Positions 1 to 64,000 of a DNA stretch of 64,000 bases are shown here, one piece after another. The notes beneath the pieces are model-generated. The model had not been told where the DNA came from, did no database searches, and saw nothing but the letters and a program-made list of their open reading frames with translations. This DNA comes from an uncultured Pelagibacteraceae bacterium. GTDB lineage: Bacteria; Pseudomonadota; Alphaproteobacteria; Pelagibacterales; Pelagibacteraceae. Positions within the stretch are counted from its first letter, which is position 1. Each line of letters begins with the position of its first letter. The stretch spans positions 1-64,000 of the forward strand of contig CACNAR010000002.1 of the NCBI GenBank assembly GCA_902618485.1, written 5' to 3'. Both the position numbers and the translations under genes were made by a program.

Positions 1-1418
1 CCTGTTGTAATTAAATTATCAATTACTTTAGATCCAGTAAAATTATGAATTATATATTCGTACTTACCATTTGAAATATCTTTTAAATGTGATTTGTAAG
101 TTTTTTCATATTCACCACCAACTTGACTTGACCTATAAGAAATCAAATCGCCAATATCAATTTTTTCATTTGAATATTTATTTTTATGAAAATGTAAACT
201 TTCTGATAAGATATTAGTATTTGTCTCATATAATATTGTTAAATAATTATGCAAATTAAGGGCATTTGAATATGATTTATAAATTCCAATACTAGATTTT
301 AGAGAATTTTTTATAGCTACAGAGATAACAAAAACAGAAACAAACAGAAACAAATAAAAATTGATATAACGAAAATTAAAATTAAATTTATGATTCTTGT
401 AAAAAAACATAATTAAATACCAAATAAAAAAGACTAACGGAGTAAAATAATATATTCCTCCTCCAATATAGTTATATAGGTAGCTTACAAAACATGTTAA
501 AGTTACAAGTAATGAAATAGTTATAACTATAAACTTCTCAAAAAATATTAATTTAAAATTTTTTAAGATATTAAACACTACCAATATTTGTAAAATTAAA
601 AGAAAATATATTTTCTCAATTTTAATAATGTTTTTCAATCCACCTATATAGTGCTGAGTAGAAAAATGATTTTCGAAATAAAAAAAATTTACAAAATAAT
701 TATAATATTTTTGTAAATTAAGATGAAAAAAAATGTACAAAATTATTATAAAAGGAATTAAGAGTAGAATAAAAAAAACTAGATAAAAATAGATATTCTT
801 TAGATTTAATATATTCATAATTTTTTTTTCGAAAATCTTTGGGAAAAGGCCGATTGCAAGACAATAAGGAAAAAATCTCCAATTTGTCATTATAATAATT
901 GATACTAAAAATGTAACAAACAGTAAATTTAGGTTATTTTTATATATATATTTATTCGAACACAGATAACAAAGAACAGAAAGAAGCAACATAGCTGTAA
1001 TATCAGCGCGACCTTGAAACGTTTTGGTTAATAAAAATATAAAAGAATAAATAAGTAATGATAAAAAAATAATAAACGTAAAATTATTAGATTTTTTAAA
1101 GACAAAAAAATTAACTAAGAATATAGAAAAATATAAAAAAATATTATTTAATCTTGAAACTTGCCATGGCTCTAAAAGAGGAAATAATTTATATATCAAA
1201 TATTTAAAAATTGGATCTATAGGACCGTGTGCCTGGTTAGCATATGACACTTTTGACGGATCATAGATGTTAATACCATCCGCAATGGTGATAATATGAA
1301 GCCACAGTGTAGACTCTCTTACTTCTAATTCTATAGGATAATAAAAACTTTGAATAATCGGCAAAAAAAATATTATTGAAGAAAATATGTAAATTAAGTT
1401 TAAAAATTTCTTGGACAT
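1..1418 (-). CDS. Polytopic membrane protein, glycosyltransferase-like, 3' part missing
   Basis: An uninterrupted minus-strand frame starts with ATG at 1416-1418 and stays open to base 1, giving at least 472 residues; the gene's 3' end lies outside the window. Many long hydrophobic segments (about ten) alternate with short loops, and a soluble stretch follows near the visible end. An early loop carries short acidic and aromatic stretches (ESTLWLH, DPIFKY) of the kind seen in GT-C-fold dolichyl-phosphate-sugar-type glycosyltransferases, but I see no diagnostic catalytic motif, so the activity is only suggested. Its ATG shares one base with the stop of the SGNH gene upstream (TAATG), which implies translational coupling and a joint role in making or modifying a surface glycan. 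It could equally be an O-antigen polymerase-like protein. Confidence 0.7.
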   Translation of the reverse strand, partial: MSKKFLNLIYIFSSIIFFLPIIQSFYYPIELEVRESTLWLHIITIADGINIYDPSKVSYANQAHGPIDPIFKYLIYKLFPLLEPWQVSRLNNIFLYFSIFLVNFFVFKKSNNFTFIIFLSLLIYSFIFLLTKTFQGRADITAMLLLSVLCYLCSNKYIYKNNLNLLFVTFLVSIIIMTNWRFFPYCLAIGLFPKIFEKKIMNILNLKNIYFYLVFFILLLIPFIIILYIFFHLNLQKYYNYFVNFFYFENHFSTQHYIGGLKNIIKIEKIYFLLILQILVVFNILKNFKLIFFEKFIVITISLLVTLTCFVSYLYNYIGGGIYYFTPLVFFIWYLIMFFYKNHKFNFNFRYINFYLFLFVSVFVISVAIKNSLKSSIGIYKSYSNALNLHNYLTILYETNTNILSESLHFHKNKYSNEKIDIGDLISYRSSQVGGEYEKTYKSHLKDISNGKYEYIIHNFTGSKVIDNLITT

Positions 1419-2455
1419 TATTTTTTAAAAATTCTCTCAAAATTCTTAAATATTTTTTCATTTCCTAAAGAATTAAAGTGTACATCACCTTCAATATAAT
1501 ACTTGGAAATGATCTTTTCTTTTTTTATCAAAATTATTTCATCAAAAAAATCATCAAAATTATTAAAGAAAAATTCGCATTTATTCATACAGAAATTATT
1601 CATTAATTTAACAATCCTTGATTGACTAGTATCGTACAAAATTTGAGCTGGCCAAGGATATATCCCAACTGACATTTTTATATCATTTTTTTTTAAAAGC
1701 TTATATGTCATTTCCATAAAATCTAATGATTTATTTATTTCTTTATCTCCAAAAAATTTATTGTTAAAAGTCCAAGAACTTTTTTCATGACAATAATCTA
1801 GATAAGTACATTTATTGATTGTAATTGTTTTTTTAAATACATCATTTTTTAATTTTTTTATTGAATAAGCCAAAAATGGAAAAGATGATTTAAGAGTTCT
1901 TTGGATATTTGACAATATTACTGATTTTTTTCTACTTATTTTATTATTTATAAGTTTATATTTTCTATTATCATCGTATATATCACTAATATCGAAATAA
2001 ATTATCACTCTTTTAAATTTATAACCACCTTCTAATAGGTGTCTGAGCTTAGTAAAATAAATTGAAGGCGAATAAGATACAACACCTAGATTAGCAATCT
2101 TTAAATCGTTAAATTTATTTTCAATTCTTCCAACAAAAGTATCTTCATAATCTACTCCAACCCCTTCGGTAAAACTATCTCCTATGAACGCAATATCAAA
2201 TTCTTTAGACTCATTATCCATTTTGTCACAAAAAGTTCTAAATGAATTTTTATTAGAACAAAAAAGATATGTTTCACCAGGAGACCACTCCAAATTCTCC
2301 TTAAAATTTTTTTTTAAATCATGATCATAAATGTTATGATTAATTGTGTGATCAATCTTTTTTGGAGTTAATTTTAATAAATAAGACCCAAATAATAAAT
2401 CAATCAATAGAATAAATATTAAACTAATACCAATTACAGAAAGAATACTTTTCAT
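1418..2455 (-). CDS. Membrane-anchored SGNH/GDSL-type hydrolase or acyltransferase
   Basis: The 345-residue protein begins with one hydrophobic segment (about residues 4-24) that should anchor it in the inner membrane with the rest in the periplasm. Block I of the SGNH fold is visible as FIGDSFTEG around residues 90-98, with the nucleophilic serine in GDS. Near the C-terminus GDVHFNSLGN (about 323-332) supplies the aspartate and histidine of the catalytic triad, in the D-x-H arrangement of AlgX/AlgJ-like SGNH proteins. Such enzymes remove or transfer acyl groups on polysaccharides. It lies just downstream of tRNA-Met and is coupled to the following membrane protein. The substrate is unknown. 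Confidence 0.72.
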   Translation of the reverse strand: MKSILSVIGISLIFILLIDLLFGSYLLKLTPKKIDHTINHNIYDHDLKKNFKENLEWSPGETYLFCSNKNSFRTFCDKMDNESKEFDIAFIGDSFTEGVGVDYEDTFVGRIENKFNDLKIANLGVVSYSPSIYFTKLRHLLEGGYKFKRVIIYFDISDIYDDNRKYKLINNKISRKKSVILSNIQRTLKSSFPFLAYSIKKLKNDVFKKTITINKCTYLDYCHEKSSWTFNNKFFGDKEINKSLDFMEMTYKLLKKNDIKMSVGIYPWPAQILYDTSQSRIVKLMNNFCMNKCEFFFNNFDDFFDEIILIKKEKIISKYYIEGDVHFNSLGNEKIFKNFERIFKK

Positions 2456-2460
2456 TTAAA

Positions 2461-2537
2461 TGGTAGCGGGAAGTGGGATCGAACCACTGACCTCAGGCTT
2501 ATGAGTCCTGCGCTCTAACCAACTGAGCTACCCCGCC
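2461..2537 (-). tRNA. tRNA-Met (CAT anticodon)
   Basis: The minus strand reads as a 77-nt cloverleaf with encoded CCA. The acceptor begins GGCGGGG and pairs with TCCCGCT, with G-U at both ends. The D arm is GCTC...GAGC, the anticodon loop is CTCATAA, and the T arm is AGTGG-TTCGATC-CCACT. The anticodon CAT fits elongator methionine best. There is no run of three G-C pairs in the anticodon stem as in initiator tRNA. A lysidine-modified tRNA-Ile2 cannot be excluded from sequence alone. Confidence 0.93.
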
Positions 2538-2553
2538 ATTAAATTAACGTTGA

Positions 2554-2581
2554 TATATACTACTTTTATTTTTTGTTGCAA
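2554..2581 (-). promoter_or_regulatory. Probable promoter of the tRNA-Met gene
   Basis: On the minus strand TTGCAA (2576-2581) and TATATA (2554-2559) are separated by 16 bases, and the tRNA 5' end lies 17 bases downstream. Position and spacing fit a sigma-70 promoter, although AT-rich DNA makes such matches frequent. Confidence 0.4.
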
Positions 2582-2712
2582 ACAAGTTTTGCCTAGAAAT
2601 TTTTAATTAATAAATTGGATTGTTACCTATTTTTCTAGGATAAATTTTAGATTATGCTTTATGTTCATTTGACAGTTTGATTTGTCAGAATTTTTAAGGT
2701 AGGTAAACTTTA

Positions 2713-4494
2713 CTAGTCAAACCAAGAATATTTACTTCCATATTTAGATAAAAAATTTTTATATGGACTATGTTTATTATTCGAGTCTTTATAAATAGAT
2801 TTTCTTATTTGCATATTGCTTGCCGTCTTTGAAATTAAATCTCCCCTATTATAAAATTCTAAACACTTAATATCCCAAGGTAAATCACAAAATTTCATTA
2901 ATTTTTTTGATTCATTTTCTGGATCATTAATGAATTTTTCATATTGTAAATGATAAATAAAATTTGGATTCTCTTTTTCAAAGTTATTAATAATTTTATG
3001 ATATAAATCGTAATATTTGAAAATATTTTCCAACTTATGAGCCCATGCTAAAAATACTTGATTATTTTTTAATGTAGACATAATAGAAGACGGTGTATCC
3101 CTCATACAATTAATTACTTTAGCCTTAGGAAAAATTTTATTTATAATATTTAAATAAAAAAAATTTTCTAAGCTTTTATCAGTGAATATAAAATTGCTCT
3201 TTTCTAGAATTAATTTTTTTTTTTTATACATCTCTATTGTTTCATTGTAGAAATGATTTAACTCTAAATTCAATTGCCGCTTACCATTTATTAATTTCTT
3301 AACAGTCTTATGTATAATTCCTGTCTCCTCTCCAATAGGAATATATTTTTTACCTGATGCAATTATTTTTTCTATTAAAGTTGATCCACATCTTGGGACA
3401 CCAATTATAAAAATGGGTTTTATTGAATGATTTTTTTTAATAATATCATTATTATATTTATTTAAATTAAATATTTCTTTTCTTTTGGGCAATACATTTA
3501 ACCAGTAGTCAACCTCATTTTTAAACTTTAAATTTTTTGCCTCAAAAAAATTATTATGCGCTTTTAATAAATAATTAACTTCATTTTCATAATTATTACT
3601 TTTTAATTCATACTTTGATAACAAAAAATTTCCATAGGCAATGTTTTCTTTTGTCGAATTTTTACTTTCAATAATTTCAAATATTTTATTTCTTAAGTCA
3701 AAGTCTAAAATTTCTTTTTTTAATTGACTCAAATCAAAAAGATAAATTAAATTTTCAGGTTCATACTTTACAGCCTTTTCATAACTGTCTTTTGCTTTTT
3801 GCTGGTCTCCTAATTCTTTATACACTAAAGCTAAATTATAATAAGTTGTTGCTGAGTTATCTCGAATTCGTATTGCTTTTTTGTAACTACTTATTGCTTT
3901 TTGATATTCCCCTAATTCCTTTAATGCGTTTCCAAGATTATTATGAGCATCAGCATAATCAGGTTGAATTTTTATTGCCATCTCGTAACTACTTGATGCC
4001 CTATGATACTCTCCTAACTGTCCCAATACATTTCCTAGGATGTTATAATAAATTGCGTTATTAGGTTGAATTTGAATTGCTTTCTCAAAGCTACTTATTG
4101 CTTTTTGGTATTCCCCTAATTCTATTTGGAGATTTCCAAAATTATTGAGTGCATTTATATTGTTTGGTTGAATTTGAATTGCTTTTTCATAATAACTTGA
4201 TGCCTTTTGGTACTTTCTTAGCTCTTTGTATAATAGACCAAGATTATAGTGAGCCACTGCATTATTGGGTTCTATTTGAATTGCTTTTAAAAGTAATGGT
4301 TTTGCTAAATCAAATCTTTTTGTTTGTAGATATAATGCACTTAGATAAAAAATGGATTTAAAGTGATTAAAATCTTTTTTTAAATTTTTTTTGTAATAAC
4401 TCTCTGCAATCTCAAAATTATTTTTTTGATGGTTTTGAAAAGCTTTTGCAAAATTTTTCTCAATAATTGAGTTTTTTTTGTTATTCATTTTCAA
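2713..4494 (-). CDS. TPR-repeat sulfotransferase
   Basis: The 593-residue protein has two parts. Residues about 10-270 form seven or eight tetratricopeptide repeats, with repeated units such as YQKASSYYEKAIQIQPNN, a protein-docking solenoid. The C-terminal half is a sulfotransferase of the tyrosylprotein sulfotransferase-like type. FIIGVPRCGSTLIEKI is the PAPS 5'-phosphosulfate loop, CMRDTPSSIMST is consistent with the 3'-phosphate site, and a GEE motif follows the first loop. Proteins of this architecture are common in marine alphaproteobacteria and probably transfer sulfate from PAPS to a peptide or glycan; the acceptor is not known. No signal peptide is seen, so it is probably cytoplasmic. 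Proximity to the SGNH/glycosyltransferase pair suggests a cell-surface target. The near-identical central repeats suggest recent repeat expansion. Confidence 0.82.
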   Translation of the reverse strand: MKMNNKKNSIIEKNFAKAFQNHQKNNFEIAESYYKKNLKKDFNHFKSIFYLSALYLQTKRFDLAKPLLLKAIQIEPNNAVAHYNLGLLYKELRKYQKASSYYEKAIQIQPNNINALNNFGNLQIELGEYQKAISSFEKAIQIQPNNAIYYNILGNVLGQLGEYHRASSSYEMAIKIQPDYADAHNNLGNALKELGEYQKAISSYKKAIRIRDNSATTYYNLALVYKELGDQQKAKDSYEKAVKYEPENLIYLFDLSQLKKEILDFDLRNKIFEIIESKNSTKENIAYGNFLLSKYELKSNNYENEVNYLLKAHNNFFEAKNLKFKNEVDYWLNVLPKRKEIFNLNKYNNDIIKKNHSIKPIFIIGVPRCGSTLIEKIIASGKKYIPIGEETGIIHKTVKKLINGKRQLNLELNHFYNETIEMYKKKKLILEKSNFIFTDKSLENFFYLNIINKIFPKAKVINCMRDTPSSIMSTLKNNQVFLAWAHKLENIFKYYDLYHKIINNFEKENPNFIYHLQYEKFINDPENESKKLMKFCDLPWDIKCLEFYNRGDLISKTASNMQIRKSIYKDSNNKHSPYKNFLSKYGSKYSWFD

Positions 4495-4571
4495 TTTTTA
4501 TCAAAAAGTGTAAAGTTAATCTAAGTTTAAATATAATCTGTTTTAGAAAAAAATATAAAAATTTCTTCCTA

Positions 4572-6758
4572 TCAAAATCTATTACTTATTAATATGCTTG
4601 CATTATAATTGGGTATTACACTTAAAAAATCATAATTTGAAATAATTTTTAAATCTAAATCATTAATTTTTTTAGTAAATTCTAATCCAGCACTTTTAAA
4701 ATCATTTATGTTAAATGCATATTTGATTTCATCAATTGGTACATATCCTAGAGATAAATAAAGTTCATTACTATGACCTTTGCCTCTAGCACCAAATCTT
4801 TCAAAATTTACTACAGTTGACCAACCAGAAATTGAAGTTGTATCAATACCATAACCAACTCTGTAATTATGTTCTGATTTATTGCTTGTTGAATAATTAT
4901 ATAATGTGCTTGGATTGTTTATAAAATAAAACTCTGCATCAGAGGATGAGCTTAGATCTCCAACGTATTCCAACCTTCCATGATGATTTACAATTGTGTC
5001 ACCTTTTTCGTCTGTCGTATCAAAAAGAATTCCAATTGTTGCAATCGCAGTTTTAATTTCTTGATCTTTATAGATTAATGCATCGGCACGACTATTACCT
5101 ATTGTAGTTTGTTCCCTTAATATTTTAAGTTTAGTGTATCCAAGATCTAATTTAATTCCTGGATTTAAATTAAATTTTTCATCTATAATTCTTTTTCCAA
5201 AATTAATTGAGCCAAATATTTGTTGTCCTTCTCTGTCACCTCTTAACGTATTTCCATTAATTACTCTTTTATGGCCAATATCAAGATGACTGATACCAAT
5301 AATACCATCCGTGAAAACCTGATTGTCTCTAAGTTTTGTTTCATATAGAGCTAAGCTATAAACATCAGTATTTACTTTTGTACCATTACTACCAATTTGA
5401 ATAACATCTGTTCCATACTGAAAAACATAACCATACATTTTATCTCTATCTTCTTTTTTAATTCTATCAGCACCTATTGAAACACCCAGGTTATGAAAAT
5501 CTCTAGAGGACGTATTTCTAGCATGTTTGTTTCCTAAAACAATTCTTCCTTCACTCCATTCAAACCAATCATCACTATTGTAAGAACGATCCTTTTCTTT
5601 TTTTAAAGACTTAAGAGCGTTAGCAAATTTTGCAACAGTTTGATTTGTAAAATCAATTTCCGCATTCAAATTAGAAAGGTTATCTTTATTTTTATGTCTT
5701 CTTAACCATTCCATTCTATGAAATATTGGAAGAGTGTTACTTTGAATAATACGTTTAGCTGATTCTACATTAGCTTCAATGATAGCTTTCACATCAGAAT
5801 TAGCAGAAGGATCAGCACAAGTTATAGTTCCTGCACAATCAATTTCATATTCATGAATTTCATTATCACCAGGAGTACTACTTTCACTATCGGTAGTAAC
5901 AAATAATTTTGTAAAGTTTGAAGCAAATATAAATCCCATCATGTGATTTGCTCTGCTTCCTAAATCAAATGTTTCAGCTGTAGATGATAAGGTTGTAATA
6001 TCGTAGGCAGTACTTAAATTGATTTTGTTCATTCTTCCAACTTTTTCTTCATTACCAGATAAAAACAACTGGGTTCCATCTGGATTGAATTGAATATTTC
6101 TCATATTAGTCTCAATACTTGATAAATCAGCTGAAACTCCACCTGGAGTAACTCCAGATCTTAGATCAAAAGGAGTTGCTAAATCATATTGTCTTAATTT
6201 ATCTAAATCTCTTCCGCCAACAAACATTCTTGTTCCATCAGGTTTAAAAGCCAAAGTTCTCACTTGATCTTCATTCCCTGCATCGTCTATGTCTATTTCA
6301 TATATTTTTTCGCAAACCAAAGTTGTCGAGTCCCATGGAGTAGTTAATTTAAATTGCCAAACTCCAAGATCAAAAGAACCTATACCTTGGTTTGTAGTTA
6401 TAAACATTCTTGTCCCATCTGGTTTAAATTCAATTGCATGAGGTAAAGTCATTTGACCTACTCCTTCTACTGGACATGTTAATGCAGTACCTTTTGGCGT
6501 CCCTCCTGTAAAGGATATGGTGGCAGTGCTTATATCAAATGGTGTGCTTAAGGAGTACTCAATAATATATGCAGAACCTGTATCAGGATTAGTCTCCCGA
6601 TTAGTGATATACATTATGGTTCCGTCTGGTTTAAAGTTTATTCCTCTAACTCCAGGAGTATCACCTACGACGTCTTTTGTTTGAACAAAAGTAAATTCAG
6701 CATATGAGTTCTGACTAAAAATTAGAGAGAAAATTATAAGTAGAGCGTATCTAATCAT
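4572..6758 (-). CDS. Outer-membrane protein: beta-propeller-like N-half with C-terminal barrel
   Basis: A signal peptide (about residues 1-20, ending NSYA) precedes a region to about residue 310 with repeated FKPDGTRMFI-type units spaced by 45-60 residues, as in YVTN/NHL-like propellers. Two cysteines (CAGTITC) close that region. A helical linker follows, and the last 330 residues alternate hydrophobic and polar residues and end in ISNRF, whose terminal phenylalanine is the usual signal for beta-barrel insertion into the outer membrane. The whole therefore resembles an autotransporter-like surface protein with an extracellular or periplasmic propeller. The function is not recognised; adhesion or ligand binding is a guess. 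It is divergent from guaC. Confidence 0.65.
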   Translation of the reverse strand: MIRYALLIIFSLIFSQNSYAEFTFVQTKDVVGDTPGVRGINFKPDGTIMYITNRETNPDTGSAYIIEYSLSTPFDISTATISFTGGTPKGTALTCPVEGVGQMTLPHAIEFKPDGTRMFITTNQGIGSFDLGVWQFKLTTPWDSTTLVCEKIYEIDIDDAGNEDQVRTLAFKPDGTRMFVGGRDLDKLRQYDLATPFDLRSGVTPGGVSADLSSIETNMRNIQFNPDGTQLFLSGNEEKVGRMNKINLSTAYDITTLSSTAETFDLGSRANHMMGFIFASNFTKLFVTTDSESSTPGDNEIHEYEIDCAGTITCADPSANSDVKAIIEANVESAKRIIQSNTLPIFHRMEWLRRHKNKDNLSNLNAEIDFTNQTVAKFANALKSLKKEKDRSYNSDDWFEWSEGRIVLGNKHARNTSSRDFHNLGVSIGADRIKKEDRDKMYGYVFQYGTDVIQIGSNGTKVNTDVYSLALYETKLRDNQVFTDGIIGISHLDIGHKRVINGNTLRGDREGQQIFGSINFGKRIIDEKFNLNPGIKLDLGYTKLKILREQTTIGNSRADALIYKDQEIKTAIATIGILFDTTDEKGDTIVNHHGRLEYVGDLSSSSDAEFYFINNPSTLYNYSTSNKSEHNYRVGYGIDTTSISGWSTVVNFERFGARGKGHSNELYLSLGYVPIDEIKYAFNINDFKSAGLEFTKKINDLDLKIISNYDFLSVIPNYNASILISNRF

Positions 6759-6851
6759 TTACCTAGAATAAGTAGTAATTATCCACTAAAAGTATTTTTT
6801 TCAACTAATAATATAATTGATATTTAGAATATCAAAGTTATCTTTCATTTA

Positions 6852-7886
6852 ATGAGAATAGAAGAAGAGCTTAAATTAGACTACTCTGATGTCTTATTTA
6901 GACCCAAAAGAAGCACATTAAAAAGTCGTAAGGATGTAAATCTATTAAGAACTTATCGATTTAAGTACAGTAAAAATGAATGGTCAGGAATCCCAATAAT
7001 AGCTGCCAATATGGACGGTGTTGGAGAACTTAGTGTAGCAGAAAAGTTAAACGAGCATGGCATGATAACATGTCTTACAAAGCAACACGATGTTAAAAAA
7101 ATTAAACAAAATAAAAATATAAAGAAAATTTATCAAAACATAGCTTTAAGTGTTGGTATTAAAAAAGAAGATTTTCAAACTTTAGATAAAGTATTAAAAG
7201 AATTTAGTTTTTTTAAATTTATATGTATAGATGTAGCTAATGGATATACAGAACATTTTACAAAATTTATAAAATCAGTAAGAGATAAATATCCAACAAA
7301 AACTATCATTGCGGGAAACGTTGTTACCGCAGATATGACACAAGAATTAGTTTTAAGTGGTGCTGATATTGTAAAAGTAGGTATTGGTCCGGGAAGTGTA
7401 TGTACTACTAGAATACAAACAGGAGTTGGCTACCCTCAATTAAGTGCTGTAATTGAATGTGCAGATGCAGCTCATGGTTTAGGAGCACATATTATTGCTG
7501 ATGGAGGTTGTACTTGTCCTGGCGATGTTGCAAAAGGTTTTGGTGGAGGTGCTGATTTTGTTATGCTGGGTGGAATGTTGGCAGGTCATGATGAAGGGGG
7601 TGGAAAAATAATAAAAAAAAATGGTTCAAAATATATTGAATTTTATGGTTCAAGTTCAGAGGTTGCTAATAAAAAACATTATGGAGGTCTTTCCAATTAT
7701 AGAAGTAGTGAGGGAAGATCTGTTAAGGTAAATTACCGAGGAAAAATTAATGATACTATTTTAAATATTCTTGGTGGTGTAAGAAGCAGCTGTACTTACG
7801 TTGGTGCACCATCTTTAAAACAACTAAGTAAATGTACGACTTTTGTAAGGGTCAGCAATCAGTTTAATGAAACTTTTACAAAATAA
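6852..7886 (+). CDS. guaC: GMP reductase
   Basis: The enzyme converts GMP plus NADPH to IMP and ammonia in purine salvage, in the cytoplasm. The 344 residues match the usual GuaC length (about 347). The N-terminus [18 protein letters not shown] is typical of GMP reductases, and there is no CBS domain, unlike IMP dehydrogenase. The catalytic loop [11 protein letters not shown] carries the nucleophilic cysteine, and the glycine-rich phosphate sites IADGGC and [10 protein letters not shown] follow. The downstream YGSSS and [12 protein letters not shown] segments are also conserved. It stands alone on the plus strand, convergent with two tiny genes; no regulatory site is evident in the short divergent gap upstream. 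Confidence 0.93.
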
Positions 7887-7889
7887 CTT

Positions 7890-8138
7890 TTAGAAAATCA
7901 GAAGTCCAAATAATACTAAACCAGTAGAAGCCACAGCAGAAAAATATATTTTTTTCATACTCTCACTTTTTTTTTCAGCCCTTACTCTATTTAGCAAAAC
8001 ATTAATATTTGTGCTCTTCGATTGATTTTTTACATTATCTTTAACAAGATATTTTTCGACTAATTTTTCTTTAACGTTAAAACCAGAACTTTTCATTACC
8101 TTATTAAACCATGAAAAACTTATATTTGCAAATTTCAT
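7890..8138 (-). CDS. Small tail-anchored protein of unknown function (paralogue of upstream gene)
   Basis: An 82-residue basic protein with a single C-terminal hydrophobic segment (about residues 64-82) ending the chain, so it is probably anchored by its tail with the N-terminus in the cytoplasm. The stretch before the membrane segment, NINVLLNRVRAEKKSES, resembles DINILKSKLQETESRE of the gene just upstream, which suggests a duplicated pair. The start overlaps the neighbour's stop by one base. I do not recognise a family. Confidence 0.55.
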   Translation of the reverse strand: MKFANISFSWFNKVMKSSGFNVKEKLVEKYLVKDNVKNQSKSTNINVLLNRVRAEKKSESMKKIYFSAVASTGLVLFGLLIF

Positions 8139-8350
8139 TATAATGAGAGGATGATCCCTAAAGTTCCCAACAATGTAAATAACAATACAAGAATGATAAG
8201 ATTTTTTTTGAACTCTCTACTCTCAGTTTCTTGAAGTTTTGATTTTAAAATGTTGATATCAACTCTTCTTTTAAAAGGCTTTTCAGCTTCACTGAAAACG
8301 TTTGGGGTCTTGATTTCAGTGTTTAAATCTGTAAAGCCCTTATTTTTCAT
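8138..8350 (-). CDS. Small tail-anchored protein of unknown function
   Basis: Seventy residues: a hydrophilic N-terminal half, a charged amphipathic stretch (about residues 30-48) and a C-terminal transmembrane helix (about 49-69). It is the first gene of a two-gene minus-strand unit, sharing one base with the next gene (TAATG-type). The pre-membrane motif resembles that of the downstream partner. The promoter must lie in the 113-base divergent gap shared with the wHTH regulator, so the pair may be a target of that regulator. Function unknown. Confidence 0.55.
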   Translation of the reverse strand: MKNKGFTDLNTEIKTPNVFSEAEKPFKRRVDINILKSKLQETESREFKKNLIILVLLFTLLGTLGIILSL

Positions 8351-8396
8351 TTAGTCTATAAATCATAAAGTGCAATTTTTTTCAATTTACAAAAAA

Positions 8397-8410
8397 GTTC
8401 AATATGGGTC
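8397..8410 (+). repeat. Operator-like direct repeat, copy 1
   Basis: GTTCAATATGGGTC, matched at 13 of 14 positions by a second copy starting exactly 32 bases further on, about three helical turns. It lies just upstream of the -35 element of the candidate promoter for the wHTH regulator gene. Confidence 0.5.
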
Positions 8411-8419
8411 CGTATAAAG

Positions 8420-8448
8420 TTGACATGTGTTCAATTTGGGTCATTAAT
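8420..8448 (+). promoter_or_regulatory. Promoter of the wHTH regulator, containing repeat copy 2
   Basis: TTGACA (8420-8425) and ATTAAT (8443-8448) are separated by 17 bases, a near-ideal sigma-70 spacing, 15 bases before the regulator's ATG at 8464. The second repeat, GTTCAATTTGGGTC (8429-8442), fills the spacer, so a protein bound there would block RNA polymerase. This suggests autorepression by the gene product, an inference from position only. Confidence 0.5.
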
Positions 8449-8463
8449 ATCTAATTTTAATTT

Positions 8464-9441
8464 ATGAAAGCTAAACAAATAGATTTTTCAAAAAAACTCT
8501 CAGAGGATCAAGTTTATAATTGTATTCTACAAAATTATGAAGCCCTAGGGACAGATTGGATAACACATCAGTGGAATTGGATTAATGGAATCTACAAGTC
8601 TTTTCAAGATCACATAAAATTTTTAATAATAATTTCCTTAGTTGAAAAAACTTTAAATTTTTATCATCAAGTTAATATTACACAAAATTACGACCAATAT
8701 TATGCAAAAGATAATTTACAAATAGATAAGTTTAGTATCTCAGAATTATGTGAAAAACTTAGTTTACCTAAAGAAACTTTAAGACGTAAAGTTTTAGAAT
8801 TAGAAAAAATAGGCGTTATCAAGAGAAAAAAAAAACAAGTTGAAATTGATGGATCTGCTTATGTATATGTTAAACCAGAAAGTCAAATACCACTAACCTC
8901 TAAATATCTTGCTAAAGTAGGAGAGCTTTTAAATAAAGAAAAAATATACGATAAAAAAATCGACAAGAATAGTTTAGAAAAATTAATAAAAAAAAATTTT
9001 ACGTTATGTTGGAGATGGTATTATAGAATGCAAATTCCATGGATTGTTGGTTATCAAAAAATGTTTAATGACTTAACGACTGTTCATGTCATAGGAACAA
9101 TTATGATGCATCAAGCATTAAATACAAAAACATTTCCAAGAGACTTCTCTATAAATAGAGATAACAGACATTTTGTTGATAATACATTTACTAATCCTCT
9201 TCAATTAACTAAACCAGGTTTAAGTGCTATGTCTATTTCAGAAATGACAAATATTCCAAGAGCAACAGTTATAAGAAAATGTAAATTTTTAATTAAAAAA
9301 GGAAATTTAAAAGTTAATGATAAAAAACAATATTTTCTAACGGGAAATAACAGAGATCAAATACTTAATTATCAATTAGATTTTTTTAGGGAAAAATCAA
9401 AATTTATAACAAGAATTTTGAATTTGATTGCAATTTCATAA
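8464..9441 (+). CDS. DNA-binding protein with two winged-helix-turn-helix segments
   Basis: The 325-residue protein has a helix-turn-helix around residues 92-125 (SISELCEKLSLPKETLRRKV, then LEKIGVIKRKKKQ as the wing) and a second similar unit around residues 255-290 (MSISEMTNIPRATVIRKCKF, then LIKKGNLKVNDKK). Both look like MarR/IclR-type winged helices, so one chain may place two recognition helices. The middle segment is aromatic-rich. No ligand domain is recognised. Two operator-like repeats 32 bp apart sit in its promoter. It is probably a transcription regulator of itself and perhaps of the divergent tail-anchored pair; its family name is unknown to me. Confidence 0.62.
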   Translation: MKAKQIDFSKKLSEDQVYNCILQNYEALGTDWITHQWNWINGIYKSFQDHIKFLIIISLVEKTLNFYHQVNITQNYDQYYAKDNLQIDKFSISELCEKLSLPKETLRRKVLELEKIGVIKRKKKQVEIDGSAYVYVKPESQIPLTSKYLAKVGELLNKEKIYDKKIDKNSLEKLIKKNFTLCWRWYYRMQIPWIVGYQKMFNDLTTVHVIGTIMMHQALNTKTFPRDFSINRDNRHFVDNTFTNPLQLTKPGLSAMSISEMTNIPRATVIRKCKFLIKKGNLKVNDKKQYFLTGNNRDQILNYQLDFFREKSKFITRILNLIAIS

Positions 9442-9484
9442 AACTTTAATATTTTATAAATATTTTTCATTACACAGAGGGGTC

Positions 9485-10336
9485 ATGGATATAGTAATAA
9501 AAATAGCACCTATAATACTCGCATTAATAATGTTGGGTTTAGGTTTGGGTTTAAAAATTGAAGATTTTACGAGAGTATTAAAAACTCCAAAAGATTTTTT
9601 TGTTGGTTTTTTTTCTCAACTAATTATTCTTCCATTGGTTGCTTACTTTTTAATTATTATTTTTAATATATCACCTGAAATAGCAATCGGAGTTATGGTA
9701 ATTGCTTCTGCGCCAGGTGGAGTTACATCGAATATATTAACAAAATTTGCTAATGGAGATGTTGCTTTATCTATTACTTTAACGGCTATAATCAGTTTAA
9801 TTTCTATTATTACCGTTCCTCTTATAATCTTTACATCAGCTGATTTACTTGGAATTACAAATATTTCTCAAAATATTTCAATGACTGGTATAGCGCTAAA
9901 AATGTTTTTGGTTGTAACTGTTCCGGTAATCTTAGGGATGATTATAAGAAAGTTTGCTGATAATTTTGTAAATTCGAAAATTCAAATATTTGAAAAACTC
10001 AACATAATACTATTTGTTATTTTTTTTATTGCTGCATTTTTCGAAGAAAGAGAAAGTTTTATAGATTTTCTTATGCAAGCAGGATTCATTACTTTTATTC
10101 TAAATATAACAATGATGATTGTCGCTTATTACCTTGGTAAAACTTTTGCCTCAGGAGTGAAACAACAAAAATGTATTGCTTTAGAATGTGGATTACAAAA
10201 TGGTACTTTAGCAATATTTGTTTCTACACAAATATTCGGTACAGATATAGTCTACATAACTCCAACAGCTGCATATGCTTTGATTATGTACATCACTGGC
10301 TTTATATTTGTTTTTCTTTTAAAAAATAAGGTTTAA
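9485..10336 (+). CDS. Bile acid:sodium symporter (BASS) family transporter
   Basis: About nine hydrophobic helices in 283 residues, starting MDIVIKIAPIILALIMLGLG. The family signature region VIASAPGGVTSNILTKFANG (about residues 76-95) and ECGLQNGTLAIF near the end contribute the sodium-binding crossover helices of BASS proteins. It should import an organic anion with sodium across the inner membrane; family substrates include pyruvate, pantoate and keto acids, and nothing here decides between them. The ATG at 9485 is preferred over one at 9428 because AGAGGGG lies six bases upstream and the earlier start overlaps the regulator gene and adds a non-hydrophobic leader. The stop overlaps the convergent DMGDH-like gene. 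Confidence 0.8.
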   Translation: MDIVIKIAPIILALIMLGLGLGLKIEDFTRVLKTPKDFFVGFFSQLIILPLVAYFLIIIFNISPEIAIGVMVIASAPGGVTSNILTKFANGDVALSITLTAIISLISIITVPLIIFTSADLLGITNISQNISMTGIALKMFLVVTVPVILGMIIRKFADNFVNSKIQIFEKLNIILFVIFFIAAFFEERESFIDFLMQAGFITFILNITMMIVAYYLGKTFASGVKQQKCIALECGLQNGTLAIFVSTQIFGTDIVYITPTAAYALIMYITGFIFVFLLKNKV

Positions 10337-12777
10337 TTTATCTTAAAATTGGTCTGTTTTAATGGTTTATTAATCAATTCAATTTCGTATTTTCTTTTCT
10401 CAACCTCGATAAATAATTTACTATCTTTCAATTTTTCATTGGAAAAATCGTTTTTGATGTAACCAAAAGTCAGATTTTTCTTAAAGTTAAAAGAGTAATT
10501 TCCTGAAGTTGATCTACCTATTATCTTATCTTCTAAATAAATAGGCTCATCATGAAGTAATAGTGGTTCTCCAGGTTTACTATCTTTTAAAGTAAACATA
10601 GCAAATCTTGTTTTGATCTTCTTATTATTAATTTTTTCAAGAGCTGACTTACCAATAAAATCTACATTTTTTTTATTACTGATTGTAAAAGATAAGCCTG
10701 CTTGATATTGATTTTCCTCAGGCGAAATATCGTGTCCCCAATGTAGAAAACCACTCTCCATTCGCATAATATCCATTGCGTGCATACCACAATTTGAAAG
10801 ATTAAAATTTTTACCTTTTTCTATAATCAATTCATAAATATTTTTCGCATCTTTGGCTTCAACGTAAAGTTCATATCCTAACTCCCCAACATAAGACAAT
10901 CTCTGTGTCCAAATTTTAATATCCTCGATTGAAATAAATTTTGCTGTTCCAAATTTGAAATTTTCATTATCAAAATTATCTTTACTTAATGAACTTAAAA
11001 GATTTCTGCTTTTGGGTCCAAATAAACCAAAAACACAATAATCATCAGTTACATCTTTCAATTCAATATCTTTATTTAAATATTTTTTGATGTGATGCTT
11101 GTCTCTTTCTCTTGTTGCTGCAGAACTTATTATTCTAAAATGGTTTTTATCTATCGCCACTATAGTTAAATCAGTCTCAATTCCTCCATCTGAATTTAAC
11201 ATATGAGTATAAGTGCATTTGCCAACGTCTTTCTTAATATTTGCAGTACAAATTCTTTGTAATTCTTGATGGGCTTTATCAGATTTTATTTCAAATTTTG
11301 AAAAAGGGGTTAAATCAAATAATCCAACATTTTTTATCGTATTATTTGTTTCATACTCAGCTGAGGGATACCAACTCTGATAGTTATAACTATATTCATA
11401 TTCCGCTTTTTCACCATCAAGTGCAAACCACATGGGTCTTTCATATCCACCTGAAACACCAAAGCAGGCTCCAAAGCTTTTCAAATTATCATGATGTGGA
11501 AGTTTTTTTATATCTCGAGAAGTTTTGTGTTGTTTAAAGGGCCAATGCATTCCATACAAATCTCCCAATGACTCGGTAATTCTTTTTTTGATAAAACCTA
11601 ATTCTGAATGAAATTTTTGAAATCTTTTTATATCATAGCTAAAAATATCTTCATTAATATGACCAGTCATTAACCACTCCGCTGTAACCTTACCAACTCC
11701 ACCACCACTGCCAATTCCAATACTATTTAACCCACAACATACGAAAAAATTTTTTATTTCAGGAACTTCTCCTAATAATGTGTTGGTATCAGGAGTAAAA
11801 GATTCAGGTCCTGAAAAAAATTTTCTAATTCCAGCAGTTTCTAAAATTGGAAATCTTTTAATTGCTGAAGCTAAATAAGGTTCAAAATGTTCAAAATTTT
11901 CTTGGAACTCACCAAAGGAAAAATCTTCTGGTACTTTATTAGTTTTATTCCAAGCAGGAATCGAATTTCCTTCAAAAATTCCAACTAATATTTTTCCTGC
12001 ATCTTCTTTTATATAAGTTCGATTATCAAAATCTCTTACCACTGGTAAAGTTCTGGATAAATTTTCAATCGGTTCAGTGATTATGTAAAAATGTTCTGCT
12101 GGGTATAATGGAATACTTACACCAGCTTTTTCTCCTATTTGCCTTGACCACATACCTGAGGCTAAAACAATATATTCACATTCAATTTTTTGGCCTTTGA
12201 CTTTAACTCCAGAAATTTTTCCATCTTTAGTTAAAATTTCTTCAACAGGTGATTTTTCAAAAATTTGTGCACCTTCCATTCTTGCTGCTTTAGCCAACAT
12301 ATGGGTAACACCTGATGGATCTGCAGCACCATCGCCTGGCATTAAAATTCCTCCTATAACTTCATCTGTATTGATTATGGGATAATCTTTTTTAATTTGA
12401 TCCTTGTCTAAAATTCTTACATCAACATCATAAAGTTGTGCGGTCGTTGCTTGTCTTTGAAGTTCTTGCCATCTTCCTTTATGTTGAGCGATTGAAAGTG
12501 CTCCGTTTAATCTTAAACCTGCAGAATGATCAACTTTTTTTTCAAGCTCTTTATATAAATCTAAAGTATATTTTCTAATTTTTGTGACTGCTGCAGATGG
12601 ACCCAACTGACTTACTAAACCCGCTGCATGCCAAGTTGTTCCTGAGGTTAATTGATCTCTTTCTAAAAGGGTTGTGTCTTTCCAACCAAATTTAGCTAAA
12701 TGATAAGCAACAGAACAACCTACTACCCCACCTCCTATTACAACAACTTTTGTGCTACTTGGAAGTTTTTTTTCCAT
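10333..12777 (-). CDS. FAD-dependent N-methyl oxidase/dehydrogenase with GcvT domain (DMGDH/SARDH-like)
   Basis: The 814-residue protein has an N-terminal FAD fold (VVVIGGGVVGCSVAYHLA, about residues 11-28), the SGTTWHAAGL segment whose histidine carries covalent flavin in dimethylglycine and sarcosine dehydrogenases, and a C-terminal folate-binding GcvT/aminomethyltransferase half (from about residue 430). Such enzymes oxidise an N-methyl group and hand the carbon to tetrahydrofolate as methylene-THF, with electrons leaving through ETF. It is the last gene of a leftward unit with alanine dehydrogenase (4-base gap) and a taurine-type aminotransferase, opposite tauABC. That context suggests an N-methylated substrate of the sulfonate pathway, such as N-methyltaurine; this is inference. 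A second, paralogous gene lies at 47879-50311. Confidence 0.82.
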   Translation of the reverse strand: MEKKLPSSTKVVVIGGGVVGCSVAYHLAKFGWKDTTLLERDQLTSGTTWHAAGLVSQLGPSAAVTKIRKYTLDLYKELEKKVDHSAGLRLNGALSIAQHKGRWQELQRQATTAQLYDVDVRILDKDQIKKDYPIINTDEVIGGILMPGDGAADPSGVTHMLAKAARMEGAQIFEKSPVEEILTKDGKISGVKVKGQKIECEYIVLASGMWSRQIGEKAGVSIPLYPAEHFYIITEPIENLSRTLPVVRDFDNRTYIKEDAGKILVGIFEGNSIPAWNKTNKVPEDFSFGEFQENFEHFEPYLASAIKRFPILETAGIRKFFSGPESFTPDTNTLLGEVPEIKNFFVCCGLNSIGIGSGGGVGKVTAEWLMTGHINEDIFSYDIKRFQKFHSELGFIKKRITESLGDLYGMHWPFKQHKTSRDIKKLPHHDNLKSFGACFGVSGGYERPMWFALDGEKAEYEYSYNYQSWYPSAEYETNNTIKNVGLFDLTPFSKFEIKSDKAHQELQRICTANIKKDVGKCTYTHMLNSDGGIETDLTIVAIDKNHFRIISSAATRERDKHHIKKYLNKDIELKDVTDDYCVFGLFGPKSRNLLSSLSKDNFDNENFKFGTAKFISIEDIKIWTQRLSYVGELGYELYVEAKDAKNIYELIIEKGKNFNLSNCGMHAMDIMRMESGFLHWGHDISPEENQYQAGLSFTISNKKNVDFIGKSALEKINNKKIKTRFAMFTLKDSKPGEPLLLHDEPIYLEDKIIGRSTSGNYSFNFKKNLTFGYIKNDFSNEKLKDSKLFIEVEKRKYEIELINKPLKQTNFKIN

Positions 12778-12781
12778 CTAA

Positions 12782-13900
12782 TTATTTATTGATTGCATCT
12801 CCTGGGTTTACATATTCATGTCCAAAAACATCTGCAACCGCTTTATAAGTGACATGACCCTTGTGAACATTTAATCCCGCTAGAAAGTTTTTATCTTCAC
12901 TTAGAGCTTTTTGATAACCTTTGTTTGCTAATTTAATCAAATACGGAAGTGTTGCTTTATTCAATGCGATAGTGGAAGTTCTTGGAACTCCACCTGGCAT
13001 GTTCGCTACACAGTAATGAACGACATTATCCACTATAAAAGTTGGATCATTAAATGTTGTGGGTTTACTTGTTTCTACACATCCACCTTGATCGATTGCA
13101 ACATCAACAATTACAGAACCTCTTTTCATCAATTTAAGCATATCTTTAGTAACTAATTTTGGTGCCTCTGCTCCCGGGATTAAGACCCCACCTACTATTA
13201 AGTCAGCTTCAGCTACTAACTTTTTTAAATCTATTTTGTCGCTTTGTTCTGGAATAATTTTATCTCCGAACATATCAACTAATTCTTTTAATCTTGCCTC
13301 TGATTTATCGACAACATGAACTTTTGCCTTCATACCAGTTGCTATTGTTGCAGCATTTTCTCCAACAACTCCTCCACCTAAAATTAAAACATTTGCAGGC
13401 TCACCACCAGGAGCTCCTCCTAATAAAACTCCCCTACCTTTTTGATTTTTTTCTAGACAATGTGCTCCAGCTTGGACTGACATACGTCCAGCTACAGCAC
13501 TCATAGGTGCCAGTAAAGGAAGTCGTCCATTGTCATCTGTAATAGTTTCGTAGGCAATATTAATACTTTTTGATTTTACTAAACCCTCAGTTAATTCTTT
13601 TGCAGCAGCCAAATGTAAATAGGTATAAACAATTTGATTTTCCCTAATCATTTCAACCTCAACTTTTTGAGGCTCTTTAACTTTTACAATTATCTCAGCG
13701 TCATTAAAAATATCAGCAGCTTTTTCTATAATTTTTGCCCCAGCATTTTTGTACTGATCATTATCGAAACCTGCTTCAAAACCTCCGTTATTTTCAATTA
13801 AAACTTCATGACCCTCTGAAACGAGAGTTTTTACACTATCCGGTGTCAGGCCAATTCTATTTTCTTGAGGTTTTATTTCTTTAGGTACGCCAATTCTCAT
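12782..13900 (-). CDS. ald: Alanine dehydrogenase
   Basis: The 372-residue protein matches the family length. It begins MRIGVPKEIKPQENRIGLTP, the alanine dehydrogenase/PNT N-terminal domain. The NAD-binding Rossmann loop is LILGGGVVGENAA, and VHYCVANMPGGVPRTST is the conserved C-terminal segment carrying the NMPG loop. The enzyme oxidises L-alanine with NAD+ to pyruvate, ammonium and NADH in the cytoplasm. Next to a pyruvate-dependent aminotransferase (9-base gap) it would recycle alanine to pyruvate and release the amino nitrogen of taurine, as in the Tpa/Ald arrangement of other taurine degraders. Expression is probably from the shared divergent promoter region near 15.3 kb. Confidence 0.93.
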   Translation of the reverse strand: MRIGVPKEIKPQENRIGLTPDSVKTLVSEGHEVLIENNGGFEAGFDNDQYKNAGAKIIEKAADIFNDAEIIVKVKEPQKVEVEMIRENQIVYTYLHLAAAKELTEGLVKSKSINIAYETITDDNGRLPLLAPMSAVAGRMSVQAGAHCLEKNQKGRGVLLGGAPGGEPANVLILGGGVVGENAATIATGMKAKVHVVDKSEARLKELVDMFGDKIIPEQSDKIDLKKLVAEADLIVGGVLIPGAEAPKLVTKDMLKLMKRGSVIVDVAIDQGGCVETSKPTTFNDPTFIVDNVVHYCVANMPGGVPRTSTIALNKATLPYLIKLANKGYQKALSEDKNFLAGLNVHKGHVTYKAVADVFGHEYVNPGDAINK

Positions 13901-13909
13901 TAACGAAAT

Positions 13910-15255
13910 TTAATTCTTTTTACTCTTTGCGTAATTAGTAATTCCTGTTCTTAGTTTTTCTATAATTTCATCAATATGTTTTTTTTCACAAATAAACATT
14001 GGTGCTATAATTAAGCAATCACCAGTCGCTTTGAAATTTACTCCTGCATCGTAACAATGCTTGAAGGTAGCTAAACCTGCTTTACCGGGTCTACCATCAG
14101 TTTTAATATCTATTCCACCCATCATTCCATAACCTCTTATGTTGTCGACGACATCAATATCTTTAAGAGAAAATAAACCTTCTTGGAAGTAAGGAGCAAG
14201 CTCTTTTGCTCTATTAAAAATATCCTCTTTTTCAAAAATATCCTGAACTGCTAATGCTGCAGCAACTGAAACTGGAATTCCAGAATATGTATAACCATGA
14301 AATAATTCTATTGCACCTTTTGGAGAATTATCCATCACTGCATCATAAATTTCCTCTTTACAAGCGACCACACCAAAAGGAACTATTCCATTAGTCGTCG
14401 CTTTTGCCATAGTCATTATATCAGGTGTTACTCCAAACTCTTGAGCTCCAAAAGCCGAACCAGTTCTTCCCCAACCCGTGATAACTTCATCAAAAATCAA
14501 AAGTATTTTATGTTTGTCACAAAGTTCTCTTAGTCTTTGTAAATATCCAACTGGTGGAACTAAAGTTCCTGTTGAACCGGCAATAGGTTCTACAATACAA
14601 GCTGCGATATTTTCAGAACCAAAATTAGTGCAAATTCTTTCTAGGTCATCAGCAATTTCAGCTCCTGTTTCTGGCTGACCTGAGATAAATTTATGCTCAT
14701 CTAAATGTGTATGTCTCATATGGACAACACCTGGCATCAATACACTTGCATACGCCTTAACGTTATTGATCATGCCACCAACTGATGTTGCTCCAATATT
14801 CATCCCATGGTAAGCACGTTCTCTTCCAACAAATCTAAATCTTTGACCTTCACCTCTTGCTTTATGGTAAGCGATACTAATCTTAATTGCAGTTTCTACT
14901 GCCGTGGATCCGCATATTGTATAAAAAATTTTATTTAAGTTTCCTGGTGTGTGTTTTGAAATTCTTGTTGCTAATTCAAATGAACCCCCAAAACCTTGTT
15001 GAAACGGCTGACAATAATCAAGAGTATTTAATTGATTAGTAATTGCCTCGATAATTTCTTTTCTTCCATGTCCTAAAGGATTACAAAATAATCCTGAACT
15101 TGCATCAATTTGAGTTTTGCCATGATGATTTTTTAAATAAACCCCTTTGCTTCAACAATTAATTTTGGATTTTCTTTAAAATCCTTATTAGATGTAAATG
15201 GCATCCAATGTTCATTAAGTGAATTAGGTACTGATGTTCTTTTTTCTGAGCTCAT
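13910..15255 (-). pseudogene. Class III omega-amino acid:pyruvate (taurine-type) aminotransferase, frameshifted
   Basis: Read from ATG at 15255 the frame gives a normal class III start (NSLNEHWMPF) but runs into a stop after 38 codons. The matching protein continues at once in the next frame (GVYLKNHHGKTQIDASSGLF). One extra base in the C4 run at 15142-15145 (G4 on the coding strand) would restore 448 residues, the normal length. The remaining frame has the PLP-binding aspartate in IFDEVITGWGRTG and the catalytic lysine in TMAKATTNG, with no further lesion. The family contains beta-alanine:pyruvate and taurine:pyruvate (Tpa) aminotransferases. Beside tauABC and ald the taurine role is likely: taurine plus pyruvate gives sulfoacetaldehyde plus alanine. 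A homopolymer sequencing error is as likely as a real mutation. Confidence 0.78.
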
Positions 15256-15326
15256 AATTAAATTTTTAAATACTTAATAAATGAATCCTTAGACTAATTA
15301 ACTTAAATTAACCACCAAAATAATGT

Positions 15327-15343
15327 CACAACTTTAAGTTGTG
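15327..15343. promoter_or_regulatory. Palindromic operator candidate between the divergent taurine-type units
   Basis: CACAACTTTAAGTTGTG is a perfect palindrome with 8-base arms around one central base, the strongest inverted repeat in the 175-base gap between the aminotransferase and tauA. It lies 72 bases from the aminotransferase ATG and 88 bases from the tauA ATG, suitable for a dimeric regulator controlling both directions. No regulator gene is adjacent. Confidence 0.45.
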
Positions 15344-15430
15344 TAACTATTATGATCATTTTTTTGTTTTACATATAGGTCAAATTAATCTTAAAATTGA
15401 AACATATAAATAAACAAGGAAGAGGCATAA

Positions 15431-16372
15431 ATGAAAAAAATAATTAGTTTTATTCTTGGATGTTTTGTAGCTCTAAATCTTTCAATATCTGTTGCTAATT
15501 CAGCAGCAAATGAAGTTAGAGTTGCTTACTTTTTAGAGTGGCCAAGTCCAAATCTAGAGGACATGATGAAGAAAAACTTCGCAAAAGCTCTAGGGGTTCC
15601 TGTAAAGTGGACTAACTTTACTAATGGTGGTGCTATGACTGATGCGATGTTAGCAGGAGATATAGATATTTCTTATTCTCAAGGTTTAGTTCCATTCATT
15701 AACGCAGTAAAATCTAAAGCACCTATCAAATTAGTTGATATTGCTATGGAATACGGAATGGGAGGAACAACTTGTGTTACATCTAATGCATCTGGAATTA
15801 CAAAAGCGAATGCAACTGAATTAGAAGGTAAAAAAGTTGCTGTTCCACTTGGGACAATGGCGGAATATGTTTTTGATGAAAGTATGAAAGTTGTTGGAGC
15901 AGATAGAAAAAAAATGGATATCATTCAAATGGACCCTGAAGAAGGTGCTGCTGCTTTAGTAAGCGGTGATGTTGTAATGGCATGTTTATTTGGTGGTAAT
16001 TCTATTAAAGCTGCTACTGCAGTTGGATCTAGATTACTAACAGTTCAAGAAGCTAGAGATGCAGGTATCCTAGGGATTGATATTACTTCTGTAACTACAA
16101 AGTTTATGAAAGAAAATCCAGGAATGTTGAGAACTTTCATCGAAGTAACTCATGAAGCTAATGCAAGATATAGAGCTGGTAAAAGCGATATGAATGCAAT
16201 GTCAAAAGCTTCAGAGATGAAAATTCCTGACATGAAAGAAACTTTAAGTGGTTTCAAATTTCTAACTCCAGAGGAAACAAAAAGTTCTATGGAAAGTGGA
16301 AATCTTGATGCATTCCTAAAAGGAATGGGAACACCAAGAGGAAACGTAGATACGAGTTTCTTACCTTTGTAA
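15431..16372 (+). CDS. tauA: Taurine ABC transporter, periplasmic binding protein
   Basis: A signal peptide (residues about 1-24, ending NSA) leads into a 313-residue NMT1/SsuA-like solute-binding protein. EVRVAYFLEWPSPN and AMLAGDIDISYSQGLVPFI are typical of taurine/nitrate/sulfonate binding proteins, where the glycine-aspartate turn lines the ligand cleft. The strong ribosome site AGGAAGAGG sits before the ATG. It is first in a tauABC unit and is separated from tauB by a rho-independent terminator, which should make the binding protein more abundant than the membrane parts. Taurine is the likely ligand given the aminotransferase and ald opposite; other C2-C3 sulfonates remain possible. Confidence 0.83.
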   Translation: MKKIISFILGCFVALNLSISVANSAANEVRVAYFLEWPSPNLEDMMKKNFAKALGVPVKWTNFTNGGAMTDAMLAGDIDISYSQGLVPFINAVKSKAPIKLVDIAMEYGMGGTTCVTSNASGITKANATELEGKKVAVPLGTMAEYVFDESMKVVGADRKKMDIIQMDPEEGAAALVSGDVVMACLFGGNSIKAATAVGSRLLTVQEARDAGILGIDITSVTTKFMKENPGMLRTFIEVTHEANARYRAGKSDMNAMSKASEMKIPDMKETLSGFKFLTPEETKSSMESGNLDAFLKGMGTPRGNVDTSFLPL

Positions 16373-16393
16373 TTTTAAGGTAATTAAAATTTA

Positions 16394-16434
16394 AATAGGC
16401 GCCAATTTTTTATTAAATTGGTGCCTATTTTTTT
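16394..16434 (+). terminator. Rho-independent terminator between tauA and tauB
   Basis: A 15-bp stem with one G-T pair (AATAGGCGCCAATTT pairing with AAATTGGTGCCTATT) around a 6-base loop is followed by a run of T. It lies 21 bases after the tauA stop and 29 bases before tauB, so partial read-through probably sets the ratio of binding protein to transporter. Confidence 0.88.
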
Positions 16435-16462
16435 ACTATAAATTCTAATATAAAGTGAACAG

Positions 16463-17260
16463 ATGAGTGATCTAGTTTCTCAAAATCTTAATATGATTTT
16501 TAAAACTCCGAAAGGAGAAACTGTTCACGCTTTAAAAGATTTAAATTTTACTCTTAAAAAAGGAGAGCTTTTAACAGTTCTTGGACCATCAGGTTGTGGA
16601 AAAACAACCTTATTAAATATTACCGCAGGATTTATTCGACCAACTTCCGGAAGTATTACTTTAAATAGTAAAGAGATTGATGGACCTGGTGTAGAAAGAG
16701 GCATGGTTTTTCAGCAAGGTGCATTGTTCGAATGGTTAACAGTTGCAGAAAATGTCAACTTTGGTTTAAGAATGAAAAAAAAAGATCCAATTGAAACTCA
16801 AAAAAAAGTTGATGAATGGTTAGAAATAGTTGGCTTAAAAGGTTTTGGCAATACTCCAACCTATCAACTTTCTGGTGGTATGCAGCAAAGAGTTGCTCTT
16901 GCAAGATGTTTGATTAATGATCCTGACCTAATTTTAATGGATGAACCTTTAGGAGCCCTTGATGCGTTAACAAGAGAAAAAATGCAGTCTCTAGTTTTAA
17001 AAATTTGGAAAGAGACAGGGAAAACAATTATTTTAATCACCCACTCAGTTGAAGAAGCTCTTTTACTTGGTGAAAGATTATATGTTATGGCGCCTCGACC
17101 AGGGCGAATTCATAAAGAATACAATCTTCCATTTGCCTCAATGGGACTGAAAGAAGATCTAAGAGAGATTAAAAAGAACAAAGATTTTTCTGCGAAACGT
17201 GAAGAAATATTAGAGATGATTTGGAATATGGAAGAAGAAATTATGGGAAAAGACAATTAA
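16463..17260 (+). CDS. tauB: Taurine/sulfonate ABC transporter ATP-binding protein
   Basis: A 265-residue ABC ATPase with Walker A GPSGCGKTT (about residues 43-51), Q-loop FQQGALFEW, signature LSGGMQQRVALARCL, Walker B LILMDEPLGALDA and switch histidine in ITHSVEEA. FQQGALFEWLTVAENV is characteristic of the TauB/SsuB/NrtD branch. It powers import through TauC on the cytoplasmic face. Its stop directly abuts the tauC ATG. It follows the tauA terminator, so its expression depends on read-through or on a weak promoter in the gap. Confidence 0.88.
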   Translation: MSDLVSQNLNMIFKTPKGETVHALKDLNFTLKKGELLTVLGPSGCGKTTLLNITAGFIRPTSGSITLNSKEIDGPGVERGMVFQQGALFEWLTVAENVNFGLRMKKKDPIETQKKVDEWLEIVGLKGFGNTPTYQLSGGMQQRVALARCLINDPDLILMDEPLGALDALTREKMQSLVLKIWKETGKTIILITHSVEEALLLGERLYVMAPRPGRIHKEYNLPFASMGLKEDLREIKKNKDFSAKREEILEMIWNMEEEIMGKDN

Positions 17261-19186
17261 ATGTTAACTCAAATAGTCACCTTTTTAATTTTTTTTGCAG
17301 TCATTGGCTGTATTCTCTATGGAAGAAGATTAATCAAAACTGAAAAAGTTGATGCTGTTTTTGGAAATCCTGAAAGGGCAAGAGGTGGTACTCATTGGAT
17401 TATAGTCGGAAGTAGCTTTCTATTATTGGTATGGCTTTACTATTCTTGGGATATTGCAAAAGGTTTTTACCCAAAATCAGCTAATGAACTTTGCCAAGTA
17501 GCAAAAGTTAACGATTCTTTATTAGGTTTAAAATATCAATTTCCAATAGAGCAACGAGAATTCAAAAGTACTGCTCAAATTAAGAAAGAAAATAAAAATC
17601 TTAAAGCAACTTTAAATGAAATCAAACTTTCTGAAGATCTTAACTTGCAACAAAAAACAGATCTTACAGAATTTATCAACAAAACTATTCAGTTAATTCC
17701 TTTATTGACTAATGAGGATTTAATTGAAAATGAGACAAAATTCAAAATAGATGACATCACTGGAAAAATTAACCTATTAACAGAAAATTTTAGAAAACCT
17801 GAATATCCTTTTGAAACAGAACAAGAAGCCAATGAGAGACTTAAAGCAGTAAGTGAGCAAGGAGATTGGGGAATTATAAAGGTTCAGTCTGGAACGGGGT
17901 CTATAGAAAATACTATCGAAGTACCTTTGGTTCCAGAGACTAAAAGAGGTTTAAAATTTGATGCTGCCGCAAAAGAATTACAAATTATTAGTGATGAATT
18001 CTTTAAGTTAAGAAATCATAATCCTCAATTTAAAGATAAAATAAAAGAGCTCAAAGATGAGATCAAAGCTTATCGAAAAAATTTAGATGATACTCAAGAA
18101 GTAGCTTCAACTTACGCTAAAGATATTGTTAAAATTGCACGACGAATAGAATTTGCAAGCATATATCCACCCAATGCGTTAAACGAAATGCAAAATGCAA
18201 TTATCAATTTTGATGTTGCCCAAAAAGAAGCTCAAGGGGGATTGAGATTTGTAGATATATTTTTATTTCCAGCTGGTACTATTGTTGCAAGTGGGCCAAG
18301 CTGTTCAGAACAAGGATCTGGTAGATGGCTACCAAAGCCGTCAGATACATTTGATAAGTTTATGCTTATGCTTAAACCGAGTGTAGGTTATAAAGAAATT
18401 CCTCTTCTATGGGTAGAACTGGTTGATGTTAGTAAAATGATTGGTTTTATTTTACCAGATTGGATAGCTGATATTTTACCTGGTGAATACCCAGTTCACA
18501 CTCAAGATGGAATTGTTAAACAAAATTTTAAAGGCCAAGTTTTAAAATTAGTAACAGGAGACTTTAAGTTATTTAAAGTACCAGTGCCTTATGGTCATAT
18601 TTGGGATTCATTTTTAAGAGTATTTTTAGGATTAGTGTTTGGAATATTAATTGGTGTACCGCTTGGATTATTTATGGGATTAAATAGATTTGCCAAAGGT
18701 TTCTTTGATCCGTTAATTGAGCTTTACAGACCTGTTCCCCCTCTGGCTTGGGCTCCTTTAATCATTTCGGTTTTAGGAATAGATAATACTGGCAAGGTTT
18801 TCTTGTTATTTATGGTCTCATTATCAATCATGATTATTTCTGCGAGAGCTGGTGCCTCTGGTACTCAGTTATCAAAAATCCATGCAGCTCACTCACTTGG
18901 TGCATCAAAAAAACAAATCTTGAGGTATGTAATTTTTCCCAACTCTTTACCAGAAATACTTACTGGAATAAGAGTTGCAGTAGGAATGTGTTGGGGAACT
19001 CTGGTTGCTGCCGAATTTTTAGCTGGAACAACTGGAATTGGTTTCGTTGAAAACGTTGCTAAAAAATATTTTCAATATGAAGTTATTTGGATCACTATAT
19101 TTATAATGGGAATGCTTGGTTTATTATTTGATGTCACCTTGAGAAAAATAATAGACAAAACAATTCCATGGCGTGGAAAAGGCTAA
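17261..19186 (+). CDS. tauC: Taurine/sulfonate ABC transporter permease with a very large N-terminal extension
   Basis: The last 200 residues (about 440-641) are an ordinary TauC/SsuC permease: several transmembrane helices and the ATPase-contacting loop AAHSLGASKKQILRYVIFPN. TauC proteins are usually about 260-280 residues; here 641. The first 440 residues carry two hydrophobic segments (about 2-20 and 46-64), then a long charged, probably coiled-coil stretch (about 85-320) and a short hydrophobic region near 325-350. No frameshift separates the parts, so it is a true extension or fusion. The extra domain probably faces the periplasm and could dock TauA; this is inference. The stop overlaps the GTG start of the next gene by 14 bases. 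Confidence 0.82.
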   Translation: MLTQIVTFLIFFAVIGCILYGRRLIKTEKVDAVFGNPERARGGTHWIIVGSSFLLLVWLYYSWDIAKGFYPKSANELCQVAKVNDSLLGLKYQFPIEQREFKSTAQIKKENKNLKATLNEIKLSEDLNLQQKTDLTEFINKTIQLIPLLTNEDLIENETKFKIDDITGKINLLTENFRKPEYPFETEQEANERLKAVSEQGDWGIIKVQSGTGSIENTIEVPLVPETKRGLKFDAAAKELQIISDEFFKLRNHNPQFKDKIKELKDEIKAYRKNLDDTQEVASTYAKDIVKIARRIEFASIYPPNALNEMQNAIINFDVAQKEAQGGLRFVDIFLFPAGTIVASGPSCSEQGSGRWLPKPSDTFDKFMLMLKPSVGYKEIPLLWVELVDVSKMIGFILPDWIADILPGEYPVHTQDGIVKQNFKGQVLKLVTGDFKLFKVPVPYGHIWDSFLRVFLGLVFGILIGVPLGLFMGLNRFAKGFFDPLIELYRPVPPLAWAPLIISVLGIDNTGKVFLLFMVSLSIMIISARAGASGTQLSKIHAAHSLGASKKQILRYVIFPNSLPEILTGIRVAVGMCWGTLVAAEFLAGTTGIGFVENVAKKYFQYEVIWITIFIMGMLGLLFDVTLRKIIDKTIPWRGKG

Positions 19187-20192
19187 TTTGAAAACAGAAA
19201 ATCTTAAAAAAGAAGTTATCAAAATTTTTAAAAATTACGGATTAAGTAATCCACATGCTGTTATTTCAGCTAATGCTTTGATTAATGCCGAGTTAGTTGG
19301 TGCTTATGGTCATGGTCTTTCTAGATTAAGAATGTATTGTGAAAGAATATCTAAAAAAGTTATTAATCCAAAACCTAGAATAAAAGTTAAAAAAATATCT
19401 CAATCGATAGCTCACATTGATGCTGATAATAGTATTGGCTTCGTTGCAGCTGATCTTGCGATTAGAAAAGCAATCGAATGTGCCAAAAAAACAGGTATCG
19501 GTTTAGTGGCAGTAAAAAATAGTGGTCACTATGGATTGTCTGGATATTACGCTGAGCAAGCAGTCAAAAAAAATTTAATCACTATGATTTATACTAACGC
19601 TCCACCAGCAATCGCTCCTTATGGTGCAAAAAAAAGTTTGTTTGGAACTAATCCCATATGTTTTGGCTCTCCAACTGGAGCAAAGGTACCTTTTATATTA
19701 GATACAGCTATTGCAAAAATTAATAGAGGAAAAATTAGATTTGCAGCTAGAAATAATCAAAAAATACCAAAAGGTGTTGCATTAGATAAATTTGGTAAAC
19801 CTACAACGGATGCAAAAAAGGCTCTTTACGGAGTTCAATTACCTATTGCAGGTTTTAGAGGTTCAGGTTTAGCGTGGATGGTAGATATTCTAAGTGGTGT
19901 TTTAACTGGTGGAAATCATGCAGGTAAGGTTAAGGATCCTTTTGATGATTTTTCAGGTCCACAAAATATTGGACATTTGTTTATCACATTTAAAACAAAC
20001 TTATTTGTCAAAAATTATACCTCAAGAATTAAGAATAATATTAAAACGATTAAAAGATTGCCTAAAATAAAAGGAGTAAAAGAGATAATGTATCCTGGTC
20101 AAAATAAAGATAAAAGGTTTAGAATGAACGTAAAAAAAGAAATCAAATTGTCAAAAATTATCAAAAAAGATTTAGTAGATTTAAAAAAATAG
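19173..20192 (+). CDS. LDH2/MDH2-family NAD(P)-dependent dehydrogenase, possible sulfolactate dehydrogenase
   Basis: A 339-residue protein of the malate/L-lactate/sulfolactate dehydrogenase (LDH2) family: the substrate histidine motif YGHGLSRL near residue 50, the conserved NSGHYGLSGYYAEQA, the GTNPICFGSP segment and the GFRGSGLAWMVDILSGVLTG helix. Family members oxidise 2-hydroxy acids such as malate, ureidoglycolate or (R)-sulfolactate (ComC). Placed between tauC and pta and followed by an HpsN-like gene, a sulfolactate-type substrate is attractive but unproven. The GTG at 19173 overlaps tauC by 14 bases; a TTG at 19188, just after the tauC stop, is an alternative start. The gap to the next gene is two bases. 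Confidence 0.72.
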   Translation: MEKANLKTENLKKEVIKIFKNYGLSNPHAVISANALINAELVGAYGHGLSRLRMYCERISKKVINPKPRIKVKKISQSIAHIDADNSIGFVAADLAIRKAIECAKKTGIGLVAVKNSGHYGLSGYYAEQAVKKNLITMIYTNAPPAIAPYGAKKSLFGTNPICFGSPTGAKVPFILDTAIAKINRGKIRFAARNNQKIPKGVALDKFGKPTTDAKKALYGVQLPIAGFRGSGLAWMVDILSGVLTGGNHAGKVKDPFDDFSGPQNIGHLFITFKTNLFVKNYTSRIKNNIKTIKRLPKIKGVKEIMYPGQNKDKRFRMNVKKEIKLSKIIKKDLVDLKK

Positions 20193-20194
20193 TC

Positions 20195-21106
20195 ATGCTG
20201 TCCAAAAAAGAAATTATTTGTCCTGATAACTTGCTCAACGTTGCTCATAAAAAGAAAGGTGTTAAAGCAGGGATTGTTAATGCAGGAAAACCTCTTCCTA
20301 TGCAGTCGGTGCAAGATGCTGTTAAAGAAAATCTAATTGAGCCAATTTTTATAGGTGATGAAAAAGAAATAAATAAGTGCGCACAAGATTTAAAATGGGA
20401 TATCTCAAATTATGAGATAATTCATGAACCTATTGAAAACAATACAGCCGTCATTGCTGCAAAACTTGCGAGCGAACAAAAGATCAAAATTATTGTTAAA
20501 GGCCATATTCATACTGACGTTCTAATGAAAGAAGTTTTGAAAAGAGAATATGGTTTACTTGGAAAAACCAGATTAAGTCATATTTGGCATATGACTTTAG
20601 GAAAAGAGGATAAACCTTTAATAATTACTGATGGAGCATTGAATGTTTTGCCTAATGTAAAAACAAAATTACATATTCTTAAAAATGTTATTAATTTTTC
20701 CAATAGAATTGGTATTGAAAAACCTAAGGTCGCAATATTATCTGCTACTGAAGAAATTTTAGATAGTGTTCCAAGTTCGAAAGAGGCTGAAGAATTAACT
20801 AAATTAGCAAAAAAAGAAAATTTAAATGCCGATGTTTTTGGTCCGTTAGCATTTGATAATAGTATCTCAAAAAAATCTGCTGCTATTAAAGGAATACAAA
20901 ATAGTGTAGCTGGTATGGCTGACGTATTACTGGTTCCAAGTGTTGAAACGGGAAATGGATTAGTAAAAATGCTTATATATTTTTGTGGAGCGTGTGCAGC
21001 AGGTGTGGTTGTTGGTGGTAAAGTTCCAGTAGTAATAACTAGTCGTTCTGATGATGCTCCAGCAAGATTAGCTTCTATTGCTGCAGCTGTTGTTGCTTTA
21101 GATTAA
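20195..21106 (+). CDS. pta: Phosphate acetyl/butyryltransferase family protein
   Basis: The 303-residue protein is a single PTA_PTB catalytic domain with no N-terminal regulatory domain. Recognisable parts are VKGHIHTDVLMKEVLK, IITDGALNVLPN, a SATEEI segment and the C-terminal LLVPSVETGNGLVKML and VVGGKVPVVITSRSD. Phosphate acetyltransferase interconverts acetyl phosphate and acetyl-CoA. In sulfonate degraders Pta takes the acetyl phosphate released by sulfoacetaldehyde acetyltransferase (Xsc), and its position within the tau unit fits that role. Xsc itself is not in the window. Annotation as phosphate butyryltransferase is an alternative. Confidence 0.8.
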   Translation: MLSKKEIICPDNLLNVAHKKKGVKAGIVNAGKPLPMQSVQDAVKENLIEPIFIGDEKEINKCAQDLKWDISNYEIIHEPIENNTAVIAAKLASEQKIKIIVKGHIHTDVLMKEVLKREYGLLGKTRLSHIWHMTLGKEDKPLIITDGALNVLPNVKTKLHILKNVINFSNRIGIEKPKVAILSATEEILDSVPSSKEAEELTKLAKKENLNADVFGPLAFDNSISKKSAAIKGIQNSVAGMADVLLVPSVETGNGLVKMLIYFCGACAAGVVVGGKVPVVITSRSDDAPARLASIAAAVVALD

Positions 21107-21167
21107 TTGTTTGATTGCAATAAAATTGAAATTGTCTTAAATAATTCAACTATAGTAAATAATTAAT

Positions 21168-22454
21168 ATGGCTATCACATATCTAAAAAAATCTCCAAAA
21201 ACATCATCAACAGATGACAATAAGACAACAGGAATAGTTCAAGATTTATTAAAAGACATTGAAACTACAAAAGAACAAGGTTGTATTGATTTAACAAAAA
21301 AGTTTGACAAATACGATGGGGAAATAATTGTTTCAAAAGAAAGAATTGATGAAATAAAAAAAACTTTAGATCAAAAAACTAAAGATGATATCCAATTTTC
21401 TTTTGATCGAGTAAGAAAATTTGCTAAAGCTCAACTTAAAAATTACGGTCAAGATTTTGAAGTTGAATTATCTGATGGTTTATATGCAGGTCAAAAATTA
21501 GTTCCTGTTAATACTGCTGGTTGTTACATACCAGGTGGAAGATATGCTCATATCGCTTCTGCTGTTATGAGTGTTACTACAGCTAAAGTTGCCGGTGTTA
21601 AAAATATAATCGCATGTAGCCCTCCAAAAGAAAATGTTGGTGCCCACCCTGCTATTGTCTACACTGCCGATCTCTGTGGAGCAGATGTAATATTGAACTT
21701 AGGTGGTGTTCCAGCGATTGCTGCGATGACTAATGGATTATTTAAGAACCCTCCAGCAGATATCATTGTTGGTCCGGGAAACCAGTTTGTAGCTGAAGCG
21801 AAAAGAATTTTATATGGCAAAGTGGGAATAGATTTATTTGCGGGTCCAACTGAAATTGGAATAATTGCTGATGCAAAAGCTGATTCAGAGATAGTTGCTG
21901 TAGACTTAGTGGGTCAAGCAGAACACGGCTATAATTCTCCATGTTGGTTATACACAACAAGTAAAGAGTTAGCTGAGAAAGTATTAAAGAGAGTTCCAGA
22001 ATTAATTTCAGAATTACCCGAAGTTCCTAGAAAAAGTGCAGAAGCAGCTTGGAGAGATTATGGTGAGGTAATTCTTTGCGATACTGATGAAGAAATTGTT
22101 AAGATTAGTGACGAATACGCTCCAGAACATTTAGAAGTTCAAACAGAAAATTTAAAATGGTTTTATGAACGATTAACAAATTATGGATCGTTATTTGTAG
22201 GAGAAGAAACTACAGTTGCTTATGGAGATAAATGTTCGGGTACAAATCATATTTTACCAACTAAAGGAGCTGGTAAATATACCGGTGGTTTATTTGTTGG
22301 TAAATTTATTAAAACTTTAAGTTTTCAACGAATGACAAAAGAATCTACTGAACTAGTTGGTGCTGCTGCAGCAAGAATATCAAGATATGAGGGAATGGAA
22401 GCTCATGCCAGAACTGGTGATGTAAGATTAAAAAAATATGGATATTCTAATTAA
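21168..22454 (+). CDS. Histidinol dehydrogenase-like enzyme, probable sulfopropanediol 3-dehydrogenase (HpsN-type)
   Basis: The 428 residues follow the HisD fold: NTAGCYIPGGRYAH, the zinc ligands in GQAEHGYNSP, the catalytic pair in EYAPEHLEV, and EAHARTGDVRL near the end, whose histidine is the last zinc ligand. HisD oxidises L-histidinol to histidine in two steps; HpsN uses the same chemistry on 2,3-dihydroxypropane-1-sulfonate to give sulfolactate. YGDKCSGTNHILPT, RTGDVRLKKY and the absence of his neighbours argue for the HpsN side, as does its place after tauABC, an LDH2-type gene and pta. The substrate call is inference; the family call is firm. It converges with the LysE gene with an 8-base overlap. 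Confidence 0.68.
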   Translation: MAITYLKKSPKTSSTDDNKTTGIVQDLLKDIETTKEQGCIDLTKKFDKYDGEIIVSKERIDEIKKTLDQKTKDDIQFSFDRVRKFAKAQLKNYGQDFEVELSDGLYAGQKLVPVNTAGCYIPGGRYAHIASAVMSVTTAKVAGVKNIIACSPPKENVGAHPAIVYTADLCGADVILNLGGVPAIAAMTNGLFKNPPADIIVGPGNQFVAEAKRILYGKVGIDLFAGPTEIGIIADAKADSEIVAVDLVGQAEHGYNSPCWLYTTSKELAEKVLKRVPELISELPEVPRKSAEAAWRDYGEVILCDTDEEIVKISDEYAPEHLEVQTENLKWFYERLTNYGSLFVGEETTVAYGDKCSGTNHILPTKGAGKYTGGLFVGKFIKTLSFQRMTKESTELVGAAAARISRYEGMEAHARTGDVRLKKYGYSN

Positions 22455-23055
22455 TAGTTTCCATTATAACAAAAATTGTAAGTAGACTCATAAAACTAAT
22501 AATAAAAATATTTATTGTTTTCCACACTTTTAAACTTTGAGCATATTGGGATAAATATTTAGATAAATAACCAATAGTAAAAAAGAATAGGAAGGATGCT
22601 ATTGAAGCTCCAGCTCCGAATAATATTTTTTGATTTAAAATAAAACTTTTAGAAAAATTTCCTAAAAAAAATACAGTATCAGAGTAAACATGTGGATTTA
22701 AATAAGTAAAACCAAGTGTTTTTATGAAAACGTTTAATTTTGAGATTTCAGGAACTCTATCGTTAAAACTTACTATTGAATTTAAGGATTTTAGTTTTGA
22801 ATATATAAAATGAATTAAAAAAATAATTAATAAAATGTTAAAGATTAACTCTACTGTTGCAGTAAAGTATTGTGTAAAATAATGAAAAAGAAATATTCCT
22901 AAAAATATTAAAATAAAATCAGATATAGAACAAATAAAACAAACTAAAAAGACGTGTTGTTTTTTTAGACCTTGTTCTATAACAAAAACATTTTGAGCTC
23001 CAATAGCTAATATAAGACTTAACCCTGTTAAAAAACCCAATAAAGCAAATTCCAT
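22447..23055 (-). CDS. LysE/ArgO-family amino acid exporter
   Basis: A 202-residue membrane protein with about six helices. The N-terminus GLSLILAIGAQNVFVIEQGL is the conserved LysE/ArgO segment, and LNPHVYSDTVFFLGN matches the second conserved loop of the family. It should export basic or other amino acids across the inner membrane. It is transcribed alone, towards the HpsN-like gene and overlapping its end by 8 bases. The amino acid exported is not shown by the sequence. Confidence 0.8.
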   Translation of the reverse strand: MEFALLGFLTGLSLILAIGAQNVFVIEQGLKKQHVFLVCFICSISDFILIFLGIFLFHYFTQYFTATVELIFNILLIIFLIHFIYSKLKSLNSIVSFNDRVPEISKLNVFIKTLGFTYLNPHVYSDTVFFLGNFSKSFILNQKILFGAGASIASFLFFFTIGYLSKYLSQYAQSLKVWKTINIFIISFMSLLTIFVIMETIN

Positions 23056-23114
23056 AACATAGATATTTGAATGTTCTGAACTTACTTTAAATCTTTAAAA
23101 AATAAAAATGATTA

Positions 23115-23576
23115 TCAAGTTTCAGGGATAAATAGTAAACACAACCCATTATTACAAAATCTTTTACCAGTTGAGCTTGGGCCATCGTCAAAAACGTGTC
23201 CATGATGGACCCCACATTTTGCACAATGATACTCGATTCTTTTCATACCAAATGAATAATCTACTTTTGTTTTAAAAGCTCCTGGTAAAGCTTCACTAAA
23301 TGATGGCCAACCAGTACCGCTATCGAATTTAGCCTCTGATGAAAATAATTTGTTTCCACAATTGGCACAATGGTAAAAACCTTTCCTTTTTTCTTTTAAT
23401 AATTCGCTAGTAAAGGGTTTTTCAGTGCCTTCATTAAACATAATTTCTTTTTGTTTACTGGTAAGGTTCTGATTTATTATTTTTTTTGTCTCTGAAAGTA
23501 CCAACTTATATGGATACAGAATCAATGACACAAAAGATAAACCAATAATTTTTAATAAATTTCTTCTGAAAGTCAT
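23115..23576 (-). CDS. msrB: Peptide-methionine (R)-S-oxide reductase, probably exported by Tat
   Basis: A 153-residue MsrB domain with the zinc CxxC pairs CANCG and CAKCG, the central GTGWPSFSEA and the catalytic cysteine in RFCNNG, where most relatives have RYCINS. It repairs methionine R-sulfoxide in proteins. The N-terminus TFRRNLLK followed by a hydrophobic stretch resembles a twin-arginine signal, so the enzyme probably works folded in the periplasm. The final lines (LCLLFIPET) are also slightly unusual. It precedes a VOC-family gene on the same strand. Reductant supply in the periplasm is not explained by neighbours. Confidence 0.87.
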   Translation of the reverse strand: MTFRRNLLKIIGLSFVSLILYPYKLVLSETKKIINQNLTSKQKEIMFNEGTEKPFTSELLKEKRKGFYHCANCGNKLFSSEAKFDSGTGWPSFSEALPGAFKTKVDYSFGMKRIEYHCAKCGVHHGHVFDDGPSSTGKRFCNNGLCLLFIPET

Positions 23577-23604
23577 TTCACACCTTGGTGTAATTTGATT
23601 AAGA

Positions 23605-24015
23605 TTATTCAGGATTTGCTGTTAATGTTTTTATTTCCAAAATATTATCGTTTGGATCTTTAACAAAAAATGTTTCTTGCTCGTACTTTGTGCCTTTAAA
23701 TCTAAGATAAGGCTCATCATAGTATTTTGCCCCTTTATCTTTTAATCTTTGTTTCAAAGCATCAAAATCTTTTCTTGATAAATGAACACCGAAGTGAGGA
23801 ACTGAGACATTACCCATATCAACATCGTGTCTTTCATTACTAAGTTTGTGATCACTAGCATGAAGGGTTAATTCATTTCCCCAAAAATCTACATCAGCCC
23901 ATTCTTTTTCAGAATTACTTAAGCTACATCCAAGAGTCTCGCTATAAAATTTTTTAGCAGTTTCTAAATCACCACATGGTATAGCTAAATGAAAACAATT
24001 AGTATTTTTGTACAT
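23605..24015 (-). CDS. VOC-family (glyoxalase/bleomycin-resistance-like) protein
   Basis: 136 residues with two beta-alpha-beta-beta-beta units: FHLAIPCGDLETAKKFYSET opening the first, and VPHFGVHLSRKDFDALKQRL opening the second, ending FFVKDPNDNILEIKTL. Histidines and glutamates at the usual metal positions (FHLA, HFGVH, LEIK) suggest a metal-binding dioxygenase or lyase. The family is catalytically diverse and the substrate is not known. It is upstream of and co-directional with msrB (28-base gap), so the two may be co-transcribed. Confidence 0.75.
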   Translation of the reverse strand: MYKNTNCFHLAIPCGDLETAKKFYSETLGCSLSNSEKEWADVDFWGNELTLHASDHKLSNERHDVDMGNVSVPHFGVHLSRKDFDALKQRLKDKGAKYYDEPYLRFKGTKYEQETFFVKDPNDNILEIKTLTANPE

Positions 24016-24082
24016 AATAAATCCTTTAAATATCCTTTAAAATAACTATATAAACTAAATCTACTGACACAATAAATACAAC

Positions 24083-24652
24083 ATGAATGATTTTTTACAA
24101 TCTATAATCGACCGTGACCCTGCGGCAAAATCTAAATTAAGTTTAATATTAACTTATCCAGGAGTAAAGGCGATATTTTTTCACAGAATTGCAAATTTTT
24201 TTGCAATTGCAAAGTTTGATTTAGTAGCAAGAATTATTTCACAATTATCAAGATTTTTTACTGGGATTGAAATTCACCCAAATGCAAAAATTGGAAAAAA
24301 TTTATTTATTGATCATGGTATGGGTGTAGTCATTGGCGAAACATCTGAAATAAGCGATAACGTAACAATCTATCATAATGTTACTCTTGGGGGTACATCT
24401 CCAAGCATTAATACAAATGAACAAAGAAATTCAAAAAGGCATCCTACCTTAGAAGAAAATGTAGTGGTAGGTTCTGGTGCTCAAATCTTAGGACCTGTTC
24501 TTGTTGGAAAAAATTCTTTAATTGGTGCTAACGCAGTTGTAACCAAAGATGTTCCAGAAAAATCTATAATGGCTGGTAATCCAGCAAAAAAAATTGGGGA
24601 CGCTACACGAGGATTTAAGCCTTACGCTGTTACTGATAATAAAGAAAATTAA
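24083..24652 (+). CDS. cysE: Serine O-acetyltransferase (short form)
   Basis: 189 residues, a short CysE lacking part of the N-terminal helical domain of the enterobacterial enzyme (about 270). Left-handed beta-helix hexapeptide repeats are seen in [39 protein letters not shown] and [20 protein letters not shown]. It makes O-acetylserine from serine and acetyl-CoA, the acceptor for sulfide in cysteine synthesis. The stop overlaps the cysK ATG by one base, so both enzymes are made together and probably form a cysteine synthase complex. Confidence 0.92.
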
Positions 24653-25653
24653 TGGTTCATATTAGAAATACATTTATTGATTCAATAGGTAATACTCCAT
24701 TAATCAAACTTAAAGCTGCCTCTGAGTTAACAGGATGCAACATTTATGGTAAAGCAGAATTTATGAATCCTGGCGGGTCAGTCAAAGATAGAGCTGCACT
24801 CTCATTACTTAAAGACGCACAAGAAAAAAAATTAATTTCTAAAGGTGGTATTGTTGTTGAAGGTACTGCGGGTAATACCGGAATTGGATTAGGTTTGATA
24901 GGGAATTCACTTGGTTATAAAACAATAATTGTAATGAATGATAATCAAACTCAAGAAAAAAAAGATACAATAAAAAATCTGGGGGCAGAATTAAGATTAG
25001 TCCCTGCAAAGCCGTATAAAGATGAAAATAATTTTGTTAAGATTGCTGGACGTCTAGCAGATGAGTTAAGACCAACTAATAACAATGGTGTTGTCTGGGC
25101 CAATCAATTCGACAATGTTGCTAATGCTAAAGGACATTATGAAGGAACAGGAAAAGAAATATGGGAACAAACTGAAGGTAAAGTTGATGGTTTTGTTTGT
25201 TCATCTGGAACAGGTGGTACAATTTCTGGTGTAAGTAATGCACTGAAAGAAAAAAATAAAAATGTTAAAATTTATCTTTCCGATCCTAAAGGGTCAGCAC
25301 TTTATAATTATATTAAAAACGGTGAATTAAAATCTGAAGGTGGATCAATTACTGAAGGGATTGGCTCAAGTAGAATAACAAAAAATTTTGAGAACGCAAA
25401 AATTGATGATGCATATTCCATTGACGATCACGAAGCATTGCCCATACTTTATGACCTAATTCAAAATGAAGGGCTAAGTTTAGGAACAAGTTGTGGAATA
25501 AATATCGCTGGTGCAATTAGACTTGGAAAAGAACTTGGGCCAGGAAAAACAATCGTAACTATTCTTTGTGATAAATCAGATAAATACAACTCTAAGATGT
25601 TTAATAAATCATTTTTAATGGAAAAAAACTTACCTGTACCTAGCTGGTTATAA
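24652..25653 (+). CDS. cysK: Cysteine synthase (O-acetylserine sulfhydrylase)
   Basis: 333-residue PLP enzyme. The Schiff-base lysine lies in NPGGSVKDRAA (about residues 39-49), the substrate loop is EGTAGNTGIGLG (usually TSGNTG, here TAGNTG), the phosphate site is SSGTGGTISG, and GLSLGTSCGIN is near the C-terminus. It forms cysteine from O-acetylserine and sulfide in the cytoplasm. It is directly coupled to cysE and followed by a hairpin terminator. CysM-type preference for thiosulfate cannot be excluded. Confidence 0.9.
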   Translation: MVHIRNTFIDSIGNTPLIKLKAASELTGCNIYGKAEFMNPGGSVKDRAALSLLKDAQEKKLISKGGIVVEGTAGNTGIGLGLIGNSLGYKTIIVMNDNQTQEKKDTIKNLGAELRLVPAKPYKDENNFVKIAGRLADELRPTNNNGVVWANQFDNVANAKGHYEGTGKEIWEQTEGKVDGFVCSSGTGGTISGVSNALKEKNKNVKIYLSDPKGSALYNYIKNGELKSEGGSITEGIGSSRITKNFENAKIDDAYSIDDHEALPILYDLIQNEGLSLGTSCGINIAGAIRLGKELGPGKTIVTILCDKSDKYNSKMFNKSFLMEKNLPVPSWL

Positions 25654-25668
25654 TATCGCATATCAGGC

Positions 25669-25692
25669 ATGTAACAAAACAGTTACATTTTT
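25669..25692 (+). terminator. Terminator of the cysE-cysK unit
   Basis: ATGTAAC and GTTACAT form a 7-bp stem around AAAACA, followed by TTTT, 16 bases after the cysK stop. It is weak in GC but well placed. Confidence 0.6.
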
Positions 25693-25711
25693 AAGTTAAA
25701 ATAATTAACTT
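25693..25711. promoter_or_regulatory. Palindrome just before the small-gene operon
   Basis: AAGTTAA-AATAA-TTAACTT, 7-base arms, lies 10 bases before the first ATG (25721) of the small-gene operon. It could be an operator or a leader hairpin next to the ribosome site. In such AT-rich DNA chance is possible. Confidence 0.35.
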
Positions 25712-25720
25712 TGAGGTTCT

Positions 25721-26092
25721 ATGAAAAAAATAATTTTAATCTTGTCTTTTTTTGCTTTTACTTCTGCTTACGCAGATATGAGTAATGAAGATAAATCTAA
25801 AGCTTGGGATTGTGTTGGAATTTATATGGCAAATTACTTTTTACCATCTGGTGAAAAATTTGAATATGGCATGAAAGAAAAATCTATTTCAACAGTAAAA
25901 GTTTTAAAAACGTATGCTCTTGAAATTGGTATTCCAGAAAAAAAATGGGATGAAGGAGTAAATAAAGCTGTAGATAAACATTACGGTTCAAAATACGACA
26001 AAGCTAAAACTGAAAAATGTCATACATTTGTTGAAGCTTTAGTTCCGAATGGAGCTGAAAGAGTTAAAAAAGTAGTTCAGACTTTGTATTAA
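25721..26092 (+). CDS. Small exported protein of unknown function
   Basis: 123 residues with a clear signal peptide (about 1-18, cleaved after AYA). The mature part is helical and lysine-rich and has two cysteines (WDCVGIY and EKCHTFV) that could form a periplasmic disulfide. No family is recognised. It opens a run of closely spaced small genes on the plus strand and has a palindrome just upstream. A second small secreted protein lies two genes on, so part of this operon acts in the periplasm. Confidence 0.6.
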   Translation: MKKIILILSFFAFTSAYADMSNEDKSKAWDCVGIYMANYFLPSGEKFEYGMKEKSISTVKVLKTYALEIGIPEKKWDEGVNKAVDKHYGSKYDKAKTEKCHTFVEALVPNGAERVKKVVQTLY

Positions 26093-26108
26093 TTTAAAAG
26101 GAGAAAAA

Positions 26109-26399
26109 ATGGAAAAAGAAATGTTAGTATTCCTTAAACTTAAAGAGGGTAAATTAGAAACTTTCATGGGATGGATGCAATCAGATGAAGGGATGGGTGT
26201 TAGAAAAAGTGTTGCCTATCCAGAAAAAACTGTTGGAGCCATGATTCCAGATAAAAGTGGGATGTTATTTAAAGTGAATGTTCATAATGAAGCTGGAATG
26301 AAAGAATTTGTAACTGGGAATAATCCTACCGCGAAGGCTATTTACGCAGAATGTGTAGAGAGCGCTAAATTATATGAACTATCTGAAGTAAATTTATAA
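26109..26399 (+). CDS. Small protein, possibly dimeric alpha-beta barrel (ABM-like)
   Basis: 96 residues without signal peptide. The strand-helix-strand pattern (EMLVFLKLKEGKLETFMGWM, then VGAMIPDKSGMLFKVNVHNE, then a helix FVTGNNPTAKAIYAEC) is like the dimeric alpha-beta barrel fold of antibiotic-biosynthesis monooxygenases and related stress proteins, but no family motif is certain. The ribosome site AGGAG is followed by an A-rich spacer. It has 9 bases to the next gene and belongs to the same operon. Function unknown. Confidence 0.55.
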   Translation: MEKEMLVFLKLKEGKLETFMGWMQSDEGMGVRKSVAYPEKTVGAMIPDKSGMLFKVNVHNEAGMKEFVTGNNPTAKAIYAECVESAKLYELSEVNL

Positions 26400-26408
26400 G
26401 GAGAAAAA

Positions 26409-26615
26409 ATGAAAAAAATAATGTTAACGCTTTGTTTGGTCTTATTTGTTAGCTCAGCATATGCAGGTTCATGTCCGATGTTAGCTAAAAATATTGATGA
26501 AAAGATTAAAAAAGCTCAAGAACTTAAAGATCAAGGTATGGATGCGCACAAAAATGGTGATCATGCTAAATCTGAAAAACTTTTGAATGAAGCTCTTGCT
26601 CTTTTTAAAAGTTAA
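26409..26615 (+). CDS. Small exported helical-hairpin protein
   Basis: 68 residues: a signal peptide (about 1-19, cleaved after AYA) and a 48-residue mature part with one cysteine near its start (GSCPMLAKN) and two helices, AQELKDQGMDAHKNGD and HAKSEKLLNEALALFKS, like a single TPR unit. It should be periplasmic. The translation signal AAGGAG before the ATG is identical to that of the preceding gene. I do not recognise a family; it may bind a partner from this operon. Confidence 0.55.
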   Translation: MKKIMLTLCLVLFVSSAYAGSCPMLAKNIDEKIKKAQELKDQGMDAHKNGDHAKSEKLLNEALALFKS

Positions 26616-26631
26616 ATAGAAAGGAAAAGAA

Positions 26632-26919
26632 ATGAAAAATTATATGGTAACTCATACTTTCAAATCAAAAGAAATGAAGTCTAAATTTAGTGAAATAGTG
26701 GCTTCAATGAAAATGGAAGATATAATTAAATCAATGACAAGTGATAAAGCTGCATGTCAAATGACTTGGAATACACCTGGTGATACGATGCAAATGTTTT
26801 GCTGGTGGAAAGCTAATAGTGAAGCTGACATTAATAATCAATTAGGTCAAATGAACGACTTCTTTGAACCTCATAAATTTACTGAGTGCACTGATCAAGT
26901 GATGGACTATAACGCTTAA
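26632..26919 (+). CDS. Small cytoplasmic protein of unknown function
   Basis: 95 residues, methionine-rich (eleven Met), with no signal peptide. It begins MKNYMVTHTFKSKEMKSKFS and contains FCWWKAN in its middle. The predicted beta-alpha-beta-beta layout again resembles a small dimeric alpha-beta barrel, as in the genes on either side, but identity between them is low. It is 16 bases after the exported hairpin protein and 11 before the next gene. Function unknown. Confidence 0.55.
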   Translation: MKNYMVTHTFKSKEMKSKFSEIVASMKMEDIIKSMTSDKAACQMTWNTPGDTMQMFCWWKANSEADINNQLGQMNDFFEPHKFTECTDQVMDYNA

Positions 26920-26930
26920 GAGGAAGATTT

Positions 26931-27245
26931 ATGAAAGCAATCTACACAAGAACCATCGGTGTTTATGATGATAAACTTGGTGAGGCAATGGAAATTTCTA
27001 AAGGTTTAGCAGAAGTAAGAAAAAAACATTATCCTGATCATCAAGTTTATTTTTCTTTTCAAATTGGCGGTAACCCCAGAACAGTAAGAGAAACACTTGT
27101 TGGAGAACAGTTTACAGACAAAGCTTTTGAAAATGATCAAAACATGTCAGCTGATCCTAAATTTATTGATCTTCAAAAAAAAATGAAGGGTGTTTTTAAA
27201 GAAGGTACAATTCAAGATGAAATGAGAATGGTTTTTAACGATTAG
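26931..27245 (+). CDS. Small alpha-beta protein of unknown function
   Basis: 104 residues, no signal peptide. It starts with a strand (AIYTRTIGVYDDK), a helix (GEAMEISKGLAEVRKKHYPD), a strand (HQVYFSFQIGG) and a further helix, the order expected of a ferredoxin-like or dimeric alpha-beta-barrel subunit. The ribosome site AGAGGAAG precedes the ATG. It is the third such small cytoplasmic protein in the operon, so the three may be distant relatives. Function unknown. Confidence 0.55.
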   Translation: MKAIYTRTIGVYDDKLGEAMEISKGLAEVRKKHYPDHQVYFSFQIGGNPRTVRETLVGEQFTDKAFENDQNMSADPKFIDLQKKMKGVFKEGTIQDEMRMVFND

Positions 27246-27253
27246 GAGACAAA

Positions 27254-27670
27254 ATGTTAGAAAAATTTAATGGGATATTTTATTTAATAATTTATTTAGT
27301 TCATTTTATTGGCGTTGGTGTTTATGCTTTTCAAACCATTTTTGGTACTAAAAACTTTATGGAAAAATTTGGCATAGATCCCAGTGGAGCAATAATGATT
27401 AGAATGGCTGGGGCGTTTATGCTTGCTGTCTTTTTGATGTCCATATATGTGGGTTTTATAAGACCTGGTGGTTTAGAAAATACATGGGGATTCTTAAATT
27501 TAGTTTTCATAAATAATTTATGTATTTTTTTATGTAATTTTTATTCAATTAAAATAAATAAAACTGGAGTAAACGAGAAAACTACAAACGAAGGTATTAT
27601 TGCACCATTTGTATTCACATTAATGAGTGCAATTTTATGTTACGGTTTAGCTGATAAAATATATACCTAA
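27254..27670 (+). CDS. Small integral membrane protein, four helices
   Basis: 138 residues with four hydrophobic segments (about 7-27, 46-66, 78-98 and 113-135). No catalytic or transport motif is recognised. GIDPSGAIMIRMAGAFMLA is the most distinctive stretch. It starts 8 bases after the preceding small gene, with GGAG before the ATG, and its stop shares one base with the ATG of the DUF1330-like gene. It probably forms the membrane part of whatever this operon makes. Confidence 0.6.
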   Translation: MLEKFNGIFYLIIYLVHFIGVGVYAFQTIFGTKNFMEKFGIDPSGAIMIRMAGAFMLAVFLMSIYVGFIRPGGLENTWGFLNLVFINNLCIFLCNFYSIKINKTGVNEKTTNEGIIAPFVFTLMSAILCYGLADKIYT

Positions 27671-27957
27671 TGTCTGGGTTTGCGATATTCAATATAGAAA
27701 TAAAAAAACCCGAGCAGTACAAAGAATACATAGAAAAAGTAAAACCGATTGTTGAGATGTATGGTGGAGAATATGTTGTCAAAGCTGGCGAAACTACGCT
27801 AGTTGAAGGCACTTGGACTTATCCTAGAACCGTTGTTATTAAATTTCCAAGTTACGAAAAAGCTTTAGAGTGGTATAACTCTGAGAAATATAAACCAATA
27901 AAACAAATCCGTTTAGAGAACTCAATAGGCAACGGAATAATTATTAAAGGAGTTTAA
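27670..27957 (+). CDS. DUF1330-family protein
   Basis: 95 residues with the DUF1330 layout: GFAIFNIEIKKPEQYKEYIE at the start, VEMYGGEYVVKAGETTLVEG in the middle and VVIKFPSYEKALEWYNSEKY towards the end. DUF1330 proteins are dimeric alpha-beta barrels with no settled activity. The ATG overlaps the upstream stop by one base, and the next gene follows after one base, so translation is probably coupled. It is the best-recognised of the small barrel-like proteins here. Confidence 0.8.
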   Translation: MSGFAIFNIEIKKPEQYKEYIEKVKPIVEMYGGEYVVKAGETTLVEGTWTYPRTVVIKFPSYEKALEWYNSEKYKPIKQIRLENSIGNGIIIKGV

Positions 27958-27958
27958 G

Positions 27959-28279
27959 ATGTCGATATTAAAAAAATATACTGATGCAATAGACAAAAAA
28001 GATGAAACTACCATGAATGAACTTTTGCATGATGATTTCAAATTTACAATGCATAAATCAGGAAACACCATAGGTAAAGCCGATGTGATAAAATGGGCAA
28101 TGAGTGGTGATATAAACCAAGATAAAACAAGAGTGGTCTATGAAAATGATGAAATTGGAGTTCACCATTCAATAGTAAGATTTAATGACGGAAATGTAGA
28201 AGCAGTAATGGCAGTTTATAAATACAAAGATGGAAAAATTATAAGTTTAGAGACTGGCGCCACTCCAATGTCAAAATAA
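27959..28279 (+). CDS. SnoaL/NTF2-like small protein
   Basis: 106 residues with the cone-like NTF2 fold pattern: a helix (ILKKYTDAIDKKDETTMNEL), LHDDFKFTMH, a helix (KADVIKWAMSG) and three strands ending MAVYKYKDGKIISLETGA. SnoaL-like proteins act as isomerases, hydrolases or ligand carriers; the lack of obvious catalytic residues leaves this open. It is tightly packed between the DUF1330 gene and the DsbA-fold isomerase gene, 6 bases ahead of the latter. Confidence 0.7.
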   Translation: MSILKKYTDAIDKKDETTMNELLHDDFKFTMHKSGNTIGKADVIKWAMSGDINQDKTRVVYENDEIGVHHSIVRFNDGNVEAVMAVYKYKDGKIISLETGATPMSK

Positions 28280-28285
28280 GAGTAA

Positions 28286-28870
28286 ATGATTGACTTTTAT
28301 TTTTCAATTGGAAGCACTTATACTTATTTAGCTGTAACTAGAATACTTGATGTCGAAAAAAAACATCATGTCCAGTTTAATTGGAAACCATTTAGTGTTC
28401 GGGCAATCATGAAGGAAATGAATAATATTCCATTTCCAAAGGATAAGCTTAATAAGGTAAATTACATGTGGAGAGATATTGAAAGACGAGCTGAAGGTTA
28501 TGGTTTTTTTGCAAAAACACCTGTGCCCTACCCATTATCTGAATTTGACTTAGCAAATCAAATTGCAATTCTTGGATTGGATAAGGGATGGGGTATAGAT
28601 TATGTTAGACTGACTTATAAAAAATGGTTTCAAGAAGGAAAAGAACCAGCTATAGAACCAAGTATTTCTGAGATATGTAAAGAATTAAAAATGAACAAAG
28701 ATGATATAATTTCTGAGGCAAAAACAAAATTGATTGAAGATAAATACCTAGCAAATACAAATTCTGCAAGAGAGAATAAAATCTTTGGTAGTCCAACTTT
28801 TGTTATTAACAATGAAATATTTTGGGGTGATGATAGAATGGAAGATGCAATTAAATTCTTTAAAAAATAA
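28286..28870 (+). CDS. 2-Hydroxychromene-2-carboxylate isomerase/DsbA-fold oxidoreductase
   Basis: 194 residues of the HCCA-isomerase/GST-kappa branch of the thioredoxin fold: IDFYFSIGSTYTYLA at the N-terminus, where a serine replaces the CxxC of DsbA, a helical insertion, and GSPTFVINNEIFWGDDRMED at the C-terminus, the conserved cis-proline region. Relatives isomerise aromatic breakdown intermediates using glutathione or act on small thiols. It probably works in the cytoplasm. The stop overlaps the ATG of the next gene by one base. Confidence 0.83.
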   Translation: MIDFYFSIGSTYTYLAVTRILDVEKKHHVQFNWKPFSVRAIMKEMNNIPFPKDKLNKVNYMWRDIERRAEGYGFFAKTPVPYPLSEFDLANQIAILGLDKGWGIDYVRLTYKKWFQEGKEPAIEPSISEICKELKMNKDDIISEAKTKLIEDKYLANTNSARENKIFGSPTFVINNEIFWGDDRMEDAIKFFKK

Positions 28871-29091
28871 TGTTACCTAAAAAATACTTTGATTTTATTT
28901 TTATTTTAATTATGGGTTTTGGAATGAGTTTATTAATGACTCTAATTATCACATATATCAACACTGGTATGGATAAAGATTATATCAATAGATTCTTAAA
29001 AGCATGGGTAGTCAGTTTACCTATAGCTATAATTGCAGCATTAATACTTGGTCCACCGATTAAGAAATTGGTAGATAAAATTACTAAATAG
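28870..29091 (+). CDS. DUF2798 membrane protein
   Basis: 73 residues with two hydrophobic helices (about 9-31 and 46-66). MLPKKYFDFIFILIMGFGMS, then the loop and AWVVSLPIAIIAALILGPPI, match the DUF2798 pattern. The function is unknown; the family occurs widely as tiny inner-membrane proteins, often next to regulators or redox genes. It is coupled to the isomerase gene by a one-base overlap and closes the small-gene run. Confidence 0.75.
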   Translation: MLPKKYFDFIFILIMGFGMSLLMTLIITYINTGMDKDYINRFLKAWVVSLPIAIIAALILGPPIKKLVDKITK

Positions 29092-29105
29092 TCATAGGTT
29101 TAATT

Positions 29106-29441
29106 GTGAGTAATTTATCGGGATATATATTTCTTATATTGGCTATTGTTCTTGGAATAACCTCTAATGGTTTTTTAAAATCTACAAATGGTTTTACTAA
29201 TATTGGTCCAACTATTTTTTGTATAGTTTCTATAATTGCTTGTATTTTTTGTTTATCTAAAGCAATGAATATTATTCCAGTTGGTTTCACTTATGCAACT
29301 TATGGCGGATTAACTATCACTGCAGTAACTTTATTTGGCGTGTTTAAATACAATCAAATCCCAAATCTATATGGAATTATAGGAATAATATTAATTATTA
29401 TTGGTGTAATTTTACTAAATACACTTGGCAAGGCTACTTAG
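29106..29441 (+). CDS. Small multidrug resistance (SMR)/EmrE-like membrane protein
   Basis: 111 residues with four transmembrane helices and the SMR start YIFLILAIVLGITSNGFLKS. SMR proteins usually have a membrane glutamate in helix 1 (AIxxEV); this copy shows GITSNG instead, so classical drug/proton exchange is doubtful and a lipid-flippase or guanidinium-like role must also be considered. The start is GTG at 29106. It follows the DUF2798 gene after 14 bases and converges with hisN (8-base overlap). Confidence 0.72.
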   Translation: MSNLSGYIFLILAIVLGITSNGFLKSTNGFTNIGPTIFCIVSIIACIFCLSKAMNIIPVGFTYATYGGLTITAVTLFGVFKYNQIPNLYGIIGIILIIIGVILLNTLGKAT

Positions 29442-30240
29442 CCACAGGTTTTAATATTTTCACTATTTTTTTATGAAGTTTTTTGTTTGGCGCACAAATA
29501 ATGTTTCCTGCTTTTTTTGGATCCTCATTTTTCCACGTGGTAACTATCCCTTCGGCTGCTCTTATTATGGGAATTAAAGCATGGATATCCCAAATTTTAT
29601 TTCCACATTGAATTACAATATCTATTTTTCCCTCTGCAAAATGTGAATAACTTAAAGCATCAGCACACGGAAATTGCATTCGTTTTAATATTTGTGGTAT
29701 CTTTTTTTGTTGGTTTAAAGATAAGCTACCATGAAATGCAGCCGACAATTTCATATTTTTGAAAGTTACTTTTTTATTCACTTTTAATCTTTTTTTAATT
29801 CCATTTTCACACACAAAAGCAACTTTATCTGTTTCGTTAAAATAATATTTTTTTAAAATTGGAAAATTAGCAAGACCTAAAATTGGTATTCCTTTAAAAT
29901 TTAGCGAAATGAGGTTACTCCAGGTTGGGTTACCTATAACGAAAGATCTTGTACCATCAATTGGGTCAATAACCCAAGAAAAATCACTTTTGGTTTTTTT
30001 ATTTTTAAATTCCTCACCTATAATTTGATGAGTGGGAAATTTATTACTAATCTCTTTTCTTATAAATTTTTCAAAAGCAATATCTGCGTTAGTAACAGGG
30101 TCATAACCTGTGCCCTTTAACTTATTTGAAACTTTAAATGGCTTGTTTAATTTTAAGAAATAAAATCTAGTAAGTTTATTTGCTAAATTATTAAGAAATT
30201 TAGAGTATTTTTTATATTCTGAAGAATTTAATTTAATCAC
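29434..30240 (-). CDS. hisN: Inositol-monophosphatase-family phosphatase, probable histidinol-phosphatase
   Basis: 268 residues of the IMPase family with metal ligands in GEEF (about residue 75) and in WVIDPIDGTRSF, and the substrate segment WDIHALIPIIRAAEG. The HisN branch of this family dephosphorylates histidinol phosphate in alphaproteobacteria that lack HisB-type phosphatase, and TGYDPVTNADIAFE is typical of HisN. Myo-inositol or fructose-1,6-bisphosphate phosphatase are alternatives. hisI, another histidine gene, is at 42.4 kb rather than adjacent. Confidence 0.75.
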   Translation of the reverse strand: MIKLNSSEYKKYSKFLNNLANKLTRFYFLKLNKPFKVSNKLKGTGYDPVTNADIAFEKFIRKEISNKFPTHQIIGEEFKNKKTKSDFSWVIDPIDGTRSFVIGNPTWSNLISLNFKGIPILGLANFPILKKYYFNETDKVAFVCENGIKKRLKVNKKVTFKNMKLSAAFHGSLSLNQQKKIPQILKRMQFPCADALSYSHFAEGKIDIVIQCGNKIWDIHALIPIIRAAEGIVTTWKNEDPKKAGNIICAPNKKLHKKIVKILKPVAK

Positions 30241-30305
30241 AAGAGACTATTACAATTTAATTTGTATTGATTAAAGTAAAATTTTAAATAATCATAAGAA
30301 TCATT

Positions 30306-31406
30306 ATGAAAATTGAACTTTCAGACAATAAAGTTTTTTTTGAAAATCAAGGATCAAAAAAAGAAATACACCCATTCTGGTTGAGAGAAAGAGTGAACGG
30401 TGTAGATTTTGTTGATAAAGGTACCAAACAAAGATTGTTTGATCCAACAACGCTCAATCAAAATATTAAAATAAATAAAGTAAATTTGACTGATAATTTT
30501 TTAGAGATTTCTTTTAATGACGGAGTTGAAACAAAAATATCAATTCAAAGTATCTTTGAAGAATATTCTGGTATTAATGATATAAAATTTATCAAAAAAA
30601 CTAAATGGGACTCTTCTTTAAAAAATCTAAATAATTTTCAGTTCAGTGAAAATATATTTGAAGAAAAAATAATGTATGAAGCTTTAATAAGTTTCTATAA
30701 ATATGGTTTCATTATTTTCAAAAATGTGCCGACAGATAACAATTTTCTAGTAAAATTCGCAAATTCTATAGGTAGTATAAGGAGAACGAATTTTGGTGAA
30801 TTCTTTAATGTAAAATCAAAACCCAATCCTAATGATCTAGCTTATACATCTTTACCTTTAGCACCTCATACTGATAATCCTTATAGAAATCCAGTTCCAT
30901 GTATTCAAATATTGCATTGTATTGAAAATGCAGTTGAAGGTGGATACTCTACTTTGGTAGATGGCTTTACAGTTACAGAGGAATTAAAAGAAAAATATCC
31001 TGAATATTATAAAATTTTAACTGAGGTGAAGGTAAAATATCAATTTATAGATAAGGATGTAATATTAGAGAATTGGGCTGAGATGATTGAATTAGATGAA
31101 AATAAAAATTTTAAACAGGTTAGATTTAGCCCAAGGTTAGATTTTGTTCCATTAATTGATAAAAATAAATTAGATGTTTACTATAAGGCAAGAAATAAAA
31201 TTTCTGAATTGTATAATTCAAGCAAATATAGAATTGAATTTAAACTTCTTCCGGGAGATCTATTAATGATGGATAATTATCGACTTCTTCATGGAAGGAC
31301 ATCCTTTAATGCTAATGAGGGTAATAGATTTCTTCAAGGTTGTTATATAGATTATGATAGTACTGAAGGAAAAATTAAGCATCTAAAAAGAAAATTTAAT
31401 ATATAA
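30306..31406 (+). CDS. Gamma-butyrobetaine/trimethyllysine hydroxylase-like 2-oxoglutarate dioxygenase
   Basis: 366 residues in two parts. The N-terminal domain (about 1-95) has the GBBH-like pattern HPFWLRERV and RLFDPTTL. The TauD-like jelly roll has the iron motif HTDNPYRNP (H-x-D) and the distal histidine in LLHGRTSF. Such enzymes hydroxylate gamma-butyrobetaine to carnitine or trimethyllysine, using 2-oxoglutarate, Fe(II) and oxygen in the cytoplasm. A quaternary amine substrate fits the osmolyte-centred gene content, but no carnitine genes are nearby. The zinc-binding cysteines of animal BBOX1 are not evident. Confidence 0.8.
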   Translation: MKIELSDNKVFFENQGSKKEIHPFWLRERVNGVDFVDKGTKQRLFDPTTLNQNIKINKVNLTDNFLEISFNDGVETKISIQSIFEEYSGINDIKFIKKTKWDSSLKNLNNFQFSENIFEEKIMYEALISFYKYGFIIFKNVPTDNNFLVKFANSIGSIRRTNFGEFFNVKSKPNPNDLAYTSLPLAPHTDNPYRNPVPCIQILHCIENAVEGGYSTLVDGFTVTEELKEKYPEYYKILTEVKVKYQFIDKDVILENWAEMIELDENKNFKQVRFSPRLDFVPLIDKNKLDVYYKARNKISELYNSSKYRIEFKLLPGDLLMMDNYRLLHGRTSFNANEGNRFLQGCYIDYDSTEGKIKHLKRKFNI

Positions 31407-31407
31407 A

Positions 31408-31587
31408 TTATTTATTAAAACAATTATTCACTAATATTGCCATTAATATCCAAATGACAAAAGTTTCACCATGGGTGAAAGAATAATCCGCTCCAGCGAA
31501 TCCAGCAACTATATTGATTGCATAAATAATTATGGTAGAGACTAATAAACTTAAAAATAATTTTACTATTCCATTAATATATTTCAC
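31408..31587 (-). CDS. Unlisted 59-residue membrane protein with GTG start
   Basis: The minus strand encodes 59 codons from GTG at 31585-31587 to TAA at 31408-31410, converging on the dioxygenase gene with one base between stops. The protein has two hydrophobic segments (about residues 7-30 and 43-55) with a polar hairpin GADYSFTHGET between them. Glycine, acidic and histidine residues in the loop, plus a neat fit into the gap, argue for a real gene. No family is recognised. An ATG immediately upstream is followed by TGA, so the GTG would be required. Confidence 0.5.
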   Translation of the reverse strand: MKYINGIVKLFLSLLVSTIIIYAINIVAGFAGADYSFTHGETFVIWILMAILVNNCFNK

Positions 31588-31681
31588 ATTAAAATTTTAA
31601 CTATTCTCAATATTTATGCAAATGAAAATTTTCTATTAATAAGTGAAATTATTTTAGATGCGGGAATATTATTAAATACTT
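31588..31681. other. AT-rich spacer before the structured RNA
   Basis: No coding frame of note. It probably holds the promoter of the 59-residue membrane protein (minus strand) and that of the structured element (plus strand), but I cannot pick out a convincing pair of -35 and -10 boxes. Confidence 0.3.
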
Positions 31682-31940
31682 AGGTTGTATTCAAGAAATA
31701 TATTTTCAGAAAATTTAAATAAATTTATTGATTACAACCTGATCAAAATTTAATCTTTAATTAAGGAGGTAGCTTTAATGAATCAAACACCACCTGATAC
31801 TTAGCTGGGTATTTTCATACTTCATAAAAACGTAAATAAAAAATATAAAGTCCATTCGGACTTAAATGCCAGAACGGCAAATTAGGGGCTGCTCTTTTGG
31901 TTAATTAACTAGAGAGCAAACCCCTAAATTATTTTGTTAA
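31682..31940 (+). ncRNA. Candidate structured RNA with a sequestered Shine-Dalgarno site
   Basis: Five hairpins are visible in order. (1) 31682-31740: 24-base arms matching at 21 positions, with a perfect 8-bp base AGGTTGTA/TACAACCT. (2) 31764-31795: AGGAGGT pairs with ACCACCT at 6 of 7 positions, burying the strong Shine-Dalgarno of an 8-codon ORF. (3) 31848-31863: AAGTCC-ATTC-GGACTT. (4) 31867-31879: TGCC/GGCA. (5) 31882-31927: a 46-base hairpin, TTAGGGG/CCCCTAA outside and GCTCT/AGAGC inside, followed by T-rich sequence. No plus-strand gene lies downstream, so this looks like a stand-alone transcript rather than a leader. I cannot assign it to tmRNA, 6S or a riboswitch class. Hairpin 3 followed by T-rich DNA on the minus strand could instead serve as a terminator for the methyltransferase gene. 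Confidence 0.55.
31778..31804 (+). CDS. Eight-codon ORF (MNQTPPDT) inside the structured RNA
   Basis: ATG follows the near-perfect Shine-Dalgarno AAGGAGGT (31763-31770) by seven bases, and the frame ends at TAG after eight codons including two prolines. Such a strong ribosome site is rare in this window, which is why I list this frame. It could be a leader peptide or a ribosome-binding decoy. The site can pair with ACCACCT inside the ORF, so translation and folding would compete. Confidence 0.35.
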   Translation: MNQTPPDT

Positions 31941-31941
31941 T

Positions 31942-32649
31942 TTATCTATTCAAAACTAGACAAATCAATTTATCTTGAAAAGATATTTGTTTTTTATACT
32001 TTTTCTTTATTTCATTTAAACCACTAGATATTATCTTATGGCTCATACCCAACAACACCGATATATATTTGCTATTTACCATTTCCATATATTTTATCCT
32101 TGAAATTTTAACTTTATAACTAAACCCTCTAACGAGTTTTCCTTTGAATGAATATGAAATTGATTTAATAATTTTCTTGTCTCTTATTAAGGCTTTTTTC
32201 AGCTTTTTTTTCATAATCGAAAATGTTGGAATTTCATTATTAATGGGGTCTAGAGTAAAAATAATAATTTTACCGTTTGGATTTAGCAATGTCTTTGACA
32301 ATTTAAGTATAGTCTTAATATCTTTAATTTTAAAAAGATGAATAGTTTGTTTTAATAAAATTAGATCAAATGTTTTTTTATTCTTTTTTAAAAATTTAAG
32401 TGCATCAATTTTTTTAAAAATTATTCTTTTATCCCTATCTTTGTGATTTTCTATATCTATACCTATAGATTTTCTCTTTAAGCTTAACTTTGATGACAAG
32501 CTTCCTAGTATCTTACCCCTGCCACAACCAATATCTAAAATCTGACTGTTTTTATTTAATTTAACTTGTTTTAATAAAAAATTATTAAAAGATTTAATAT
32601 AAGACGATGATGAAAGCCAAGTTTTGTTGTCCCAATTTTTTAATGACAC
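31942..32649 (-). CDS. Class I SAM-dependent methyltransferase
   Basis: 235 residues with motif I LDIGCGRGKILGSL (about residues 40-53), the acidic SIGIDIEN at the end of strand 2, and LILLKQTIHLFK as motif IV/post-motif. The C-terminal part is lysine-rich and basic. The substrate is unknown. It lies at the 3' end of a leftward unit with DUF4396 and cupredoxin genes and overlaps the former by 10 bases. The RNA-like region follows it directly. Confidence 0.75.
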   Translation of the reverse strand: MSLKNWDNKTWLSSSSYIKSFNNFLLKQVKLNKNSQILDIGCGRGKILGSLSSKLSLKRKSIGIDIENHKDRDKRIIFKKIDALKFLKKNKKTFDLILLKQTIHLFKIKDIKTILKLSKTLLNPNGKIIIFTLDPINNEIPTFSIMKKKLKKALIRDKKIIKSISYSFKGKLVRGFSYKVKISRIKYMEMVNSKYISVLLGMSHKIISSGLNEIKKKYKKQISFQDKLICLVLNR

Positions 32650-33086
32650 GCAATATTAAATTTTTTTAGTCTCCAATAATTATAAGGCCAAGGTGTTAAG
32701 AACCCAACTAAGAGCATAATTGGAACTACCCACCAAGTAAGAATTGCGCCACCTGTTAAAAAGTAATCAGTCAAATTCATCATGATCTCCATACTTATCA
32801 TTGATATAAAACTCATTCCCATTGCTGTTTTTAATGCTTTAGAAAAATCAAAACTTTGTCGCATTAAGATTATTGTCTCTAAAATAATACTTGTAATTAG
32901 TCCGTTGATGATAGCTAAAGTCATTATTCCCATAACTGGGAATGGAATCTTAGTTAGTTGGAAAAATAAAATAGTACCAAAATCACCAATTGCACAACCT
33001 AATAAACACCAACCAGTGTTTTTAGCACTTCTTTTCCATGTAAATTTACACGACCAATTAAAATTGGCGTTGACTGCATTGTCCAT
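32640..33086 (-). CDS. DUF4396 membrane protein
   Basis: 148 residues with four hydrophobic helices. The N-terminus NFNWSCKFTWKRSAKNTGWC and the later MGMSFISMISMEIMMNLTDY, rich in methionine and with conserved polar residues, match DUF4396. Family members often sit beside cupredoxins or copper resistance genes, which fits the next gene upstream (4-base gap); a role in copper handling or in a membrane redox step is an inference. Methionines inside helices 3 and 4 could be metal ligands. Confidence 0.72.
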   Translation of the reverse strand: MDNAVNANFNWSCKFTWKRSAKNTGWCLLGCAIGDFGTILFFQLTKIPFPVMGIMTLAIINGLITSIILETIILMRQSFDFSKALKTAMGMSFISMISMEIMMNLTDYFLTGGAILTWWVVPIMLLVGFLTPWPYNYWRLKKFNIACH

Positions 33087-33090
33087 TGAA

Positions 33091-33594
33091 TTAGTTTATA
33101 TCAACTTTAGCAATCATTCCAACTTGATAATGACCTGGCACGTTGCATGCAATTTCAATATTTACGGCATTATCAAATTTCCAAATAATATCTTCCTTTT
33201 CTTTTGGTGCTAACAAAACACTATTGCTATGTGAATGACCCATGGCTTTATCCATTTTTGCCATTTTTTTCATTTTCTCTTTATCAATTGAGTCAGCTAA
33301 AAGTATTTCATTTTCAACCATTTTTTCCATTTCAGGCTGATGCTTCATGTGCATCATTTTATTTGCTATATTAAATTCGTGGACTAACTCACCCACATTT
33401 TCAACTTCAAACTTTATTGTTTCACCTGCTTTAATTTGAAAAGAACTAGGTTCATAATAATTATCATACATCTTTACTTTTATGATTCGGTTAATATCAC
33501 CTTCTTTTCCTTTCGAACCAATTTTCATATTTTTGTCAGCAAAAGATGGTAAGCAATAAAGTACTAAAATGAATAATGTTATAATCTGTTTCAT
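33091..33594 (-). CDS. Periplasmic cupredoxin
   Basis: 167 residues: a signal peptide (about 1-19, ending SFA) and a plastocyanin-like beta barrel. The type 1 copper ligands are visible as the histidine in GELVHEFNIAN and the CNVPGHYQVGM motif (Cys, His at +5, Met at +10). A methionine/histidine-rich insertion (MMHMKHQPEMEKM and HSHSN) lies between them, so additional copper could be bound. It may carry electrons or chaperone copper in the periplasm. It heads the unit with DUF4396 and the methyltransferase. Confidence 0.87.
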   Translation of the reverse strand: MKQIITLFILVLYCLPSFADKNMKIGSKGKEGDINRIIKVKMYDNYYEPSSFQIKAGETIKFEVENVGELVHEFNIANKMMHMKHQPEMEKMVENEILLADSIDKEKMKKMAKMDKAMGHSHSNSVLLAPKEKEDIIWKFDNAVNIEIACNVPGHYQVGMIAKVDIN

Positions 33595-33663
33595 GGTGAA
33601 TAAATATTAATTTTCACAATTTTAACAATGGGTCAAATTATACATGTATGATAGTGTAAATTA

Positions 33664-34344
33664 ATGATTTTTAGACAATTATTTGACAATAGATCATCAA
33701 CATACACATATCTTATTTCTTCTGGGGAAGGTAGAGAGGCTTTAATTATTGATCCTGTAATAGAAAATGTAAATAAATACGTAAATTTATTAAAAGAACT
33801 TAATTTAAAACTTGTCAAAGTTATTGATACCCATATACATGCAGATCACGTAACTGGTGCCTCAAAATTAAAGGACATTACAAAATGCTCGAGAATAATG
33901 GGCGATCATACTCCGGCTGATACGGTTGAAATCAGAGTTAAAGATGATGAGTATATTAATTTAGATAACATCAAATTAAGAGCTATGTATACACCTGGAC
34001 ATACTTCAGATAGCTATAGTTTTCTGATGGATAACTATCTATTTTCTGGTGACACTTTGTTGATAAATGGGACAGGTAGAACAGATTTTCAAAATGGAAA
34101 TGCTATAGATTCTTATAACTCCATATTTAATAAACTCCTAAAATTACCAGACGAAACTCTTCTTTACCCCGCTCATGACTATAAAGGAGAAAAATTTAGC
34201 ACAATTGGAAAAGAAAGAAAAAATAACCCTAGGTTACAAGTTGATAGCAAAGATCAGTATATTGAAATTATGAATAATTTAGGTTTAAAAAAACCAGATC
34301 AACTTGAGGCAAATGTTTCAAGAAATATTAAATTGGGTGCTTAA
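33664..34344 (+). CDS. MBL-fold hydrolase, persulfide dioxygenase (ETHE1)-like
   Basis: 226 residues of the metallo-beta-lactamase fold with iron/zinc ligands DTHIHADHVTGA (about residues 56-67), the histidine in TPGHTSDSYSF, the aspartate in LFSGDTLLI, and YPAHDYKG near the end. The last motif is characteristic of ETHE1-type persulfide dioxygenases, which oxidise glutathione persulfide to sulfite. This would suit a cell with active sulfur metabolism. A glyoxalase II-type activity is the alternative. It is the only plus-strand gene in this stretch, divergent from the cupredoxin gene. Confidence 0.8.
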   Translation: MIFRQLFDNRSSTYTYLISSGEGREALIIDPVIENVNKYVNLLKELNLKLVKVIDTHIHADHVTGASKLKDITKCSRIMGDHTPADTVEIRVKDDEYINLDNIKLRAMYTPGHTSDSYSFLMDNYLFSGDTLLINGTGRTDFQNGNAIDSYNSIFNKLLKLPDETLLYPAHDYKGEKFSTIGKERKNNPRLQVDSKDQYIEIMNNLGLKKPDQLEANVSRNIKLGA

Positions 34345-34345
34345 A

Positions 34346-34714
34346 TTAAATTGAGGATTTAAGAGCTTTGTAGATTGCTTCTTTTTTAATTTCTCCAATA
34401 CTTCTATAAACCTCTTTATTATTTTTGAAAATTAGAAGAGTTGTTTGATATTGCACATTAAACATGTCAGAAATTTCTCTATTTGTTACATCAAATGCAA
34501 AATATTCAATGTTATCAAAATCATTTTTTGCTTTTTGCAAAACTTTCATTTGACTTGCGCATGAGGGACAATACTTAATCCAAGAGCTCACTACTACAAC
34601 CTTGCCCTCAGATTGTGCTTTGTCAAATAAGTCTTTTTTAAAAGTTGTTTCTTTTTCCATGGCATTAACATTGAATGCTAACAAAAGAAAACAAAGGGTT
34701 AAAATTTTTTTCAT
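34346..34714 (-). CDS. Exported thioredoxin-like protein
   Basis: 122 residues with a short signal peptide (about 1-18, ending VNA) and a thioredoxin fold carrying the redox pair CPSC in SSWIKYCPSCASQM. A cis-proline is not obvious at its usual place (YQTTLLIF instead of xTPT). It should work in the periplasm as a reductant or disulfide exchanger. It ends two bases from the persulfide dioxygenase gene, which it meets head-on, and begins 6 bases after azlD on the same strand. Confidence 0.78.
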   Translation of the reverse strand: MKKILTLCFLLLAFNVNAMEKETTFKKDLFDKAQSEGKVVVVSSWIKYCPSCASQMKVLQKAKNDFDNIEYFAFDVTNREISDMFNVQYQTTLLIFKNNKEVYRSIGEIKKEAIYKALKSSI

Positions 34715-34720
34715 AATTGT

Positions 34721-35035
34721 TTATACAACAAATATTAAAAACCAATAAGATGCTAATCCTGAAAATATTGTCGCAATTATACTTCTGGAGAAAATACCAA
34801 TAAACATTGCAATTATTGCAGCCAATATCTTTGGATTATCATCTATTTTAATTAATCCTATGTCATTAATAAAAATAGCTGGAAAGATTATCGCAGGAAA
34901 TATTGCAGATGGCACAAATGATAATATCTCTCTAATTCTATCATTGAACATTTCCTTTTTAATTAAAGCTATCATAGAAAACCTTGTTAAATAAGTAATC
35001 AATCCACAATATAAAATTAATGCCCAGTTGCTCAT
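34721..35035 (-). CDS. azlD: AzlD-family branched-chain amino acid exporter subunit
   Basis: 104 residues with three or four hydrophobic helices. The start SNWALILYCGLITYLTRFS contains the family's TYLTR motif. AzlD is the small partner of AzlC and together they export branched-chain amino acids. The start overlaps the end of the azlC gene by four bases (ATGA type), which supports joint translation. Confidence 0.85.
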   Translation of the reverse strand: MSNWALILYCGLITYLTRFSMIALIKKEMFNDRIREILSFVPSAIFPAIIFPAIFINDIGLIKIDDNPKILAAIIAMFIGIFSRSIIATIFSGLASYWFLIFVV

Positions 35036-35724
35036 GCTTTTTTATTTTTCCTTGTTAATATCATTGCAGTGAATAATCCTGCTAGAGCCGCAACAATAAC
35101 GTAAGCTTTAAAAGGAATATAATTATATCCCAAAGTCGCTACCAAACCTGAAATAATTATTACAATCACATTTATAAATTTTCTAAAGTCATTAACCAAT
35201 AAAGCTAAAAATGTTAAAGGAACTGCAAAACTTAGTCCAAGTTTTTCTGGAATTGCTGCTCCAAGTATAATTCCTAAAAATGTGGTCGATTGCCAAATTA
35301 CCCAACAAGTAGCTCCTCCGCCTACTAAGTGAAAGTATCTATTATGGTCCTTATTCTTTTTTAAATATTCATTTGAAATTGCAAATGCCTGATCGATTAA
35401 AAAATAGGATATAATAATCTTCCAAATCAACTTCAAATCTGACAAATGCTCTGATACGACAGCTCCGTAAAGTAAATGTCTGGAGTTCACTGCACCAACT
35501 GAGCTAATTATTACTAAAGAAGATGCACCACCAGAAAATAATTGCAATAAAACTATCTGAGAAGCGCCACCAAAAATAATTAAAGACATTGCCATTGTTT
35601 CAATTGGAGTAAATCCAACATCAATAGCAAGAACTCCAAAAATTAAACCAAAGGGAACAACCGGAATCATCAGTGGGCTTACATCAATAATTCCCTTTAA
35701 AAAAACTTTTAAGTTACTTTTCAT
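35032..35724 (-). CDS. azlC: AzlC-family branched-chain amino acid exporter, large subunit
   Basis: 230 residues and about six helices. GIIDVSPLMIPVVPFGLIFG at the N-terminus and VNSRHLLYGAVVSEHL (about residues 79-94) are conserved AzlC segments. It should form the transport channel with AzlD in the inner membrane. It lies 18 bases downstream of the iron ABC ATPase gene on the same strand, so it may be partly co-transcribed with it by read-through. Confidence 0.87.
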   Translation of the reverse strand: MKSNLKVFLKGIIDVSPLMIPVVPFGLIFGVLAIDVGFTPIETMAMSLIIFGGASQIVLLQLFSGGASSLVIISSVGAVNSRHLLYGAVVSEHLSDLKLIWKIIISYFLIDQAFAISNEYLKKNKDHNRYFHLVGGGATCWVIWQSTTFLGIILGAAIPEKLGLSFAVPLTFLALLVNDFRKFINVIVIIISGLVATLGYNYIPFKAYVIVAALAGLFTAMILTRKNKKA

Positions 35725-35742
35725 TTTTCTAAAAGGTTTTTA

Positions 35743-36801
35743 TTAGAAGCAAACTATATGATCAATATGAATTGGTCTTTTAATCCCAAATTTTTCACTA
35801 ACTTCATGTTGATGAATATGATGAGAGTGAACAAACACCGGAATTAATCTATTGCTGGGTGTCTTTAAAGTATAAATAAAGTTTGTTCCTCTAAATTTTC
35901 TATCAACAACCTCTAATTTTAAATTACTTTGGTCATCATGTTGCAAGTCTTCTGGTTGAACTAATAACTGAACATTTGAACCAATTGGAAAAGGCTTAAT
36001 AAAATTTCCTGTAATAGTTCCAAGGTCTTTATTTTCTAAACTTTTGGGACTTGTTACTTCTGCTGGTATCAAAACACCTCTATTTAAAAAATTCACCACA
36101 TCTATTGAATTTGGAAGATGATAAAGTTTGTAAGGATCATCAAACTGTCTAAGCTCTTGATCAAAAATAATTCCACATTTTGAGCCTAAATAAAAAGCTT
36201 CGTAGGAATCATGAGTCACAATTATAGTTGAGATTTTTAAATTTTTTAGAATTTTTTTTAACCTAATTTGAATTTCCTCTTTAAAACTTTGATCAACATT
36301 AGACAAAGGTTCATCAAGCAATAGTAGATCAGGTTGAGTAAGCAAAGTTCTTGCTAAAGATGTTCTCTGGGCTTCGCCAGCACTTATTTGGTGAGGGTAC
36401 TGTTTTAATATATTAGAAAGATCTAATAAATCTAAAATTTCCTTTAAATCAATTTGTTTTTCTTTTTTTCCTTTATTTTTTTCTAAACCCAATAAAATAT
36501 TTTTTTCTACTGTATAATGTGGAAACAAACTATTCTCTTGGAAAGCTAAAGAAATATTTCTATCCTCAGGCTCAACATTCACATCGCTAGAGGATATTAT
36601 TTTACCTTTAAGCTCAATAGATCCATTTTTAATTTTTTGTAACCCAGCAATTGTTCTTAATATAGTTGTTTTGCCTATTCCCGAGGGACCAAGTAGACAT
36701 ATAACATCACCCTCGTTTTCAATTGCAAAAGACATGTTTCTTACTTTTGTTTTACCTCCAGCAACAAAGTCAACATTTTTTACCTCAAAGAAATTATTCA
36801 T
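35743..36801 (-). CDS. fbpC: Ferric-iron ABC transporter ATP-binding protein
   Basis: 352 residues: ABC domain (about 1-240) with Walker A LLGPSGIGKTT, Q-loop FQENSLFPHYTV, Walker B LLLLDEPLSNVD and switch histidine VTHDSYEA; then a TOBE-like domain (about 260-352). The signature loop reads ISAGEAQRTSLART rather than LSGGQ, a mild departure. It energises the FbpB permease to import iron delivered by FbpA. The ATG lies within the last bases of fbpB (8-base overlap). The Fur-box-like operator upstream of fbpA should control the unit if transcription runs through all three genes. Confidence 0.87.
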   Translation of the reverse strand: MNNFFEVKNVDFVAGGKTKVRNMSFAIENEGDVICLLGPSGIGKTTILRTIAGLQKIKNGSIELKGKIISSSDVNVEPEDRNISLAFQENSLFPHYTVEKNILLGLEKNKGKKEKQIDLKEILDLLDLSNILKQYPHQISAGEAQRTSLARTLLTQPDLLLLDEPLSNVDQSFKEEIQIRLKKILKNLKISTIIVTHDSYEAFYLGSKCGIIFDQELRQFDDPYKLYHLPNSIDVVNFLNRGVLIPAEVTSPKSLENKDLGTITGNFIKPFPIGSNVQLLVQPEDLQHDDQSNLKLEVVDRKFRGTNFIYTLKTPSNRLIPVFVHSHHIHQHEVSEKFGIKRPIHIDHIVCF

Positions 36802-38413
36802 TGTTTTCTCTCAAAATATATTTGGATGCAATTATAATAAAAAAGGATGCAATTAAAATTAAAAATAATGATGGCACAGCTGCAGCTTCAAGTAAATCTT
36901 CTGATGCAGAAATATAAGCAGTTGTCGCAAAAGTTTCAAAATTAAAGGGTCTTAGAATCAATGTTATTGGTAATTCTCTTATGATTTCAAGTGAAACTAA
37001 AATAATAATGAATAACAAAGAATTTCTCAAAAAAGGAACGTGAATATTCATAAATGTTTTTCTTTTTGAGTAACCCAGTAAGTACGCACTTTCATCAACT
37101 GCAATATTAATTTTTTCATACCCTGACTTTATCCCATTGTATGCAAGTGAATAAAATCTAACAAAGTAAACTAGCACTAATCCAATTATTGATCCTATGA
37201 ATATTTTTTTTATTGAAAAAAAACCAAGACTTTTAATTACATTTTCATCAAACCAAGCAATGAAAGTAATGTATGCAACTGCTAATATTACACCTGGTAT
37301 TGCATAACCTGAAATAGATAAAGTAGACAAGACATTTAAAACTTTATTTTTAGTTACTCTATTTCCATAATTAGAAATTAGTGCGAAGATTATCAAAACT
37401 AAACTAGATAAAGAAACCAAATATAAGGTATTTTTTAACAGATCTAAAACTTGAAGTTCAAATAAATTTTCAGGGAATTTTAGTGTCCAATACATCATCT
37501 GACTTAAAGGGAATAAAAAACTTAAGAAGAATACAGAAAAACAAAATAAGAAAGCCAGAAAGGATTTTTTTCCCTCGAGTTTTATTTTATGCTTTTGCTT
37601 AAATCCACCCCTCGAATTGAAGTGGTATTTTGCCTTTTTTCTCGAAAAATTTTCTATAATGAAGAGTGCAAAGATAAAAAGTAGCAAAAAAAATGATAAT
37701 CTATTTGCAAAAGCTAAATCATCGAAGGCTATCCAAGAATTATATATTCCTGTCGTTAGTGTATTTATTGAAAAAAAATCAACTGCACCAAATTCTGCTA
37801 GAGTTTCCATTGCTACCAATGATAAGCCTGCAATTATAGCCGGTCGTGCTGATGGTAAAATAATTGAATATAATGTTTTTAATTTTGTAAATCCTAGGTT
37901 TTTACCTAATTCTATTAAATTTTGTGATTGATACAAAAAGGATGCTCTGGCTAAAATGTAAACATAAGCATATAAAGAAAAAGAAATAGATAAGATAACA
38001 CCTAATAAACCATCAAATTTAGGTATATTTTGATTGTAATTACCATCACCAAATAAATTTTTTAAAATAGTATATGCAGTTCCATAATTTTCAAAAAAAG
38101 CTGTTAAAGAATAGGCGTAGATATACGGGGGGACTGCAAAAGATAATATTAAACTCCATTTAAAAAAATTACTTAGTGGAAATTCGTAAAAAGAAACTAA
38201 ATAAGCTGACCCAGTGCCAATTAAAAAAGTTAATAATAAAACAGAAAATAATAAAAAAATTGAGTTAAATATATATTCTATTAAAAAAGTGTCTTTTAAA
38301 ATTTGATAATAATTTGAAGTATCCTCAAAAAAACTCGAAAAGACGGTAAGTATTGGGATTATTACAAAAAGTGAAATTAAAAAAGAAGATATATGCCAAA
38401 AACTAATTCTCAT
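36794..38413 (-). CDS. fbpB: Ferric-iron ABC transporter permease (fused two-domain type)
   Basis: 539 residues with about twelve hydrophobic helices, two permease halves in one chain as usual for FbpB/SfuB. Each half has an ATPase-contact loop: GKNLGFTKLKTLYSIILPSA in the first and YLLGYSKRKTFMNIHVPFLR in the second. It moves iron across the inner membrane with FbpC. It lies 85 bases downstream of the small cysteine protein gene. That gap has no strong hairpin, so the unit may continue from fbpA. Confidence 0.88.
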   Translation of the reverse strand: MRISFWHISSFLISLFVIIPILTVFSSFFEDTSNYYQILKDTFLIEYIFNSIFLLFSVLLLTFLIGTGSAYLVSFYEFPLSNFFKWSLILSFAVPPYIYAYSLTAFFENYGTAYTILKNLFGDGNYNQNIPKFDGLLGVILSISFSLYAYVYILARASFLYQSQNLIELGKNLGFTKLKTLYSIILPSARPAIIAGLSLVAMETLAEFGAVDFFSINTLTTGIYNSWIAFDDLAFANRLSFFLLLFIFALFIIENFSRKKAKYHFNSRGGFKQKHKIKLEGKKSFLAFLFCFSVFFLSFLFPLSQMMYWTLKFPENLFELQVLDLLKNTLYLVSLSSLVLIIFALISNYGNRVTKNKVLNVLSTLSISGYAIPGVILAVAYITFIAWFDENVIKSLGFFSIKKIFIGSIIGLVLVYFVRFYSLAYNGIKSGYEKINIAVDESAYLLGYSKRKTFMNIHVPFLRNSLLFIIILVSLEIIRELPITLILRPFNFETFATTAYISASEDLLEAAAVPSLFLILIASFFIIIASKYILRENNE

Positions 38414-38498
38414 AATTCATAATCCGCCTTATAAACATGAAAGTATTTGTGCCCGTACTGAGCATCTTCTCAGTCAAAGTTCGAGCACTCCAGAAAAT

Positions 38499-38669
38499 TT
38501 AAAGATCAAATACTTTTAGGATATGCGGAACCTCCTTAGCACTTAATTCTGAAAGTTTTCTATTATTTACTCTTTTATCGATTTTTTTACACTCTAAATT
38601 ACACGGTGAACATGCCTTAGAAGATTTATTGTAATCAATATCAGATATAAATTTCTTTCTTTCTCTCAT
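38499..38669 (-). CDS. Small cysteine-containing protein between fbpA and fbpB
   Basis: 56 residues from ATG at 38669, two bases after the fbpA stop. An alternative ATG at 38681 would overlap fbpA by 10 bases and lacks a better ribosome site. The centre carries CSPCNLEC, three cysteines in a C-x2-C-x3-C array, with many lysines and arginines around it. It is cytoplasmic in appearance and I do not recognise a family. Its place within an iron-import unit suggests an iron or Fe-S related role, but nothing more can be said. Confidence 0.5.
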   Translation of the reverse strand: MRERKKFISDIDYNKSSKACSPCNLECKKIDKRVNNRKLSELSAKEVPHILKVFDL

Positions 38670-38671
38670 TG

Positions 38672-39703
38672 TTACTTCCAACCAGCAGCTGTCATTACTT
38701 CCACTGCAGCAGCTTGATTTTTTCCATAAGAAGCGAGCTTAGTTTTCATGTCTTGTTTGAAATCTAACCCCAAATTATTAACTACTAATGGACTTGGTGA
38801 AACACCATCAATCATCGGAAACTCAAAAGTATTATTTGTAAAATGCTCTTGAGACTCTGGAGTTAATAAAAACTCTACGAGTTTAACAGCGTTACCTTTG
38901 TTAGGAGCACCTTTTACTAGAGCTGCACAACTTACGTTCATATGTGTTCCTCTATCATTTTGATTAGGAAAGAACGCTTCAACTTTTTTTGCAGCCTCTT
39001 GTTGTTCTGCACCCTTTTTACCTGATAACATCAAAGCTAAGTAATATGTATTAGCTACAGCAATATCAGCCTCACCAGCTGCTACTGCCATTATTTGCGC
39101 TCTATCATTGCCTGTCGGTGTTCTTGCCATATTGGCAACAACTCCTTCAGCCCATGCGGCTGTTGCAGCCTTTCCATTATTTTCAATCAATGAAGCAACA
39201 AGAGATTTATTATAGATGTTACTTGATTTTCTTATTACCAGCCTACCTTTCCACTTGGGATCAGCTAAACCCTCATAGGTCATTCCAGATAATTCTGCGC
39301 CAGTAACTCTTTCAGGCGAATAATAAATTATCCTAGCTCTTTTTGCGATACCAACCCACTTGTTTGTTCTAAAACTTTTTGGAACGGCATCTTTAATAGC
39401 TTTAGATGTTAGACCACCTTGAAGTGTACCTTTTGCATCCATGGCACCACATCTACCTGCATCTGCCGTAATGTATAGATCAGCAGAAGAGTCTGCCCCC
39501 TCGCTTATTATTCTTTTTTCTAAAGCACCCGATTTTCCGTTTATCAAATTGACTTTAATTCCGGTCTTATTTGTAAATTTTGAATAAAGTTCAGAGTCTG
39601 CTTTATAGTGTCTTGCGTTAAAAACATTAACCTCGTCTGCAATTGCAAACGATGATGTAATTATCGAGAGAACTAACGTAAATGTTGATATTATATTCCT
39701 CAT
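38672..39703 (-). CDS. fbpA: Ferric-iron ABC transporter periplasmic binding protein
   Basis: 343 residues from the preferred ATG at 39703 (MRNIISTFTLVLSIITSSFA gives a clean signal peptide; an ATG at 39733 adds ten charged residues). The mature protein starts DEVNVFNARHYKADSELYSK, typical of FbpA/AfuA/IdiA proteins, and the tandem tyrosines in VANTYYLALM (about residue 230) are the iron-binding tyrosines of this family. It should bind Fe(III) in the periplasm for FbpBC. A double Fur-box-like palindrome lies 44-78 bases upstream of the start, so induction under iron limitation is expected. Confidence 0.9.
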   Translation of the reverse strand: MRNIISTFTLVLSIITSSFAIADEVNVFNARHYKADSELYSKFTNKTGIKVNLINGKSGALEKRIISEGADSSADLYITADAGRCGAMDAKGTLQGGLTSKAIKDAVPKSFRTNKWVGIAKRARIIYYSPERVTGAELSGMTYEGLADPKWKGRLVIRKSSNIYNKSLVASLIENNGKAATAAWAEGVVANMARTPTGNDRAQIMAVAAGEADIAVANTYYLALMLSGKKGAEQQEAAKKVEAFFPNQNDRGTHMNVSCAALVKGAPNKGNAVKLVEFLLTPESQEHFTNNTFEFPMIDGVSPSPLVVNNLGLDFKQDMKTKLASYGKNQAAAVEVMTAAGWK

Positions 39704-39746
39704 ATATTGTCCGTTTTTTAAGTTTTTCCGCATGATTCTAAATGAG

Positions 39747-39781
39747 AATGAGAACTATTCTCATTGATAATGATTATCAAT
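39747..39781 (-). promoter_or_regulatory. Two overlapping Fur-box-like palindromes upstream of fbpA
   Basis: AATGAGAACTATTCTCATT (39747-39765) and ATTGATAATGATTATCAAT (39763-39781) are each perfect 8-base inverted arms around three central bases, offset by 16 bases. Both resemble the classical Fur box (GATAATGATAATCATTATC). Two overlapping sites would allow binding by two Fur dimers on different faces of the helix. The lysR gene ends at 39799, so they belong to the fbpA promoter. Confidence 0.78.
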
Positions 39782-39798
39782 CGCAATAGTGTCGCAGG

Positions 39799-40692
39799 CT
39801 AAGAAGATTTCCAGTCGCCTATTTTGCTGAATAAAAAATTTCTAAAAGCTTGAACTCTTGCAGTATTTTTTAGTGATTGGGGATATACGAAATGAGCTTC
39901 TGTTATTGGGCCCTCAGATTTAGGTAAAACTTTAATTACCTTATTCGAGTCACTAACTAAATATTCTGGTAAAGCAGCTAATCCAACACCCGTTTCAACC
40001 GCAAGCAACAAACCCATTACACTGTTGACCTTCATAATTGGTTTTCTTTTCTTGCCTTCTGGCATTCCTAATTTTAATGCCCAATCTGGATTATAAACTG
40101 GAGATGGAGCTCCTCTTCCAAAAGAGATAAATTTATGTTTGTTTAAGTCATTTATTGACTTAGGCATGCCGTTTTTCTCTAAATACCTATTAGAACCATA
40201 AATATAATACTTCAAATCTACTAATTTTTTTTGAATATAGTTTAATTGTTTTGGTCTACGCATAAAGATGCCAATATCGGCTTGTCTGGTGCTCAAATCT
40301 AGCTCTTTATCCTCAAAAATAAGCTCAATCTCTATATCAGGATTTAATCTCATGAATTCTTGAATTCTTGGTGTCAACCAATGAGTACCAAAACTTCTTA
40401 CTGTCGTAATAGTTAATTTTCCAGTTGGCTTATTTTTTTGATCTCCTAAAGTGGTTTCTACCTCTTTTAATTTACTTATGACTTCATGAGCTGTTTTAAA
40501 AACATACTCACCATTTTCTGTAAGAGTAAGGCCTCTCGCATGTCTTTCGAATAATTGAACTTGTAAATCTTGCTCCAATGATTGAATTTGCCGACTAATA
40601 GCCGATTGACTCAAATTTAAATTGACTGTTGCATTTGTAAAACTTCCAGCCTCGGCAACTGCATGAAATATTTTTAATTTGTCCCAATCCAT
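39799..40692 (-). CDS. LysR-family transcriptional regulator
   Basis: 297 residues, the normal LysR length. The N-terminal winged helix is clear (WDKLKIFHAVAEAGSFTNAT, then LSQSAISRQIQSLEQDL at about 26-42), followed by an effector domain starting near GKLTITTVRSFGTHWLTPR. It probably responds to a small ligand and regulates nearby genes. It is co-directional with acuI and folE, and its start overlaps the acuI stop by one base, unusual because LysR regulators more often lie divergent from their targets. The ligand is unknown. Confidence 0.9.
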   Translation of the reverse strand: MDWDKLKIFHAVAEAGSFTNATVNLNLSQSAISRQIQSLEQDLQVQLFERHARGLTLTENGEYVFKTAHEVISKLKEVETTLGDQKNKPTGKLTITTVRSFGTHWLTPRIQEFMRLNPDIEIELIFEDKELDLSTRQADIGIFMRRPKQLNYIQKKLVDLKYYIYGSNRYLEKNGMPKSINDLNKHKFISFGRGAPSPVYNPDWALKLGMPEGKKRKPIMKVNSVMGLLLAVETGVGLAALPEYLVSDSNKVIKVLPKSEGPITEAHFVYPQSLKNTARVQAFRNFLFSKIGDWKSS

Positions 40693-41693
40693 TATTTATT
40701 TAAATCTACTAAAACTCTTCCTGAAATTTCACCTTTTAATATCTTCGGATAAGTTTCAATTAACTCCTCCAAGCTTACAGTTTGAATAGAATTTTCTAAT
40801 AAATCAAAATTAATCAATTTTGAGGCCTCTCCCCAAATAAATTCTCTTCTTCGAATGCTACAATTAGCAGAGTCCATACCCCAAAGTTTTATTCCTCTTA
40901 ACATAAATGGTATGACATTAGTGTTTAATTCATTGGTGCTTGCATTACCACAAACAGCAATAATTCCGTTAGAATTTGTTTGAACAATCGCATTGGCTAA
41001 AATTTTTCCACCAACTGTATCAACTACTCCATCCCATAAACCTTTATCAATTAGTTTTGGGTCTTTATCAAATTCTGCCCTATTTATAACGTTTTTTGCA
41101 CCTAAAGTTTTTAAATAATCAGCTTTAGACTCTTTTCCAGAAACAGCAGTAACCTCATATCCCATCTTATTTAAAATCATTACAGCAATACTGCCCACTC
41201 CTCCAGATGCTCCTGTTACCAAAACATCTTTTACTTTTTCACCTAATAGAATTTCTTCTCTAGCCTTAATTGCAAATGCTGCCATCAAAGATGTAAAACC
41301 TGCTGTGCCTAATATCATTGCTTGCCTTGACGATAAACCAGTTGGTTTTTTAACCAAAAAATCTCCATTAACTTTTGCAATTTGGGAATAACCACCGTAG
41401 AAAATTTCCCCAACTCTAAAACCAGTCAAAATTACTTCGTCACCTGATTTAAATTTTGAGTTTTCACTTTCTAGAACAGTGCCTGAAAAATCAATTCCAG
41501 GAATATGAGGAAATTCTTTAACTAACCTTCCACCATTTTTAAGGATCATTCCATCTTTAAAGTTTAAGTCTGAGTAATCTACTTTGATAGTTACATCACC
41601 ATGTTTTAAAAAACTTTTATCAATTGATTTTACTTCCCTTGAGAACTTGTCACTTTCTTGATTTAATATTAATGCTTTAAATTGATCAGACAC
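40692..41693 (-). CDS. acuI: AcuI/YhdH-family MDR quinone/acrylyl-CoA reductase
   Basis: 333-residue zinc-free medium-chain reductase of the YhdH/AcuI branch. FKALILNQESDKFS starts the protein, DLNFKDGMILKNGG and IPGIDFSGTV fall in the catalytic domain, and LVTGASGGVGSIAVMIL is the NADPH-binding loop. AcuI reduces acrylyl-CoA to propionyl-CoA, removing a toxic product of DMSP or 3-hydroxypropionate breakdown. That role suits a DMSP-using marine organism, but general quinone reductase function is the alternative. It overlaps lysR by one base and follows folE after one base. Confidence 0.78.
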   Translation of the reverse strand: MSDQFKALILNQESDKFSREVKSIDKSFLKHGDVTIKVDYSDLNFKDGMILKNGGRLVKEFPHIPGIDFSGTVLESENSKFKSGDEVILTGFRVGEIFYGGYSQIAKVNGDFLVKKPTGLSSRQAMILGTAGFTSLMAAFAIKAREEILLGEKVKDVLVTGASGGVGSIAVMILNKMGYEVTAVSGKESKADYLKTLGAKNVINRAEFDKDPKLIDKGLWDGVVDTVGGKILANAIVQTNSNGIIAVCGNASTNELNTNVIPFMLRGIKLWGMDSANCSIRRREFIWGEASKLINFDLLENSIQTVSLEELIETYPKILKGEISGRVLVDLNK

Positions 41694-41694
41694 T

Positions 41695-42309
41695 TTACTC
41701 TTTTTGGGTGCTTATAAATCTTAAGTACCTATTTTGATAGCTTAGATCCTCTTTGAACTGACCTAAGTAATAATTCGTTACAGTTGAAGCTTGCTCTTTT
41801 TTTATACCTCTCATGGTCATACACTGATGAGTTGAATCGATAGTAACAGCAACACCTTTTGCATCTAAGGATTTCATGAGTGTATTCGCAATCTGCATAG
41901 TTAATCTTTCTTGTGTTTGCAATCTTTTAGAAAAAACTTCTACGACTCTTGCTAATTTACTTAGTCCTACCACTCTGTCTCTTGGAATATAAGCTACATG
42001 AGCTTTTCCAATTATTGGTGCCATATGATGCTCGCAATGACTTTGAACTGATATATTTTTTTGAACAACCATATCATCATAGCCTTCGACGTCTCCGAAA
42101 GTTTTGTCCAATACTAAATTTGGATCCTCTTTATATCCTTTGAAATATTCCTTAAAAGCTTTGACAACTCTTTTAGGTGTTTCTAATAAACCTTCTCTTC
42201 GAGGGTCCTCACCTATCCATTGTAAAATTGTTTTGAAAGCTTCTTCAGCATCCTTATCGGATACAATTTTAGTTTTTTGTTCTTCGTTATTATTTTTAAC
42301 AAGTTTCAT
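41695..42309 (-). CDS. folE: GTP cyclohydrolase I
   Basis: 204 residues, full FolE. Zinc ligands occur in SHCEHHMAPIIGKAHVAYIP (Cys and His) and in the later HQCMTMRGIKK (Cys), with TQERLTMQIA between. It opens the GTP ring to dihydroneopterin triphosphate, the first step of folate synthesis, which is especially relevant beside the many THF-dependent genes in this window. It is first in the leftward unit with acuI and lysR and divergent from hisI across a 76-base gap. Confidence 0.95.
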   Translation of the reverse strand: MKLVKNNNEEQKTKIVSDKDAEEAFKTILQWIGEDPRREGLLETPKRVVKAFKEYFKGYKEDPNLVLDKTFGDVEGYDDMVVQKNISVQSHCEHHMAPIIGKAHVAYIPRDRVVGLSKLARVVEVFSKRLQTQERLTMQIANTLMKSLDAKGVAVTIDSTHQCMTMRGIKKEQASTVTNYYLGQFKEDLSYQNRYLRFISTQKE

Positions 42310-42385
42310 TGACAGTTTTATACCTATAAATCTATATTTTTAAAATATTTAATATATTGAGATATATGCTACATAATTACCTTAT

Positions 42386-42853
42386 ATGTTCAAAAAAAGA
42401 GAAAATGTCCTTGAAATTGAAGAAGGTAATCTTCTTTCTCCAAAATTTGATAATGATGGTTTAATTCCTGTAATTACAATGTGTGATAAAACTAAGGATA
42501 TTCTTATGCATGGTTATATGAATGTAGAAGCTTTAAAAAAAACTATTGAAACTCAAGAGGCTCATTATTTTAGCAGATCAAGAAAAGCTATTTGGCACAA
42601 AGGTAAGACTAGTGGATTTGTTCAAAAAGTAAAAGAAATCCGAATTGATGATGATCAAGACTCTATTTGGTTAACTGTTGATATTGGTGAGGGAGCAAGC
42701 TGTCACGTTGGATATAGATCTTGTTTTTATAGATCAATACCTTTGGGAATAATTCGTAATGGAAGAGAAGTAAAAATGAAATTTTTAGAAAAAGAAAAAA
42801 AATTTGACCCTGAGGACGTATATAAAGGACAACCTAATCCTACAAAAATTTAA
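42386..42853 (+). CDS. hisI: Phosphoribosyl-AMP cyclohydrolase
   Basis: 155 residues. The conserved segments are HYFSRSRKAIWHKGKTSG and DQDSIWLTVDIGEGASCHVG, plus YRSCFYR, providing the metal-binding aspartate and cysteines. It opens the purine ring of phosphoribosyl-AMP in histidine synthesis. It lacks a fused HisE domain, and the C-terminus extends about 25 residues past the usual end. It starts a plus-strand unit with two paralogous oxygenase genes, four bases ahead of the first. Confidence 0.92.
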   Translation: MFKKRENVLEIEEGNLLSPKFDNDGLIPVITMCDKTKDILMHGYMNVEALKKTIETQEAHYFSRSRKAIWHKGKTSGFVQKVKEIRIDDDQDSIWLTVDIGEGASCHVGYRSCFYRSIPLGIIRNGREVKMKFLEKEKKFDPEDVYKGQPNPTKI

Positions 42854-42856
42854 TGA

Positions 42857-43498
42857 ATGAATAAAAATATTCAAATTCAAATCGCTAAACCTTTTGGACC
42901 ATCCATAGCTAAAGCAAATATTCCAGATGAAATGATCACAAAATTAAATGATTATGTTGACAATATAATAAAAGACGAAAAAAAATCTATTGCTCAAAAT
43001 CATGGAGATAAATTGGCCGGTCAGGTTACTCAAGAATTTATATTAGATAGACCATTTTGTGAGACATCAGGCTGGATGGAATTTTTAGGTAAATGTGTGT
43101 CAACTTGGGTAGAGAAAAGTAGTGGTAACCCTGTAAAAAATTTTTCTTTAAGAGATTCTTGGATTGTTAGACAGTTTAAAAATGAATATAATCCGACCCA
43201 TTGGCATTCTGGCCATATTTCTGGTGTAGGTTATTTAAAGGTACCTGAAAATTTTGGTAGCTCACCCCAATCAAATAAAAAATCAAATCCAAATGGCAGA
43301 TTGGAATTAATTCATGGTTCGAGGCAGTTTTTATGTAATTCTCTTTTTAAAGTTAAACCTAAAGTTGGTGAATTTTACTTTTTTCCAAATTACTTAATGC
43401 ATACAGTTTACCCTTTCAAAGACTCAGATGAAGAGAGAAGGTCTGTCTCATTCAATGCTGACATAGATGAAGAAATTTATAATGTTTATGGAAAATAG
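42857..43498 (+). CDS. Putative 2OG-Fe(II) oxygenase, copy 1
   Basis: 213 residues with a cupin-like double-stranded helix core. NPTHWHSGHISGVGYLKVP holds the first histidine ligands, LELIHGSRQF lies in the middle, and KPKVGEFYFFPNYLMHTVYPF with RRSVSFNADID gives the distal histidine and the 2-oxoglutarate arginine. This is the layout of the 2OG-FeII_Oxy_5 family, whose substrates are largely unknown. It starts four bases after hisI. The following gene is a paralogue, about half identical by eye. Confidence 0.75.
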   Translation: MNKNIQIQIAKPFGPSIAKANIPDEMITKLNDYVDNIIKDEKKSIAQNHGDKLAGQVTQEFILDRPFCETSGWMEFLGKCVSTWVEKSSGNPVKNFSLRDSWIVRQFKNEYNPTHWHSGHISGVGYLKVPENFGSSPQSNKKSNPNGRLELIHGSRQFLCNSLFKVKPKVGEFYFFPNYLMHTVYPFKDSDEERRSVSFNADIDEEIYNVYGK

Positions 43499-43528
43499 TA
43501 AGATATTTTTTTTAAGAGCTAGATAATT

Positions 43529-44161
43529 ATGAATAATGACTATGGATTAATTAGAATTTTTGGTCCCTCAATTTTTAAGGTAAAAATTCCAGAAAATCTT
43601 TTAAATCACCTTAACAAGTTTATTGACAATACTATAAAAGACAAAGATCAATCAAAAAATCTTGATGTCGGTAAGGGCCTTGTTGGAGATGTTAAACAAG
43701 AATTTAGATTAGACAAAAAGACTGTTGAAGAAAGTGGGTGGTTAAAATTTCTAGGGGACTCTGTCGCACAGTGGATTTATAAAGATACGGGGAAAAAAAT
43801 CTCTGAATTTAAATTAATTGAAACCTGGGTTGTTAGACAATTTGAAAACGAATATAATCCGGTACATTGGCATTCAGGTCATATATCAGGTGCTGGTTTT
43901 TTAAAATTACCAGAAACTTTTGGTAAACATTTTCAAGACAATAAAAAAGATTATAGAGGTGGAAACTTAGAGTTAATTCATGGAAATAGAATGTTTTTGT
44001 CTCAGTGCAGGTTTCCTATAGAACCAAAGGTTGGGGATTTTTACTTTTTTCCACATTATTTGATGCACACTGTTTATCCTTTTAAAGGAACAAAAGAGGA
44101 AAGACGCTCAATTTCGTTCAATGGACTTATAGACAATAAAATTTTTAATATATTTGGATAA
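43529..44161 (+). CDS. Putative 2OG-Fe(II) oxygenase, copy 2
   Basis: 210 residues, aligned end to end with the preceding gene: NPVHWHSGHISGAGFLKLP, LELIHGNRMF, EPKVGDFYFFPHYLMHTVYPF and RRSISFNGLID keep every ligand position. Tandem duplication is clear, with a 30-base gap between the copies. Both copies look intact, so their substrates may differ. The stop overlaps the region of the next gene's alternative start. Confidence 0.75.
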   Translation: MNNDYGLIRIFGPSIFKVKIPENLLNHLNKFIDNTIKDKDQSKNLDVGKGLVGDVKQEFRLDKKTVEESGWLKFLGDSVAQWIYKDTGKKISEFKLIETWVVRQFENEYNPVHWHSGHISGAGFLKLPETFGKHFQDNKKDYRGGNLELIHGNRMFLSQCRFPIEPKVGDFYFFPHYLMHTVYPFKGTKEERRSISFNGLIDNKIFNIFG

Positions 44162-44165
44162 ATTT

Positions 44166-44531
44166 ATGCAAAAAAATGTTTTGGGTGAAAATTTAGAGAG
44201 TTGTTCATTGGATCCACTTACCGGGTGGTACAGAGATGGCTGTTGTAACACTGATGAGAATGATAGAGGTTTACACACCGTTTGCGCAAAAGTAACTACC
44301 GAATTTTTAGAATGGTGCAAAGAGGCTGGCAATGATTTAATTACGCCACATCCTGAATATGGTTTTCCTGGTTTAAAGGATGGAGATGGATGGTGTGTAT
44401 GTGCTTCCTGGTATGCAAGAGCTGTCGAAGCTGGTAAAGGCTGTCCAATTTATCTGAAGAGTACACATGAAAATACTCTAAAAATTTTACCTATCGAAAC
44501 TCTAAAAAAATTTGCAATAGATTTGTCTTAA
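44166..44531 (+). CDS. DUF2237 protein
   Basis: 121 residues beginning MQKNVLGENLESCSLDPLTG; an ATG at 44154 overlaps the oxygenase gene by 8 bases and is less likely. Conserved features of DUF2237 are GWYRDGCCNTDENDRGLHTVCA and FPGLKDGDGWCVCASWYARA, with five cysteines in all. The function is unknown; cysteine placement suggests metal or disulfide use. It closes the hisI-oxygenase unit and ends one base from ETF-QO, facing it. Confidence 0.83.
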   Translation: MQKNVLGENLESCSLDPLTGWYRDGCCNTDENDRGLHTVCAKVTTEFLEWCKEAGNDLITPHPEYGFPGLKDGDGWCVCASWYARAVEAGKGCPIYLKSTHENTLKILPIETLKKFAIDLS

Positions 44532-44532
44532 G

Positions 44533-46152
44533 TTACATATTCCCGTATTTAGGACCACCCCCACCCTCAGGTGTTACCCAGGTGATATTTTGTGAAGGTT
44601 CTTTTATGTCACAAGTTTTACAATGAATACAATTTTGAGAATTAATAACAAACCTGTTGGATCCATTCTCTTTTTGAACTTCATAAACACCTGCTGGACA
44701 ATACCTCTGTGCAGGTTCATCGTACTCATTTAATGTATAATTAATTGGTAATGAGGGATCTTTAAGTTTTAAATGAACAGGTTGATTGTCTACGTGGTTT
44801 GTGCCAGTTAGATAAACTGAACTCGTTTTATCAAAAGTAATAACGTTATCTGGCTTAGGATAATCAATTTTAGGCATTTTATTTGCTGGTTTTAATGTTT
44901 GATGGTCAGCATGTTTGTGTTTTAGTGTAAATGGCAATTTACCTCTAAACAAAATTTGATCAATTCCAGTAAAAATAATTCCCAAAATTAAGCCCCAACT
45001 AAAACTAGGCTTAACATTTCTTGCCTCATATAGTTCTTTGTATAACCAACTTTTTTTTAATTTTTCCTCAAAAATTGATAGCTCTTTATCATCTTTCAAA
45101 TGGTCATTTATTGCTTCTGCTGCAATTATTCCACTTTTCATTGCAGTATGCGATCCTTTTATCTTAGGCATATTTAAAGTACCCGCATCACACCCAATCA
45201 ATAATGCACCAGGCATAAACATTTTTGGCAAACTTTGGAAACCACCTTCTATCAAAGCTCTAGCACCATAAGAAATTCTTTTTCCACCCTCAATTATTTT
45301 TCTTATCGCAGGATGTGTTTTGAATCTTTGAAATTCATCAAATGGAGATAAGTGTGGATTTTGATAATCTAAACCAATTACGTAACCTAAAAATATTTGT
45401 TTCTTTTCTGCGTGATAGATAAAACTTCCTCCGTAAGTACTATTATCTAATGGCCATCCAGCGGTATGCATTACTAAACCTTCATGGTGATTCTTTTCAT
45501 TCACTTCCCATATCTCTTTAAACCCTATTCCATATTGTTGTGGGTCTTTATCTTTATCAAGTTCAAATCTTTTGATTAATTGTTTTCCTAAATGACCTCT
45601 GCAACCCTCTGCAAAAACAGTAATCTTTCCCAATAAATCGATACCAGGCTCAAAACTATCTTTTTTGTTTCCTTCTTTATCAATACCCATATCTTGAGTT
45701 GCTACACCTTTTACAGAACCATCTTCATTAAATAAAATTTCACTTGCTGGAAATCCTGGGAAAATTTCAACTCCAAGTTTTTCTGCTTGTTCTGCAAGCC
45801 ATCTACATAAGTTTGCTAGGCTAATAATATAGTTTTTGTGATTTTGTTGAACAGCTGGTAACAACCATGTTGGCCAGCTTAAGGATTTATTTTTTCCTAA
45901 AAATAAAAATTTTTCTTTAGTAACTTTAGTTTTAATAGGTGAATTTAATTCTTTCCAGTTGGGGATCAGTTCATCTAGAGCTCTTGTCTCAAATACATTT
46001 CCACTTAAAATGTGAGCGCCAATTTCAGATGCTTTTTCTAATAAGCAAATATTTAATTCTGAGTTTAATTGTTTTAATTTTATAGCCGTAGACAACCCTG
46101 ATGGACCACCACCTACAATAACCACATCATATTCCATTGTCTCTCTGGACAT
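44533..46152 (-). CDS. etfQO: Electron-transfer flavoprotein:ubiquinone oxidoreductase
   Basis: 539 residues, inner-membrane associated. The N-terminal FAD motif is YDVVIVGGGPSGLSTAIKL; the C-terminal 4Fe-4S cluster ligands are in CPAGVYEV and NCIHCKTCDI, followed by ITWVTPEGGGGPKY, the family ending. It passes electrons from reduced ETF to ubiquinone. It is the last gene of dmgdh-etfB-etfA-etfQO, so methyl-group oxidation is wired directly to the respiratory chain. An ATG five codons in (46137) is an alternative start. Confidence 0.95.
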   Translation of the reverse strand: MSRETMEYDVVIVGGGPSGLSTAIKLKQLNSELNICLLEKASEIGAHILSGNVFETRALDELIPNWKELNSPIKTKVTKEKFLFLGKNKSLSWPTWLLPAVQQNHKNYIISLANLCRWLAEQAEKLGVEIFPGFPASEILFNEDGSVKGVATQDMGIDKEGNKKDSFEPGIDLLGKITVFAEGCRGHLGKQLIKRFELDKDKDPQQYGIGFKEIWEVNEKNHHEGLVMHTAGWPLDNSTYGGSFIYHAEKKQIFLGYVIGLDYQNPHLSPFDEFQRFKTHPAIRKIIEGGKRISYGARALIEGGFQSLPKMFMPGALLIGCDAGTLNMPKIKGSHTAMKSGIIAAEAINDHLKDDKELSIFEEKLKKSWLYKELYEARNVKPSFSWGLILGIIFTGIDQILFRGKLPFTLKHKHADHQTLKPANKMPKIDYPKPDNVITFDKTSSVYLTGTNHVDNQPVHLKLKDPSLPINYTLNEYDEPAQRYCPAGVYEVQKENGSNRFVINSQNCIHCKTCDIKEPSQNITWVTPEGGGGPKYGNM

Positions 46153-46175
46153 AATTTAATTTTTTACAGATTATA

Positions 46176-47129
46176 TTATTTTTGTATAGTGTTTAATTTG
46201 TTCAATTCCTCTAAGAATTGAGGAACTGCCTCAAAAAGATCAGCTTCAAGTCCATAGTCTGCGACGCTAAAAATTGGTGCTTCCCCATCTTTATTTATCG
46301 CAACAATTACTTTACTTTCTTTCATTCCAGCTAGGTGCTGGATTGCCCCAGAAATACCTACTGCAATATATAAATCTGGAACAACAACTTTACCTGTTTG
46401 TCCAACTTGGTGATCGTTACTTATATATCCTGCATCAACTGCTGCTCTAGATGCTCCAATCGCCGCGTTTAATTTGTCTGCCAAAGAAGTTATAAGTTTA
46501 AAATTATCACCACTTTGCATTCCTCTTCCACCTGAAACAACTACTCTTGCTGTGCCCAATTCTGGTCTATCCGATTTTACCTCTTCTCTCTTGATAAACT
46601 TTGTTTTTGAAAATTCTTCACTTGCTTCAGCTTTTTCTATTGAAGCTGATCCTCCAGAACTTTCACAAGGATCGAATGATGTGGGTCTTATAGTTATACA
46701 TTTCTTTACATCTTTACTTTTTACAGTTGCAAAAGCATTTCCCGCATATATTGGTCTTAAAAAGGTATCTGGAGCAATAACTTTAGTTATATCACTGATT
46801 TGAGAAGTATCTAAGGCAGCAGCAATTCTAGGCATTAAATTTTTTCCGAATGTGTTTGCTGAACTTATTATGTGTGAATAATTATCAGCTAATTTTACAA
46901 TTACTGGTGCAAAGTTTTCAGCAACAAAATTCTCGTAGTGAGCTGCTTCGACTTGGATAACTTTTTTAACAAATTCTAATTTTGATAATGCTTTTGCTGT
47001 ATCTTCACATTCATGTCCAATTATTACAGCATGAACATCATTATCTATTTGTGATGCTGCAGTTGCTGCATTAAGTGTGAACGGTTTCAATTCTTTATTA
47101 TTGTGTTCTGCAATTAATAATACTGACAT
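46176..47129 (-). CDS. etfA: Electron-transfer flavoprotein alpha subunit
   Basis: 317 residues. The C-terminal FAD-binding domain is recognisable in [37 protein letters not shown] and [16 protein letters not shown]. It forms the ETF heterodimer with EtfB, accepting electrons from dimethylglycine-type dehydrogenases. Its start codon directly follows the etfB stop, and 23 bases separate its stop from etfQO. Confidence 0.95.
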
Positions 47130-47879
47130 CTAAATTACTTTAGCCTCATTTTTTAATTTCTGAACCAATTCAGACACACTAGCTACTTTAATACCAGCTT
47201 TTCTTTTAGGTGGTTCCTCAACTTTAATCTGCTCGATTCTTGGGCTTATATCTACTCCTAAATCTGACGCATTTAATTGTTCAATAGGTTTTTTTTTAGC
47301 TTTCATTATATTTGGCAATGAGGCATACCTTGGTTCATTTAATCTTAGATCACAAGTTACTATTGCTGGAACATTTATTTCTATTGTTTCTAAACCTTCA
47401 TCTATTTCTCTTGTCACCTCTAACTTCCCATCTTTGATCTCAATTTTAGATGCAAAAGTGGCTTGAGGCCAATTAAGCAGCGCGCTTAACATTTGACCTG
47501 TCTGATTGCAATCATCATCGATTGCTTGTTTACCCATAAAAACTAAATCTGGTTTTTCTTTTTCGACAATTTTTTGTAATAATTTTGAAACTGAAAGAGG
47601 TTCAACAACACTATCTGTTTTAACTAGTATTCCCCTGTCAGCTCCAACTGCTAGTGCCTTACGGACTGTTTCTTGAGCTTTCTCCTCTCCAATACTTACT
47701 GCCACTACTTCTGTTGCTTTGCCAGCTTCTTTAATCTTAACTGCTTCTTCTATAGCATTATCATCAGGTGGATTGGTCGACATTTTAACATTATCTGTTA
47801 CAACACCTGTGTTGTCTTCTTTCACTCTAATTTGAACGTTGTAATCTATTACTCTTTTTACTGCTACTAAAATTTTCAT
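47130..47879 (-). CDS. etfB: Electron-transfer flavoprotein beta subunit
   Basis: 249 residues. [20 protein letters not shown] starts the protein, and [19 protein letters not shown] is the AMP-binding and partner region; [20 protein letters not shown] is the ETF beta signature. The start shares a base with the dmgdh stop (TAATG), tying its translation to the dehydrogenase. Confidence 0.95.
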
Positions 47880-50311
47880 TAAGCTCTCAATAATTTGTTT
47901 TCAGAGTCATAGGGGCTTTCATCAAGAATTGTAGCTTCGTACATCTTTCCTAGAATATCAACTTTTAATTTTTCTCCAACATTTGCTAGATCAGGTTTTA
48001 CCATAGCTAATGCAATTGATTTATCAATTCTAAATCCATATTCACCGCCTGTTGCTCTTCCAACGACTTTATTATCTTTATAAATTGGATTATTTCCTAA
48101 TACATCAGAGTCAGTGGTGTTATGAACTTCAAGAGTAACTAATTTGTTATCAAAACCTTTTTCTCTCCATTTATTTAAAGCTTCTAGACCAATAAAGTTC
48201 CCTTTATTTGGATGAACAAATCTATCTAAACCAGATTCATAAGGAGAATATTCTATTGATAATTCAGTTCCTACTAGCTTATAAGATTTTTCAATTCTTA
48301 AACTGTTCATAGCTCGAATTCCGAACGGTTTTATTCCTAGGTCTTTACCAGCTTCCATCAATTTATCGAAAATATGATTTTGATACTCAATTGGGTGATG
48401 CAACTCCCACCCTAGTTCTCCGACAAAATTCACTCTCATAGCATTAACTGGTGCGTATCCAATATTAACATTTTTTGCAGTTAACCATTTAAAATTCTCA
48501 TTTGAAAAATCGTCTGTTGAAACTTTTTTCATTAATTCTCTTGCTTTAGGGCCTGCAACAACAAGAACTCCTGTGCTGTTAGTTAAATCTTCAAAAATTA
48601 CAGAGCCATCAGTTGGCATCCATTTTTGTATCCAGTCATGGTCTAATCGTAGATTTGCTCCAGCAGAAACAAGATAATAACTATTTTCTGCCTCTTTCAT
48701 AATTGTAAATTCTGAATGAACACCACCCTTTGTGTTTAATGCGTGGCATAAATTTATTCTACCAATTTTTTTCGGAAGTTTATTTGCGACTAAATAATCA
48801 AGAAATTCCTCAGCTTTTGGTCCTTTAATTCTACATTTTGCAAATGCTGTCATATCTAAAAGTCCAACGTTTTTTTTCACGTTCTCACATTCTTTTTTAA
48901 TTGCATCAAACCATTTTGATCTTCTAAAAGACCAGTCGTCTTTTTGTTCCATGCCATCAGTTGCAAAAAAATTAGGACGTTCCCATCCAAATTTTTGTCC
49001 AAATACAGCTCCTAAGGCTTTCATTCTTTCATAACACGGTGCAGTTCTTAAAGGTCTTGCTGCTGGTCTTTCTTCATCAGGATAATGAACTATAAAAACA
49101 TGGCTATAAGCCTCCTCATTTTTAGCTTTCAAATAAGACTTAGTGGCATAATTTCCATATCGTCTTGGTTCTACGCCTAGCATATCTATAGTTGGCTCTC
49201 CATCTACAATCCATTCTGCTAATTGCCAACCAGCACCACCTGCAGCGGTTATTCCAAAGCTATGCCCCTCGTTGATCCAAAAATTTTTTAAACCCCAAGC
49301 AGGACCAACTATTGGATTACCATCTGGAGTATAACAGATTGCTCCATTATAAACTTTTTTAACTCCTACTTCTCCAAATGCAGGTACACGATGTATTGCA
49401 CCTTCAATATGTGGAGCGAGTCTGTCTAAATCTTCCTGAAATAATTCATACTCTGAATTTTTTGAAGGTCCTTCGACATAACAAGCAGGAGCACCATCCT
49501 CATATGGACCTAAGATTAATCCACCAGCTTCTTCTCTCATATACCATCTGCTGTCACTATCTCTTAAAACTCCCATCTCTGGAAGACCCTCTTTTTTTCT
49601 TTTTTGAATCTCTGGATGTGGCTCCGTTACGATGTATTGATGTTCAACAGGTATGACTGGAATATCTAATCCAACCATTTCTCCCGTTTGTCTTGCAAAA
49701 TTACCTGAGCAAGAAATCACATGTTCACATTCAATTGAACCTTTGTCGGTTTCAACTATCCATCCGTCTTTAGTTTGTTTCATAGATAAAACAGTTGTAT
49801 TTCGATAAATTTCAGCTCCTCTGTTTCTTGCACCTGTTGCAAGGGCTTGGGTTAAATCCGCTGGCTGAATATATCCATCTTCAGGATGTTGTATTGCTCC
49901 AATTAAATCATCTGTATGACATAAAGGCCAAATTTCTTTTACCTGTTGAGGTGTTAAAAATTTTACATCAACTCCTATAGTTTTTGCAACTCCTGCATAT
50001 TGATGATATTCATCCATTCTATCTTTTGTGCTAGCTAAACGAATGTTAGAAACTACACTAAAGCCAACATTTTTTCCTGTTTCCTCCTCCAATGTTTTGT
50101 ATAAATTCACAGCATACTTATGAAGTTGGCCCACCGAATAACTCATGTTAAATAACGGCAGCAATCCAGCAGCATGCCAAGTAGAACCTGATGTGAGCTC
50201 TTTTCTTTCTACTAAAACAACATCTGACCAACCTTTTTTTGCTAGGTGGTATAGTGCACTTACACCTACGACACCTCCACCAACTACAACTACTTTCGTT
50301 TTGCTTTTCAT
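47879..50311 (-). CDS. dmgdh: Dimethylglycine dehydrogenase-like flavoprotein with GcvT domain
   Basis: 810 residues. The FAD fold begins [20 protein letters not shown], and [14 protein letters not shown] carries the histidine that links flavin covalently in this family. The C-terminal half (from about residue 425) is the folate-binding GcvT-like domain. It should demethylate dimethylglycine or sarcosine from glycine betaine breakdown, giving methylene-THF and passing electrons to ETF. The downstream etfB, etfA and etfQO make a complete electron path. It differs clearly from the other copy at 10333-12777, so the two probably have different substrates. Confidence 0.87.
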
Positions 50312-50366
50312 AATCTGATTCCTACTAAATTTTCATTCATTCCGAAACAAAATTGTATCAAGAGCA

Positions 50367-50840
50367 TTATATTGAGCTACCCAATGACACAGGGCTAGAA
50401 ACCATAGTTGTCAACCAACAATTTTTTAAAGGTCCATCCTCAGTATATTTTTCTACTTGCCAATTAAATTTATGATAAATTTTTTCTTTATCCAATATTA
50501 TGACCTCAAATTGAGCCCAGCTAGCACCACTTCTAACCTGAGTAATTGTATGGCTTAAGTGATCAATCATCATTTGATAATTATCACTTTTTATCATCAT
50601 TTTAAATTTATCTAGAGGACCAGTGACCTCTTTGTTATTAGGATGGGCAAAATTCCAGGTCTGTTCTATCCCGCTATCCTTAAATCCATCATTATTTTTT
50701 TGTAAACCAAGTAATTGTATTTTCACAACTTCGGAAGGACTAATTTCACTATTTGGTTTAATCAATTCTGCGTTAGATACAGAAATAGAGATAAAAAAAA
50801 TTGTTATAAATTTTAATAATAAAAATTTTTTTCTAAACAT
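50367..50840 (-). CDS. DUF4864 exported protein
   Basis: 157 residues with a signal peptide (about 1-24, ending VSNA). SPSEVVKIQLLGLQKNND, TWNFAHPNNKEVTGPLDKFK and the strand-rich end (YHKFNWQVEKYTEDGPLKNCW) match DUF4864, an NTF2-like exported family without known activity. It begins 15 bases after the CoA-binding gene ends and lies 55 bases ahead of dmgdh on the same strand. Confidence 0.8.
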   Translation of the reverse strand: MFRKKFLLLKFITIFFISISVSNAELIKPNSEISPSEVVKIQLLGLQKNNDGFKDSGIEQTWNFAHPNNKEVTGPLDKFKMMIKSDNYQMMIDHLSHTITQVRSGASWAQFEVIILDKEKIYHKFNWQVEKYTEDGPLKNCWLTTMVSSPVSLGSSI

Positions 50841-50855
50841 AATCTATAATTTTAA

Positions 50856-51257
50856 TTAATTCAGATATTTTTCAACTTCAACCCTAGTACATTTATCTTC
50901 AATATAAATTATGTTATTTGCCTCAGCAATTTTCTTGGCTTCAGAATTCTTTATATTTAATTGAAGCCATAAAACTTTCGCATTAATCTTTATAGCATCA
51001 TTAACAATTTCAACTGCCTCATCTGACGGTCTAAATACGTCAACTATATCCACTGGCCCATCAATTTCTGAAACTTTTCCATATACTCTCTCACCCAATA
51101 TTACCTGACCTATAATAGTTGGATTAACAGGATAAACTTTATATCCATAATTCTGCAGATATTTCATTACTATTGTTGAAGTTTTATTTAAATCTTTGCT
51201 GGCTCCAACTAAAGCAATATTTTTATAATTTGATAATATATCCTTAATATTGACCAT
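50856..51257 (-). CDS. CoA-binding domain protein
   Basis: 133 residues from ATG at 51257, one base after the hydratase stop. A longer start at 51320 would run inside the hydratase gene and is rejected. The Rossmann-like CoA-binding fold shows ILSNYKNIALVGASKDLNKT, VYPVNPTIIGQVILGERVYG and VDIVDVFRPSDEAVEIV, ending ALWLQ-like KVLWLQLNI and CTRVEVEKYL. Stand-alone proteins of this type bind CoA or NAD but have no assigned reaction. Confidence 0.8.
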   Translation of the reverse strand: MVNIKDILSNYKNIALVGASKDLNKTSTIVMKYLQNYGYKVYPVNPTIIGQVILGERVYGKVSEIDGPVDIVDVFRPSDEAVEIVNDAIKINAKVLWLQLNIKNSEAKKIAEANNIIYIEDKCTRVEVEKYLN

Positions 51258-51258
51258 A

Positions 51259-52029
51259 TTATTTATTTTTCCAAACAGGTCTTCTTTTTTCAAGAAATGC
51301 CGCAATCCCCTCTTTTGCATCCATTGCCATCATGTTTTGTGTCATCATTCTACTAGTGTATGCGTAAGCTTTTCTTAATGGCATTTCTAATTGCTTATAA
51401 AATGTTTGTTTACCTATTTTAATTGTAAGATTTGATTTTGACGCAATTTTTTTTGCAATTTTTAAAACTTCGTTATTAAGTTTAGATTTTGGAAAAAAGT
51501 CATTTATTAATCCTATTTCCTTTGCATATTTTGCCGAAATCGGTTCTCCAGTTAATAACATTTTCATCATTGGTTTTCTTTTTATTTTTCTGCTTACTGC
51601 AACCATAGGGGTACTACAAAACAAACCAATGTTTACCCCTGGTGTTGAGAACAATGCATCTCTAGAACTAAAAGCTAAATCACAACTTGCAACTAACTGA
51701 CATCCAGCAGCATATGCGGCCCCATGAACTTTAGCAATAACTGGCTTTCTACCCTCCACGATAAGTAACATAAGTTTTGAGCATAAATTGAATAGCTTTT
51801 GGTAATTCTTTTTTTTTTTTAAACTTTTTACTTCTTTTAAATTATGTCCTGCACTAAAGCCTTTACCTGCTCCCTCAATTATTATCACTTTAGTATTATT
51901 ATCTTTATCTAACTTTTTTATTACTTTGATTAAATCTGTTAAATTTTTGAATGACAGTGAATTATAAGTTTTAGGCTCATCCATTATTATTCTTGAAATA
52001 TCTTTTTGAGTGATAACTTTAATGGTCAT
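51259..52029 (-). CDS. Enoyl-CoA hydratase/isomerase family protein
   Basis: 256 residues of the crotonase fold. The oxyanion-hole segments are KGFSAGHNLKEV and KVHGAAYAAGCQLVASCDLA. The second usual glutamate position appears as PGVNIGLFCSTPMV, with no glutamate at the hydratase position, so a non-hydratase crotonase activity (isomerase, hydrolase or dehalogenase-like) is quite possible. It sits between a nucleotidyltransferase gene (6-base gap) and the CoA-binding gene (1-base gap). Confidence 0.82.
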   Translation of the reverse strand: MTIKVITQKDISRIIMDEPKTYNSLSFKNLTDLIKVIKKLDKDNNTKVIIIEGAGKGFSAGHNLKEVKSLKKKKNYQKLFNLCSKLMLLIVEGRKPVIAKVHGAAYAAGCQLVASCDLAFSSRDALFSTPGVNIGLFCSTPMVAVSRKIKRKPMMKMLLTGEPISAKYAKEIGLINDFFPKSKLNNEVLKIAKKIASKSNLTIKIGKQTFYKQLEMPLRKAYAYTSRMMTQNMMAMDAKEGIAAFLEKRRPVWKNK

Positions 52030-52035
52030 ACGATT

Positions 52036-52410
52036 TTATTTAAGTTTACCTTCTTTTCTCATTTGAGCCCGAATTTTTGTTGCAGAGATTTCCTGGATTT
52101 CTTTTGATAATTCAATTTCCTCAATTTTGTAACCTACGCCTCTTCCGTAACAAATATTAGTTATATTTGGAACTAGCATAACCTTGAAACGTCCCTCAAA
52201 TTCTGGGTTAAGTCTATCTTCAATACTTTTTTTGACTGTATCAAAATCAAAGGGGTTGTCGTCCACTCCTTGAACGTCTCTTATTTGAATACAAACTTGT
52301 CCAGTTTTTTTTATTATTTCCTTAAATAAATTATAGTGTCCATCATGAAACGGTTGCCATCTTCCTAACATTTGAGCAGTTGGTTTTTTATTATCCCATT
52401 GATAAGACAT
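52036..52410 (-). CDS. HxGH-type nucleotidyltransferase (adenylyl/cytidylyltransferase-like)
   Basis: 124 residues, a minimal nucleotidyltransferase fold. The N-terminal MLGRWQPFHDGHYNLFKEI contains the HxGH nucleotide site, and EISATKIRAQMR near the end matches the ISxTxxR motif of NMN/pantetheine-phosphate adenylyltransferases. The substrate is unknown. It shares one base with the end of the kinase gene upstream (TAATG), so the kinase and nucleotidyltransferase probably act in sequence on the same compound. Confidence 0.77.
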   Translation of the reverse strand: MSYQWDNKKPTAQMLGRWQPFHDGHYNLFKEIIKKTGQVCIQIRDVQGVDDNPFDFDTVKKSIEDRLNPEFEGRFKVMLVPNITNICYGRGVGYKIEEIELSKEIQEISATKIRAQMRKEGKLK

Positions 52411-52817
52411 TATTTTAATTCCTCATATATTTTTAATGACCAATTTTTAGCATCTTGTGTTGTAACATGAAAGTTATACTTGCTAGGCTTCACAAACATT
52501 TTATTTGTATCATCAAATCTACCCTCATTTATTGTGTCTACCCAAATTATATAATCTGCGGGGAATAAACTTCTTGCTTCAGGTGTTGGACAAACAAAAT
52601 CTGCAACTACATGATGCCCTTGACTTTTGTATTCCTCAGCTTTGCTCCACATTCTTTTTGCTTGTCTCACTCTCCCTTCTGCAGAAAAATCCCAATCATT
52701 TGCTTCTTTCCGCACTTCATCAGCATTAAGCCATTTAGCTTTTAACAAAGGCACTAAATGAGAAGCTAAAGTTGTTTTGCCTGCGCCGGGCAAACCCATT
52801 ATTAATATAATTTTCAT
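52410..52817 (-). CDS. Adenylylsulfate-kinase-like P-loop kinase
   Basis: 135 residues with Walker A IMGLPGAGKTTLASHL (about residues 5-20), NADEVRKEANDWDFS in place of the APS-kinase NVRHGLNxDLGFS segment, and VADFVCPTPEARSLF where APS kinases have SPFRxxRD. It is shorter than CysC (about 200) and lacks some APS contacts, so phosphorylation of another small molecule is likely. It is coupled to the methyltransferase before it and the nucleotidyltransferase after it by one-base overlaps. Confidence 0.72.
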   Translation of the reverse strand: MKIILIMGLPGAGKTTLASHLVPLLKAKWLNADEVRKEANDWDFSAEGRVRQAKRMWSKAEEYKSQGHHVVADFVCPTPEARSLFPADYIIWVDTINEGRFDDTNKMFVKPSKYNFHVTTQDAKNWSLKIYEELK

Positions 52818-53443
52818 TATTTTACTTTATACAAACCCAACCAAGCATTGACATCTTTGCTAGCAATGTAATCAGACTTAAAAAACTCTATTTCACTCCA
52901 AAGATTTCTTTTATTTAATTCCTGTATTTTTTTATCAAATCCATAATCTTTGTATATACCCTCATTAATAGTGAAACAAATTAGACCACCTTTTTTAGTT
53001 ATTCTTAAGAATTCATCCAACGCATTTGTTTTTACGTGGCCAAAAGTAAAAGTGCCCACACAAAAAATTGCATCATAAGTGTCATCTTTTAAATTAATTG
53101 GCTCATTTAGATCTGACTTGAGAAGTTTTTTATACAAATTTGACGGGATGGTGCTCAATAATTTTTGTGATAGATCTGCACCATGAAAGTTTTTGAAACC
53201 AAATTTTTTTAATTCTAAGCCAACTAAACCGGTTCCACAGCCAGCGTCAAAGATCAGAGCATCTTTATTTTTCTCATATTTTAGGAAAGTATTAACAGTT
53301 TCTTTTGGTCCTGTATAATTCCAATCAACCATATCTTTGTTATATTTGTCATTTTCACCCCACTCATCATAGTAATCCATTACCTCTTTTGTGGTTTTCA
53401 ATTTATAAATTGGTACTTTGTTTCCTACGTCTTTTTGCGCCAT
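52817..53443 (-). CDS. Class I SAM-dependent methyltransferase
   Basis: 208 residues with motif I LIFDAGCGTGLVGLEL (about residues 63-78), post-I HGADLSQKL and motif IV YDAIFCVGTFTFGH. The N-terminus VMDYYDEWGENDKYNKDM resembles Williams-Beuren-type small-molecule methyltransferases. It heads a leftward unit with the kinase, nucleotidyltransferase and crotonase genes and is divergent from metF. The substrate is unknown. Confidence 0.77.
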   Translation of the reverse strand: MAQKDVGNKVPIYKLKTTKEVMDYYDEWGENDKYNKDMVDWNYTGPKETVNTFLKYEKNKDALIFDAGCGTGLVGLELKKFGFKNFHGADLSQKLLSTIPSNLYKKLLKSDLNEPINLKDDTYDAIFCVGTFTFGHVKTNALDEFLRITKKGGLICFTINEGIYKDYGFDKKIQELNKRNLWSEIEFFKSDYIASKDVNAWLGLYKVK

Positions 53444-53472
53444 CAGATAATTATATTATAGGATGAATTTCT

Positions 53473-53498
53473 TTGACAGTATTTTCAAAAGATATAAT
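53473..53498 (+). promoter_or_regulatory. Possible metF promoter
   Basis: TTGACA (53473-53478) and TATAAT (53493-53498) are both perfect consensus hexamers but only 14 bases apart, shorter than usual. Transcription would begin within a few bases of the ATG at 53508, suggesting a nearly leaderless mRNA. This supports 53508 as the start, not 53463. Confidence 0.4.
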
Positions 53499-53507
53499 TA
53501 TCTAAAT

Positions 53508-54236
53508 ATGAAATTTTCTCTTGAAATAAGTCCCAAAACTGACTTAAGCACTGTTCCAAAAGTTAGTGATGTTTATATCACAATGTTGCCTGGTGGTGAC
53601 TACAGAGAAACAGCTCAACAAGCAGTTGATTTGGTTAAAAATGGCTTTAACCCAGTTCCTCATTTCCCTGCTCGATCAATGCAAGATGAAAAACAGCTAA
53701 AAGATTATGTTTCAAGATGTAAAGATGGGGGCGTTAAACAAGTGCTAGTAATCGGAGGTGGTAGAGAGCCGATGGGAAAATTCGATAGCTCATTTCAACT
53801 TTTAGAGACTGGTTATTTTGAGAAGATGACAATAGGAATTGCTGGACACCCAGAGGGGAGTCCTGATATATCCGACTCAGATTTAAAAAAAGCTATGATA
53901 GATAAAAAACCCTATGCTGATTATATAGTAACACAATGGTTGCTAGACCCTCAGCCTATTATAGATTTTATATCAAAACAAAGTGTACCAGTCCATGTAG
54001 GAATTACTGGGCCTCTAAAGATATCGAGCCTAATAAAATTTGCAAATATCGTTGGAGCAAAAAATTCCTTAAATTTTCTTAAATCTAATTTTAGCAAGGC
54101 ATTAGATTTATTAAGACCTAAAGACCCAAATGATTTAATTGGGAAAATTAAATCTCATACTGATTTTTTTCACATTTATACATTCGGCGGCTTGACGGAA
54201 ACTAACAAGTGGTTGAAGGAGAACAATTATGTCTAA
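53508..54236 (+). CDS. metF: Methylenetetrahydrofolate reductase-family protein
   Basis: 242 residues from ATG at 53508, shorter than E. coli MetF (296). The barrel start KFSLEISPKTD has the usual FE(I/F)xPP-like position, and NPVPHFPARSM and QVLVIGGGREP follow the MTHFR pattern, as does YIVTQWLLDP. MetF interconverts methylene- and methyl-THF using a flavin. It overlaps the GcvT-like demethylase gene by 8 bases; in Sphingobium SYK-6 an O-demethylase (LigM) gene is likewise grouped with metF, so this MetF may oxidise methyl-THF produced by its neighbour. Confidence 0.78.
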   Translation: MKFSLEISPKTDLSTVPKVSDVYITMLPGGDYRETAQQAVDLVKNGFNPVPHFPARSMQDEKQLKDYVSRCKDGGVKQVLVIGGGREPMGKFDSSFQLLETGYFEKMTIGIAGHPEGSPDISDSDLKKAMIDKKPYADYIVTQWLLDPQPIIDFISKQSVPVHVGITGPLKISSLIKFANIVGAKNSLNFLKSNFSKALDLLRPKDPNDLIGKIKSHTDFFHIYTFGGLTETNKWLKENNYV

Positions 54237-55587
54237 AGAATTTGATTATACAAAATTAAAACATGCTACATCAGTCGATCAGTCTGATAGAGAAGTCCCT
54301 TATAACTTAAGGCAAAGTGGTCCTACAAAAGTTGAAATGTTAATTTCTACAAGAGTTAGAAAATCACCTTATTGGCATTTATCTATGCAAGCAGGATGTT
54401 GGAGGGCAACAGTATACAATCGAATTTATCATCCAAGGGGGTATGTTAAACCTGAAGATGGTGGTGCAATGGTTGAATACAATGCGATCGTAAACCATGT
54501 GACGATGTGGAATGTAGCTGTCGAAAGACAAATAAGAGTGAAGGGTCCAGATGCAGAAAAATTTGTAGATTATGTTATTACTAGAGATGCAACAAAAATT
54601 TCCCCAATGAGAGCAAGATATGTAATCTTGTGTAATGCATACGGTGGAGTTTTAAATGATCCAATTCTTCTAAGAATTTCAGAAGATGAATTTTGGTTTT
54701 CTCTATCAGACTCAGATATTGGAATGTATTTACAAGGTGTAAATGCTGATGGAAGATTTAATTGTAAAATTGAGGAGACCGACCATTGTCCAGTTCAAAT
54801 ACAAGGTCCTAAATCTAAAGCTTTAATGAAAGATCTTTGTGGTGATCAATTTGATTTAGATAATATGCCATTTTACGGATTGGCTGAAGCAAAAATAGGA
54901 GGAAGAAGTTGTGTAATTTCTCAATCTGGTTTCTCGGGTGAAGCTGGATATGAAATTTATTTAAGGAATGCAACATTGTATGCTGATGATATGTGGAACA
55001 CTGTTTTAAAAGCTGGTGAGAAGCATAATTTGATGGTTATTGCTCCAGCTCACCATAGAAGAATTCAAGCAGGTATACTTTCTTGGGGACAAGATATGGA
55101 TCAACAACATAATCCTTTTCAATGTAACCTTGGTTATCAAGTTTCTTTGTCTGGCAAAGGAGAATGGAATAAAAAAACTGACTATGTTGGTAAAGAAGTT
55201 TTAGAAAAAATGAAGTCAGAAATAAAAGCAGGAAAGAAACCTTACAAACTGCAGTTAGTTGGTTTAGAATTAGGTGGAAAACCAATAGAAGATTATGCAC
55301 CTGATTTTTGGTTGATCTCAAATGTAGATGGTGGTGAACCAGTTGGATTTATTACCTCACCTTGGTGGCATCCTGAAAAGAAGACTAATATTGCGATGGG
55401 TTATGTTCCTTTTGATGGAACTTTAAATGCTAATGGATTTCCAAAAGGAAAGGTTGGAACTAAATATAAAGTTCATTTACCAGAAAAATATTCAAATAGT
55501 CCAGGGAAACCGGTGGATGCTGTCATAGTTGACATACCATTTAAAGAGTCTTTTAATGCAAATACCAGAGAGGTCGTTTCAGGTTAA
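54229..55587 (+). CDS. GcvT/DmdA/LigM-type THF-dependent demethylase
   Basis: 452 residues of the GcvT family, longer than DmdA (about 365) and GcvT and close to LigM/DesA O-demethylases (about 460-470). Features include MVEYNAIVNHVTMWNVAVER, VRVKGPDA-type IRVKGPDAEKFVDYV, and the folate-side SQSGFSGEAGYEIYLRN and GFITSPWWHPEKK. It should move a methyl group from an S-, O- or N-methyl compound to THF. The paired metF and the fhs downstream at 61 kb could complete oxidation to formate. The substrate is unknown; DMSP is possible but the length argues against canonical DmdA. Confidence 0.78.
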   Translation: MSKEFDYTKLKHATSVDQSDREVPYNLRQSGPTKVEMLISTRVRKSPYWHLSMQAGCWRATVYNRIYHPRGYVKPEDGGAMVEYNAIVNHVTMWNVAVERQIRVKGPDAEKFVDYVITRDATKISPMRARYVILCNAYGGVLNDPILLRISEDEFWFSLSDSDIGMYLQGVNADGRFNCKIEETDHCPVQIQGPKSKALMKDLCGDQFDLDNMPFYGLAEAKIGGRSCVISQSGFSGEAGYEIYLRNATLYADDMWNTVLKAGEKHNLMVIAPAHHRRIQAGILSWGQDMDQQHNPFQCNLGYQVSLSGKGEWNKKTDYVGKEVLEKMKSEIKAGKKPYKLQLVGLELGGKPIEDYAPDFWLISNVDGGEPVGFITSPWWHPEKKTNIAMGYVPFDGTLNANGFPKGKVGTKYKVHLPEKYSNSPGKPVDAVIVDIPFKESFNANTREVVSG

Positions 55588-55622
55588 TAGTCTTTAAAAG
55601 AGCTAGATTACTTTTAATCTAA

Positions 55623-55727
55623 ATGTCTAAAGGTTTTTTAATTGTAATTTGCATTATAATTATTATTGCTTTAATAATCTTTCCATTGATTGTTTCATAT
55701 AAAGAGCAAAAAAATAAAAAAGATTAA
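55623..55727 (+). CDS. 34-residue single-span membrane peptide
   Basis: ATG at 55623 opens 34 codons ending at TAA 55725-55727, which directly abuts the ATG of the YIP1 gene. The peptide is one long hydrophobic helix (about residues 4-25) with a lysine-rich tail (KEQKNKKD). The exact join to the next ATG suggests a real small gene in the same transcript. Confidence 0.45.
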   Translation: MSKGFLIVICIIIIIALIIFPLIVSYKEQKNKKD

Positions 55728-56270
55728 ATGTTTGGAGAATTTTTAAATATTATTTTTAAATCTATTAAACTAGATAGATCTCTTTATTCTGATAGTAAAA
55801 ATTTTGGTGAGGCTTCAATCTATTTTGCTGGATTGATTATGATCCTGGATGGCATAGCGGGAGCTGTAGCTGCAAATACAGTGATTAGAACTGCTATCGC
55901 AATGTCAGGATTGACAGCAATTTTAACCTGGTTTATTTGGGCAACATTAATTTTCGTTTTAGGGGTGAAGATATTTCCTGAAAAGCAAACAAAAGTTTCA
56001 TTTAAAAAAGTATTAACTTTTGTGGGATTTGCTCATGCACCTGGTCTATTGAGATTCTTTGCTGTTACCCCTGAGTTAATGGTACCGATAATTTTTATTA
56101 CTCAATTTTGGATTTTTGCCGCGCTAATTATCTCAACTAGACAGGTTTTAAATTTTAAATCAAATTTAAAATCTTTTGGAATTGTGTTCTTATCATTTCT
56201 AATTATAGTCTTCTTATCTATTTCTTTTGTAATGAGTAGAATGAATGCTTTACCTGTAAATAGTATTTAA
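55728..56270 (+). CDS. YIP1-family membrane protein
   Basis: 180 residues with about five hydrophobic helices. The charged N-terminus FKSIKLDRSLYSDSKNFGEA leads into helices, with KKVLTFVGFAHAPGLLRFF as the YIP1-type central loop. The family has no defined function in bacteria. It directly follows the 34-residue peptide and its stop overlaps that of a minus-strand cysteine-rich peptide. Confidence 0.72.
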   Translation: MFGEFLNIIFKSIKLDRSLYSDSKNFGEASIYFAGLIMILDGIAGAVAANTVIRTAIAMSGLTAILTWFIWATLIFVLGVKIFPEKQTKVSFKKVLTFVGFAHAPGLLRFFAVTPELMVPIIFITQFWIFAALIISTRQVLNFKSNLKSFGIVFLSFLIIVFLSISFVMSRMNALPVNSI

Positions 56271-56422
56271 ATTGGAAATATTGTTTTTGAAACTCTACAC
56301 GACTTACAAATTTTAAATCCTGTCAAAATTAAATTTTGAGTAACGCTTTCGTCTTCCTTTTTACACTCATCACAAACATCATCTAGTTCTTTTAAATTAT
56401 CATAATCTTTATCATTGCTCAT
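56267..56422 (-). CDS. 51-residue CxxC..CxxC protein
   Basis: The minus strand from ATG at 56422 encodes 51 residues with two cysteine pairs, VCDEC (about 16-20) and ICKSC (about 38-42), the spacing of a small zinc ribbon. An acidic N-terminus (SNDKDYDNLKELDD) precedes it. It converges on the YIP1 gene with a 3-base overlap and fits the gap before purE. The function is unknown; the cysteine spacing makes chance coding unlikely. Confidence 0.5.
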   Translation of the reverse strand: MSNDKDYDNLKELDDVCDECKKEDESVTQNLILTGFKICKSCRVSKTIFPI

Positions 56423-56524
56423 TTTATAAAAACATTTTTAACAATATTAACACTTTTTTTTAGTTTTATTTATTTTATTGAAATTTTTATTTAATTTTGA
56501 AATAAAGTTGTATTCAAATTTTCG

Positions 56525-57016
56525 ATGAAAAAGAATAATTATCAAAAAGTTGCATTAGTAATGGGTAGTCAATCGGACTACAAAACAATGAAATTAGCTG
56601 CAAAAATACTTAAAATTCTCGGTGTTAAATTTGAGACAAAAATAATTTCAGCTCATAGAACACCCAAAAGAATGTATGAATTTTCAAGTAAAGCAAAAAA
56701 AAATAATTTTGTTGTTATAATTGCGGGTGCTGGAGGATCTGCACACTTACCCGGAATGATTGCAGCTTTAACTTCAATTCCAGTTTTGGGTGTTCCAATT
56801 GAAAGTAAAAAACTTAAAGGTTTAGATAGTCTTTTATCAATCGCTCAAATGCCTAAGGGTATCCCAGTAGGAACACTAGCTATAGGAAATGATGGAGCTA
56901 TTAATGCGGCATTACTTGCTGCTTCTATAATTGCAAATAATAATTCTACTGTAAGTAAGAGATTAGAAAAATGGCGTGCATCACAAACAAAATCTGTAAA
57001 AAAAAGACCTAAGTAA
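56525..57016 (+). CDS. purE: 5-(Carboxyamino)imidazole ribonucleotide mutase
   Basis: 163 residues of class I Pur[15 protein letters not shown] at the N-terminus, [12 protein letters not shown] with the catalytic histidine, and [20 protein letters not shown]. It moves the carboxyl group of N5-CAIR to C4 in purine synthesis. It is five bases ahead of purK, its partner enzyme. Confidence 0.95.
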
Positions 57017-57021
57017 GATTA

Positions 57022-58071
57022 ATGTCAGAAATAAAGTTAGGTATTATCGGTGGTGGTCAGCTCGGAAGCATGCTTTCAGATGCTGCAAAAAAGTTGAATA
57101 TAAAAACAGTTATCTATTGTGATGATTTAGATGCACCAGCAAAAAATTTTTGTGATGAGTTCATTTTTGGTAAATATGATGAAAAAGAAAAAATTAATGA
57201 GTTTATTGAAAAGGTAGATATCGCTACATATGAATTTGAAAATATTCCATTTAAAACTCTCAATGAAATCAATAAGACAAAGCTTGTATTGCCAAAACCA
57301 TCTATTAATAGACTTATACAGCACAGATTAGCAGAGAAAGATTTTGTAAACAAACTCAATATAAGAACCACACAATACGCTGCTATTGACAAAAAGTCTG
57401 ATTTAGACTCCTTAAAAGATCTTCTTCCAGGAATATTGAAGACAACAACTATGGGTTATGATGGTAAAGGCCAATACCCAATTAAAGAAATTAAAGAGGT
57501 GGATTCATTAAATTTAGATTTTTCCAAAGGCTACATACTAGAAAAATTAGTAAAACTTAAAAAGGAAATTTCAGTGATTATCACAAGATTCGGAAATAAT
57601 GATTATGAAATTTATGAACCAATAGAAAATATTCATGAAGATCAAATACTTAAGTACTCCAGTATACCAGCTGATATAAGTGAAAAAATTTTTAAGCAAT
57701 CAAAAAATTGGGCTATGGATATTGCTGAAGAATTAAAGTTTATAGGAACCCTTTGTGTAGAATTTTTTATAGATAGAAACGAAAATTTATTTGTTAACGA
57801 AATTGCTCCTAGAGTACATAATTCTGGTCATCTCACTATCAACGCTTACAATGTTAGCCAATTTGAAAATCATGTAAGAGCCGTTTGTTCTTTAAAAAAA
57901 GTCCCATTAAAAAAACTATCTAATGCAAAGATGATTAATTTAATAGGAAGTCAGATTGAGCAATATAGAAAAAGTAACAATTTAGGTGAAAACGAATTTT
58001 TTTTTGATTATTTAAAAAAAGAAATTAAAGCTAAAAGGAAGATGGGACACATCACTACTTTGATAAAATGA
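57022..58071 (+). CDS. purK: 5-(Carboxyamino)imidazole ribonucleotide synthase
   Basis: 349-residue ATP-grasp enzyme. LGIIGGGQLGSMLSDAAKKL starts the protein, KTTTMGYDGKGQYPIKE is the ATP loop, and NEIAPRVHNSGHLTINAYNV is the conserved metal and substrate region. It carboxylates AIR with bicarbonate and ATP. Its stop overlaps the ATG of a GNAT gene by four bases (ATGA). Confidence 0.94.
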   Translation: MSEIKLGIIGGGQLGSMLSDAAKKLNIKTVIYCDDLDAPAKNFCDEFIFGKYDEKEKINEFIEKVDIATYEFENIPFKTLNEINKTKLVLPKPSINRLIQHRLAEKDFVNKLNIRTTQYAAIDKKSDLDSLKDLLPGILKTTTMGYDGKGQYPIKEIKEVDSLNLDFSKGYILEKLVKLKKEISVIITRFGNNDYEIYEPIENIHEDQILKYSSIPADISEKIFKQSKNWAMDIAEELKFIGTLCVEFFIDRNENLFVNEIAPRVHNSGHLTINAYNVSQFENHVRAVCSLKKVPLKKLSNAKMINLIGSQIEQYRKSNNLGENEFFFDYLKKEIKAKRKMGHITTLIK

Positions 58072-58535
58072 TAGAGTCAATAGAAGGAAATTTTAATCAT
58101 CCAGAAGTAAATGAACTTCTTACAAAACATTTTGAAGAATTAAGAGCTGCATCCCCAGAGGGAAGTGCCCATGTTCTGGATATCCCTGGTTTAAAGGTTT
58201 CGTCAATAAAATTTTGGAGTCTATGGGAAAATAATAACTTAATGGGATGTGGTGCGCTTAAATTTTTAAGTAAAGACCATGGTGAATTTAAGTCAATAAG
58301 AGTTCATGATAACTTTAGAAATAAAGGAAACGGAATTAAGATAATAAAACATTTAATCAATGAAGCAAAAAATCTAAATATTCTTAGAATTAGTATTGAA
58401 ACAGGTTCTGGAGAATTTTTTGAGCCTGCAAGAAAGTTATTTAAAAGTTGTAACTTTCAGCCTTGTGCGCCTTTTGCACATTATAAAGAGGACGTAAATT
58501 CTCTTTATTTTACAAAACTAATTAGCAACGATTAA
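58068..58535 (+). CDS. GNAT-family N-acetyltransferase
   Basis: 155 residues with a GNAT core. The acetyl-CoA loop is FRNKGNGIKIIKHLINEAK, preceded by the strand GEFKSIRVHDN, and ISIETGSGEFFEPARKLFKS forms the C-terminal half. The substrate is not identified. The start is embedded in the end of purK, so it is expressed with the purine genes, though a connection with purines is not otherwise implied. Confidence 0.83.
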   Translation: MIESIEGNFNHPEVNELLTKHFEELRAASPEGSAHVLDIPGLKVSSIKFWSLWENNNLMGCGALKFLSKDHGEFKSIRVHDNFRNKGNGIKIIKHLINEAKNLNILRISIETGSGEFFEPARKLFKSCNFQPCAPFAHYKEDVNSLYFTKLISND

Positions 58536-58600
58536 TATTTAAAACTAGCAAGTAGATCAATTTAGTTGACAAAAGACCTAAAATTCTAAAGAAAGGCACA

Positions 58601-58620
58601 ATTACTTAATTATAAGTAAT
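58601..58620 (+). repeat. Inverted repeat in the cold-shock gene leader
   Basis: ATTACTTA and TAAGTAAT (8-base arms, 4-base centre) lie 27 bases before the cold-shock ATG. It may form a leader hairpin, as cold-shock mRNAs often fold in their 5' regions, or be an operator. Confidence 0.35.
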
Positions 58621-58646
58621 AAATTAACATAACAATAAGTAAAAAT

Positions 58647-58853
58647 ATGAGTCTACAAGGTAAAGTAAAATGGTTCAATCCAACCAAAGGTTATGGTTTT
58701 ATTGAACGAGAAGACAAAGAAAAAGATGTATTTGTTCACGTTTCAGCAGTGAGAGATGCTGGCATGAACGGTTTAGATGAGGGTCAAGCTTTGACTTTCG
58801 ATGTTGAAGATGGTCCTAAAGGTCCTTCAGCAGTTAACTTAAAAACTGCATAA
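58647..58853 (+). CDS. Cold-shock domain protein
   Basis: 68 residues forming one [19 protein letters not shown] contains RNP1 and DVFVHVSAV is RNP2. It binds single-stranded RNA and DNA and helps translation at low temperature or during growth transitions. It stands alone with a 111-base leader, where an inverted repeat is seen. The cspA/cspE subclass cannot be decided. Confidence 0.93.
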
Positions 58854-58945
58854 TTTTCACAAATTTTATTGGCTGTATTAATCAAATAATCCAAGTATTT
58901 CATTTTTATGGCCAATAAACTATTATCTAGAATAAACTATAAGTT

Positions 58946-59692
58946 ATGATTGGTATTCTTGGTGGAATGGGAACACAGGCAGGTCTTGATTTCTGTAATA
59001 AACTTGCAGTATTAAATAGAGGAAAAATTGATCAAGATTATCCTTTATTTTTACTTTACAATAAATCTAACATACCTGGACGACCTGAATCGATTGGAAT
59101 TCAAACAAGTAGATTAACAAATAGATTTTCAAATTCAAAAAATAAAAAAAAATATAAACTAGTCTTAGACAGTTTGCTTAAAGGATGCAGATTACTTAAA
59201 AAAGATAAATGTAAGTTCATTGTTATTCCATGTAACACAGCACACTATTGGTATGATGATTTAAAAAAAAAAATAAAATTACCAATAATAAACATGCCAA
59301 AAGAAGTTTATATTAATACAAAAAGGACATGTAAAAAAAACTCACCTATAGGATTACTAGCTACAGAAGGAACTATAATGACAGGTGTATATAATAAATT
59401 TTTCGATACTAATTATAATTTGATATACCCAAATAAATTAATTCAAAAAAATTCTGTAAACCAAGCAATTAAACTTGTTAAAATGGGAAATGTAAAAGCA
59501 GCAGCTAAGAGAATTAAACCAGCTATAAACTTCTTGATCAAAAAGAAGTGCAAAAAAATTATCCTTGGTTGCACAGAATTGCCCATAGCAATATTTGCCT
59601 TTAAATCATTCGATAAAATCAAGAAATCAAAAATTTTTTTAGATCCAAATTTAATTTTAGCAAATGCTGCAATGAAAAAATATCGAAAATAA
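58946..59692 (+). CDS. Aspartate/glutamate racemase-family protein
   Basis: 248 residues with the two catalytic cysteines of the family, in IVIPCNTAHYW (about residue 94) and ILGCTELPI (about residue 210), and the N-terminal IGILGGMGTQAG of aspartate racemases. It should interconvert L- and D-aspartate or glutamate; amino-acid preference is not clear. The following unknown gene starts three bases on, so the two are probably co-transcribed. Lysine-rich segments around residues 60-70 and 120 are unusual. Confidence 0.83.
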   Translation: MIGILGGMGTQAGLDFCNKLAVLNRGKIDQDYPLFLLYNKSNIPGRPESIGIQTSRLTNRFSNSKNKKKYKLVLDSLLKGCRLLKKDKCKFIVIPCNTAHYWYDDLKKKIKLPIINMPKEVYINTKRTCKKNSPIGLLATEGTIMTGVYNKFFDTNYNLIYPNKLIQKNSVNQAIKLVKMGNVKAAAKRIKPAINFLIKKKCKKIILGCTELPIAIFAFKSFDKIKKSKIFLDPNLILANAAMKKYRK

Positions 59693-59695
59693 TCA

Positions 59696-60133
59696 ATGCA
59701 GTATAAAGACAAGCCGTATGTTTTATTTGTTGCAGAGGTAATCTATTTAGAAATTTCAAATATCAAAAGAAAGAACTCAAATTTTTCAAACAAAGAGGCT
59801 ATCGATGCTTTTATTGGTAACAGGACTTATAAAAATATTAGTAGTGGAAAATTCCATGATGATTGGCTGAAAGAGTTAGAAAAAAATAAATTTATCGATT
59901 TAAAAACAAATAAAAAAATTCCAGAAGAAACAATAAGACTATTGAAAATTCAAAAAGATGTAATGGTAAAACAGCTCATCCAGTTTCCAGATCTTTATGA
60001 TACTAAAAATAATTTACCACTTGAAATATCCCAGAGAGCATTTGATCATATTTGGAGAATGTGTGAAAGTTATGAATTATGGTGCAAAGAGACTAAACAA
60101 AATGAATTTATTAAATTAAATATTACTGATTAG
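59696..60133 (+). CDS. Protein of unknown function downstream of the racemase
   Basis: 145 residues, mostly helical and charged, with no signal peptide or membrane segment. KPYVLFVAEVIYLEISNIKR begins the protein and RAFDHIWRMCESYELWCKET ends it; two cysteines occur in that last helix. No motif I can name. It lies three bases after the racemase gene and is probably in the same transcript. Confidence 0.55.
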   Translation: MQYKDKPYVLFVAEVIYLEISNIKRKNSNFSNKEAIDAFIGNRTYKNISSGKFHDDWLKELEKNKFIDLKTNKKIPEETIRLLKIQKDVMVKQLIQFPDLYDTKNNLPLEISQRAFDHIWRMCESYELWCKETKQNEFIKLNITD

Positions 60134-60171
60134 TAAAATGTAAAAATGATAATTAACATATCAAAGCAAAA

Positions 60172-61020
60172 GTGATTAGAATATATCCTCTTATTTTTAT
60201 TCTGCTATGGTCTTCAGCATTTATAACCACTAAGCCAATTGTAGATAATAGTGACCCTTTTGCAGCATTGGCATTTAGGTTTTTTTTTGTAGCTTTTGGT
60301 TTCTATTTATTTTCATTTTATTTAAATCAATCATTAATTACAAATAAAAGAAAAATAGCCGAGTCTATTTTAAGTGGTGTGCTTTTTCATGGATTTTATT
60401 TAGGTGGAGTTTTTTACTCAATTTCAATTGGAATGCCAGTAGGAATAGCAGCTTTAATAGTTACTCTTCAACCTGTTTTAACAAACATCCTAAGTGGACC
60501 CATCCTTGATGAGAAAATAACTACCCAACAATGGATTGGAGTTTTGCTTGGTTTCACGGGTGCCTCTTTAGTTTTGGGTTTAGATATAGGTTCTGGTATT
60601 CCTTTATTAGGACTTATCGCAACAATCATAGCTTTATTATCAATTACAATATCTACAATCTGGCAGAAAAAGATAAGTAAAAACTTACCTTTATCAGTAA
60701 GTAATTTTTACCAAGCATTTGGGGGATGTTTGTTTCATGTGCTAATAGTAATTTTCTTTGCTGAACCATATATAAATTTTAACAAGGTTTTTATCATTGC
60801 AATGAGCCATCAAGTATTACTTGTCTCTTTTGGTGCTTTTACAATCTTAATGCTTTTAATTAAAAAAAATTCAGCAAGCAAAACTGTCTCGATATTTTTT
60901 TTAATTCCATCTACCTCAGCTTTAATGGCTTGGTTTTTTTTAAATGAAAAACTAACTTCATTGGATATTGTTGGTTTTATTGTAACATCTGTTGGAGTTT
61001 ATATTGCTACAAGAGACTGA
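60172..61020 (+). CDS. EamA/DMT-family transporter
   Basis: 282 residues and ten hydrophobic helices in two EamA repeats. PLIFILLWSSAFITTKPIVD begins the first, and LQPVLTNILSGPILDEKITT and FFLIPSTSALMAWFFLNEKL are the paired signatures with the conserved glutamate before the lysine. It should move a metabolite or amino acid across the inner membrane, mostly in the export direction in this family. The start is GTG at 60172. Confidence 0.83.
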   Translation: MIRIYPLIFILLWSSAFITTKPIVDNSDPFAALAFRFFFVAFGFYLFSFYLNQSLITNKRKIAESILSGVLFHGFYLGGVFYSISIGMPVGIAALIVTLQPVLTNILSGPILDEKITTQQWIGVLLGFTGASLVLGLDIGSGIPLLGLIATIIALLSITISTIWQKKISKNLPLSVSNFYQAFGGCLFHVLIVIFFAEPYINFNKVFIIAMSHQVLLVSFGAFTILMLLIKKNSASKTVSIFFLIPSTSALMAWFFLNEKLTSLDIVGFIVTSVGVYIATRD

Positions 61021-61079
61021 AACCACTATATTTTATATGAACTAAAAACATGTATAAAACAAATATTTTATTTGAATAA

Positions 61080-62765
61080 ATGGCTAAAGTAAAATCAGAT
61101 ATAGAAATAGCAAGAAAAGCTAGGATGAAACCGATAGGTAAAATTTTAGCAAAAATTAAAGTTCCAGATAAGAGCAGTGCTTTCAGTCCAATGGGTAGAC
61201 ATATCGCAAAAATTAATTTTGAATTTTTAAATAAACTAAAGAAAAAAAAGGATGGTAAATTAATTTTAGTCACTGCAATAACGCCAACACCAGCAGGTGA
61301 GGGAAAAACAACAACTTCAGTTGGTTTAAGTGATGGCTTAAATAAAATTGGTAAAAAATCTATCGTTTGTCTTAGGGAACCTAGTTTAGGTCCATCATTT
61401 GGAATGAAAGGTGGTGCTGCTGGGGGTGGTTACGCCCAAGTTGTTCCTATGGAGCAAATAAATTTACATTTTACAGGTGATTTTCATGCCATTACTTCAG
61501 CACATAATTTACTTTCAGCAATGATAGATAACCATATTTATTGGGGTAACAAATTAAATATAGATGAAAACAAAATAGTTTGGAAACGTGTAATGGATAT
61601 GAATGACCGAGCCCTTAGATTTATTGATATTAATACTAGTGGGGTTGCTAAAGATTTCAAAAGAGTTGATGGTTTCGACATAACAGTTGCATCAGAAGTG
61701 ATGGCTATTTTTTGTCTTTCTAATGATTTAAAAGATTTAGAAAAAAGAATTGGTAATATTACTTTTGCATATAACAAAAATGGAAAGCCACTTTATGCTA
61801 GAGATATAAATGCTCATGGACCCATGACTGTTTTACTTAAGGAAGCAATTAGACCTAATGTAACTCAAACTTTAGAAAATAATCCAGCAATCATTCATGG
61901 TGGTCCTTTTGCAAACATTGCTCATGGGTGCAATTCAGTGATTGCAACAAAAACTGCCTTAAAACTATCTGATTATGTAGTTACTGAAGCAGGATTTGGT
62001 GCAGATCTTGGTGCAGAAAAGTTTTTAAATATTAAATGCAGGAAAGCAGGATTAACCCCAAGCTGTGTAGTAATTGTTGCAACAATAAGAGCATTAAAAA
62101 TGCATGGAGGAGTTGAAAAAGAGGACTTAAAAAAAGAGGATATATCGGCGTTAGAAATAGGATTGGTTAACTTGGAAAGACATATTACAAACATAAAAAA
62201 ATTTGGTTTAGAACCGATAGTAGCCATAAATCATTTTGCGCTAGACACAAAAAAAGAAGTTAAAACTGTTTTAAATTTTTGTAAAAAAAAGAAAGTTGAA
62301 GTCAGTGAATGTAAGCATTGGGCTAAGGGTGGAAATGGGACCAAAGATCTTGCCAAAAAAGTTGTTAAAGTCTGTAAAAACAACAAAAATAAATTTAATT
62401 TTTTATATAATAACAATCTTAAACTCTGGGACAAGATAGAGTTAATTGCTAAACAAATCTATAAAGCTGACAAAATAACAGCTGATGACAAAGTTAAAGA
62501 ACAATTAAAAGTTTTTGAGGATAATGGTCATGGAAATTTACCAGTTTGTATTGCAAAAACTCAATTTAGTTTTTCAACAGACCCCAAACTCAAAGGTGCC
62601 CCCTCAAATCATGAAATACCAATAAGAGAGGTAAGATTATCTTCAGGAGCAGAATTTGTGGTAGTCATTTGTGGTTCAATAATGACGATGCCAGGATTAC
62701 CAAGAAAGCCAGCCGCTGATACTATTAAATTAAATCAAAAAGGGCAAATTGAAGGTTTATTTTAA
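61080..62765 (+). CDS. fhs: Formate-tetrahydrofolate ligase
   Basis: 561 residues, the full length. The P-loop region is [20 protein letters not shown], followed by [20 protein letters not shown] and the folate region [20 protein letters not shown], all diagnostic. It converts formate, THF and ATP to 10-formyl-THF, or in reverse makes formate and ATP from C1 units delivered by the demethylases in this window. It closes the plus-strand run and overlaps the end of the amidotransferase gene by four bases. Confidence 0.95.
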
Positions 62766-63544
62766 TTCAATTCTTTAAGCCAATTTTTAAGTTCTAACAT
62801 TTTTTTTTCTTTAACTGTGACTTGAATTTCTTTTTTAATAAAAGATATGTGATTTTCAAGATCATTTTCATTTTTGAATACTTTTCTATATTCAATTAAT
62901 CTTTTTCTTCTAAAATTAATCAAACTTATCATTTTTTCATAAGTTATTTCAGGATGATATTGCAAGCCCCACACTCTAGTTTTATTTATTTGAAAATACA
63001 AACTTTGGACTTTATTAATTTTATTAGATGCAAGACAAATACCGTTTTCAGGTATTTTCACAACTTCGTCATAATTAAAAGCAGGAGAATTAAATTTTTT
63101 TTCTTTATCTTTGTATAGCGGATGCTTTAAACCGTATTCATTTATTTCAATTTCTTTTGCGATACCTACATGAGATGTATTGGCTTTTTTTACCTGACCT
63201 CCTGCAGCAGTTACAGCCACTTGCATGCCCCAACAAATTCCTAAAATATTTTTAACTTTATTTTGACAATTTTTCATAAATTCAATTTGTTTTTTTATTT
63301 CTGGAGTATCGTTATAAATATTCAAACTGCTTCCTCCCCAGATTAAACCATCAAAGGTGTGCAACTTATCGTTGAAACTAACAATATTTTTATCTGATGA
63401 TGGGTTAACCACATCTATTATTAAATCTTTCGATATATATTTTAAACTTTCCCTTAAACTTTCAGTATGAGTTTTAATACCTGCCTCTGTAAAACTCCCG
63501 TTTTCCTCGGCTGTATTACCCTCAACTATTAAAATTTTTCTCAT
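62762..63544 (-). CDS. Class I glutamine amidotransferase-like protein
   Basis: 260 residues with the nucleophile elbow [10 protein letters not shown] (catalytic cysteine), [12 protein letters not shown] as the oxyanion strand and GLQYHPEIT with the histidine-glutamate pair. This is a stand-alone GMP-synthase-like amidotransferase; such proteins cleave gamma-glutamyl amides or supply ammonia. The last 60 residues are lysine-rich. No synthetase partner lies nearby. Gamma-glutamyl hydrolase activity is one possibility. Confidence 0.8.
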
Positions 63545-63663
63545 TTAATAAAATATATTTATTAGACTTTTATAAATTTCTTAGAAAACAATTCCTATTT
63601 AAAATTTTATTAACAATCTATAGTTGTAATTGTTTTTTATGTGTGACGATTTTTTTTTTACTT

Positions 63664-63682
63664 ATTAATAATGATTATTAAT
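63664..63682 (+). promoter_or_regulatory. Fur-box-like 8-3-8 palindrome upstream of the LivK-like gene
   Basis: ATTAATAATGATTATTAAT has the same 8-3-8 layout and central AATGATT as the fbpA site at 39763-39781 but only A-T rich arms. It is 76 bases upstream of the binding-protein start. Because the sequence is so AT-rich, chance is a real alternative. Confidence 0.4.
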
Positions 63683-63757
63683 TGCAGAAACCCAAGCTAT
63701 GTGATTAGATTATTGCTTATTAGAATGTTTAACATAACTAAACATAAGGGAGGAATA

Positions 63758-64000
63758 ATGTTAGCAAAAATAATTAAAAGGCTAACTTCTACTCTAACAG
63801 TAGTTATCGCTTTATTTTCTTCACTTACTTTACCTCAAAGTGTATCTGCTGCTGAGACGCAATATTTTCCAGTAGCAAGTAGTCGTGTTGGACCTTACTC
63901 AGCAATGGGTACTGGTTATTACGGGGCTCAAATTGATTACATGAACTATGTAAACATGACGGGTGGAGTAAACGGAGTAATGCTTACATGGCAAGAGTGT
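63758..64000 (+). CDS. Branched-chain amino acid/amide ABC binding protein (LivK-like), 3' part missing
   Basis: ATG at 63758 is preceded by AAGGGAGG and opens 81 codons to the window end. A long signal peptide (about residues 1-32, ending SAA) is followed by ETQYFPVASSRVGPYSAMGT and GGVNGVMLTWQEC, the start of a Peripla_BP_6 type solute-binding protein. Branched-chain amino acids, amides or urea are usual ligands. The binding cleft lies beyond the window. Confidence 0.8.
   Translation, partial: MLAKIIKRLTSTLTVVIALFSSLTLPQSVSAAETQYFPVASSRVGPYSAMGTGYYGAQIDYMNYVNMTGGVNGVMLTWQEC

Follow-up and report, generated by a model that had tools for sequence, protein, structure and literature searches.

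The SAR11 bacteria, known for having few regulators and short intergenic regions, rank with the ocean's most abundant cells. In the stretch of DNA considered here (the window, all 64,000 nucleotides analysed, which is contig C2 of a 1,038,353-base genome in 23 contigs), the interval between a TauD-family gene (30306–31406, plus strand) and a methyltransferase gene (31942–32649, minus strand) holds the stretch 31682–31940, which a first-pass annotation flagged as an RNA of five hairpins with a concealed Shine–Dalgarno (SD) sequence and an eight-codon open reading frame (ORF). What is this element; is it the leader of some gene, the gene of a very short peptide, a shared terminator, or an RNA in its own right? 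The observation at 31682–31940 is genuine, but the borders and the anatomy of the RNA differ from those first described. Our best explanation, to which we give an even chance, is a stand-alone small RNA gene of the Pelagibacteraceae (SAR11) with a micro-ORF that is almost certainly translated and a hairpin body that would act in trans. A conserved RNA with so short an ORF would be a new layer of control or a new tiny peptide in SAR11.

Anatomy of the locus

The features are given below by window position, the three hairpins being called H2, H3 and H4.

31666–31694, minus strand: predicted leftward promoter in the left arm of the repeat, TTGAAT-N17-TAATAT (TANNNT at spacing 17 in 42/42 nonredundant loci)
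31682–31740: inverted repeat carrying both −35 boxes, with arms 31682–31705 and 31717–31740
31728–31756, plus strand: predicted promoter of the RNA, TTGATT-N17-TAATCT (TANNNT at spacing 17 in 32/42 nonredundant loci)
31763–31927, plus strand: predicted small RNA of about 165 nt (SD, micro-ORF, linker and three hairpins), with both ends predicted
31763–31770, plus strand: Shine–Dalgarno sequence AAGGAGGT (GGAGG upstream of an in-frame ATG in 149/149 distinct loci)
31778–31804, plus strand: micro-ORF MNQTPPDT-stop (ATG to TAG), with synonymous and stop-codon changes in relatives
31790–31807, plus strand: most conserved block, CCACCTGATACTTAGCTG (PPDT-stop and the CTG past the stop), found as a pattern in 133/397 genomes of the order
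31848–31863, plus strand: hairpin H2, AAGTCC-ATTC-GGACTT (both-side changes in 2/6 pairs, 29 sequences)
31868–31878, plus strand: hairpin H3, GCC-AGAAC-GGC (inner pair C-G to G-C in 5/37 sequences)
31882–31927, plus strand: H4, the terminal hairpin of 46 nt, whose 3' bulge is conserved (both-side changes in 7/12 counted pairs, 37 sequences)

The locus was found in relatives by BLAST. A covariance model made from 29 sequences (R1), the window copy among its seed, matches the window at 31761–31926 with an E value of 2e-30.

The upstream inverted repeat

Among the hairpins first assigned to the RNA was a pair of 24-bp arms. The arms are there, 24 nt long and 21/24 (88%) complementary, but they lie upstream of the predicted RNA start and read as promoter DNA. 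The repeat is better taken as two promoters placed back to back; from one of them the RNA would start, at the SD (about 31763). We reject the arm pair as part of the RNA, for the outer half of the right arm has been lost in whole lineages while the promoter-like sequences stay (leftward, all 42 loci; rightward, 32 of them). These loci were anchored on the left arm, such that for the leftward promoter the −35 box is built in and only the −10 box is independent evidence; at other spacings, TANNNT appears in 0–8 of the 42 loci on the rightward side (spacings 10 to 23) and in 0–4 on the leftward side. The left-arm −35 box is TTGAAT, with TTGTAT in one of the 42 loci. The rightward −10 box is truly missing at spacing 17 in eight loci, mostly of the MLILS-type group, and two further misses (L009 and L092) are anchor slips. 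The distance between the arms is 38 in 37/42 loci, and some of the deviations likewise look like anchoring slips. No such repeat was seen by eye in the upstream sequence of the genera g7 and g5.

The leftward promoter-like sequence is kept even where the gene on that side reads towards the RNA. Downstream of it, the window holds a previously unlisted 59-aa ORF on the minus strand (31408–31587) that starts from GTG (VKYINGIVKLFLSLLV...NNCFNK) and is likely a small membrane protein; a Pfam scan of this ORF gave no match, and its relatives adjoin the RNA in 59 loci.

A very short, conserved ORF

The ORF MNQTPPDT is present as first described, and its importance turns out to be better supported than had been claimed. 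Collapsing 182 loci gave 149 distinct ones, every one of which has GGAGG followed by an in-frame ATG and 7–10 codons that end in [P/L/A]PDT-stop (a separate scan missed the in-frame ATG in 1/164 loci). Within the four-codon end, the first codon is CCA in 140 loci, CCG in five, TTG in three and GCA in one; the second is CCT in 147 and CCA in two; the third is GAC in 79 and GAT in 70; the fourth is ACT in 142 and ACA in seven; and the stop is TAG in 142 and TAA in seven. This set leaves aside the two decayed loci described below, five g7 loci and two g5 loci. The ORF of g7 is MSPPET, with TGA (five copies) or TAA (one copy) as its stop, and that of g5 is MSPPEI, with TAA (two copies). Across genera, then, the ORF runs to 6–10 codons and ends in [P/L/A]-P-[D/E]-[T/I]-stop. 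The changes at this end are mostly at third positions, D gives way to E, the stop codons interchange, and the ATG shifts while the frame is kept at varying lengths, which is the pattern expected of selection on the peptide end. From the synonymous changes, the exchanges among TAG, TAA and TGA, and the MSPPET and MSPPEI forms of other genera, we conclude that the micro-ORF is almost certainly translated. Judged by sequence, it is an ORF under selection at the amino-acid level, as in small-ORF or dual-function RNAs; it would be among the shortest ORFs under clear selection of this kind, and it bears on the question of how short a conserved gene can be.

How far does the sampling shape this picture? 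The 164 loci from genus g1 were gathered largely by patterns that hold most of PPDT-stop, and conservation within that block is therefore partly built in. A less biased sample consists of 20 regions chosen mostly among the weakest R1 matches in g1; 18 of these keep the ORF (e.g. MKTPPDT, MKSAPDT, MLKLPDT and MNLSPPDT), and two look decayed. In the latter (L192 in genome G165 and L193 in G024), inspection by eye finds the promoter region gone, the ORF out of frame and the hairpin pairing eroded, and the three seem to have been lost together.

The first-pass annotation presented the SD as the best ribosome site of the window; as a sequence, AAGGAGGT is not unique there, occurring at 31763 (plus strand) and 38530 (minus strand) where 1.56 occurrences are expected by chance.

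Is the peptide itself the product, as a signal, an inhibitor or a precursor for modification, with hairpins that only stabilise and end the mRNA? We regard this as possible but unlikely. It would fit a peptide with a C-terminus conserved at the amino-acid level and a free N-terminal half, and equally short ORFs can be translated reiteratively in vitro (PMC6495379). It would not account for a hairpin body that covaries beyond the needs of a terminator, nor does any modification enzyme or exporter recur among the neighbours, which vary by lineage. The CTG past the stop also speaks against it, being conserved outside the coding sequence in g1 (162/164 loci, where it was part of one collecting pattern), though not in the other genera. 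Retention of CCT at the second Pro codon while GAC and GAT interchange freely hints at an additional constraint at the RNA level at that position.

An alternative in which translation rather than the peptide matters is a minigene-like trap for ribosomes or tRNA, in which fast initiation followed by an early Pro-Pro stall would lead to peptidyl-tRNA drop-off or tied-up ribosomes and, under certain conditions, slower growth. Minigenes can be toxic, and the strong SD near the predicted 5' end, the very short ORF and the early PP[DE] (in 145/149 loci, and also in the g7 and g5 copies read) are what such a trap would need; three conserved hairpins are not, and the Pro-Pro pair is replaced in 4/149 loci (three LPDT, one APDT). 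We consider a trap improbable. The LPDT and APDT loci also imply that a Pro-Pro pause is not essential everywhere.

Does the Shine–Dalgarno helix act as a switch?

The SD had been proposed to pair with ACCACCT inside the ORF, forming a switch that senses ribosomes, temperature or a ligand. The pairing is possible, but the minimum-energy fold of the 165-nt RNA pairs the SD with UACUUC behind the ORF instead. Sensing of this kind is conjectural at best, as predicted occlusion of the SD is moderate only and a switch in cis would have no same-strand gene to control. The helix of AGG.GGU with ACC.CCU can form in 97.7% of cells of the 29-sequence alignment, and none of its pairs has changes on both sides; covariation hence speaks neither for nor against it. 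In isolated 5' parts (49 sequences), the mean pairing probability of the SD is 0.75. When halves were swapped between loci, native combinations paired better than swapped ones among 39 distinct pairs (23/5000 shuffles as low, uncorrected for relatedness); with 14 lineage representatives, 462/5000 shuffles were as low. Moreover, CCT CCT would pair with the SD better than CCA CCT (0.99 vs 0.76), yet CCA CCT is used. With the swap figures weakening among lineage representatives and the better-pairing codons not used, we take an SD/ACCACCT switch as possible and not as proven.

Three covarying hairpins

The terminal hairpin of 46 bases and the two small hairpins before it were confirmed. A 301-nt stretch folds at −69.4 kcal/mol (z −5.3; 0/100 shuffles as low) and the 165-nt RNA alone at −45.0 kcal/mol (z −4.3; 0/200 shuffles as low). 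The covariation sought for the first-pass annotation is found in g1 alignments for H2–H4, with shuffle controls that are not tree-aware. In the 29-sequence alignment, 9/27 pairs (36 cells) have changes on both sides, all within H2–H4; in 37 sequences of the 3' part, in which H2 is poorly aligned (72% of cells paired), 10/21 pairs do (47 cells). For both sets, four of the five measures were reached by 0/500 shuffles, and the remaining one, further pair types, by 18/500 (29 sequences) and 25/500 (37 sequences). In these alignments, the three hairpins covary as expected of a structured RNA. In g7, both-side changes occur in 5/37 predicted pairs, and several upper H4 pairs are disrupted in one or two of the five. 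The H3 loop is GAAA in g7 and GAGA or GAAA in g5. In both of these genera, H2 is a nearly invariant 10-bp palindrome, GAATTCATTT..AAATGAATTC, amid varying neighbours (L223–L227, L230, L233 and L234).

Could the element be nothing but the shared 3' end of two convergent genes, a terminator in which the ORF arose by chance? In the window, the terminal hairpin (H4) does abut the stop codon of the convergent minus-strand gene, which it may also end. This account is scarcely credible given an SD, an ATG and a PPDT-stop that are conserved with synonymous changes. A model of the 3' part only (R2) was run on 41 relatives and matched this locus in 12 genomes, in three of which the same hairpin was also echoed on the other strand; elsewhere it gave one weak match (G008, E 0.07), and such near confinement to one locus indicates that the 3' module is not a common terminator. 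Nor is the element likely to be just a 3' UTR of the minus-strand gene, since the plus-strand SD, ATG and peptide end are conserved beside differing minus-strand genes. Inspection by eye found no clear U-run after H4 in the window, which makes the 3' end of the RNA uncertain.

Distribution among genomes

How widespread is the RNA? The pattern CCNCCTGAYACTTAGCTG occurs in 133/397 genomes of the order, once in each, all in one genus of 13, and its reversed control occurs in none. Database records with the pattern amount to at least 119 stretches; among the 80 listed, 79 are titled Pelagibacteraceae and one Pelagibacterales. R1 matches 110/250 genomes of g1, including 26 of the 38 with a completeness of 90% or more and a contamination of 5% or less; under strict filters, and with many of the genomes incomplete, the 140 others sampled, 12 of those 38 among them, gave no match. 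The number of g1 genomes without a match suggests that the RNA is dispensable or has been lost in many lineages, with the proviso that searches of more than 40 genomes used strict filters and their absences are soft.

Beyond g1, R1 matched 23 of 147 family genomes, three of them in a second genus, g7, in which the RNA was matched in 5/6 genomes overall. A model from five g7 copies only (R3) matched 61 of 247 order genomes, in three of ten genera: g1, g7 (four genomes, one of which R1 had missed) and a third genus, g5 (two genomes). Some g1 genomes that carry the RNA, G062 and G012 among them, fall below the R3 threshold. Over 289 genomes of the class, R1 gave three matches, namely the genome of the window, a second g1 genome and, in G061, a weak match that we reject as a homolog, as it sits in apparent coding sequence (perhaps dnaA, by our reading); the true G061 copy was recovered by R3. 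Among the genomes sampled, convincing matches are confined to three genera of one family. The suggestion of an orphan structured RNA of marine bacteria is thereby borne out, given covariation, this distribution and no Rfam match. The RNA is carried by the cultivated strain HTCC1062, which makes it testable by experiment, and presumably by the cultivated strains HTCC7211 and HIMB5 as well.

Neighbouring genes

As first noted, no plus-strand gene directly follows the RNA, the next gene (31942–32649) being on the minus strand. Among the 149 loci, the closest ORF of 90 aa or more past the RNA is convergent in 130 and on the same strand in two, with 17 loci too short to judge; in g7 and g5, an opposite-strand ORF lies downstream in 6/7 inspected loci, four of these ORFs being folD-like by our reading. 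The exception (L230) has a same-strand 68-aa ORF with a signal-like start about 75 bases past the RNA, the sole such case in the seven. A short ORF followed by hairpins is the layout of leader attenuators, and an attenuator or uORF leader of a downstream gene has to be considered on that account; as the downstream ORF is on the minus strand in 130/132 readable loci and in six of the seven from g7 and g5, we hold it to be very improbable. A riboswitch or an RNA thermometer for a downstream gene is unlikely on the same count, the same-strand gene directly downstream that all of these cis-regulators would have being absent from nearly all loci.

Upstream neighbours vary among lineages. Pfam names among the neighbours comprise TauD, methyltransferase, cupredoxin, DUF4396, cytochrome c', DUF411, cytochrome b561, FUR and SMR. 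In the window, a run of redox- or metal-related genes lies at 32640–34714 (DUF4396, cupredoxin, metallo-beta-lactamase fold and thioredoxin), and cytochrome c', cytochrome b561 and DUF411 occur near copies of the RNA in relatives. A copper theme was entertained and set aside, for cupredoxin, DUF4396, cytochrome c', cytochrome b561 and DUF411 are near some copies and not others; copies that lack copper-type neighbours adjoin a FUR-family gene, or a photolyase-like or folD-like gene (the last two names being our reading). In HTCC1062, the gene convergent with the RNA is SAR11_0785 (DUF952; L217), for which a table of an iron-limitation microarray study gives values of 1.52 and 0.051, late (PMC2864753).

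What might the RNA do?

The RNA is best read as stand-alone and ribosome-engaging. That it is a gene of its own is supported by the promoter-like sequence in g1, the almost certainly translated micro-ORF, the three covarying hairpins and the lack of a same-strand gene behind it in nearly all loci. As to its working, we infer pausing, shielding, an output in trans and a sensed signal along the following lines. The transcript would start at, or just before, the strong SD; ribosomes would load at this 5' end and translate the micro-ORF; and they would slow either at termination or, a few codons into the ORF, at Pro-Pro-Asp/Glu, where EF-P eases passage. A ribosome lingering on the 5' end would hold the weak SD/CCACC helix open and protect the RNA from decay, and the hairpin body, as the stable part, would bind a protein or an mRNA and so provide the output in trans. 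In this way the RNA would report the speed at which ribosomes load or clear. We favour this lingering-ribosome model because an EF-P domain is encoded in the genome of the window, PPD and PPE occur among the EF-P-dependent pauses of Escherichia coli (PMC4140641), and the 7-codon mccA ORF undergoes many rounds of translation in vitro without ribosome dissociation (PMC6495379).

A tentative and rather doubtful formulation of our own is an attenuator without an operon, in which a pause at Pro-Pro-Asp/Glu or at the stop would set the survival or shape of the RNA, which would then report translation capacity (EF-P or ribosome supply) to other genes in trans. If true, an operon-free attenuator would serve a lineage poor in transcription factors.

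Earlier records of the region

Has the element been seen before? In Table 1 of Meyer et al. 2009, the intergenic region 762678–763012 of 'Ca. P. ubique' HTCC1062 has 76 BLAST hits and carries no RNA assignment; the screening that followed took regions exceeding 200 hits (PMC2704228). In our copy of this genome (G066), ORFs ending at 762677 and starting at 763013 bound that region exactly, and R1 matches at 762690–762861 (minus strand). The listed region is thus the same place as the RNA, recorded there and not interpreted (PMC2704228). For the SAR11 strain HIMB5, Stav et al. 2019 describe sORF, sRNA and HRC-1/HRC-2 candidates, which number at least three sORFs, one sRNA and two that are unexplained (PMC6429828); these are likewise intergenic, structured or with a short ORF, and confined to SAR11. 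The article text consulted gives neither sequence nor place for them, and the supplements of that study may already list the RNA. In the genome G012, the RNA lies at 794989–795148. No such RNA is named in the parts consulted of an mdRNA-Seq study that mapped to HTCC7211 (PMC5069720) or, for SAR11, of PMC8632094 and PMC11109978.

Searches in a library of open-licence papers yielded no description of the RNA itself or of RNAs of its kind. The Rfam check proposed at the outset returned no family at gathering score for the RNA: a covariance search of Rfam 15 found only a tRNA elsewhere in the window and nothing in seven relatives, and 12 weak matches all fell below gathering score. A tmRNA, a tRNA or a known Rfam RNA was rejected, with no ARAGORN or Rfam match at the locus, as was a phage origin, one exact pattern having 0 matches in viral_contigs. 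By "new" we therefore mean only absent from Rfam 15 and not found in the open-licence library searched.

Comparison with known systems

Besides these earlier records, three known systems come close. The rnTrpL/peTrpL RNA of Sinorhizobium is a dual-function, trans-acting leader RNA that carries a short ORF within a structured small RNA and derives from an operon leader. The short ORF in a structured small RNA is shared, whereas an operon downstream of the RNA described here is lacking at nearly all loci. The precursor of microcin C ends in Asn. At our locus, the C-terminal residue is Thr in 149/149 loci (the search string required Thr in most) and Thr or Ile in the other genera, and no mccB-like adenylating gene is among the 17 neighbour proteins scanned. 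The microcin C precursor gene, mccA, is similar in having 7 codons, an SD and a terminator hairpin after the ORF (PMC6495379), but it belongs to a biosynthesis operon, of which the neighbours of the RNA show no sign. Finally, the downstream-peptide motif and Yfr6 are, like our RNA, marine structured RNAs beside a short ORF; in these, the structure lies 5' of an ORF of typically 17–100 aa (PMC2864571), whereas here it is an ORF of 6–10 codons that lies 5' of the structure.
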